Positions 1-36,823 of a DNA stretch of 36,823 bases are shown one piece after another. A program made the position numbers and the translations under genes. Below the pieces are notes generated by a model. That model saw only the letters and a list, made by a program, of their open reading frames with translations, did no database searches and was not told where the DNA came from. The first letter of the stretch is position 1; the number at the start of each line of letters is the position of its first letter. Source of the DNA: Candidatus Gastranaerophilales bacterium (GTDB lineage Bacteria > Cyanobacteriota > Vampirovibrionia > Gastranaerophilales > Gastranaerophilaceae); contig CALUVO010000087.1 of assembly GCA_944324245.1 (NCBI GenBank), positions 1 through 36,823 on the forward strand, in the 5' to 3' direction.

Positions 1-125
1 AAAAAAGATTGCAAAACGACTTAAATCAAGTTGAAACTCAGCAAAAAGCTTGTGATACAGAAATCGATTCTGTTAAGAAAGTTATGGAAAAGAACATTGA
101 AAGAACTTTCAAAGTATTTTCTTAA
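1..125 (+). CDS. C-terminal end of an unknown helical protein (5' truncated)
   Basis: An open frame enters from the left edge (codons in phase from base 3) and stops at TAA 123-125, leaving about 40 residues. The tail is rich in Lys, Glu, Gln and Asn and reads like an amphipathic or coiled-coil helix, ending in RTFKVFS. A strong hairpin terminator follows at 170-210, which supports this being a real gene end. The family cannot be told from so little sequence. Confidence 0.6.
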   Translation, partial: KRLQNDLNQVETQQKACDTEIDSVKKVMEKNIERTFKVFS

Positions 126-169
126 TCATTAGTCAATAATTAATAATTACAAATATAATATCGCAAACC

Positions 170-210
170 AAATAAAACCGCTTTCAAATAAAATGAAAGC
201 GGTTTTATTT
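170..210. terminator. Bidirectional rho-independent terminator
   Basis: A perfect 17-bp inverted repeat (170-186 and 194-210) encloses a 7-nt loop. The stem has a GC core (ACCGC/GCGGT) and is flanked by A-rich and T-rich ends, so it can terminate in both directions. It sits between the gene ending at 125 and the convergent small gene 223-351. Confidence 0.9.
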
Positions 211-222
211 ATCAAAAACACT

Positions 223-351
223 TTATCTTACAGCAATTGCGTCTGCTTTATCTATTTTGTCCAAAAGAATCTCAATTTGTTCTTTTATTGCTTTTAAAAT
301 TGTACCTAAATCGAGTTTAAAGTTATAAGCACCGGGCCATAAATTTTCCAT
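223..351 (-). CDS. Small hypothetical protein, 42 residues
   Basis: Reading the minus strand from ATG at 351 to TAA at 225-223 gives a 42-residue protein that begins MENLWPGAYNFKLDLGT and continues as an amphipathic helix rich in Ile, Leu, Lys, Glu and Asp. A clear Shine-Dalgarno (TAGGAG) lies 7 nt before the ATG, and the stop is followed at once by the terminator at 170-210. Good ribosome site, correct terminator placement and sensible composition argue for a real gene. There is no signal peptide or membrane segment, and I do not recognise the family. The 193 bases between this gene and leuC hold no other gene I can support. Confidence 0.6.
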   Translation of the reverse strand: MENLWPGAYNFKLDLGTILKAIKEQIEILLDKIDKADAIAVR

Positions 352-544
352 AATATACTCCTATCTAATTTATATCCTTATACAATTAGTATCGGGAGCT
401 TTAATATAAAACTTTAGGCACATGAATACAAAAGTAAAAAAAGTTTACATTACAGATTGCCCACTCTCAATGCCTTGAACAAATACAGCAAGCATAAAAG
501 TTCTATAATCAGCTTTTTATTTGGAAAATCGTACTGATTTTGTT

Positions 545-1786
545 CTATGACACTGTAATATATCCGGTTATAGCACTATGTGCCGCAACAGCAGGCGAAC
601 ACAGGTAAATAAAGCCCTTTGTATTTCCCATTCTGCCCTGAAAATTTCTGTTTTGTGTTGCAAGACAGACCTCACCGTCTCCTAAGATACCCGCATGTAC
701 CCCGACACAAGGACCGCACCCCGGCCCAAGAATTTGAGCACCGGCATCAATCAGTATTGTTATCAAACCCTCTTCTACAGCCTGTTTATAAATATCTTTT
801 GATGCAGGAACAACTATCATTCTTACATCAGAATTAACCTGCTTTTCTTTTAAAATTTCAGCAACAATTCTTAAATCCTCTATCCTTCCGTTTGTACAAG
901 TGCCGACAAAAACCTGATTTACTTTCACGTCTTTTAGTTCTTTTGCAAGCTTTGTGTTATCTACGGTATGAGGGCACGAGACTGTAGGTTCGAGTTTTGA
1001 TGCATCAATTTCTATTACTCTTTCATAAACAGCATCTATATCAGGTTTTATTTCGACAAATTTATCTTCCCTGCCGTGTTCTTTTAAATATGCTTTTGTT
1101 TTTTCATCAGTAGCAAACAATCCTGCTTTAGCACCTGCTTCTACAGCCATGTTTGCAAGTGTAAATCTGTCTGCCATAGTCATATTTTCAATAGTAGAAC
1201 CGTGGAACTCAAGTGCTCTGTATGTTGCACCATCTGCACCTATCATTCCTATTAAATGCAGTATCAAATCCTTTGCATAAACACCTTTTTGAAATTCACC
1301 TTCGACAACAATTTTAAAAGTAGAAGGAACTTTGAGCCAGGTTTTACCAAGAGCCATAGCAACTGCAACATCAGTAGAACCCATTCCTGTAGCAAAAGCG
1401 CCTAATGCACCTGATGTACAGGTATGAGAATCAGCACCAACCAGGATTTCACCCGGATTTACAAAAGATTCCACAAGCCGCTGGTGACATACTCCGCAGC
1501 CTGTTTCTGACAAAATTGCACCGGTTTCTTTTGCAAATTCTCTTAAAACTATATGAGTGTTTGAAAGTTCTTTTCTGGGACTCGGTGATGCGTGGTCAAT
1601 AAACAATATGCAACGTTCCGGATTAGCCGGTTTCGATTTCCCGAGTTTTTTAAATTCCTGCACCATTAAAGGGCCTGTTCCGTCTTGCACCGCAGCCACA
1701 TCTACTTTTGCAATACAAAGTTCACCGGCATTTACCACATGGCCTGCATGTTTTGAAATTATTTTTTCTGCAATTGTTTGACCCAT
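545..1786 (-). CDS. leuC: 3-isopropylmalate dehydratase large subunit (aconitase superfamily)
   Basis: This 413-residue protein is a [4Fe-4S] aconitase-superfamily hydro-lyase of the shorter archaeal/bacterial LeuC-homoaconitase branch. LeuC with LeuD isomerises 2- to 3-isopropylmalate in leucine synthesis. The cluster cysteines are visible: C297 in VFVGTCTNGR and C357/C360 in GPGCGPC. The substrate-side segments GADSHTCTSGALGAFATGMG and NRNFQGRMG are also present. It starts at ATG 1786 behind a weak AAGAGAAT ribosome site. No leuD or leuB lies next to it: downstream there is only the 42-codon gene. The small subunit must therefore be elsewhere, and a homoaconitase or related role cannot be excluded from this subunit alone. 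Superfamily assignment is very secure; the exact substrate is less so. Confidence 0.88.
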   Translation of the reverse strand: MGQTIAEKIISKHAGHVVNAGELCIAKVDVAAVQDGTGPLMVQEFKKLGKSKPANPERCILFIDHASPSPRKELSNTHIVLREFAKETGAILSETGCGVCHQRLVESFVNPGEILVGADSHTCTSGALGAFATGMGSTDVAVAMALGKTWLKVPSTFKIVVEGEFQKGVYAKDLILHLIGMIGADGATYRALEFHGSTIENMTMADRFTLANMAVEAGAKAGLFATDEKTKAYLKEHGREDKFVEIKPDIDAVYERVIEIDASKLEPTVSCPHTVDNTKLAKELKDVKVNQVFVGTCTNGRIEDLRIVAEILKEKQVNSDVRMIVVPASKDIYKQAVEEGLITILIDAGAQILGPGCGPCVGVHAGILGDGEVCLATQNRNFQGRMGNTKGFIYLCSPAVAAHSAITGYITVS

Positions 1787-1988
1787 ATTATTCTCTTTTC
1801 TTAAACTCCAATACCTGCATTAATAATATCAAATTTGTGCATTATTTGTACAGCTATAAAATTAATGTTAAATTATGTAAATATATACAAAGTATATGTT
1901 ATATATATTCAAGTTAGGGCATTATATTAATGTAGCCAATTCTCTTTATACTTTCTCTTCCACTCCTTTTCTCCATGATGAAAACTTT

Positions 1989-2020
1989 GCCGGCTGATGT
2001 GTAAGTCAGACGGCTTTTTC
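1989..2020 (+). terminator. Terminator-like hairpin in the gap 1787-2118, possible end of a small RNA
   Basis: GCCGGCTGA (1989-1997) pairs with TCAGACGGC (2006-2014) around an 8-nt loop, with one internal G-A mismatch, and is followed by a T-rich run (2014-2022). This is a good plus-strand terminator, yet no plus-strand coding region ends here. The upstream side (about 1840-1990) is AT-rich with promoter-like hexamers (TTGTAC, 17 nt, TAAATT near 1848-1876). The rest of the 332-base gap shows no ORF I can support. It may end a small untranslated RNA, or act in the leader of the gene starting at 2119. Confidence 0.5.
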
Positions 2021-2118
2021 TTTGCCTTCTTATATTGATATTTCAATAATTAAGATGATTACTTTCTTTTTATAAATATTATAATAAATATGTATATTAA
2101 TATGCACGAAAGTATTAA

Positions 2119-5100
2119 ATGATTTGCCCCAAATGTAAAACGCCAATAGGTGAAAATGAACTTGTCTGCCCGAAATGTAAAAAGGTTTTGAGGCTGCAAT
2201 GCCCTGTATGCGGTGCTGTTACAAAAAATACAGTATGTGACAAATGCGGGAATGTGATTCTTAACAAATGCTATAAATGCGGCAAGCTCAACTCAACAAC
2301 ACATGAAAAATGTCCGAAATGCGGACTTGATATTAATGCAAGTATTGGCTTAAGAGAATCTTTAATAGAAGAATTTGCAGCGCTCACAATAGAAATAACA
2401 AATTTTGAAGAAATAAGAAACGTACTGAGAAGCGACAAATTAAAGAATAAATTCAAGAAAAATTTCTATGAAATGATAAAAAAAGCTGCTTCTTCTAAAA
2501 AACTCCGTGTACAAATTATAGAAGACACTTTTATTATAAGATTTTGCAAAGACTACAGTTTTGTTGATTCCTGTAAATCAGCTATAGATTTTTCTATTTA
2601 TATAGCGCAAACGGTTGCCGAAATTAACAAAAAATTATTTGATGCCAAAGGTATTGAGCTCAAAACACAGATGGCAGTACAAAAAAGAGATGTGTACTCT
2701 AAACCTTCTGAATACAAATCAGGACTTAATATAAATATAGTCTACTCATCTAATGCCAATGCGCATAGATTCCACAATACAGAGGTTGTTGTTGACTCGT
2801 TTGTTTATCAGGCTGCAAAACTGGATTACCCGTTCCAGTCGTTGAGTGCGGTATATGTCAAAAACTGCATGGTGATGTTTTTTGAACTTATACTGCATCA
2901 AATAATAAAACCCCGCAAAGAAAAGAAAATTGACGCAAATAAAATTACACTCCCGAAAAATATTGATTATGAACCGGACGAAGAAGAGAATGAATCCAAT
3001 TTAATTAACTTCAAAAGTCTTAATTGCACATTTATAAAAGCAAAACAGCAAAATCTGCTTAATGAAATATCCAAAATTCATAATAAAAATATCGAAAACC
3101 CTATAATATCAGTACGTTCTTCGCAAAGAAACGGAAAGCTCAATCTAATTTCACTTGACGAGATAAAAAACATATACTCTGATTATAATCTGGTAAGATT
3201 CGCCTGTCCCAAAGCTAACAAATATACAGCATACGGGCTTTTTAAGCAAATGGTGCTTGCATACAGAGGTAGTGATGAGTTTTCTGTACTGACAAATCCT
3301 TCGTTAATTGACAAAATAACGGATAATCAAAATATAAAAGATTTATTAAAGATGAATATTACATCTCAGACTCATCCTGAGGATATGAGGTATTCATATT
3401 TTGAGTCTTTTACAAAATTTATAGCATCAATTCCTTACAAAACAGTTTTTGTTATAGATGATTTTGAAAATGCTGATGAGGGTTCTTTAGATATACTAAA
3501 ATATCTGTACGAAAATGATATGCTTTCCAATGTCGGATTTATTATTTCATGCGATGAAAAATATTCTCTTCACAGAAAAATTTACAGGCTTATGACAGCG
3601 CCGAACTATTTTGAAATAGAAATAAGACCCTCTTCAAATAAAAACATACTGCAAAATAATATTGAAAAGCTCCAAAATATAAAAGAAACCTTCTTTGTTG
3701 AAAAAGTACTTGAAAATACAAAAGGGTCATTTTTCTATTTTGAGGAAGCAATAAAATACCTGAAAGATAACTCTGTAATAGAACTCAAAAACAACAAATA
3801 TGTAATACTAAAAGAAAGAATGATTGTAATCCCGTATAATCTGAATGAATTGGTACAAAAAAGAATTTCGTACTTAAAAACAGAAGAAAATGCCTTTGAA
3901 TTATATGCTTCATTACTGTTAACCGGAGAAAAACTGCCCGTAAGTATTCTCGCATCATTAGGCATACCTGATGCAATTAAGGTATTGAAATATCTTGAGA
4001 CACAGGAATTTTTAAAAATTGTACAGGATAAAGAAATAATCTTAAATAATTATAATTTGTACAGAGATAATTTAATTTCTGCGTGTGAAAAGCAAGAAAT
4101 TGAAACTATTGCCAACAGTCTGCTGGAGCATATTTATATAAATATAAAAATTTCAAACAGTACAAAAGCAATAATTCTTGAATATGCAAATCTAAAAAAA
4201 GAAGCCTTTGCCCACTGGCATGCACTGGCAATGATTTCAGGGCAGATAGGTGATTTTTCTGCTTATTTAAATTGCACAAATAAATTTTTATCTCTTGTTG
4301 ATAATGTAATAGATGCTGATACAGATAAAACTGTAGATCAGGTAAAAATGGAGGTTTATACAGAACTTGCTTCATTGATGTACAAATATTATCCTGACAA
4401 AATCATGTCATTTTTACAGACACTTTTATCAAGCCGGGAAATTCAAAACGATGACAAAAAACTCAGAGAAATCTCTAACAAACTTGTACAGAGCTGCTTG
4501 ATGAGCGGAAACTATAACAATGCACTGGAATACATAGGACAGCTTATTTCAAGAACTCCTGCAGGTAGTTTTAATCCAAAAGATAAAAATTTTAACTTGA
4601 ACTATTTTCTTATAAATCTGGTTACGCTTGAAATTTACTTTAATCTCGGACGTCTCAATGAATGTATAGATTTAGGAGATGAACTATTCAAATATATTGA
4701 TATAAAAAATCCAACAGAGGCAATAGTTCCTGAAGGTTTTTCTAAAAAACAATTTGAAGATGCGCTTTTAGATGCATTATTTTTCATTTCAGCGTCCAGA
4801 ATTATTCAACTAAAACAGGATTCTAGAGAATTTTTCAACAAAATTATAAATACAACTCAACAAAGCTATACCTGTTTTCAGATACTGGCTCTGTTTATGG
4901 ACTTTTTTGAAGGGCATGATATTACACAGAAATTAAACGCTCTGGAAAAAAATCCACATCAGGATAAATATGCAGAAATTTTAATTCCGGTATTAAAAGG
5001 TTTGGTTTGCTGGCGAATGAAAGACTGGGAATCACTGGCAAACTTTATTTATGATGCAAAATTAAAATCATCGTATTTACATTTACACCAGATTGAAAGT

Positions 5101-5595
5101 TTTTGCGAATTGATGATAGGTCTTGCATATCTAAAGCTGTCTAATCTAAAAAAAGCAAAACAGATTTTCTACAATATCCTTGAAACCTCTGAATCTAAAG
5201 GTCTGAAAAATATAACATATCTATGCTGGCTCTTAATTACGGAAGCTGAATTTACCGATGGAAATCAGGAAATGGCAATAGGACTATTGAATAATTCTAT
5301 CTTGAATATAGAAAGCGATGAAAATGCAAGCAAACTTTTTATTCTCGCATTTAAAACTCTCTCATCAGAACTTGCAATTAATCTAAAAACGAATATTGAA
5401 CAGGCGCTTTTCTGTGCAGAACAGGCTTTTGACATAGCGTATAAAGAAAAACTGTATGTTTATTTAACGCAAATTGCCAACATGCTTATGTATCTTTATA
5501 ATGTTATAATTAATTCACAAAATGATGAAAATACAATAAATCATTTTAAAATGAAAATATCCAATCTGAGCAGTACCATGGCTCAGTTTAGATAA
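2119..5595 (+). CDS. Large signalling protein: three zinc ribbons, cyclase-like domain, AAA/STAND-type ATPase, TPR-like tail
   Basis: This 1158-residue protein is probably a cytoplasmic signal-transduction scaffold. It opens with three zinc ribbons: C3/C6/C17/C20, C28/C31/C40/C43 and C51/C54/C65/C68. Residues about 80-265 resemble a class III adenylate/guanylate cyclase domain: AALTIEITNFEEI matches the first metal-site strand and IIEDTFIIRF the second. The first Asp is Glu92 and the Gly before the second Asp is Glu, so cyclase activity is doubtful. Residues about 310-560 look like the AAA ATPase common in cyclase-ATPase-TPR and LuxR-type regulators, with Walker B at VFVIDDFENAD (D447/D448). 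The Walker A site is eroded: it reads SSQRNGKLNL around K340. The remaining roughly 550 residues are helical and TPR-like. No strong ribosome site precedes the ATG. The gene at 5609 follows 13 nt later, probably in the same transcript. Domain architecture is fairly sure; activity is unknown. Confidence 0.75.
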   Translation: MICPKCKTPIGENELVCPKCKKVLRLQCPVCGAVTKNTVCDKCGNVILNKCYKCGKLNSTTHEKCPKCGLDINASIGLRESLIEEFAALTIEITNFEEIRNVLRSDKLKNKFKKNFYEMIKKAASSKKLRVQIIEDTFIIRFCKDYSFVDSCKSAIDFSIYIAQTVAEINKKLFDAKGIELKTQMAVQKRDVYSKPSEYKSGLNINIVYSSNANAHRFHNTEVVVDSFVYQAAKLDYPFQSLSAVYVKNCMVMFFELILHQIIKPRKEKKIDANKITLPKNIDYEPDEEENESNLINFKSLNCTFIKAKQQNLLNEISKIHNKNIENPIISVRSSQRNGKLNLISLDEIKNIYSDYNLVRFACPKANKYTAYGLFKQMVLAYRGSDEFSVLTNPSLIDKITDNQNIKDLLKMNITSQTHPEDMRYSYFESFTKFIASIPYKTVFVIDDFENADEGSLDILKYLYENDMLSNVGFIISCDEKYSLHRKIYRLMTAPNYFEIEIRPSSNKNILQNNIEKLQNIKETFFVEKVLENTKGSFFYFEEAIKYLKDNSVIELKNNKYVILKERMIVIPYNLNELVQKRISYLKTEENAFELYASLLLTGEKLPVSILASLGIPDAIKVLKYLETQEFLKIVQDKEIILNNYNLYRDNLISACEKQEIETIANSLLEHIYINIKISNSTKAIILEYANLKKEAFAHWHALAMISGQIGDFSAYLNCTNKFLSLVDNVIDADTDKTVDQVKMEVYTELASLMYKYYPDKIMSFLQTLLSSREIQNDDKKLREISNKLVQSCLMSGNYNNALEYIGQLISRTPAGSFNPKDKNFNLNYFLINLVTLEIYFNLGRLNECIDLGDELFKYIDIKNPTEAIVPEGFSKKQFEDALLDALFFISASRIIQLKQDSREFFNKIINTTQQSYTCFQILALFMDFFEGHDITQKLNALEKNPHQDKYAEILIPVLKGLVCWRMKDWESLANFIYDAKLKSSYLHLHQIESFCELMIGLAYLKLSNLKKAKQIFYNILETSESKGLKNITYLCWLLITEAEFTDGNQEMAIGLLNNSILNIESDENASKLFILAFKTLSSELAINLKTNIEQALFCAEQAFDIAYKEKLYVYLTQIANMLMYLYNVIINSQNDENTINHFKMKISNLSSTMAQFR

Positions 5596-5608
5596 TTAAG
5601 GGTTTTAT

Positions 5609-6178
5609 ATGAAAAATAAATTTGCTGTTTTTTGCTTGCTGCTTCTTCTTTTTAATACAAATTTATCAGCATTTGCTGCCGTAATAACAGAGCAAAACGA
5701 CTACATAAAAGCGCAGATTGAATCAAAAGATTTGCACAGCCGCCTGTCACAGACGTATACAGGCTATGAATGCGTTATAAAAAATATTTACGATAAACCT
5801 GTTACCATTGACAATATTACAGTCTGGGATAATGCAAATTCAACTGTGGCCTATTTGTCCGTAAAAAGAACAGCAAAAGATGCGGCAAATGATGTATTTT
5901 CTACAGGAAAAAACATTGCACTCCAGACCTTTGGTTTGTCTTTAATCGGTTCTGCAGTTGTATCACCGTTTGCAATATTGAGTAACAGGATAGGCAACAA
6001 CCAGGCACAAAAAGAAGCGCAGAAATATGACAAAATTATTTCCGCAAAAACAACTATCGACCCGGGCAAAGAGATTACAATACGAACAATGGCACTGAAA
6101 AAATATATTCCTTATATAAGGATTACATTTGTTAATCCTCTTACCGATGAAAATATGGTGCTTGAATTAAAAAAATAA
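5609..6178 (+). CDS. Small secreted or membrane-associated protein of unknown function
   Basis: This 189-residue protein has a typical signal peptide (KNK, then a long Leu/Phe-rich core, then a possible cut after SAFA at about residue 23). There is no lipobox cysteine. The mature part has a beta-rich first half (residues 30-85, with DNITVWDN), a hydrophobic Gly/Ala segment at about 108-128 that could be a membrane helix or hairpin, and a second beta-rich part ending in MVLELKK. An AAGGG ribosome site precedes the ATG. It lies 13 nt behind the zinc-ribbon/ATPase gene and ends in a shared terminator, so the two are likely co-transcribed and this may be a secreted partner of that protein. I do not recognise the family. 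Confidence 0.7.
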   Translation: MKNKFAVFCLLLLLFNTNLSAFAAVITEQNDYIKAQIESKDLHSRLSQTYTGYECVIKNIYDKPVTIDNITVWDNANSTVAYLSVKRTAKDAANDVFSTGKNIALQTFGLSLIGSAVVSPFAILSNRIGNNQAQKEAQKYDKIISAKTTIDPGKEITIRTMALKKYIPYIRITFVNPLTDENMVLELKK

Positions 6179-6215
6179 AAGAGCTTAAATTATAACTAAT
6201 TCAAGCTCTTTTATT
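6174..6215. terminator. Bidirectional terminator between convergent genes
   Basis: The 13-bp arms AATAAAAGAGCTT (6174-6186) and AAGCTCTTTTATT (6203-6215) pair perfectly, and their A/T-rich outer ends serve both strands. It separates the secreted-protein gene from gdhA and overlaps the stop codon of the former. Confidence 0.85.
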
Positions 6216-6234
6216 AAGGTTTTATCTGTTATGA

Positions 6235-7581
<1,347 letters not shown>

Positions 7582-7624
7582 TTAACTCCTTGACCGTACA
7601 GGTCTTTGACTGATTTTGTGAAAA

Positions 7625-7635
7625 AATTATATCAC
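7625..7635 (-). promoter_or_regulatory. Probable gdhA promoter (extended -10)
   Basis: On the minus strand TGATATAAT forms an extended -10 (TATAAT at 7630-7625) about 47 nt upstream of the gdhA start codon. No convincing -35 hexamer stands 17 nt further up, which is normal for extended -10 promoters. Confidence 0.45.
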
Positions 7636-7790
7636 GTTTTTTTTCAATTTCTCGGGATGTAAATATTTTCTTTATATCTTACTTTAATTAATATTATATT
7701 TTTGATTTTTAGGGTACAATTTTTTTGTATGGCATATTTGCTATAAATAAGCCAGAACCGGTAACCAGACAAAATAGGATAAATTATAAG

Positions 7791-9179
7791 ATGAATACAG
7801 CATCACAATACAATGTAGCAATTATTGGCGCAGGTCCGGCAGGCATTTTTGCTGCTCTTGAGATAACGAAATTGAAACCTGACTGGAAGGTTATAATTGT
7901 AGAAAAAGGTTTAAAAATAGAAGAAAGAAAATGTTTTTTAAGAGAAGGCGTAAAAAAATGCCTTAACTGCAAAACATGCGGATTGTTATGCGGCTGGGGA
8001 GGAGCAGGTGCATTCTCAGACGGGAAACTTACTCTTACACCTGATGTCGGCGGACATTTGCTCGATTATATGGATAGAGATTCTGTTGAGAATCTTATTA
8101 AATACACAGACGACATGTATCTAAAATTCGGCGCAACAGATGAGGTATTTGGCACAAATCGTGATGATTTCGCCGAAATAGAACGTGCTGCAACACTTGC
8201 AGAACTAAAGCTTGTTCATTCACCCGTCAGACATCTGGGTACGGAAAGAAGTCTCGGTGTCTTAAAAAATATGCAGGATTACCTAAATGAAAGAGTTACA
8301 ATATTAAATAAAAAAACAGCTGCAAGCCTGATTGTAGAAAATGAACAGGTAAAAGGATTTGTAACATCTGACGGAGAAGAAATACGATCTGAATATCTTA
8401 TAATAGCACCGGGCAGAGAAGGCGCTGACTGGCTGACAAAAGAATTTGCAAAAAACAAAATCGGTATGGTTAATAATGCTGTGGATGTGGGTGTACGTGT
8501 AGAACTTCCTGCGCCTGTATTCTCACATATTACAGACAAATTATATGAATCAAAACTTGTTTATTATTCAAAAACATTCGGCGATGAAGTGAGAACCTTC
8601 TGTATGAACCCGTACGGTGAAGTAGTTGCAGAGAATTACAGCGGTATTGCAACAGTTAACGGACATAGCTATGCGGAAAAAAGAACTCAAAATACCAACT
8701 TTGCACTTCTTGTAAGCGAAAGATTTACAGAACCCTTTAAGGAGCCTATCGCATACGGGCAGCACGTAGCAAGACTGGCGAATATGCTCTCAGGCGGTAT
8801 TCTTGTACAAAGATTCGGCGATTTACTGGATGGCAGACGTTCTACTCCAGACAGAATCAAATCAAGCACTATCACACCGACATTACAATGTGCAACCCCA
8901 GGAGACTTGAGTCTGGTTCTGCCTTATAGACAAATGACAGCAATTATAGAAATGCTTCAGGCTCTGGACAAAATAGCTCCAGGAGTTGCCTCAAGATACA
9001 CACTTCTTTATGGTATAGAAGTTAAATTCTACTCAGGTCGTGTAAAACTCACAAAAGAGCTTGAAACAGAACAGGTTAAAAATCTCTTTACAATAGGTGA
9101 CGGAGCAGGCGTAACAAGAGGCTTGATTCAAGCATCCGCCTCAGGCGTACACGCAGCAAGAATAATTTGTTCCAGATAA
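7791..9179 (+). CDS. FAD-dependent dehydrogenase of the COG2509 type
   Basis: The 462-residue product has an N-terminal FAD-binding Rossmann motif (IIGAGPAG, residues 11-18) with the acidic end of strand 2 in IIVEKG. A cysteine-rich stretch (KKCLNCKTCGLLCGWGGAG) follows, and a C-terminal second FAD motif reads NLFTIGDGAGVTRGL. This arrangement is that of the uncharacterised FAD dehydrogenases in COG2509 (NAD(P)/FAD-dependent oxidoreductases). Substrate is unknown. I chose ATG 7791, since it has an AGGAT site about 10 nt upstream and directly precedes the flavin-binding strand. An upstream TTG at 7725 keeps the frame open but adds an unconserved-looking leader. The gene is monocistronic and divergent from gdhA. 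The cysteine cluster could hold metal or a disulfide; that is inference. Confidence 0.85.
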   Translation: MNTASQYNVAIIGAGPAGIFAALEITKLKPDWKVIIVEKGLKIEERKCFLREGVKKCLNCKTCGLLCGWGGAGAFSDGKLTLTPDVGGHLLDYMDRDSVENLIKYTDDMYLKFGATDEVFGTNRDDFAEIERAATLAELKLVHSPVRHLGTERSLGVLKNMQDYLNERVTILNKKTAASLIVENEQVKGFVTSDGEEIRSEYLIIAPGREGADWLTKEFAKNKIGMVNNAVDVGVRVELPAPVFSHITDKLYESKLVYYSKTFGDEVRTFCMNPYGEVVAENYSGIATVNGHSYAEKRTQNTNFALLVSERFTEPFKEPIAYGQHVARLANMLSGGILVQRFGDLLDGRRSTPDRIKSSTITPTLQCATPGDLSLVLPYRQMTAIIEMLQALDKIAPGVASRYTLLYGIEVKFYSGRVKLTKELETEQVKNLFTIGDGAGVTRGLIQASASGVHAARIICSR

Positions 9180-9290
9180 AAACCGGTTAACTTCATCTAG
9201 TCTAATGGCACTGTTTTTGCCGGCATATTTATTCGGCAGAGTGGTTACACTTCCAGCTTGCGGAAAAAACTCTGTCGAGAATTTACTAAA

Positions 9291-9324
9291 AATAAAAAGC
9301 CGCTATCTTAAAAAGAAAACGGCT
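9291..9324 (-). terminator. Minus-strand terminator-like hairpin without an obvious gene
   Basis: On the minus strand AGCCG (9324-9320) pairs with CGGCT (9302-9298), with an inner TCTT/AAGA pairing, followed by a T-rich tail at 9297-9291. It would end minus-strand transcription, but no minus-strand gene is visible in 9325-9470. Just beside it, CAGAGT (9237-9242) pairs with ACTCTG (9269-9274) around a nested TTCC/GGAA stem (9251-9265). Confidence 0.4.
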
Positions 9325-9433
9325 GTAAAGTAAACAGTTTACGAGTGAGAGTGGAATATGCACAGTTTTATATTATGCAATTGATATAAAATCTTAAATT
9401 ACCCGTGTGTATAAAATTTATTATTATTTGGGA

Positions 9434-9439
9434 TATAAT
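9434..9439 (+). promoter_or_regulatory. Probable -10 element for the 9471 gene
   Basis: A perfect TATAAT stands 31 nt before the ATG at 9471, with the ribosome site GAAGGAG between. The -35 region is poor. Confidence 0.4.
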
Positions 9440-9470
9440 TTTTAAAGAGAGTTGAAGGAGCTTTATAAAA

Positions 9471-11648
9471 ATGATGTTTTTCATTTCACTTTTGATGGTT
9501 TTTATATCTTCATATTTTATGGCCTGCGTTTTTTCACCGAAGGACGAAAATAATAACCCCAAAAGTGTTTATCCGTTTTTATATCTTCTTTTAATAATGT
9601 TTGCACAGGTTGTGCTTACTATGGAGATATTGTCTCTCTTCAGTTCAATAAAAGAAACAAATGTTCTCATAATGAACAGTTTATTTCTTATTGCAGGCAG
9701 TTTATTATGGTTTAAAAATAAAAAACCTTTATATATCCCTAAAATCAAAGAAACTTTTACTCAAATTTTAAAAGGATTAAAAAGAGATAAAATCCTTATG
9801 ATTATGGCATTCGGATTTGTATTCTTTATAATTACGGTAATTCTTCTTGACTTATTTTTACCTGTAAACGGAGCAGATGCTCTTACATACCATCTTAACA
9901 GGGCTTCTTACTGGATGTTTCAGGGGAATTTGAACCACTTTACGATTTCTGATGACAGAAACCTTGTTATGCCGATAAATTCAGAAATTTTATATTTATG
10001 GAATATACTGTTTTTCAAAAATGATATTGGTCTGTATTTCATAGCGTTTATCGGGTATATAGGTGTTATTTTCTCAATTTATAATATATTGCAGTATTTC
10101 GGATTTTCAGAACGCAGGAAATTATGGGCAATTTTTATACTTTCATCCTTTGCTTCTGTAATGGCACAGGTATCCAGCCTTGAGACAGATGTGTTGATAG
10201 CCGGTATTATCCTTGCAAGTATAACTTTATTCTTATATGCATTAAAAGACAAAAGCCACAGCGTGATTTATTTTTCATCACTGGCTTATGCTCTTGCAAT
10301 AGGAACAAAATCCCCTGCAGTAATAGCATTCCCCGGAGTGTTTCTGCTTCTTGCTTATTTTTCTTATAAAGATTTGAAAAAAGAATGCTACAAACCTCTT
10401 GTTTCGTTTCTTGCATTTCTGTTCATAAATTTTATGATTTTTTCAAGCTACAATTACATTTTGAATTTTATCGATTACGGAAGTTTTCTCGGAAGTGAAT
10501 CAGCCAGAGCCGTTCATGGATTTATGGGCGGTTACAAAGCTTTTATTGCAAACTATATACGATATATTTTTATGATGTTTGATTTTTCCGGATTTAAATA
10601 CAGTGAATATGTAGGTGAACACATAATAAATGCTAAACTTGCTATTTTTAGTTTCCTTCACATTCCGGAGGATTTAGGCGTATCCATGCCGGATAACAAC
10701 ATAATTAACAACAGATTTTTAAACGTAAAAGTAGGAACAGGTATTCTGGGATTTCTCGTACTTTTACCGGCTGTTGTGACTTCTGCGATTCTCGGCTTTA
10801 TCAGAAAGAACAGCAAAAAAATCACGGCAATGCAGGCTTTTGGCATTATGTTTTTTATAAATGTGGCTGCAATGTCAGGTGTTCTTGCTTATATGGTTTT
10901 CAGCATAAGATTTTTGACATTTCTCGTGCTTTTATCATGCCCTGTTCTTGCTCTGTCATACATTAGAAAAACAAATATCATAAAACTGCTTCTTTTATTT
11001 TTTGTAATGTCATACTTTTTAATTATGAGCGTCAATCTTTCTGGCAGACAGCACGGTGAAATTGCAAAGCTTATATTAAAAACGCCAACGCTTAACGATG
11101 CAAGAGAAACTCTAAGATGTGCTTTGTACACAGGTTATGAAGGGAAAAGACCGTTTTGTCATATCAAAGATTACATTAAAACAGACATTCCTAAAGGCTC
11201 TAAAATCGGAATTTTTGGCGATGCATCGGATGCTTCATACTTAACAAACATGTTGAATGCAAAAGGTTACAAGATAATTACGCTGCTTCCAGAAAAAGCA
11301 CCGACATATAATCTAAGCGATTTCGATTACCTTATAACAACTAATAAAATCTTAACAAGTACCGTTTTATTGACTGATACAAAAAATACAGAAATCAAAT
11401 ACCTGATAGATAAATCAGGAAGGGCTTATTATCCTAAATATAGGCCATTTTCATGTGTATACGAAGACGTTGATAAAGAATTTCATTACAAAGACAGAAA
11501 CAGCATCATCATGGATTCCAGATGCTTTATTGATGATCCTTTCTTTGAAAAAAGAAATTTTGTCTTGATAAAAGCATTTGATTTCGTTTCGGAAATGAGA
11601 GAATACACAAGATACGTGTCGGTTTATAAAAATAAAAAGAAAAGTTAG
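9471..11648 (+). CDS. Multi-pass membrane protein, GT-C/GT39-like glycosyltransferase candidate
   Basis: This 725-residue protein has roughly ten to twelve hydrophobic helices spread over residues 1-520 and a soluble C-terminal domain (about 530-725). After the third or fourth helix comes the loop NGADALTYHLNRASYW, whose acidic start and position resemble the catalytic first periplasmic loop of GT-C transferases (GT39/ArnT type), which use polyprenyl-phosphate sugars to modify lipids, glycans or proteins. The tail contains a segment reading GSKIGIFGDASDASYL that resembles a nucleotide-binding or sugar-binding turn, but I cannot name it. The ATG has an AAGGAG site. The gene stands alone, with a hairpin-rich non-coding stretch after its stop. 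Membrane nature is certain; glycosyl transfer is a family-style inference. Confidence 0.65.
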   Translation: MMFFISLLMVFISSYFMACVFSPKDENNNPKSVYPFLYLLLIMFAQVVLTMEILSLFSSIKETNVLIMNSLFLIAGSLLWFKNKKPLYIPKIKETFTQILKGLKRDKILMIMAFGFVFFIITVILLDLFLPVNGADALTYHLNRASYWMFQGNLNHFTISDDRNLVMPINSEILYLWNILFFKNDIGLYFIAFIGYIGVIFSIYNILQYFGFSERRKLWAIFILSSFASVMAQVSSLETDVLIAGIILASITLFLYALKDKSHSVIYFSSLAYALAIGTKSPAVIAFPGVFLLLAYFSYKDLKKECYKPLVSFLAFLFINFMIFSSYNYILNFIDYGSFLGSESARAVHGFMGGYKAFIANYIRYIFMMFDFSGFKYSEYVGEHIINAKLAIFSFLHIPEDLGVSMPDNNIINNRFLNVKVGTGILGFLVLLPAVVTSAILGFIRKNSKKITAMQAFGIMFFINVAAMSGVLAYMVFSIRFLTFLVLLSCPVLALSYIRKTNIIKLLLLFFVMSYFLIMSVNLSGRQHGEIAKLILKTPTLNDARETLRCALYTGYEGKRPFCHIKDYIKTDIPKGSKIGIFGDASDASYLTNMLNAKGYKIITLLPEKAPTYNLSDFDYLITTNKILTSTVLLTDTKNTEIKYLIDKSGRAYYPKYRPFSCVYEDVDKEFHYKDRNSIIMDSRCFIDDPFFEKRNFVLIKAFDFVSEMREYTRYVSVYKNKKKS

Positions 11649-11649
11649 A

Positions 11650-12010
11650 TTTTGGCGGACACGCCGTGGCTGAAAGCCCCAGTGTCCATGTGAACAAGGT
11701 AAACGAAATGGAAAATTTTTAGAATAAAAATTTGAAATGAAGTGCTTGACCTTGTGAACGCCAATAATCTAAGGCGGATTTTCGGACGGACGACACGACT
11801 GAAGGGAGTTAGTCCGGTGAGCGAGACACAAAATGAGCAAAAGCGATAGCGTAGCGAATGCCAGTGTTGAGCGGGAAGAAAATCCAAGAAGCGGATTTTG
11901 CGTAGAGTGAGGGCGAAGCCCGAAACTCGAAGTAACGCCGAAAAAGTGAGCGGATATTTTGTGAAAACAAAATTAAACGAACGGATTGAAGGCATGAAGC
12001 AATAATCCAA
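11650..12010 (+). other. Non-coding, hairpin-rich, GC-elevated element
   Basis: This stretch is clearly richer in G and C than its neighbours and holds no credible gene; a minus-strand frame across it lacks a ribosome site and has odd composition. Read on the plus strand it is a chain of hairpins: GGACAC (11657-11662) with GTGTCC (11682-11687) enclosing GGCT-GAA-AGCC (11668-11678); AAAATCC/GGATTTT (11879-11899); GGGC-GAA-GCCC (11911-11921); ATTTTGT-GAAA-ACAAAAT (11956-11973). The words TGAGC and GTAGCGAA recur, and are shared with 31728-31935. It may be a dispersed intergenic repeat or a large structured RNA. Confidence 0.6.
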
Positions 12011-12027
12011 GACCAGAAATCAGTTAA

Positions 12028-12150
12028 CAATATGAAATATTGACAGTACTTTTTGTCAAAAGTACAATCATAAAATAAAGGAAATAAGGTGAAAGTCCTT
12101 AGCTAAGCCGCAGCCGTACAGCCGGAATACTTTTAAAAGACCATTGCTTC
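12028..12150 (+). promoter_or_regulatory. Cobalamin-riboswitch-like RNA (compact)
   Basis: Several conserved pieces of the cobalamin aptamer appear in the right order. There is a P2-like hairpin (GTACTTTT/AAAAGTAC, 12046-12065), then AAAATAAAGGAAAT. Next comes the stem-loop AAGG-TGAAAGT-CCTT (12086-12100), close to the family's GGTGAAAATCC, then GCCGCAGCCGTA (12107-12118), matching the CCGCNRCYGT pattern, and AAAAGACC (12135-12142) at the B12-box position. CAAT (12028-12031) can close P1 with ATTG (12143-12146). The part between the core and the B12 box is very short, so this would be a reduced class, or a look-alike. It precedes the operon starting at 12238; there is no clear terminator, so control would be at translation. 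Confidence 0.5.
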
Positions 12151-12237
12151 GGGCATTAGGCATGGGACTATATTTTGTTAAAGATGGTATCCGTGTTTTT
12201 TGTCCGAAAGGAATTAAGAACAGGGATATTTTTTATA

Positions 12238-12951
12238 ATGACAGCATCGCTTTCAAGAGCTTCTCATAACAAAATAGGAACATGCCCTCACGGGCTGCCG
12301 ATGGGAGCATGTCCGATTTGTAACGGAATGGGCGGCGGTGCAGGAAGTGTAAAAAAAGATAATAAACCAAGAGAAATGACATACAATGAGTGTCTGGCGG
12401 TATGGCAGATGATGAAAGCGCAAAAAGCCGCTCACAAACAAACTATGCAGCTTTTTGCAGCACAGGATATGTCTGCTTATATGAACAAATTGCAAGAACA
12501 AATCAATGCAATGAAAATTGCAATACAAAATTCAGCCCTGCCCCGCCCCATAGCAAAAGCTTTTGTTCTTCTTGCCGATTCAGTACTTTTGCCTGCGGCA
12601 AAAGCTCTTCAAAATATATCAAATACAGTTCAAAATATAGCAAACAGTGTTGTCAAAACCTTAAACGAAATTAAACAAAAAATTATTGATATAGCAGATA
12701 AATTAACTGCATTGTTCGGAGAGACAAAAGCAGCAATTCAAAAGAAAATTGAAGAAAAATTTAAAGACATTAAAAAGAAAATTTTCAATCTTTTCGGGCT
12801 GGCAACAGCAGAGAATGAAGAAGACGAAGAAGCAAGAAGAATAGAAGAAGCAAAACAGTTATTTGAACTGAATACCGCAAAAGAAGCATTGTTTGAACTG
12901 CTGGAAAACCCCGAAAAAGAATCCCCGACAGAAGAAAGTGAAAAAGTATGA
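12238..12951 (+). CDS. Unknown helical protein with N-terminal Cys/His motif
   Basis: The 237-residue product starts MTASLSRASHNKIG and then has CPHGLPMGACPICNGMGGG, a compact set of three cysteines (about residues 16-29) plus histidines that looks metal-binding. A Gly-rich hinge follows. The rest is almost entirely amphipathic helix: residues about 95-175 are a long Ala/Ile/Asn-rich stretch, and the tail is acidic (EEDEEARRIEEAK, then PEKESPTEESEKV). No signal peptide is evident. I prefer ATG 12238 because the conserved-looking part begins there. In-frame ATG 12184 and TTG 12175 would add about 20 hydrophobic residues. The ribosome site is weak (CAGGGAT, 13 nt away), which fits translational control by the RNA upstream. 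Its stop overlaps the next start (ATGA). No known family recognised. Confidence 0.7.
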   Translation: MTASLSRASHNKIGTCPHGLPMGACPICNGMGGGAGSVKKDNKPREMTYNECLAVWQMMKAQKAAHKQTMQLFAAQDMSAYMNKLQEQINAMKIAIQNSALPRPIAKAFVLLADSVLLPAAKALQNISNTVQNIANSVVKTLNEIKQKIIDIADKLTALFGETKAAIQKKIEEKFKDIKKKIFNLFGLATAENEEDEEARRIEEAKQLFELNTAKEALFELLENPEKESPTEESEKV

Positions 12952-14447
12952 GCACCATAAATCCGTATCAAGATATAGAAACAAAAAGACAGTACAGAAA
13001 CCATACACAAACCCAGAAAAAAAATATTTCTGAAATGAAAGAGGGTGTGGTTGTAAATTCTCTGATAAAAGACCAGAACTGTCCGAATATAGAGAATATG
13101 TATGACAGTCTTGTTATACCTGACAAAACAACAAAACCTGACAGTTTTGAAAAGATAAACACTTTGCACAGGCAAAAAAAAGAAAAATCAACACACAAAT
13201 CACTGGTTCCTCTTTTGATTGCAACAACTGCACTGTTTGGTATTCTTGCAGGTTCTATGATGCTTCTTTCAAGAGCTGCAAAGCACAAAGCAACGCTTCC
13301 TGACTGGCAGACACTTCCTGAGATTCCAAAAAATGTGGCAATAAATAACGAGCCTCATTTTGTCACATACCTTATGATAAGAGACCCTAATATGAGAAAT
13401 GTTTTGGGTGCACTCGGCGTTTTTGTTTTAAGTGCAATAGGCCTTGCCGGCAAAAACTTTGTCGACGGTGTAAAAGAAATATGGGTAAGAAAAAAACAGG
13501 CTGATGTACAAAGAGACTTGCAGGAAAAACTTATCGAGGTGGAGACAAGAAGTTTTTCTGGAAAAATGCAGATTCTAAGAAACATGCTCTCAGAAAAAGC
13601 TAAGGAACTGGATACAATATTACATAAAGAAAATGTCGGCAATCAAAATACTACATTTAAAAAATTTATTTCTTTTAAACAAACAAAAGCAGATAACAGT
13701 AAAAATGAAAAAACAAACAAATTTTTAGGCTACACTGCAGTTGGGCTGACTTCAGCATTAATTACTGGTCTTGCTTTTATGGCATTTAAAAATGTACAAA
13801 AAACCGCAGGTATTTATGAAAAATACGCACAATCCATGGAAAACAAAATAAAAGAACTTATCGATAAACAGTCTGACTGGGATAGTGATTTGCTTGACAG
13901 AGTAAAGAAAATCTGTGTTTCAATGAACTTTTCAAAACAAAAAATTCAAAATATGTTGAAAGATGCAAAAAATCTGCCGTCAAATTTTGTAGATGATGTT
14001 ATAAAAGAAGCAGAAAAGGTTACGCAAGAAGGTGCAGAGGCAATAGCCGGCAAACCGGGTACAAAACCTTCTTTATATTCCCACACTGATGATGACAGAG
14101 CTCATCTTTATAATATGATTGTTAACTGGGAAAATCCGCTTCTTAAAATTCTTTTTACAGGTTTGTCAACTGTAACAGCAGTCGGATATGTCGGAACTGC
14201 TGCTGTTGAAGGAATTAAAGAAGCACAGGTTATAAAAGAAAACGCAAAAACAGAGCTGGATTTGCAAAACAGGCTTGTTAACGTAGAGCTTAATAATTTT
14301 GAATCTAAAAAGCGCAGTGTTGTTGAACCTATGATTAATGAATTTAGAATACAGGCAATGAACGGCAAGGACAAAAATGAACTCAAAACCCGTGCGGAAA
14401 ATATCCTTTACGAAATCAAAAACGGCCCGCCGTTTGTATACTCTTAA
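12948..14447 (+). CDS. Unknown membrane protein built from an internal duplication
   Basis: This 499-residue protein has an acidic/basic soluble head (1-84) and four likely membrane helices: about 86-109, 152-169, 258-281 and 398-417. Each of the two halves is a pair of helices followed by a coiled segment. The halves align: residues 167-225 (VDGVKE...ADVQRDLQEKLIEVE) match 415-475 (VEGIKE...AKTELDLQNRLVNVE), with shared G, KE, DLQ, L, VE and F positions. No enzyme motif is visible. The ATG overlaps the upstream stop by 4 nt, so translation is coupled. The next gene follows 18 nt later. It may form a membrane scaffold or pore-like assembly with its neighbours; that is inference. Confidence 0.75.
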   Translation: MSTINPYQDIETKRQYRNHTQTQKKNISEMKEGVVVNSLIKDQNCPNIENMYDSLVIPDKTTKPDSFEKINTLHRQKKEKSTHKSLVPLLIATTALFGILAGSMMLLSRAAKHKATLPDWQTLPEIPKNVAINNEPHFVTYLMIRDPNMRNVLGALGVFVLSAIGLAGKNFVDGVKEIWVRKKQADVQRDLQEKLIEVETRSFSGKMQILRNMLSEKAKELDTILHKENVGNQNTTFKKFISFKQTKADNSKNEKTNKFLGYTAVGLTSALITGLAFMAFKNVQKTAGIYEKYAQSMENKIKELIDKQSDWDSDLLDRVKKICVSMNFSKQKIQNMLKDAKNLPSNFVDDVIKEAEKVTQEGAEAIAGKPGTKPSLYSHTDDDRAHLYNMIVNWENPLLKILFTGLSTVTAVGYVGTAAVEGIKEAQVIKENAKTELDLQNRLVNVELNNFESKKRSVVEPMINEFRIQAMNGKDKNELKTRAENILYEIKNGPPFVYS

Positions 14448-14465
14448 AATTTTTAAGGAGATATT

Positions 14466-15050
14466 ATGTATACACAACCCGTTTCTATTATATTTAAACA
14501 GTTTCTTACACAAAATTTTGTCAATACTAAACAAAATAACAGTGAACCCTGCGAACTTGTCGGCAATTTTTGCAAAACTTTTGTATTACCGGATGAAAAA
14601 ACAAACCACGCCATATTTGATGAAAATCTTGCTGCAAAGATAGCTTCATACAAAGAAAAATCAATAAAACCTGTAATAGATATGTTAAATACAGCAAAAA
14701 AAGAGAGCGATATAACAGCAGGTTTGTTTTTGCTCAACCGTATCATAGATGCAGGTGCAAAGGGAGTAGAAAACACATACCCTGTAATATCAAAATTTAA
14801 TTACAATGAATCACACAATATACAGGTTATGCTCTCAGGTATATATAGAAAAACGCTTGTCCCTGACGGATTCGGCCCATTGATGACTATGTTTTTAAAA
14901 AACTCCGAACACCCGAAACAAATTCCATTTGACCCCAATGAAGAGATAGGCGGGGCTATACTTGCTTATCTTAACAATGACAAAAAAGCCTGTAACAATT
15001 TTACTCAGGAATTGAAAACAAAAGCTGCACTGAACAGTTATTCTATATAA
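14466..15050 (+). CDS. Unknown soluble helical protein, third gene of operon
   Basis: The 194-residue product has no signal peptide or membrane helix. Much of it (residues about 55-150) reads as alternating amphipathic helices of a HEAT/ARM-like kind (AAKIASYKEKSIKPVIDMLN; ITAGLFLLNRIIDAG), followed by GGAILAYLNN. AAGGAG stands 6 nt before the ATG, giving the best ribosome site in this operon. It lies 18 nt behind the 499-residue membrane protein and is very likely co-transcribed. Its stop touches the stop of the convergent sulfatase-like gene with no space and no hairpin between. Function unknown; a cytoplasmic adaptor for the membrane protein is a reasonable guess. Confidence 0.75.
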   Translation: MYTQPVSIIFKQFLTQNFVNTKQNNSEPCELVGNFCKTFVLPDEKTNHAIFDENLAAKIASYKEKSIKPVIDMLNTAKKESDITAGLFLLNRIIDAGAKGVENTYPVISKFNYNESHNIQVMLSGIYRKTLVPDGFGPLMTMFLKNSEHPKQIPFDPNEEIGGAILAYLNNDKKACNNFTQELKTKAALNSYSI

Positions 15051-16574
15051 TCAGTATGCAAAATCTGATTTTTTCATATTTACTATATTTTTGTAAATAA
15101 CTGAAAAATCTTCTTCATGTGTACTCTGGTACAGATAATGATATTCACATTTTAAAAGAGGATATTTTGTTTTAAATACATCGTTTGAAAATTGCCGGAA
15201 AAAATTTATCAGACATTCTTTGTCTTTATAATTTTGATAATTTTTATCAGGATTATAAAAAGCCAAAAAAGTATTGAATGTAGAATTTATAGAATTTTTT
15301 TCTTTTCTCAATGTGGCAAAATGTTTGTCTTCATTCCAATGAAAATAATGTAACCTTAAACCGTGGTCGCCTAAAATGACAATATAAGCATTTCCTTTAG
15401 ATTCTTTTATAATTTTATCAACCACATATACTGTCTGATTATTTATATACTGAATGTATTGCACACAACTTTTTTTGTTAATTTTGTATTCCATATCTTG
15501 AGAATCAATAATCAAGTCATCAGTATCTTTTGAATCGTATAAATTTTCTCCGTATTTGTTTTTTAAATATGGAAAATGAGGAGCCAGTGTATGTGCAAAA
15601 ACAAATTTTGGAGAAATATCCGTATCTATACTCTCCAATACTTGCCAAAAATCTTTATTATTATAATTATCATTCATTGTAACAGGGAAATTGTATATAT
15701 CTTCATATAAAGTATTACGAAAAAACAGCAAAAGCATTGCATGCAATGATGAAAACATGTGTCCGGATATATCTATCACTTTGTCTATGTAATCAGATTT
15801 TATGCAAAATGAAGAAAACGGATTTATATAATAAGTCTTATACCCCTGTTTATAGGCATTTTTTATAATAACAGAATTACTTATCGCCTGTGATGAATTT
15901 TCAAAATCCAAATCTTCTATGTAAGAAAGATTCATAAAAGACGGGATTGATGCGATAGTTTTTGTATAGTTGCTGTAAATAGATTCATCTACATAAAAGC
16001 CTCTGTTTTTTAAATTGTAAATAAATTTATAATTGTCAAAATTTAAATCTCTTTTTAAAACCTCGTTAGACGGATAGGAATCCAATAAAATAATATAAAT
16101 ATCTTTATCCGGTGTAGTGCGGGAATCTCTTTTTAATTCTTGTTTTTGTGGGCTCAGATGCTTTTTGTATACTGTTTTAAACAATGCTTTAAAAATATTA
16201 AAAAAACTCATTAAAGTTAAAATTAGAGCAATAACAAGAGCTATTTTAAAAAGTTTTTTGCAATCAAATTTTATTAACAGTGAAAACAAAATCAATATAA
16301 TAAAAAGCCCAAAAAGCCATTCTTTATAAAAAAACACAAACCATCCCCGCTGATAAAACAGTATCACTACAAGAGAAGTAAGTATAGAGCTTTTTTCATT
16401 GTCCTTGCATATAAATTTAAAGAGGAAAAAAACAATAGTGCTAAAAAGCAGCATTAATAAAATAGCAAATAAAAATAACCATCCGGATGTTATATTAAAA
16501 TTTAAACTGTATACAAGAATAATCGAATAAACAGAAAAAACATACGGTACAAACAAATATAATAACTTTTTCAT
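15051..16574 (-). CDS. Membrane-anchored sulfatase/alkaline-phosphatase-superfamily transferase
   Basis: This 507-residue protein has about five membrane helices in residues 1-130 and then an exported alkaline-phosphatase-fold domain. This is the plan of LtaS, phosphoethanolamine transferases and related envelope-modifying enzymes. The metal-binding strand IILLDSYPS (D165), a candidate nucleophile region SNYTKTIASIP (T204 or T206), the histidines of FAHTLAPHFPY (H329, H334), and GDHG (403-406) are all in the expected order. It probably transfers a phosphate-linked group to surface glycan or lipid. Its ATG directly abuts the stop of the methyltransferase gene, so both are translated from one message. 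It ends next to the convergent gene with no terminator. Superfamily is secure; the donor and acceptor are unknown. Confidence 0.8.
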   Translation of the reverse strand: MKKLLYLFVPYVFSVYSIILVYSLNFNITSGWLFLFAILLMLLFSTIVFFLFKFICKDNEKSSILTSLVVILFYQRGWFVFFYKEWLFGLFIILILFSLLIKFDCKKLFKIALVIALILTLMSFFNIFKALFKTVYKKHLSPQKQELKRDSRTTPDKDIYIILLDSYPSNEVLKRDLNFDNYKFIYNLKNRGFYVDESIYSNYTKTIASIPSFMNLSYIEDLDFENSSQAISNSVIIKNAYKQGYKTYYINPFSSFCIKSDYIDKVIDISGHMFSSLHAMLLLFFRNTLYEDIYNFPVTMNDNYNNKDFWQVLESIDTDISPKFVFAHTLAPHFPYLKNKYGENLYDSKDTDDLIIDSQDMEYKINKKSCVQYIQYINNQTVYVVDKIIKESKGNAYIVILGDHGLRLHYFHWNEDKHFATLRKEKNSINSTFNTFLAFYNPDKNYQNYKDKECLINFFRQFSNDVFKTKYPLLKCEYHYLYQSTHEEDFSVIYKNIVNMKKSDFAY

Positions 16575-17939
16575 TTATCTCTTCCTCATTAAATATAAAC
16601 TCCGGCAACTGTCAGACAGCACTATCCTGTCTTCAATAAAATAAAATTTTGAGAAAGTATTTTCAAAGTTTTCTACGGTATAATCTTCAAAAATATCCTG
16701 TCTGTTTAAAAGCAGCTTTTGAACTTGAGAATCATCTTTATCAACAAATTCAATAATTAGATAATCTCCCAGTTTTGCAAATGTTTGTGCAATCTTTTCA
16801 AATGGCACATTTTTCCCGATAGCAAGATGATGTATCAAAGCAAGCGCAAGAACTGCATCAGCATTATTTATCCTTTCAAAAAAAGACACCCTCTCTTCTA
16901 AATTCCATCCGCAAGAAGGTGTCGGATTACAAATATCAATTAACAAAGGCAGAATATTCTTTTCTGCGTTTTGTTTAACCTTAAGATAATTATCTTCAAC
17001 AGCCTGTGCATCAATATCACATGATAATATTAATTTTGCCCTGTCTTTAAACACCCGTGAGAAAAAGCCCGTGTTTGCTCCGATATCAAGAACAAAGTCC
17101 GTATTTATTTTATTTTTAAAATATTCTAATATTTCTTGTTTTTGCTTAAAGTTTTTTTCTGAATAATTCGTATTGGAATAATAATTACCCCATTCTGTCT
17201 TTAGTTTTTTAATTTCTAGTTTTTCAATACAACTTTTTAAATCATAGATTAGCGATTCCATTTGAAATTTCGAAAATTTTACATTGATTTTTTTATTTGT
17301 ATCTGCATAAGTATTTTGAACTTTTGCATGCAGATGGATATGTCTGCACAATCCTGAATCAATAAATGTATTTAAAGGCAAAAGTTTTGAACAAAGAGAA
17401 AGATCTATACCCTCCAGATTTTTGGAAAGCAGGCATGACAGTGCAATATCCTTTTTAGACATCAGAACAAGCGGAGCAAGAAACTGCCGGCAAAATTGAT
17501 TGTATGCACACCAGGGGGTATTTTCTTTATAAATTTCAAACGAAGTTGTATCTATAAAAACCGGTCTGCCTTCATAAAACTGGACATTATATGCGTTTGC
17601 GTCTTTTAATGACATTCCGTTTTTTAAAGCGGCTTTTTGGATATCAAGTGTCAAAATAGCAGCATCTTTAAGCTGTGAAAAACTCCATTCATAAGGATAC
17701 GAAATAAAAACTTTTTGAGGCCTAATTACTTTGTAAACAGGAACAAATTTTTCACATTCTCTGTGTTTAATAAGCATTCCTTTTGATACAAGAGATTCAT
17801 ACAAACCGCTGTTTATCAATGCATCGTAATCATTTTTACCGTTGTCATAAATTAACCTGTAAATATCTCCGTTATATTTTATTACCCTTGCAGCTCTGTC
17901 TTTATATGAAGACGGTTCAAAAATTATATTATCAATCAT
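16575..17939 (-). CDS. SAM-dependent methyltransferase with N-terminal NoeA-like domain
   Basis: The 454-residue product has a C-terminal class I methyltransferase. Motif I, LDIGANTGFFSRVF, is at about 280-295, the acidic end of strand 2 is in LSCDIDAQAV, and ALALIHHLA lies in motif IV/post-IV. The N-terminal part contains SLKDANAYNVQF and GRPVFIDTTSFE, a layout like the phosphotransferase-like region found in NoeA/nodulation-type methyltransferases. The target is probably a surface glycan or a lipid-linked sugar. The gene overlaps the upstream small-protein gene by 8 nt and abuts the sulfatase-like gene downstream. It is therefore the middle gene of a three-gene envelope operon driven from 18203-18175. 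Methyltransferase fold is certain; the substrate is inferred from neighbours. Confidence 0.8.
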   Translation of the reverse strand: MIDNIIFEPSSYKDRAARVIKYNGDIYRLIYDNGKNDYDALINSGLYESLVSKGMLIKHRECEKFVPVYKVIRPQKVFISYPYEWSFSQLKDAAILTLDIQKAALKNGMSLKDANAYNVQFYEGRPVFIDTTSFEIYKENTPWCAYNQFCRQFLAPLVLMSKKDIALSCLLSKNLEGIDLSLCSKLLPLNTFIDSGLCRHIHLHAKVQNTYADTNKKINVKFSKFQMESLIYDLKSCIEKLEIKKLKTEWGNYYSNTNYSEKNFKQKQEILEYFKNKINTDFVLDIGANTGFFSRVFKDRAKLILSCDIDAQAVEDNYLKVKQNAEKNILPLLIDICNPTPSCGWNLEERVSFFERINNADAVLALALIHHLAIGKNVPFEKIAQTFAKLGDYLIIEFVDKDDSQVQKLLLNRQDIFEDYTVENFENTFSKFYFIEDRIVLSDSCRSLYLMRKR

Positions 17940-18144
17940 GTTTATTGTGCTTTCTCAGCTTACCAAAACATTTTTTAATTTTTTCTCTAAACAGATACAG
18001 CGCATATCCTCCGCTTCCAAACAGTGCAATAACTGTCTGGACAATCATACTGCCAGTTCCGGGGTCGAGATAAGCCTGTGCTTTTTGAGGGTTCAATAAA
18101 GCAAATACCATAAAAACCGAAAATAATTTTAATTTTAAATCCAT
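17932..18144 (-). CDS. Small exported membrane protein with LDPGTGS motif
   Basis: The 70-residue product starts with a signal peptide (MDLKLKLFSVFMVFALL, cut near KAQA), then AYLDPGTGSMIVQTVIA, a hydrophobic helix, and a basic cytoplasmic-looking tail (REKIKKCFGKLRKHNKHD). Tiny proteins with this AYLDPGTGS signature often sit beside envelope polysaccharide or sulfatase genes. Start ATG 18144 is preferred over the upstream one at 18186, because 18186 lies upstream of the -10 box; AGGAA precedes 18144. It is the first gene of the operon with the methyltransferase and the sulfatase-fold transferase, and its end overlaps the methyltransferase start by 8 nt. Likely a membrane partner of those enzymes. 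Confidence 0.75.
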   Translation of the reverse strand: MDLKLKLFSVFMVFALLNPQKAQAYLDPGTGSMIVQTVIALFGSGGYALYLFREKIKKCFGKLRKHNKHD

Positions 18145-18174
18145 AAAAGAACATTCCTGTTGAATAACAACCTT

Positions 18175-18203
18175 ATTATAGGACATTGATATTACTTATG
18201 CAA
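18175..18203 (-). promoter_or_regulatory. Promoter of the envelope operon
   Basis: On the minus strand TTGCAT (18203-18198), a 17-nt spacer and a perfect TATAAT (18180-18175) make a strong sigma70-type promoter. Transcription would start near 18168, about 24 nt before the ATG at 18144. This also decides the start codon of the small protein. Confidence 0.75.
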
Positions 18204-18263
18204 CAATTTTGTAATATTCATTGCTGTTTATACCGGTAACAGGATTGTCTATTCTTTAATAAT

Positions 18264-18614
18264 ATGGTAACAAATATGTCACATATTGATAAAACTATTA
18301 TTGGATTAAAAATAAAACAACAAAGAAAACGTTTGGGTTTAACCCAATTTGAACTTGCTGAAAAAGTGGGTCTGCATGAAAAACAAATTTCAAGAATCGA
18401 ATCAGGCATAAATTATCCGACTTTTGAAAATTTTGTAAATATAATAAATGCACTGAATATGAATATGACAGATTTTGCGATAGAAAATTTATCGGAGACT
18501 TCACCGGTAAAAGATGATTTGTTATTTATTATAAAAAACTCAACAAGCGATGAACTGCAGCTCTATCTGGATGTAATAAAAGCAATAAAAACGAACAAAA
18601 AATCTGATAAATAG
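18264..18614 (+). CDS. XRE-family helix-turn-helix regulator
   Basis: The 116-residue protein has a lambda-repressor/Cro-type DNA-binding domain at residues about 12-70: IGLKIKQQRKRLGLTQFELA, then VGLHEKQISRIESGINYPTF with the usual recognition helix. The C-terminal 45 residues are short and helical, with no ligand domain. ATG codons at 18264 and 18276 are both possible, and neither has a good ribosome site; AT-rich sequence (TTTAATAAT) runs right up to the first. It is divergent from the envelope operon (120 nt apart), which makes that operon a possible target, though no clear operator was found. DNA-binding role is secure; targets are unknown. Confidence 0.85.
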   Translation: MVTNMSHIDKTIIGLKIKQQRKRLGLTQFELAEKVGLHEKQISRIESGINYPTFENFVNIINALNMNMTDFAIENLSETSPVKDDLLFIIKNSTSDELQLYLDVIKAIKTNKKSDK

Positions 18615-18662
18615 CAAAAAATATTTTTCCCGTATTTTATGCTATATACAAAGGGAAAGATT

Positions 18663-19118
18663 ATGATTAATAAAGTAAACAATATGCCAGGCAATAATAT
18701 TTCGTTTAAAAGGGTTGCACCAATGCAGTCTTTGTTGAATCTGGAACCGTCAAACATAGATAAGTTGGATGTTGCTTTTGAATTGATAAATACATATTAT
18801 CCTCATAATGATGTTTTTGTAGGTGCAGATGATAATGGAGAACTCGTATACCAAATACAGAAAGCTGATCCATCCATAGAACTTTTCAATTCCGATGTTT
18901 TAGCAAAAACAAAAGTAAATCCTCAGGAACTTGCAACTTTATTAAATTTTTGCAAATTATATAAAGCTACATACAACAGAGTTCATGGCATTAAAATACC
19001 CGCCGAAAAATACACAACGACTAATATTGATAAGTTATCATCAATAAATATAGCCTATGCTATAAAATATTCATTAGATGAGTTTAACAAAAAATATCCG
19101 CCCGAAAAACCTAATTAA
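18663..19118 (+). CDS. Unknown protein with N-terminal NISFKR motif
   Basis: This 151-residue protein begins MINKVNNMPGNNISFKRVAP. The rest is a mixed alpha/beta soluble domain with no signal peptide, membrane helix or known motif. Start ATG 18663 is chosen over the ATG at 18639 because AAAGGGAAAG stands just before it. It is 48 nt behind the XRE regulator and is followed by a strong terminator at 19131-19160. The short [IV]-[SN]-F-K-[RG] segment near the N-terminus also occurs in the unrelated protein at 28384-29628. It appears to be a lineage-specific protein; no function can be given. Confidence 0.7.
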   Translation: MINKVNNMPGNNISFKRVAPMQSLLNLEPSNIDKLDVAFELINTYYPHNDVFVGADDNGELVYQIQKADPSIELFNSDVLAKTKVNPQELATLLNFCKLYKATYNRVHGIKIPAEKYTTTNIDKLSSINIAYAIKYSLDEFNKKYPPEKPN

Positions 19119-19130
19119 TAAAACATATAT

Positions 19131-19160
19131 AAAAGCCCCTTTAAATCTAAAGGGGCTTTT
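19131..19160. terminator. Bidirectional terminator
   Basis: AAAAGCCCCTTTA (19131-19143) pairs perfectly with TAAAGGGGCTTTT (19148-19160) around AATC, with T/A runs outside both arms. It separates the 18663 gene from the convergent flavodiiron gene. Confidence 0.93.
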
Positions 19161-19181
19161 TACAAACTTCTTACAAACTAC

Positions 19182-20363
19182 TTATAAATTTTTATGTTTT
19201 TCAATAATTTGCTGCGCCAGAACATCTACTTTTGCGTAATCTTCGTCTCTTGGCTGACCTTTTATAACGACATAATCAAGCTTTTCAGGTTTAATTATGG
19301 TAAACATTTTTTCTATAGTGCCTTCAAGGTTTCCTCCCCAGCCGTATGAACCGATTATAGAGTAGTATCTGAGTTTCGGTCTTAGCGCATTAACAAGATA
19401 TGCTGCTGTAACAGCTGCAGGATGAGGTCCTGCCAGTACCATTGAAGAGCCCAGTACAACCGTTGCACAATCAACAAGCTCCATAGAAAGCTCTCCTTCA
19501 TCACAGTGGACAAGGTCAAACATTCTCACCGTAATATCAGCCGCTTCCAGCTTCTCAGCCAGTCTGTCCACCATCATTTTTGTACTTTCATACATAGAAA
19601 CATAAGGAATAACAACCTTATTTTCTACTCTGTCAGATGTCCAATCAGCGTAAAGGTCAAGAATCCATTCGGGTTTGTCATAAACAGGGCCATGGCTTGG
19701 CAGAATAATTTTCACATCCATTTCTTTTACTTTGTCTGTATATTTTTTTGCAAAATTTCTAAACGGCATGATAATTTCTGCATAATATCTTTTTGCCGCT
19801 TCAACAAGACAGTCGGTATAATCTGCAAAAAGTTCATGTTTTGTATAATGTGCACCTAAAAAGTCACAAGTAAAGAGCATCTTATCTTCTTTTAAATAAG
19901 AAAACATTGTATCGGGCCAGTGGACAAACGGTGCAAGTATAAATTGGAAAGTTTTGTCACCCAGAGATAATTCATCACCGTCATTTATTACAATAAACTT
20001 GTCCTCCGGTACATGAAGCATATTCATTACATTTTCTTTTACTTTTGCATTTGTAACAACTTTTGCATCGGGAAACATCTCTAACAACATCGGAATACCG
20101 CCTGAGTGATCCTGTTCAGCGTGGTTTGAGATAATATAATCAACCTTATTTATGTTGTTTTCCTGAAGTCTTTTTTTGTATTCTTCAAGTTTTTTAGGAT
20201 AATCGGTATCAACAATCGCCGTTTTTTCGCTGCCTTTAACAAGGTAAGAGTTGTATGTTGTACCTTGAGGAAGAGGAACAAGCTGGTCAAAAAGCTTTCT
20301 GTTAGCATCTTTTGAGCCGATATAATAAATATTGTTTTTTATAGGTCTTATTTTTAAATCCAT
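19182..20363 (-). CDS. fprA: A-type flavodiiron protein (O2/NO reductase)
   Basis: The 393-residue protein joins an N-terminal metallo-beta-lactamase-like diiron domain (about 1-245) to a flavodoxin domain with FMN (about 250-393). The diiron ligands are visible as H81-x-E83-x-D85-H86, H148 (FVHWPDTMFSY), D167 (TCDFLGAH) and H224 (LPSHGP). The flavodoxin part shows GSYGWGGNLEGT. These enzymes reduce O2 to water or NO to N2O with electrons from rubredoxin, protecting strict anaerobes. TAAGGAGA precedes the ATG. The rubredoxin gene lies 76 nt upstream on the same strand, completing the electron path. The choice between O2 and NO as the main substrate cannot be read from sequence. Confidence 0.96.
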   Translation of the reverse strand: MDLKIRPIKNNIYYIGSKDANRKLFDQLVPLPQGTTYNSYLVKGSEKTAIVDTDYPKKLEEYKKRLQENNINKVDYIISNHAEQDHSGGIPMLLEMFPDAKVVTNAKVKENVMNMLHVPEDKFIVINDGDELSLGDKTFQFILAPFVHWPDTMFSYLKEDKMLFTCDFLGAHYTKHELFADYTDCLVEAAKRYYAEIIMPFRNFAKKYTDKVKEMDVKIILPSHGPVYDKPEWILDLYADWTSDRVENKVVIPYVSMYESTKMMVDRLAEKLEAADITVRMFDLVHCDEGELSMELVDCATVVLGSSMVLAGPHPAAVTAAYLVNALRPKLRYYSIIGSYGWGGNLEGTIEKMFTIIKPEKLDYVVIKGQPRDEDYAKVDVLAQQIIEKHKNL

Positions 20364-20439
20364 GGTAGTTTTCTCCTTATATAAATATATAAAGGTGATT
20401 CCACTGCCAAAAATCCTTTAATATCAATTATTCTGACCG

Positions 20440-20577
20440 TTACTGTTTTGCAAACTGGTCTTTGCCGACACCGCAAACAGGACATATCCAGTCAGCAGGT
20501 AAATCTTCAAAAGCCGTATTGTTATTTTCCGCAGGGTCATAAACATAACCGCATACCAAACAAACGTATTTGTCCAT
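20440..20577 (-). CDS. Rubredoxin (short, 45 residues)
   Basis: A one-electron Fe(Cys)4 protein. The ligands are C6/C9 in [10 protein letters not shown] and C32/C35 in CPVCGVGK, and DLPADW is typical. At 45 residues it lacks several residues of the loop between the two knuckles and resembles the short rubredoxin of Desulfovibrio desulfuricans rather than the 52-residue type. The start is ATG 20577, which has AAGGAG 8 nt upstream; the longer open frame reaching 20682 reads through the promoter. It should pass electrons to the flavodiiron protein encoded downstream on the same transcript. Confidence 0.95.
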
Positions 20578-20607
20578 AATAAAAGCTCCTTGTATATTTA
20601 CCTGAGC

Positions 20608-20636
20608 AGTATAAACTATTATCCGACAAAAATGAA
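20608..20636 (-). promoter_or_regulatory. Promoter of the rubredoxin-flavodiiron operon
   Basis: On the minus strand TTCATT (20636-20631), a 17-nt spacer and TATACT (20613-20608) form a reasonable sigma70-type promoter about 30 nt before the rubredoxin ATG. Confidence 0.55.
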
Positions 20637-20681
20637 TCGCCGTACAGGATAAATTAAATATTGTAAAATTCATAACATACA

Positions 20682-20714
20682 TTGACCCGCCGAAATCTAA
20701 TACTGTTATATAAT
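20682..20714 (+). promoter_or_regulatory. Probable promoter of the MarR gene
   Basis: TTGACC (20682-20687) and an AT-rich TTATATAAT block (20706-20714) can act as -35 and -10; the spacer is 18 nt to TTATAT and 21 nt to TATAAT. Since this lies inside the longest open frame, it argues that translation begins at ATG 20739, not at the TTG at 20682. Confidence 0.5.
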
Positions 20715-20738
20715 ATATTTGATAGCAGTGACAAAATT

Positions 20739-21194
20739 ATGGTAGAACATTACACAAAATCATTACCTTATGAACTGGAGTTAACCTCAAGAGCTTTGCA
20801 TGAGGCTACAAAGTGTTATTTTGAACAGTGTAATTTTCCGATTACACCGGATGAATTTATTATACTCGACTGTTTATATCTGAAACCCGATATTATACAA
20901 ATTGACCTTGCAAAAATGATTTTAAAAGGCAGAGCTCATACAGGCAGGTTCTTAAAATCTCTCGAAGAAAAAAAGCTGATTGTAAGACAACCTGTAAGAC
21001 AAGATTCCAAAACTATTACAAAAAATATAATCACACCTGAAGGTCTCAAATTGTATAATAAAATTCGTTCTGAAATAGATAAGTATATTGAAGAAACTAA
21101 CCCTGATATAAATATTCAGGCCAATGATGTCATTAATCTGCTGCAGACTATCAGAAAAAACTGTGTGGAAAAATTTAATATAAAATTTGATTAA
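20739..21194 (+). CDS. MarR-family transcriptional regulator
   Basis: The 151-residue product is a winged-helix protein of MarR size. Its N-terminal helix, FPITPDEFIILDCLYLKP, the helix-turn-helix IIQIDLAKMILKGRAHTGRFLKSLEEKKLI, and the wing VRQPVRQDSKTITKNIITPEG follow the family order, ending with the dimerisation helix. It directly precedes a 14-TM drug-efflux gene (68 nt apart), and an ATCTAC palindrome lies between, so it most likely represses that pump and releases it on binding a toxic compound. The start at 20739 has little ribosome site (GCAGTG). Family is secure; the inducer is unknown. Confidence 0.87.
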   Translation: MVEHYTKSLPYELELTSRALHEATKCYFEQCNFPITPDEFIILDCLYLKPDIIQIDLAKMILKGRAHTGRFLKSLEEKKLIVRQPVRQDSKTITKNIITPEGLKLYNKIRSEIDKYIEETNPDINIQANDVINLLQTIRKNCVEKFNIKFD

Positions 21195-21229
21195 AAAGGA
21201 ACTTGCAATTTTATTAGTTTTGTATTTCA

Positions 21230-21251
21230 ATCTACATGTAGATAAATCTAC
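21230..21251 (+). promoter_or_regulatory. Operator with three ATCTAC half-sites
   Basis: A perfect 14-bp palindrome ATCTACATGTAGAT (21230-21243) runs into a third half-site ATCTAC (21246-21251), so the shared GTAGAT half also makes a second inverted pair with 2-nt spacing. It ends 11 nt before the efflux gene's ATG. It fits a MarR dimer site, and occupancy would block transcription or ribosome entry. Confidence 0.7.
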
Positions 21252-21262
21252 AAGGTGAAATT

Positions 21263-22843
21263 ATGGCTAATGATATGCCCGCACATGAAGAATGGCATTT
21301 TAAAGTAAATCCCTGGATTGCAATGATCCCTATAATGCTTTCCATATTTATGTTTGCATTGGATGAAACTATCTCCAATGTTGCATTGCCTCACATGGCG
21401 GGCTCTTTTTCTGTCAGTCAGCACGAATCTACATGGATTATCACCAGCTATCTTGTGGCGAGCGGTGTAATTATTCCGACTGTAGATTTCTTCTGTAAGT
21501 TAATCGGAAGAAAACAGTACTTTTTACTAAGTATTGTTATATTTACAGCAGCCTCTATAATGTGCGGAATATCAACTTCCATGCCAATGATGTTAGTATC
21601 CAGAATATTGCAGGGCATCGGAGGCGGCGGTATTATGCCTATAGCACAGGCTGTAATTTTTGAAATATTTCCGAAAGAAAAATTGCCCGCCGCCATGTCA
21701 GTATTCGGGCTGGGTGTAGTTCTTGCCCCTATAATGGGACCCGCTGTAGGCGGCTGGATTACAGAAACATACTCATGGCCCTGGATTTATTTTATAAATA
21801 TTCCTTTCGGTATCATTACTTTTTATCTTTCATTAAAATACATAGAAGAGCCGCCATATTCTCTAAAACAACCCGGAGTAAAAATGGATTTTTCAGGTTT
21901 CGCATTTATGGCTCTATGGCTTTTAAGTCTACAGGTTGTGCTTGAAAAAGGTAACGATAATGACTGGTTTGGCTCTCCCTGGATATGCAGATTATTTACT
22001 TTTTCAATGATATGTCTGATAATTTTTATCTGGATTCAGGTTAAAAAGAATATTGAAAAGAGCGAGCCTCTTATAAATTTGTCTATTTTAAAAAACCATA
22101 ATTTTTTAATCGGGACAATGGGACAGGTCGTTTTGATGGGTGTAATGATGGCATCCTCCTCCATATTACCGTCAATGCTGCAGTCTTTGATGGGCTATTC
22201 CGCTTTTATGAGCGGGGTTTCAATGATGCCAAGAGGCGCAGGATGCCTGCTTGCATCAATGTTGTCGGGAATCCTTGTTATAAAGCTGGGAGTTAAGCCC
22301 GTAGTTATTATAGGTCTGATAGTGCTGGCTGCAGGAAGTTTGATGTTTGGTGAGATTAATACATCCATTGCTCTTGCAAACATTGCCATACCGAACCTTA
22401 CATTTGGCTTTGGTATGCTGCTTACAATGGTTCCTTTATCAAATATTTCCTGCGCAACCCTTGCAAACGAAGACCAGACAAACGCTGCCGGCCTGCAGAA
22501 TCTTGTAAAGAATGTTGGTGCAGCAATAGGTACATCTATTGCAACAACAATGATTTCAAGATTTTCACAAATCCACCAGATGACAATGGTCGAGTTTTTA
22601 AATGAAAATAATAATGTATATGTGGAGAGGCTAAATGCGCTCACATCTAACTTTATGTCTCACAATTTTGAATACAGTACTGCTGTACATATGGCGCAGG
22701 GGCAGCTATACAACATGCTGAAACAGCAGGCAACTCTGTGGGGGTATGTCGAAACATTCAGATACTTTGCTCTTGCTGTTGCTCTTATTCTGCCGTTTGT
22801 CTTTTTGCTGTATGAAAATAAAAGACACAAAACTGGATTATAA
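21263..22843 (+). CDS. emrB: DHA2-family (EmrB/QacA-like) multidrug efflux transporter
   Basis: The 526-residue MFS protein has about 14 membrane helices. DHA2 hallmarks are motif D1-like LDETISNVALPHMAG, RILQGIGGGGIMPIAQ, and antiporter motif C GLGVVLAPIMGPAVGGWI. It would expel amphipathic drugs, bile salts or similar compounds by proton antiport. The ribosome site is AAGGTG. The upstream MarR gene and operator point to induced expression. In EmrAB systems EmrB works with the membrane-fusion protein EmrA and TolC; no emrA lies beside it, so it acts alone or with a partner elsewhere. The symbol is by similarity. Confidence 0.88.
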   Translation: MANDMPAHEEWHFKVNPWIAMIPIMLSIFMFALDETISNVALPHMAGSFSVSQHESTWIITSYLVASGVIIPTVDFFCKLIGRKQYFLLSIVIFTAASIMCGISTSMPMMLVSRILQGIGGGGIMPIAQAVIFEIFPKEKLPAAMSVFGLGVVLAPIMGPAVGGWITETYSWPWIYFINIPFGIITFYLSLKYIEEPPYSLKQPGVKMDFSGFAFMALWLLSLQVVLEKGNDNDWFGSPWICRLFTFSMICLIIFIWIQVKKNIEKSEPLINLSILKNHNFLIGTMGQVVLMGVMMASSSILPSMLQSLMGYSAFMSGVSMMPRGAGCLLASMLSGILVIKLGVKPVVIIGLIVLAAGSLMFGEINTSIALANIAIPNLTFGFGMLLTMVPLSNISCATLANEDQTNAAGLQNLVKNVGAAIGTSIATTMISRFSQIHQMTMVEFLNENNNVYVERLNALTSNFMSHNFEYSTAVHMAQGQLYNMLKQQATLWGYVETFRYFALAVALILPFVFLLYENKRHKTGL

Positions 22844-22887
22844 TTCATTATATTCAATTCACAAGAAAGATATTTCAGCACCAGGAT

Positions 22888-23055
22888 TTAGGCTCGTCTC
22901 ATAAGGTCAGAGAGTTTAACTTCTTTGTTTACCTTCTTTTTTGTTCTTTTGGTTGTTTGTATTTTTGCTTTTTTAAATCCGCTCAACCCGATCACAGATG
23001 CTTTCTCTTCTTTAATCAACAATAGCTCTTTCATTAAATCTACAATTTCTCTCAC
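22888..23055 (-). CDS. Small basic protein, 55 residues
   Basis: On the minus strand GTG 23055 to TAA 22890-22888 encodes 55 residues: a charged helix (REIVDLMKELLLIKEEKA), a GLSGF turn, and a very basic tail (KKAKIQTTKRTKKKV) ending DLMRRA. AGAAAGGA stands 8 nt before the GTG. An in-frame ATG eight codons in is the alternative start. It lies alone between the efflux gene and the divergent HEAT-like gene. The basic tail could bind nucleic acid; that is a guess. It fills what would otherwise be an empty 290-nt gap. Confidence 0.55.
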   Translation of the reverse strand: MREIVDLMKELLLIKEEKASVIGLSGFKKAKIQTTKRTKKKVNKEVKLSDLMRRA

Positions 23056-23140
23056 TTTTTAAATCCTTTCTTATTTGTATTAATTAATTTAAAATTTAGC
23101 ACGGCTTTTTTTAAGCACCGGTTATGATATATTTGTGTCT

Positions 23141-23866
23141 ATGAGTGAAAATTTTCAAATTATAAATAAAATAGAAACAGATATTGAAAAAGCTGCTGAT
23201 TTTTGTCAAAAAGAATACACGGAAGAAGAGATATTTGATGTTTTAAAGAAATCTTCTGCTGAAAATCAGGATACAGACACTGAAAAACAAATCTGTATCT
23301 TAAAAATTGATACTGTGTCTTCGCAAAATGAAGCAGATATACTGATTTTTCATTTAACGAATCACAGTGCTCTAGTAAGAGAAGCCTGTGCACAAAAAAT
23401 TAATGAACTTATGCAAAAAGGAAAAAACGCAGCTTTTTTTCAAACCAAAGATATATTAAACAGTATTTTAAAAGCAATTAATGACATAAATCCTAATATC
23501 TGTCGCTTGATAATTGAAATTTTGCCTTATATAAGACAAAAAGAATATTTTTTGAACGGCTTGTATGAAAGAATCGACTATGTTTTTGATGAATTGGAAA
23601 AGCTAAAACGCAGCAACTGGTATACAAAAAAACTTTTTAATCTCTATTGGTGTTTAGAAGCACTGGCTGTTTTAAAAGCACCTGCAGATAAAAGACTTGT
23701 AACGGTTTTAAATAAAACCTCATCTTTTAAAGATTACACAATAAGAGAGAAAACCGCTATGGTATTGTATTATCTGACTGATACTATTCCGGAAATTGAA
23801 ATGTTAAAAGAAAAACTAAAAAAAGATGATAATTTTTATGTAAAAAGATATTCACAACAATGGTAA
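23141..23866 (+). CDS. Unknown helical-repeat (HEAT-like) protein
   Basis: The 241-residue product has no signal peptide or membrane segment. From about residue 55 on it reads as repeated helix pairs typical of HEAT/ARM folds: LIFHLTNHSALVREACAQKI, ILKAINDINPNICRLIIEIL, LFNLYWCLEALAVLK, and YTIREKTAMVLYYLTDT. Such proteins act as adaptors. ATG 23141 is favoured over the in-frame GTG at 23135. There is no ribosome site; TATGAT (23123-23128) lies so close that the message might have almost no leader. It is followed by the SLH protein 88 nt on, which has its own promoter. Function unknown. Confidence 0.65.
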   Translation: MSENFQIINKIETDIEKAADFCQKEYTEEEIFDVLKKSSAENQDTDTEKQICILKIDTVSSQNEADILIFHLTNHSALVREACAQKINELMQKGKNAAFFQTKDILNSILKAINDINPNICRLIIEILPYIRQKEYFLNGLYERIDYVFDELEKLKRSNWYTKKLFNLYWCLEALAVLKAPADKRLVTVLNKTSSFKDYTIREKTAMVLYYLTDTIPEIEMLKEKLKKDDNFYVKRYSQQW

Positions 23867-23883
23867 AGATATATAACGATTCC

Positions 23884-23912
23884 TTGCAACTCATTCTTGA
23901 TACTGGTAAAAT
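23884..23912 (+). promoter_or_regulatory. Promoter of the SLH-protein gene
   Basis: TTGCAA (23884-23889), a 17-nt spacer and TAAAAT (23907-23912) make a good promoter. The short palindrome AACACTAAGTGTT (23922-23934) would sit at the 5' end of the message, upstream of the TAAGGAG ribosome site. Confidence 0.65.
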
Positions 23913-23954
23913 CAGCTTAAGAACACTAAGTGTTTAGATATTAAGGAGATATTT

Positions 23955-25109
23955 ATGAAGAAACTTTTAACAAAAGCTTTGATGCTTGCAATGGTTTTCG
24001 GATTTACCTCTGCTGTATCTTTTGGAAAAGAATACGGCGATTTGCCAAAAGATCACTGGGCATACAAACAGATTCAAATACTAACAGATTTTAACGTTGT
24101 AGTCGGATATCCGGATGGAAATTATCGTCCCGACCAAAATGTTACAAGAGCAGAATTTGCAACTATTGTAGTCAAAGCTTTTGACCAGCAGAATGCAGAT
24201 ATTAAACAGCCTGCAAAATTTACAGATGTAAAAGAAGGCGACTGGTTCTACGGTATGGTACAAAGAGCTGTTATGTTTGACCTCTTAAAAGGCTATCCTG
24301 ACGGACATTTTGACCCTTACGGAACAGTATCCAGAGGACATGTCATTTCTACAACGGTAAATGCCTTGACAACAGAAACTATTTCCAACAAAAAAGCACT
24401 GGAAATACTTGAAAACAGCTATGATGACTATCAGCATATTCCTGATTGGCTGATTATAGCAGCAGGTAAAGCAGAGATTTTGGGTCTTGTTGTCAAAGAA
24501 CCCGGTGAAGAAAATGTAATCAATGCAGACAGACCTGCAACAAGAGCTGAACTAGCAGCATTTATAGTAAAAATGCTTGAACAGGCAAAGCTCAATCCTA
24601 ATGAAAAATTAAAAGAAGCAATGAGTCCAAGAATGGCAGAAGGTATTATTATCCCTACAACAACTCTGGACGGATATATAGCTACAATTCCGGCTGGAAC
24701 AGTCATTCCTATTATGGTTCTTAACAAAGAAATCACCTGTAAAAAATCAAAAGTTGGTGATGAATTTCTTTCAAAACTTCCAAAGAACCTTGTTACACCG
24801 GAAAAATATCTGCTCTTAGTAGAAAATGATGCGCTTACAGGTAAAATAGCAAATGTAAAAGTAGGAAGATTGTTTGTCAGAAACGGTGAAGTAACCATGG
24901 AAACAGATACAATCACTACTGACAGAAATCAGACAGCCGCCTTCTGCGGTGAAGCACTAGGCGGCTACAGACCGGAAGGTTTTTGGAAAACATTGTATTT
25001 AAAAATCATAAAAGGTCACAAAATTCAGATAAAAGAAGGTGAAATACTGAACCTTAAACTGAAAAAGCCTGTAAGAATTGACCTTACTAACGGAATGATT
25101 CTTGAATAA
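23955..25109 (+). CDS. Secreted S-layer-homology (SLH) domain protein
   Basis: The 384-residue product has a signal peptide (MKKLLTKALMLAMVFGFTSA) and three SLH domains: about 27-76 (DHWAYKQIQIL, GYPDGNYRPDQNVTRAEFA), about 88-137 (GDWFYGMVQRAV, GYPDGHFDPYGTVSRGH) and a more divergent one at about 155-207 (RPATRAELAAFIV). The remaining 175 residues are beta-rich (TIPAGTVIPIMVLNKEIT) and may be the outer domain. SLH domains anchor proteins to pyruvylated or amidated wall polymers, and in cyanobacteria they tie outer-membrane proteins to peptidoglycan. TAAGGAG and a good promoter suggest strong expression, and a terminator follows. Localisation is secure; the job of the C-terminal part is unknown. 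Confidence 0.88.
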   Translation: MKKLLTKALMLAMVFGFTSAVSFGKEYGDLPKDHWAYKQIQILTDFNVVVGYPDGNYRPDQNVTRAEFATIVVKAFDQQNADIKQPAKFTDVKEGDWFYGMVQRAVMFDLLKGYPDGHFDPYGTVSRGHVISTTVNALTTETISNKKALEILENSYDDYQHIPDWLIIAAGKAEILGLVVKEPGEENVINADRPATRAELAAFIVKMLEQAKLNPNEKLKEAMSPRMAEGIIIPTTTLDGYIATIPAGTVIPIMVLNKEITCKKSKVGDEFLSKLPKNLVTPEKYLLLVENDALTGKIANVKVGRLFVRNGEVTMETDTITTDRNQTAAFCGEALGGYRPEGFWKTLYLKIIKGHKIQIKEGEILNLKLKKPVRIDLTNGMILE

Positions 25110-25127
25110 AAAAACAAAAATTATAAT

Positions 25128-25158
25128 AAAGACCGGGATTTTAATAATCTCGGTCTTT
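25128..25158 (+). terminator. Rho-independent terminator
   Basis: AAAGACCGGGATT (25128-25140) pairs with AATCTCGGTCTTT (25146-25158), with one G-U pair, followed by a T run. It ends the SLH-protein transcript. Confidence 0.85.
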
Positions 25159-25235
25159 TAATTTATTTAATAAAAAATAATTAAAGTTTTTTTATTTTCA
25201 ACCGATATTACTAATGTAATAAACGGAGAGAATAT

Positions 25236-25868
25236 ATGTTGTTTAAACGTAAATGCAAGATAACTTTTATAGCTCACGGCGCAACGCTTTACACGGAGGA
25301 AAACCGTATCTGTGACAAAGAAAGCCATCCTCCTTTAAATGAACAGGGTCAGGAGGAGGCAGAACGCATTGCAAAATGGATTATACACCGTTCTCCGCAG
25401 GTTGATAAAATATATACTGGTGCATCATTAAGCTGTATACAAACAGCCCAGTATGTAGCAAAAGAATACGGACAGGACTTTGAAATTAAACCTGAATTAA
25501 AAAATCAGGAGTTTGGCATTTGGAAAGGGCTAAGTTATACAGAAATAGAAGAAAGATATCCGGAACAGCTTCAAAAATACCATGAATTTACCTCCAGCTA
25601 CGCACCGGAAGGCGGTGAAACTCTCCTCGAATTTGATGCAAGAGTAGAGGATACTGTAAATAAAATTATTGATGAAAATCTTACAAAAAGAATCGTTATT
25701 GTTACACATTCTAACTTTATCAGAGCAGCTATAAGAAATGCTCTGGATATTCCTGTTGAAAATCAAAACAGAGTGTTTATACCAACTGGCAGTGCTACCC
25801 AGATAAAATATTACAAAGGTTGGAATATACTGATGTATTCCGGTCATATTCCTATATTTTTACAGTAA
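25236..25868 (+). CDS. Histidine-phosphatase-fold protein lacking the catalytic arginines
   Basis: This 210-residue protein has the phosphoglycerate-mutase/histidine phosphatase fold. The expected RHG motif is AHG here (A13-H14-G15), and the second arginine of the SxLxRAxQTA motif is Cys67 (SLSCIQTA). The first His, the acidic residue region (QEFGIWKG, E92) and the second His (VIVTHSNFIRAA) remain. The enzymes bind phosphate with these arginines, so activity on phosphate esters may be lost or changed. The ATG has a CGGAGAG site. It ends directly against the convergent acsC stop with no terminator. Fold is secure; the function (phosphatase, mutase or non-enzymatic) is open. Confidence 0.85.
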   Translation: MLFKRKCKITFIAHGATLYTEENRICDKESHPPLNEQGQEEAERIAKWIIHRSPQVDKIYTGASLSCIQTAQYVAKEYGQDFEIKPELKNQEFGIWKGLSYTEIEERYPEQLQKYHEFTSSYAPEGGETLLEFDARVEDTVNKIIDENLTKRIVIVTHSNFIRAAIRNALDIPVENQNRVFIPTGSATQIKYYKGWNILMYSGHIPIFLQ

Positions 25869-27083
25869 TTAGATATTTTTTAAAAATTCCGGAATCTGAC
25901 ACGCCTCAATTGTACCCGTAACTATGTTCCATTCGGGCATGGCTTCTTGAAGTTCGTCTCTCATATGTGAAAGTAGACCGGGAATAATTATAGAACGTGT
26001 ATCTACCTTTTTTGCAAGTTCAAAATCTTTCACGGATTTTGCAACAAGGTCTGCCGTAAATTTGTCAGCTGACCATGCAGTAAGTACGCTCATGCCGTCT
26101 GAAGGTGTTACAACAAGATATGAGCCGCATGGCAAAGATTCCAGCTCTCCAGCTACAGCAAAATATGTAAGAGCAAAGTTTGTTGTTAACAGCACCGGTG
26201 CGTTCCTGTCCGGTTCATTAAACTCATATATTTTTGCTTCAACCTGCAGCGGCTTTTGCGGGTTTGTATAAATATTTTGCCTCAGAGTAAAAAGAGTAGT
26301 CAAAAGTGCTTCATTAAAATCATTTAAGACAATTATGTTCGCATACCTGCATATCAAAAGTGAAGTAATTGCACAGGCTTTCAGAGAATCTATATTTTGA
26401 GGCAATTTTACCATCACGGGATAAGTAAAAGGTTCATATCTTTTTATAATGGCAGCACGCCTTATATATGTAAGCTGTTCGGCTATTTCTACTGCTGATT
26501 TATTGTCGTATGCCAGTTCTAGTATTATATTTTTTTGTCCTTGCTCAAGAAGTCTTTTTGATTCTTGTTCAAGTTCTTCTATATTATTGCCTTTTGCAAT
26601 GGAATACAAACTGTCATCAGGTATAACTGCAATATTATCGTTTTGTATTTTTTTACGGGCAAGGTCTTTATTGGTGCCGGTTATATAAATTGCATCAACT
26701 TTAAAAGTTTCGCCTATTCTTTCAATATGATAATTCTTTATTTTTTCTAACTTTGTATCAAAATCCGCATCATCAGAATCCAGATGAATAGCTATGACAG
26801 TTTTGTTAACAAAAGTTTTATCATGGCGAAACATTACGGTTTCACCGCCAGTAACAAGCTCATCAGAAAGTTTTATTTCGTGCTGTTGTATTTTTGATGC
26901 TTCTGAAAATTTTTCTTTTAATTCGTCAGGAATATGAGGACATTTTTCTATATCAGTTTGCTTTTTCGCAAGTTTTAGTGCATAAGCCATACAGGTAGGG
27001 CAGCCGCATTTTTTACAGTTTGTGCCTTCTGCTTTTTTTGCACCCGGAAGGTATTTAAAAATTTGTAAACCTGTTAGTTCCAC
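25869..27083 (-). CDS. acsC: Corrinoid iron-sulfur protein large (gamma) subunit of CO dehydrogenase/acetyl-CoA synthase
   Basis: The 404-residue protein carries the [4Fe-4S] cluster and corrinoid that take a methyl group from methyltetrahydrofolate to acetyl-CoA synthase. The cluster ligands follow C-x2-C-x4-C-x16-C (C23, C26, C31, C48), with an additional Cys28 inside the x4 loop. The C-terminal domain has VVTPSDGMSVLTAWSADKFT and IIIPGL, as in known AcsC. I choose GTG 27083: its G is the last base of the acsD stop (TAGTG), AAAGGAA lies 7 nt upstream, and the protein then starts MELTGLQIFKYLPG, like characterised AcsC. The ATG at 27125 would add 14 foreign residues overlapping acsD. No other Wood-Ljungdahl gene is in the window. 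Confidence 0.93.
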   Translation of the reverse strand: MELTGLQIFKYLPGAKKAEGTNCKKCGCPTCMAYALKLAKKQTDIEKCPHIPDELKEKFSEASKIQQHEIKLSDELVTGGETVMFRHDKTFVNKTVIAIHLDSDDADFDTKLEKIKNYHIERIGETFKVDAIYITGTNKDLARKKIQNDNIAVIPDDSLYSIAKGNNIEELEQESKRLLEQGQKNIILELAYDNKSAVEIAEQLTYIRRAAIIKRYEPFTYPVMVKLPQNIDSLKACAITSLLICRYANIIVLNDFNEALLTTLFTLRQNIYTNPQKPLQVEAKIYEFNEPDRNAPVLLTTNFALTYFAVAGELESLPCGSYLVVTPSDGMSVLTAWSADKFTADLVAKSVKDFELAKKVDTRSIIIPGLLSHMRDELQEAMPEWNIVTGTIEACQIPEFLKNI

Positions 27084-27982
27084 TATATTATTCCTTTTAG
27101 CACTTTTACACTGTCCGGATTCCACAATACAACAATGTCAGCTCCTGCGCTAATCATTGCCGACGCACCTGATATTTCCCACATTACGGCTCTTTGTTCA
27201 AAATCACCCCAGTCCTTAGAAAAGGCATCTGTTTTTGCTTCCTTTGCACGGTATGATTCTTCACCGATAAAGGCAATTACCGGCATATTGAGCATTGTAT
27301 CACCGTCAAATGCTGATTGTTTGATTTTTTCTATAATACTGTATCCGTAATCCAATCCGTAACCGAGTCCGCCCATATCCGGATCAATTAATATCCTGTC
27401 AGGTTTCATACCTTTGTCTATTGAGAGAACATTGAGTTCTTTTGCCAGATTTATATCTATAGGAGTTCTTAATACCAGTATATGATTATATTTTGTCACA
27501 TAAGGAACAATATGTTCGTAAGTTTCTTCATCAGCAAAAGCTATTATGCATTCTTTCGGCGCATTCTCCGCAAGAATAGGCAGCAGTTTTATGTCAATGA
27601 TATTGTTGTTTGCACCACGCAAAATCAACGGCTTTTTGACTTTAGAAACAGTATTTTTTAAAAAATCTTTTATGCCGGATATTTCTTTTTCGGACAAATC
27701 ATCAGAAACATTAAATTTTATTGAAATTATATCAGCATTTGAAAGGTCAGCTTCTTCCGGTATTTGTTTTCTTGATTTTCCACGCCATTTTTCTTTTATT
27801 ATATCAGGATATCCGTTATCAAAATCATAAGGTATTTCAAGTGCAATAAGAGGCTTAGCCGCATTGTCATTTTCTTTCATAAACGGAAATGATGATGCTC
27901 CTCCTATTGTAAGCCCGGAAAATGATATTGTTCTTATTTTTTCTTTAATATTAAATTCTACAAAAGCGTCTGTATTATTCAT
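27083..27982 (-). CDS. acsD: Corrinoid iron-sulfur protein small (delta) subunit
   Basis: This 299-residue TIM-barrel protein pairs with AcsC to form the heterodimeric corrinoid iron-sulfur protein. Typical segments are TIGGASSFPFMKEND near the N-terminus, KPLILRGANNN, DRILIDPDMGGLGYGLDYGYSII and the C-terminal WEISGASAMISAGADIVVLWNP. It lies first in the operon and its stop overlaps the acsC start by one base, so the two subunits are made in equal amount by coupled translation. A strong promoter (28017-27989) sits so close to the ATG that the message would be essentially leaderless; there is no ribosome site. Family is secure; with acsA, acsB and acsE absent from the window, whether a complete pathway exists is unknown. 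Confidence 0.93.
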   Translation of the reverse strand: MNNTDAFVEFNIKEKIRTISFSGLTIGGASSFPFMKENDNAAKPLIALEIPYDFDNGYPDIIKEKWRGKSRKQIPEEADLSNADIISIKFNVSDDLSEKEISGIKDFLKNTVSKVKKPLILRGANNNIIDIKLLPILAENAPKECIIAFADEETYEHIVPYVTKYNHILVLRTPIDINLAKELNVLSIDKGMKPDRILIDPDMGGLGYGLDYGYSIIEKIKQSAFDGDTMLNMPVIAFIGEESYRAKEAKTDAFSKDWGDFEQRAVMWEISGASAMISAGADIVVLWNPDSVKVLKGII

Positions 27983-27988
27983 AAATTA

Positions 27989-28017
27989 ATATTAAAGAGT
28001 ATATAATCTGTTGTCAA
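27989..28017 (-). promoter_or_regulatory. acsDC promoter, start codon only 6 nt from -10
   Basis: On the minus strand a perfect TTGACA (28017-28012), a 17-nt spacer and TAATAT (27994-27989) lie upstream of the acsD ATG (27982). Six nt separate the -10 from the ATG, so transcription should begin at or next to the start codon. Confidence 0.7.
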
Positions 28018-28035
28018 TTTAATAAATTTAATAAA

Positions 28036-28257
28036 TTAAATAAATGTTTCAAACCTGTTATTATTACCGATTATATGCGGTTTAAATTGTGTCATATCAT
28101 TGTAAATCCACGGAAAATTGTCTGTTACTTTGGGTGTTTTTTTTGCTTTAGGCATTTTAGACAATTGAACATCAATGTTTTTGATAGCTGTTAATGCAGA
28201 CTTTTCCAATTCTTTTCCGGATGGCATAAAAAGCCGAACACTATTGAATCTGACCAC
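28036..28257 (-). CDS. Small hypothetical protein, 73 residues
   Basis: GTG 28257 starts a 73-residue product (VRFNSVRLFMPSGKELEKSA at the N-terminus) with a clear AAAGGAG site 6 nt upstream. The middle is basic (KMPKAKKTPKV) and the C-terminal third is aromatic and polar (NFPWIYNDMTQFKP). No signal peptide or membrane segment is present. It lies between the acsDC promoter and the 414-residue protein at 28384-29628, which is on the same strand 126 nt upstream. It may be a lineage-specific peptide; I do not recognise it. Confidence 0.6.
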   Translation of the reverse strand: MVRFNSVRLFMPSGKELEKSALTAIKNIDVQLSKMPKAKKTPKVTDNFPWIYNDMTQFKPHIIGNNNRFETFI

Positions 28258-28383
28258 TGTAAACTCCTTTTACTATATTACACAAACAAATGTTATTGTC
28301 TTTTAAAGTATAATTAACATTCAAAATTGCCTTTTTAATAAATAACTTTTACAAATGTTTATATTAAATTTTGTAATCAATTT

Positions 28384-29628
28384 TTAAAAAGCAGTTTGCA
28401 TAGCGTTAGGCAGCTGTGCATTATATTTAGTAATCAAAAGCATAAATGGAGATGCAAATGTTACATGATCATTATCTACCGATATAAGTTCTTTATTGAG
28501 CTTTGGAGCTAATGATGTTTGCATTTCCGGAGTAATTTCACAATCTTTGTCTGAAAGAAAATAATTATCATGCCCTATGGTATCGTTATAACACATACCC
28601 AGTGCTTCAAAATCCGGCATATAGCAATTGACTTCCCTTGGTGAGGAAAGGGTTTGATGAACCTGATTATGGTCTTGGTATTTGTAAATACAGGTGTTTT
28701 TATCATGGTCATAATAATATAACGGGGCAATATTTCTGCAATTATTCAATGTTAAATATGAATCTATCAAAGCAAGGGCGCCTAATGAAAAAGGCTGATT
28801 CAAACTTTTTTTGCTTTCGTCAGCTATTTTAAAGACATATTTCTTTTCGGGTGTGTAAACCCCAAAAACATTTTTATCAGTTTTCCCTTCTGTAAAATAT
28901 TCAAAGCGATATTCTCTATTACCGATTTTTAGCGGTGCAATTTGTTCTTTGGTCTTAAAGCCGCTGTATTGACAGTATAGCTTGAGGTAATCATGTATTT
29001 GTTCAAAAACCCCGTTTTTAAATTCATCCGGTAAATTACCTATTTTTAGTGCCTTTGTTCCTGTTAATTGTTCATATTTATCAATTAGTGCTGATTCTCT
29101 CCAATCCGGACGCAGTTTTAATAAAGATTCAATGGATTTTGCATCATTGTATCGTTTATCCATATATTTTTCAAAAGCTTTGCCATAAGGATTGTTCGGG
29201 AAAAAGAATCTTAAATTGTCAGAATTATCACCGAGAAGTTGTCTTAGTGTGGTGTAGTTCTTTCTTGCATCACGTGCTCTGCCTGCAATATCATCAATCA
29301 GGTTATAACTTAAATTTTCATCGTCTAATATGCAGCAAAAAAGCTTATTCATACCTTCTTTATCTGTTTTTATTTTCAAAAAAGCATCTAAAGGCTTTGT
29401 TTTATCTGCATTAACATACCAGGTATATTCATTTTTGAGCTGTTCTAATGTTTTGTTGTCGTCACTGTTGCCTTTGAAGTTTACACCTAATGCAGCAAGA
29501 TTTTTGGCATAAAATTTCTGTTCTGTTTGAGCCGGAGCTGCTTTTAGAAAGAGCTTTGTATTGTGGGTATTTTTAGGTTGTGCCGGTGTTGTATTTTGAT
29601 AATTTGTTGTTAAATAAGAAATTTGCAT
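28384..29628 (-). CDS. Lineage-specific protein with possible degenerate kinase-like fold
   Basis: The 414-residue product has a disordered N-terminal 45 residues rich in Thr, Gln and Pro, a short GVNFKG motif (48-53), a helical domain (60-225) and a C-terminal domain that faintly resembles the protein kinase/APH fold. In that domain NVFGVYTPEKKYVFKIADE (K267) resembles the nucleotide-loop/lysine strands, IAPLYYYDHDKNTCIYKYQD resembles the hinge, and CYNDTIGHDNYFL (D349, N355) resembles the catalytic loop, although the Asp-Asn spacing is one residue too long. VDNDH (384-388) might stand in for the metal-binding Asp. This is a weak, by-eye resemblance. No signal peptide. The ATG sits inside a long hairpin with the ribosome site AAAGGA in its loop. 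Confidence 0.6.
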   Translation of the reverse strand: MQISYLTTNYQNTTPAQPKNTHNTKLFLKAAPAQTEQKFYAKNLAALGVNFKGNSDDNKTLEQLKNEYTWYVNADKTKPLDAFLKIKTDKEGMNKLFCCILDDENLSYNLIDDIAGRARDARKNYTTLRQLLGDNSDNLRFFFPNNPYGKAFEKYMDKRYNDAKSIESLLKLRPDWRESALIDKYEQLTGTKALKIGNLPDEFKNGVFEQIHDYLKLYCQYSGFKTKEQIAPLKIGNREYRFEYFTEGKTDKNVFGVYTPEKKYVFKIADESKKSLNQPFSLGALALIDSYLTLNNCRNIAPLYYYDHDKNTCIYKYQDHNQVHQTLSSPREVNCYMPDFEALGMCYNDTIGHDNYFLSDKDCEITPEMQTSLAPKLNKELISVDNDHVTFASPFMLLITKYNAQLPNAMQTAF

Positions 29629-29681
29629 TATTCACTGTCCTTTAGTCTTCAATAAGAATTAAGTTTGTGAATAATGCAAAT
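29621..29681 (-). promoter_or_regulatory. Leader hairpin that buries the start codon
   Basis: A perfect 15-bp inverted repeat (29621-29635 and 29667-29681) surrounds 31 nt. In the minus-strand message the downstream arm contains the ATG of the 414-residue gene, and the loop carries AAAGGA. Closed, it would hide the start codon. Confidence 0.7.
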
Positions 29682-29715
29682 TGTCATTTTCTATTATTTT
29701 TTTAACAAAAGTTAA

Positions 29716-31248
29716 TTATTTTATTAAACTGTGACCTGTCATTTCATCGGGCTGTTTTATGCCGAGAAGCTGCAGTACAGTAGGCGCTACATCACAGAGT
29801 GCACCTGTTTCTTTCAGCTCATATTTACCGTTTCCGTTTATCAATATAAACGGCACGGGATTTGTTGTATGAGCGGTAAACGGAGCGTGAGTATCCGGAT
29901 CTTCCATGCATTCTGAATTGCCGTGATCTGCAGTTAAAAGCATAATAACATTATTTTCTTTTGCTTTTTGTGCAATTTTTCCTACACACGTATCAACTGT
30001 TTCACAGGCTTTTACGGCTGCTTGAAACACACCTGTGTGACCGACCATATCAGGATTTGCAAAGTTTACGAGAATAAATCCGTATTCAGGATTATCCAGT
30101 GCTTTTAATACATTTTCGCAAACTTCTGGTGCGCTCATCTCCGGCTGCAGGTCATATGTTGCAACTTTAGGTGATGCAACAAGTGCTCTTGTTTCCAGTT
30201 TGCCTGATTTTTCTTCTCCGCCGTTAAAGAAGAAAGTGATGTGTGCGTATTTTTCTGTTTCTGCTGTTCTGAACTGTTTAATACCGTTCGCATCCAGTAC
30301 ATCGCCTAATATATTTGTCAATTTTTCCGGCGGATAAGCGATAGGAAGCGGGAAAGTTTCGTCATACTGTGCCATGCAGACATAGTAGAGATTTTTTCTT
30401 ACTGCTTTTCTTTGAAATCCGTCAAAGTTTTCAAAAGTCATTGCACGAGTAATTTCTCTTGCTCTGTCCGGTCTGTAGTTGAAGAAAATAATAGAATCAT
30501 TGTCTTTTATACGGGAATCTGCATCCGAATTTGTAATAGTCGGTTCAACAAACTCATCTGTTACATCTTTTTCATAAGAAGCTTTGATTGCTTCATCAGA
30601 GTTTACGGCTTTTTCACCTTCGCCTAAAAGCAATGCATTGTATGCTTTTTCTACTCTATCCCAGCGGTTGTCTCTGTCCATTGCCCAGTATCTGCCTGAT
30701 ATTGTTGCAATTTGAGGCAAGTTATATTTTTTGAGTTCTTCTTCTAATTCTGCAAGAAATTCTACAGCGCTCTTAGGCGGAGTATCTCTTCCGTCTAAAA
30801 ATGCGTGTACATAAACTTTTTTGAGTCCGTTATCAGCAGCCATTTTTATTAATGCTTTAACGTGGTCAAATGAGCTGTGTACACCGCCTGTAGAAACAAG
30901 TCCGTACAGGTGGAGAGAAGAATTATTTTTCTTTGCATGCTCAATAGCAGCTTTAAACTCTTTGTTTTCAAAAAATTTGCCTTCTCTTATTTCTTTGTTT
31001 ATTCTTGTTAAATCTTGATAAACAACACGGCCCGCACCTAGGTTGAGGTGGCCTACTTCGGAGTTGCCCATCTGACCGTCAGGCAGACCGACATATTCGC
31101 CTGAAGCATTTATCTGAGTATATTTTTCTGTTTCTTTCAATCTATCAAAATTAGGTGTATTTGCTGTTTTTGTTGCATCTTTAGGACACGCTGTATTTAT
31201 TCCCCATCCGTCCATAATACATAACAGCACTCTTTTATTGTCTGCCAT
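29716..31248 (-). CDS. gpmI: 2,3-bisphosphoglycerate-independent phosphoglycerate mutase
   Basis: The 510-residue, Mn-dependent alkaline-phosphatase-superfamily enzyme interconverts 3- and 2-phosphoglycerate in glycolysis. Signatures are LLCIMDGWGIN (D13), the phosphoserine site QMGNSEVGHLNLGAGR (S63), HAFLDGRDTPP, FFNYRPDRAREIT, and the second metal site LLTADHGNSECM. Length is normal for GpmI. AAGGAG lies 8 nt before ATG 31248. It is 71 nt downstream of gloA on the same strand and may be co-transcribed, pairing glycolysis with methylglyoxal removal. Assignment is very secure. Confidence 0.97.
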   Translation of the reverse strand: MADNKRVLLCIMDGWGINTACPKDATKTANTPNFDRLKETEKYTQINASGEYVGLPDGQMGNSEVGHLNLGAGRVVYQDLTRINKEIREGKFFENKEFKAAIEHAKKNNSSLHLYGLVSTGGVHSSFDHVKALIKMAADNGLKKVYVHAFLDGRDTPPKSAVEFLAELEEELKKYNLPQIATISGRYWAMDRDNRWDRVEKAYNALLLGEGEKAVNSDEAIKASYEKDVTDEFVEPTITNSDADSRIKDNDSIIFFNYRPDRAREITRAMTFENFDGFQRKAVRKNLYYVCMAQYDETFPLPIAYPPEKLTNILGDVLDANGIKQFRTAETEKYAHITFFFNGGEEKSGKLETRALVASPKVATYDLQPEMSAPEVCENVLKALDNPEYGFILVNFANPDMVGHTGVFQAAVKACETVDTCVGKIAQKAKENNVIMLLTADHGNSECMEDPDTHAPFTAHTTNPVPFILINGNGKYELKETGALCDVAPTVLQLLGIKQPDEMTGHSLIK

Positions 31249-31319
31249 TTTTTATCTCCTTTTATTGTTTCGGTTAATTATATTATCCTTGCTCAAAAAA
31301 AAACTTAAATGCCTGTAAC

Positions 31320-31697
31320 TTATAATTTCTGAATAATCTCTATTTCATTTCCGTCAGGGTCTTTTATAAAAGCTATTTTTGATTGTGCTTCGTCCATAAC
31401 AAACGGTTCATAAAGATATTCCCAGCCGAAGTCTTTTAGTTTTTTATCAAATTCATCCATATCTGCTGTTTCTAAAGCAAAATGTCCGAAAGCATTACCG
31501 TTTGTGTACCCGTTTTCAGGATTTTCAAAATTCTGGGTTAATTCTATTTCAAAATCAGAATCTTCACCTTTTAAAAAGTGCAAAATGCTGTCTTCGAGTT
31601 TTATTTCATGAGTTTTTTTGAGTCCCAAAAGTTCTGTATAAAATTTCATGGACTTGTCTATGTCCGCTACTCTAATCATTGCGTGTAAAATTTTCAT
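31320..31697 (-). CDS. gloA: Glyoxalase I (lactoylglutathione lyase)
   Basis: The 125-residue VOC-fold enzyme turns the methylglyoxal-glutathione hemithioacetal into S-lactoylglutathione. The four metal ligands match the short Ni/Co-type bacterial enzymes: H5, E52, H72 and E120 (KDPDGNEIEI at the end). AAGGAG stands 5 nt before the ATG. It is next to, and divergent from, the gshB-gshA operon that would make its cofactor, and upstream of gpmI; both neighbours fit a role in clearing glycolytic by-products. Other VOC enzymes are possible, but length, ligands and context favour GloA. Confidence 0.9.
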   Translation of the reverse strand: MKILHAMIRVADIDKSMKFYTELLGLKKTHEIKLEDSILHFLKGEDSDFEIELTQNFENPENGYTNGNAFGHFALETADMDEFDKKLKDFGWEYLYEPFVMDEAQSKIAFIKDPDGNEIEIIQKL

Positions 31698-31727
31698 ATC
31701 TTCTCCTTTTTATTAATCTAATCTAGT

Positions 31728-31935
31728 GTCGCAGTTGCCGCCGGCTGTCTTGTAATTCCTTCCTGCTCGTTGCTGCCGCTGACTATGCTTCGCTACCGTC
31801 AGCTTAGCACTCGCTCATCGGGTTTCACCCGTCCGGAATTCCGCTCACCGCAGCCTGCACCTGCTCACCTTTTCAAATGACACTCAAAAATTTTGCTCAC
31901 GTTCCTTATCTCAAAATTTTCTCGGACAACATTAC
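31728..31935 (-). other. Second hairpin-rich GC-elevated element, in the gap 31698-32062
   Basis: The 365-base gap between gloA and gshB has no gene. Its left two thirds are GC-rich and full of short palindromes: GCTGAC/GTCAGC (31778-31803), CGGGT-TTC-ACCCG (31819-31831), and CGGAATTCCG (31834-31843). Read on the minus strand it carries repeated TGAGC words, GATGAGCGAG and GGTAGCGAAG, and a GAA-loop hairpin, as in 11650-12010. AGTGTC (31733-31738) and GACACT (about 31880-31885) are inverted near its ends. The right third is AT-rich and should hold the gshB promoter. Confidence 0.55.
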
Positions 31936-32062
31936 AACAATTTCTATAAATATTTTAAAATTAAAACAGACGGTTGGATAGATATAACAATCCTGTGACT
32001 TAATCATATTATATCATTGTAATTTTTATTTTAATTGGTATATTTTTATAGGGAGCAAATTT

Positions 32063-33061
32063 ATGCCGTTAAAACAATCTATTCTTTTTATTATCGATGA
32101 TTTGGAACTCAAATATTTTGAGTTTAATGACCTTGTTACAAATTTCTGGCTGATAAAAGAATTTTTGCAAAGGGATTATGAGGTTTTTGTCGGTATAAAA
32201 AGCGGTTTATATACAGAAGGTAAAATTGCAAAATCTCTCTGCTATGAAACTTATTTAAAGGACAATAATATTTTTTATAAAAAAGAAGAACTCAAAAGAC
32301 ATATCATAGAACATTTTGATGTTGTATTTTTCCGTCCGGATCCGCCTGTGGATATTGATTATATAAATGCCTGCAATGTTTTTGATTATGTGGATTCTGA
32401 AAGAACTGTGGTAATAAATAATCCGGTTGCTGTTAAAAATTTTAATGAAAAATTCCACCTGAATTATTTTGAAGAATATGCGCCTAAAAATATTGCAACT
32501 GCAAATGCTGACGATATAAAAGATTTTGTAAGAGAACATAAAAAAGCTATTATAAAACCCCTGAATCAGTGTTTTGGCGGCGGAGTATATTATCTTGACA
32601 CTGATGAAAGGAACATAAATGCGATTATAAAAAATCTTACAAATAACGGCAAAACCATGGTAATGGTGCAGGAATATCTGGAAGGTGCAAAATACGGAGA
32701 CAAACGCATTTTGATTGTTGGGGAACATGTTTTTGATGAATGTATAATAAAGCTTCCAGGTAAAGATGATTTTAAGTTTAATACTCATTCTGACAAATAC
32801 TTTAAAACTGCAAAGCTCACAGATGAAGAAAAAGAAATGGCACAGCATATTGCCAAACACTTGAATGCCGTAGAACTTTATATGGCTGGTCTGGATGTTG
32901 CAGACGGAAAGATAATGGAAATAAACATTACAAGTCCCTGCTATTTTATAAGGGAAATAAATGCTCATAATGATGAACGTTTTCAGGATATCTTAATGGA
33001 TAAATTAATCAATCTTATTGAACTAAAACAGGGGAAAATTGATATACCTCAATTGTGTTAG
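32063..33061 (+). CDS. gshB: Glutathione synthetase (ATP-grasp)
   Basis: The 332-residue ATP-grasp ligase joins glycine to gamma-glutamylcysteine. It follows prokaryotic GshB: FIIDDLELKYFEFND (substrate loop), FFRPDPPVDIDYINA, KPLNQCFGGGVYYL (ATP loop), YGDKRILIVGEHVFDE, and MEINITSPCYFIREIN (metal site). The start has a TAGGGAG site. gshA follows 6 nt later, so the two steps are made from one message, in reverse of pathway order. Glutathione here would serve GloA and oxidative defence. Assignment is very secure. Confidence 0.93.
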   Translation: MPLKQSILFIIDDLELKYFEFNDLVTNFWLIKEFLQRDYEVFVGIKSGLYTEGKIAKSLCYETYLKDNNIFYKKEELKRHIIEHFDVVFFRPDPPVDIDYINACNVFDYVDSERTVVINNPVAVKNFNEKFHLNYFEEYAPKNIATANADDIKDFVREHKKAIIKPLNQCFGGGVYYLDTDERNINAIIKNLTNNGKTMVMVQEYLEGAKYGDKRILIVGEHVFDECIIKLPGKDDFKFNTHSDKYFKTAKLTDEEKEMAQHIAKHLNAVELYMAGLDVADGKIMEINITSPCYFIREINAHNDERFQDILMDKLINLIELKQGKIDIPQLC

Positions 33062-33067
33062 ATTTCT

Positions 33068-34429
33068 ATGCTCAATCACGCTGATTTAAAATTACAGGAA
33101 AATATCATTACAGATAAAAAACAGCTTGCGGAAATATTTTTTGCAGGCATAAAACCATCTGAAACTGCAGCTAAAAAGCAAACCGGCGTTGAATTTGAAA
33201 AACTGCCTGTAAAAATTCGGGATTACAAAGCTGCTTCTTATTATGATGTTGCAAAATTTCTGCAGCTTTATAATAACAATGACAAACAGCCTGTATATGA
33301 AAATAATGCTCTTCTTGGCTTATCGGATAAAGACGGTGTAATTTCTCTTGAACCGGGGTCTCAGACTGAACTCAGTCTTGTTCCTAAAGATAATTTGATT
33401 GAGGTAAAAAAATATATAGACAACTACAATAAAAATACAGCACAGCTTGCGCAAAAAACAGGTATTTGCTGGCTCGGATACGGCATACAGCCTGTTTCAA
33501 CTTATGAGCAAATAAACATTATTCCCAAAAAAAGATACGAATATATGACAAAATACCTCCCGACGGTTGCTAAAAAACCTCTAATTATGATGAGAGAAAC
33601 CGCAGGAATACAGGCAAGCTTTGATTATACGTCAGAGCAGGATGCAATGAGGAAATTTTCTTTTGCCATAAAACTGTCTCCGATTGTAAGCGCTATATTT
33701 GCAAATTCTCCTGTCAGAAACGGCAGACTTACAAACTATAAGTCAAACAGAGCCGCAAGCTGGCTTGAAACCGACAATGACCGCTGCGGACTTGTAAGTG
33801 AAAAAGTCTTCACAGAAGGATTTTCCTTTGACGATTATGTAGAGATTTTGCTTGATGTACCGATGATTTTTATAGAAAGATTAATAAACGGAAAGAAAAC
33901 TGCTCTAAAAACCAATAATATTACTTTCAGACAGTTTCTTAATCAAGGCTGGCAGGGATTTATTGCAAATAAACAAGACTGGGAAACTCACATTAGTCTT
34001 TATTTTCCTGATGTAAGATTCAAAAGTTATATTGAAATAAGAAACCAGGACAACCAGCGCACGGAGCTTATATGTGCCGTTCCTGCCTTATGGAAGGGGC
34101 TTATTTACAACAATGAAGCTATGGAGGCTGTGGAAAATTTGTTAAAAGGTTTTACATATCAGGATTTTGAGTATATAAGAAACGAAATTCCAAGGTATGC
34201 TCTGGATTTAGAAATTAAAAACCGTTCCCTGAAAGATATAGCAAAAGAGATTGTTGATATTTCATATAACAGCCTGAAAACATACGGCAAATCAGAAGAA
34301 AAACTTCTTGAGCCGTTAAGAGAGCTGGTTTATAAGGGCATTACACCTGCGGATGTTATTATCGACAAATGGGAGAACATTTGGAACAAAGATGTCTCAA
34401 AGCTTGTTGAATATTCAATCTTGAAATAA
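33068..34429 (+). CDS. gshA: Glutamate-cysteine ligase (plant/cyanobacterial/alpha-proteobacterial type)
   Basis: The 453-residue enzyme makes gamma-glutamylcysteine, the first step of glutathione synthesis. Visible are SLEPGSQTELS (glutamate/metal site), TGICWLGYGIQPV, RYEYMTKYLP, MMRETAGIQASFDYTSEQDA and SYIEIRNQDNQR, all as in the class III GCS2-like family. There is no ribosome site of its own before the ATG, which is 6 nt after the gshB stop; translation is probably coupled. The redox-regulating disulfide of plant GCL is not evident. A set of AT-rich palindromes follows. Assignment is secure. Confidence 0.92.
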   Translation: MLNHADLKLQENIITDKKQLAEIFFAGIKPSETAAKKQTGVEFEKLPVKIRDYKAASYYDVAKFLQLYNNNDKQPVYENNALLGLSDKDGVISLEPGSQTELSLVPKDNLIEVKKYIDNYNKNTAQLAQKTGICWLGYGIQPVSTYEQINIIPKKRYEYMTKYLPTVAKKPLIMMRETAGIQASFDYTSEQDAMRKFSFAIKLSPIVSAIFANSPVRNGRLTNYKSNRAASWLETDNDRCGLVSEKVFTEGFSFDDYVEILLDVPMIFIERLINGKKTALKTNNITFRQFLNQGWQGFIANKQDWETHISLYFPDVRFKSYIEIRNQDNQRTELICAVPALWKGLIYNNEAMEAVENLLKGFTYQDFEYIRNEIPRYALDLEIKNRSLKDIAKEIVDISYNSLKTYGKSEEKLLEPLRELVYKGITPADVIIDKWENIWNKDVSKLVEYSILK

Positions 34430-34455
34430 TAAAACATTTTATTTTTGGTAGTTTG

Positions 34456-34483
34456 TATATTGATAATATTTATTATCAATATA
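34456..34483. repeat. Perfect AT-rich 28-bp palindrome after gshA
   Basis: TATATTGATAATA (34456-34468) and TATTATCAATATA (34471-34483) pair perfectly around TT. It may help end the gshBA transcript or bind a dimeric regulator. Close by, AGAATGA (34516-34522) pairs with TCATTCT (34535-34541) in a sequence (with ATCCTAAGAATCTGCGG just after) that resembles widespread intergenic palindromic repeats. Confidence 0.6.
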
Positions 34484-34595
34484 TAAATCTGTCATCGAAT
34501 TACGTAACATATACTAGAATGACGGGCTTTTTCATCATTCTGAAGGCAAAATCCTAAGAATCTGCGGCAAGTACAAAAATATACACAAAAAGAAA

Positions 34596-34619
34596 AGGCC
34601 CTCTCTGCACGAAGGGCCT
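34596..34619 (-). terminator. Terminator of the giant prepilin-like gene
   Basis: AGGCCCT (34596-34602) and AGGGCCT (34613-34619) form a 7-bp GC stem; on the minus strand it is followed by TTTTCTTTTT. It lies about 70 nt past the stop at 34690. Confidence 0.85.
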
Positions 34620-34623
34620 AAAG

Positions 34624-34677
34624 AAAATTCTAAACACTAATCTTTACTGTCTATATAAGGAGCGTGTTTAGAATTTT
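34624..34677. repeat. 14-bp perfect inverted repeat next to a terminator
   Basis: AAAATTCTAAACAC (34624-34637) and GTGTTTAGAATTTT (34664-34677) pair perfectly around 26 nt. It lies between the prepilin-like stop and the terminator, so it would be part of that gene's 3' end. Its loop holds AAGGAG on the plus strand, but only a 20-codon frame follows. Confidence 0.6.
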
Positions 34678-34689
34678 CGGTTTAACCTT

Positions 34690-36756
34690 TTACCATTCTA
34701 TTGCTACTAAACCAGGTCCGCCATAGCCTCCTTGACCGGCAACACCTATAGTATCGCTGGCTGCGCCACCGCCTCCACCGGAACCGTAGTATCTGCCACT
34801 TCCAGCTCGGGCACATGTTGCAGGTTCTGCAGGATGATACACAGGTACTGATATTGTTACATTTTCCTTTTCATATTCCAAACATTCATATTCAATGCTG
34901 TATCTTTTATCTGTAGTCATAGCCCAGTATCTGGGATAAGCTAATAACATATGCTCTAACAGCTTTTTATTATATTCAGGATCATCAGGAGACGCTACAT
35001 AATTGTTAACAGTAGGCATTATGTTATTATCTAAAATCGACTGCTCTGTACAAGCTACTAATTCAGGTCCTGAATACAAACCCAACAGTGATCGTGCAGC
35101 ATCTCGATTGCAACCGGAAATAAACCTATCTACGATGCCTCCTTTATTATACTTGACTGTATGTACTGTCATACCGCTTGTTTTAGCATTAAAGGAATAA
35201 GCACCCCACTGATAATTTTCTTTTTTAAGTTCACGATTAATTTCTGTTTCTGTACTTCTATTCGTTCTAATACTACTAGGACGACCATTGGTCATAGTTA
35301 CAATATTATAGTTAAATTCAGATGCATCATAATGTGGACATATTCCTAAAGCATACTTGCATTTTTGAGTATTCTCTGCAATTACATCTTTTGGTTCAAA
35401 AGTATAATATTCGGATTTTCCTTCTGTACATGTACCGGCTGCGCCGCCTGCAGCGTTATTCCACAAAGAGTTATCACCTACAGTAGGAGTCTTTTGAGTG
35501 TTTTGACCACCGGCTTTTCCGCCTTCTGCAACATATTGTCTCAAAAATTTAGATGCGCTGTTATAAACCTCGACTTTTGTGGATTCACCATCCGGCGACA
35601 AATCGTAAAACTGAGCACCGCCTGCGCCAACTGTTATCTTCAAATAGCCTTCTATTTTTGGCATTGGAATTACCAAAGGAACAGCAGCACTTCCGCCTTT
35701 TCCTCCAAATATATCATATCTATCCAGCGAAAAAGTTCCTCTTTGTCCGTTTTCTGCGCAACCATCACTACGGCAGTCTTTTCTGCCTCTGCCACCGGCT
35801 CCATAGTATACACCATTTACTGATATACCACCGCCTGCCGTTGAATAATTATCATTTGTTAAAACATTTGAGCCGCCATAACCCGGACCGCTAGAACCGC
35901 TAAAATTGGAAAAATATCCTGTACCATAATCAATATTTGCTGACCCGCCTGCAGAATAGTCACCTCCACTGCACTTCCAAATTCCTAAACGGTTTTTACA
36001 GGTTCTGGTCTGACCTCCGGTTCCCCCAAAAGCTGTCATCAAAATTTTCATCCCTGACGGAGTTGACACTTTAAATTTTGTGTCTCCGCCATTATTTGCC
36101 CTCGGTGCAGAAGACTGGGATGAATCAAAATTTCCATAATCAGCTGAGCCTTCACCTATCTCATAACTGTAAAGATTTCCGGGTGGCAGGGTTAGTTTAC
36201 CTAAAATAAAACCACCACTACCGCCACCGCTACCTGCTATGCCAGACTGATGTGAACCGCCGGCACCGCCAGCGCCGCCTCCGACCATACTAATACTGTA
36301 TTCTGACGTGGCTTCCGGTTTAAATGTCGGAATGTTGTAATTCAATACCGGTGTTAGCTTCGAAACTCCGTTTCCACCGGCACCACCTCCGCCTATAAGC
36401 GTAACCCCAAAGTTTTTGGCATTGAGAGGAGGGACAAATTTACAATGGTCACCATCTGCTACAGCCCAGGTTGTCGGATTATTTATATCACCCTCAGGTG
36501 ATTGTGAATTGTAATAAACATATTTGTATCTAATTTCAGCTTTACCACGATTAAACGGCTTCCTTCTATAGTGATACGTTGGTATTACCGTACACATATA
36601 GAGTCCAGAAGATCCATTCTCTGCACTTCTTTTCTTTTTGGTTAATATCGGAATAGAAGCCAGTGTGATTAAACACACAATTAACAGTGTAATCAGCGCC
36701 TCGGCCAGTGAAAAGCCATATTTTCTGATCTGTAAGATTTGGGACAGTTTGTTCAT
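34690..36756 (-). CDS. Giant prepilin-like protein with glycine-rich passenger
   Basis: The 688-residue protein opens with a class III prepilin signature: a basic leader, then G|FSLAEALITLLIVCLITLA, with the cut expected after Gly14 and the fifth-position Glu present. Type IV pilins are 120-200 residues; this one has a passenger three to five times larger. Residues about 115-430 hold many Gly-rich blocks (TLIGGGGAGGNG, SMVGGGAGGAGG, IAGSGGGSGGFILGKL), and a further one closes the protein (GSGGGGGAASD). These blocks alternate with beta-like segments and resemble the glycine-rich domains of phage tail and surface adhesins. A cysteine-bearing, less repetitive domain occupies about 440-640. AAGGAG precedes the ATG. 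It may form a minor pilin or surface adhesin; no pilus genes are adjacent. Confidence 0.8.
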   Translation of the reverse strand: MNKLSQILQIRKYGFSLAEALITLLIVCLITLASIPILTKKKRSAENGSSGLYMCTVIPTYHYRRKPFNRGKAEIRYKYVYYNSQSPEGDINNPTTWAVADGDHCKFVPPLNAKNFGVTLIGGGGAGGNGVSKLTPVLNYNIPTFKPEATSEYSISMVGGGAGGAGGSHQSGIAGSGGGSGGFILGKLTLPPGNLYSYEIGEGSADYGNFDSSQSSAPRANNGGDTKFKVSTPSGMKILMTAFGGTGGQTRTCKNRLGIWKCSGGDYSAGGSANIDYGTGYFSNFSGSSGPGYGGSNVLTNDNYSTAGGGISVNGVYYGAGGRGRKDCRSDGCAENGQRGTFSLDRYDIFGGKGGSAAVPLVIPMPKIEGYLKITVGAGGAQFYDLSPDGESTKVEVYNSASKFLRQYVAEGGKAGGQNTQKTPTVGDNSLWNNAAGGAAGTCTEGKSEYYTFEPKDVIAENTQKCKYALGICPHYDASEFNYNIVTMTNGRPSSIRTNRSTETEINRELKKENYQWGAYSFNAKTSGMTVHTVKYNKGGIVDRFISGCNRDAARSLLGLYSGPELVACTEQSILDNNIMPTVNNYVASPDDPEYNKKLLEHMLLAYPRYWAMTTDKRYSIEYECLEYEKENVTISVPVYHPAEPATCARAGSGRYYGSGGGGGAASDTIGVAGQGGYGGPGLVAIEW

Positions 36757-36823
36757 GTATACTCCTTATATTTTTTTGCATAGTCTATTGATTTTTCGCA
36801 GGACAAATTTGCGTGGGGCACAG

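Follow-up and report, generated by a model that had tools for sequence, protein, structure and literature searches.

A cobalamin-clan riboswitch at the head of three undescribed gene families in Gastranaerophilales, a candidate operon for B12 acquisition

Introduction

The Gastranaerophilales are gut relatives of cyanobacteria and are non-photosynthetic. In one genome of this order a cobalamin-like RNA stands before three tightly linked genes of no known family, which raises the question of whether the RNA is a genuine riboswitch and, if so, what such genes would do under the control of vitamin B12. A riboswitch names the metabolite to which an uncharacterised gene responds, and since competition for B12 shapes gut communities, a new acquisition route, if true, would be widely interesting. 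No description of the operon was found in the open-access literature searched; Di Rienzi 2013 (PMC3787301) reports pathways for B2, B3, B7 and B9, with B5 in the gut types, and B12 is unmentioned there.

The window, by which we mean the whole stretch of 36,823 nucleotides that was analysed, is contig C87 of a genome of 2.04 Mb in 116 contigs that is 85% complete. The main comparison set contains 146 genomes of the same family, and genome-level tests of presence or absence consisted of family searches only. The reading favoured here is that positions 12040-15050 form a self-contained transcription unit that is switched off by cobalamin and serves, most likely, for cobalamin acquisition (probability roughly 0.5).

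The aptamer and its promoter

The aptamer is located at 12067-12139 on the forward strand, where a permissive Rfam scan of 701 nt gave a match to the AdoCbl-II model RF01689 of 28.8 bits (E 1.5e-4, or 1.1e-4 when searched genome-wide). As the gathering score of RF01689 is 36.5 bits, the window copy falls short of it and the default Rfam scan of the window returned zero matches. The class-I model RF00174, searched permissively, has a single match in the window genome, at this same site. The core segments GGAAA, GTGAAA..TC, GCCGCA.CCG and AGYCGGAA are all present in the window copy, in alignment columns that are mostly invariant or near-invariant, and the P5 helix carries one mismatch. R1, a covariance model made from 51 aligned copies of the aptamer, assigns the window copy 72.6 bits (E 6.5e-16, span 12059-12145) and its runner-up in the genome only 16.9 bits; since the window copy itself contributed a row to R1, this score is not independent. 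Independent support comes from unmodified Rfam matches above cut-off at the orthologous site in relatives. A match to Clostridiales-1 (RF01699) at 11800-11937 was dropped because its 19.5 bits fall short of the cut-off of 48.

A sigma-70-type promoter, TTGACA-N17-TACAAT, is found at 12040-12068 on the forward strand with 11 of 12 consensus matches. The first-pass annotation of this DNA had begun its aptamer with a P2 hairpin, GTACTTTTTGTCAAAAGTAC (about 12045-12064); this piece has to be withdrawn, as it lies between the -35 and -10 elements and, being promoter spacer, probably belongs neither to the transcript nor to the aptamer. Promoter-like sites with at least 10 matches lie directly 5' of the aptamer in 48% of 50 relatives, compared with 6% of shuffled controls. 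With a promoter immediately 5', transcription should set in shortly ahead of the aptamer.

Conservation and covariation of the RNA

RF01689 is matched in 135 of the 146 family genomes, above cut-off in 113, and most of the matches among those listed sit upstream of homologues of gene 1 (P0001). Such homologues are present in 127 of the 146 genomes. Among the matches listed, 106 of these 127 have an RF01689 match on the same strand 59-244 nt upstream (median about 100 nt), and R1, applied to the remaining 21 loci, found an upstream RNA in 20. The two models together place the RNA 5' of 126 of the 127 gene-1 homologues in the family, and it is kept at 13 of 14 homologous operons in the other families of the order. 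Retention of the RNA by homologues elsewhere, which the annotation had named as a check on its call, is thus the rule, and neither this check nor the search with cobalamin models, which match orthologous copies above cut-off, refuted the call.

The named helices are paired in 96.1% of cells across the 51 sequences, and 9 of 15 base pairs, in P1, P3, P4 and P5, show changes on both sides. Pairing score and percentage exceed those of 500 of 500 shuffles and of every slid version, the slid controls being far lower. Variation is greatest in P3, P4 and P1, and P5 shows three compensatory changes from U-A to C-G. As drawn, the structure has 49-71/50-70 crossing 62-74, so that one of the two helices may be misdrawn; the conclusion is unaffected by this.

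Directly downstream, a P13-like hairpin (12141-12165, forward strand) presents the loop CGGGCATT, a candidate kissing partner of loop L5, which reads TAAGCCGC in the window. Over 44 loci, the pairings of L5 with the downstream loop of the same locus outscore 500 of 500 shuffled pairings. A kissing interaction of 7 bp can be drawn in three relatives (L058, L103, L138), and only a short or bulged one in the window.

That the motif is no riboswitch and resembles one by chance would agree with the score of the window copy below the Rfam threshold and with its single-sequence fold, which is not unusually stable (z -1.05). Against this stand the orthologous matches above cut-off, the fixed position, the covariation and the fact that the same gene is headed by aptamers of two classes (see below), and on such comparative sequence data a chance resemblance appears already refuted, with a negligible probability left to it. 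The window RNA is almost certainly a cobalamin-clan riboswitch controlling the operon of genes 1-3, as the annotation had tentatively supposed, and would be expected to bind cobalamin.

The expression platform and a model of control

Between the P13-like hairpin and gene 1 a further hairpin is predicted by folding at 12186-12229 on the forward strand, and the same arrangement is seen in most relatives inspected. Its 3' arm in the window includes a Shine-Dalgarno-like AGGGAT (12222-12227), followed by a run of T and the ATG. In most sampled relatives the hairpin takes a form such as GTCCTCT...AGAGGAT-T5/6-AATG, in which the 3' arm is the Shine-Dalgarno sequence itself. The 5' arm complements the 5' strand of its own aptamer better than those of other genomes, to a degree that none of 300 shuffles reached, and this points to two pairings that exclude each other and to a switch that is off with cobalamin; in the window copy this complementarity is weak. 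A simple terminator scan found no site, so termination is just one option beside sequestration of the Shine-Dalgarno sequence.

From the RNA, promoter and hairpin established above at the level of sequence, the following course can be proposed. Transcription would start at the sigma-70-type promoter just before the compact AdoCbl-II-type aptamer. With cobalamin bound, the closing stem of the aptamer would form, probably together with the L5-L13 kissing loop, and the downstream hairpin would mask the Shine-Dalgarno sequence, terminate transcription ahead of the ATG, or do both. When cobalamin is scarce, the 5' arm of the hairpin would pair instead with the 5' strand of the aptamer and the operon would be expressed. 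Repression by cobalamin is therefore the presumed direction of control.

Proteins of the operon

The three genes are closely packed on the forward strand, genes 1 and 2 overlapping by 4 nt. In the other families of the order, genes 1 and 2 keep together at each of the 14 loci, some of which also have gene 3. Among 80 closer related loci gene 3 is almost always found, with 79 matches. The flanks of the operon vary from genus to genus. No convincing family was found for any of the three in Pfam, NCBIfam or PDB sequence searches, and weak low-complexity matches to DUF948, GP88, SctB and coiled-coil design constructs were discounted. As far as the libraries searched show, genes 1-3 are undescribed protein families, in keeping with their earlier description as tightly linked genes of no known family.

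Gene 1 (P0001, 237 amino acids) spans 12238-12951. Its start is most likely the ATG at 12238, in favour of which a mechanically assigned TTG at 12175 was set aside. An N-terminal CPHGLPMGACPIC motif is followed by long amphipathic helices, and the residues C16, H18, C25 and C28 are invariant in 51 aligned homologues, which had been selected for the CPHG part of the motif. Judged by its spacing, C-x-H-x6-C-x-x-C, it looks like a metal site.

Gene 2 (P0002, 499 amino acids) occupies 12948-14447 and is the conserved core of the operon. It was foreseen as a four-helix membrane protein, and four hydropathy peaks mark four predicted transmembrane (TM) segments at residues 89-107, 149-167, 262-280 and 398-416. 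The protein is internally duplicated, its halves matching each other with a blastp E of 2e-9 and with a probability of 96.6 in profile comparison. AlphaFold2 models it poorly (pLDDT 62), which makes the modelled fold uninformative on transport, and the PDB sequence search gave no convincing relative.

Gene 3 (P0003, 194 amino acids), at 14466-15050, is predicted to be soluble and, as the annotation had it, helical. Its AlphaFold2 model is good (pLDDT 87.7) and shows an ARM/HEAT-like arrangement; comparison with known structures by Foldseek and VIA-align recovers this arrangement only in its generic form (best Z 13.2, no E under 0.001). The predicted form is suggestive of protein-protein contact only.

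The invariant Cys/His motif of gene 1, together with cobalamin control of the operon, could also be taken to mean that the products remodel, store or deliver corrinoids inside the cell, as chaperone or store, without importing them. The motif resembles a CxHx6CxxC metal site, however, and a corrinoid-binding or remodelling domain was not found in genes 1-3, so that an intracellular role of this kind is improbable.

On the same strand, 5' of the operon, a gene at 9471-11648 encodes a putative glycosyltransferase of 725 amino acids (weak PMT_2 match); a few closely related genomes have related genes beside the operon, and the rest of the sample does not. The GC-richer intergenic stretch that follows it (11640-12030) is a dispersed non-coding repeat of the group: pieces of it recur in the close relatives L005, L155 and L243 at 75-83% identity, with several copies in L005.

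Cobalamin link of related genes

The link of the operon to B12, which the annotation had put forward conditionally, gains from the context of related genes. Sister family f3, which belongs to the same order, has the pair of genes 1 and 2 headed at six loci by RF00174 aptamers above cut-off. A profile search beyond the order picked up two distant homologues of gene 2, which come from further families of the same class. Both match the C-terminal repeat and one clearly the N-terminal repeat as well; reversed sequences, searched as a control, gave zero matches. Each homologue has a riboswitch above cut-off directly upstream, RF00174 (35.9 bits) at L254 and RF01689 (37.9 bits) at L255. A further match of the gene-2 profile, in G257, was judged false, as it lies in an ORF of 640 amino acids whose start resembles a protein kinase. 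The change of aptamer class in f3 and the riboswitches at the two distant homologues strengthen the cobalamin link. That related genes in several lineages are headed by aptamers of two different classes speaks for cobalamin control as part of what these genes do.

Paralogous copies of the aptamer in the family head nrdD together with an nrdG-like gene, and also a btuB-btuCDF-like operon consisting of a TonB-dependent receptor, a FecCD permease, an ATPase and a periplasmic binding protein. The gene nrdD encodes the B12-independent (anaerobic) ribonucleotide reductase, and both nrdD and btuB-btuCDF are classic cobalamin targets.

B12 requirement and the function of the operon

The window genome encodes NrdJ (TIGR02504, 732 bits), the B12-dependent ribonucleotide reductase, and has no match to PF02607, the MetH-type B12-binding cap domain, or to PF02310. 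Importers were sought in 38 family genomes: BtuC/FecCD (PF01032) was found in 6 and not in the other 32, the window genome among them, and EcfT/CbiQ (PF02361) in none. Most NrdJ genomes thus appear to be without a BtuC-type or ECF-type inner-membrane importer, in a search that was confined to these two importer components and that included MAGs, whose gaps can mimic absence.

NrdJ is found in 16 of 22 genomes with P0001 as against 4 of 16 without it (Fisher p 0.008, with no correction for kinship). All five sampled genomes of genus g26 (G026, G061, G088, G110, G130) have neither riboswitch nor P0001 nor NrdJ above cut-off, an apparent loss of the B12-linked set. Genus g18 has no P0001, and BtuC occurs in three of its four genomes searched. 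Four genomes possess NrdJ without P0001, three of them less than 90% complete (G079, G091, G109) and one 99% complete (G080). Conversely, P0001 and the riboswitch occur without NrdJ or MetH above cut-off in G009, G021, G024, G029, G049 and G084, in which PF02310 matches are present.

With NrdJ encoded, no BtuC or ECF importer detected, and a membrane-protein operon under the sole switch of this type found in the genome, the operon is an obvious candidate for acquisition of the vitamin. The corrinoid uptake that the annotation gave as an example would fit with genomes that encode NrdJ and have neither BtuC nor ECF transporters. The products, a duplicated four-helix membrane protein, an amphipathic helical protein with a Cys/His motif and an ARM/HEAT-like adaptor, would then take up cobalamin or handle scavenged corrinoids in bacteria that require B12 and are without these importers; that B12 acquisition is the function of the operon can be rated at close to an even chance.

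A role in sparing B12 or in B12 shortage, other than uptake, would equally accept the riboswitch as real, the products serving perhaps as a membrane scaffold or as a substitute for a B12-dependent step, as nrdD is for nrdJ in the same regulon. The aptamer copies that head nrdD, a B12-independent alternative, point in this direction, as do the long-helix membrane protein, the ARM/HEAT adaptor and the amphipathic helices, which resemble a scaffold more than a carrier, and the occurrence of P0001 in genomes without NrdJ or MetH. No enzyme-like domain is found in genes 1-3, however, and under such a role the NrdJ genomes would be left without a detected known inner-membrane B12 importer; we regard it as rather unlikely. 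Acquisition is preferred, and in its most specific form, offered tentatively and at somewhat under even odds, it would make genes 1-3, with gene 2 as core, a new cobalamin acquisition system that is unrelated to BtuCDF and ECF and supplies NrdJ in Gastranaerophilales, the relatives of gene 2 acting likewise in other families of the class.

Comparison with known systems

The window RNA shares core sequence, helix layout, size and leader position with AdoCbl-II (RF01689, clan CL00101). It differs in that the window copy scores below cut-off and in that its target genes are without known function, rather than known transport, synthesis or isozyme genes. Class-I Cobalamin RNAs (RF00174) head the same two-gene core in f3 and one distant gene-2 homologue, whereas the copies in the family of the window are of the compact AdoCbl-II type. 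BtuB/BtuCDF is likewise a membrane-protein operon with like riboswitch control in the same bacterial family, but genes 1-3 have no sequence relation to it and contain no TonB receptor, BtuC domain (PF01032), ATPase or periplasmic binding protein. ECF-type transporters (EcfAAT with CbrT) are also vitamin-linked membrane-protein modules; gene 2, with its internal duplication and its long cytoplasm-like helices, does not resemble an ECF S component, and EcfT is found in 0 of the 38 genomes.

The riboswitch ties three unannotated protein families, near-universal in a common uncultured gut order, to vitamin B12. With NrdJ and no BtuC or ECF importer in most genomes tested, the source of B12 becomes a testable question for which candidate genes are named, and the operon is a candidate for a new route to the vitamin in bacteria that mostly lack the importers tested for.

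Other riboswitch loci of the family

A further cobalamin-linked locus is found in genome G012, where an AdoCbl-II riboswitch above cut-off (L073, positions 457-534) heads proteins of 94 (575-859) and 160 amino acids (974-1456), neither of which is in a Pfam family. At L064, L065, L083 and others, in many genera of the family, a cobalamin riboswitch lies 5' of nrdD, followed by the nrdG-like gene; here B12 probably decides whether the class II or the class III reductase is used.
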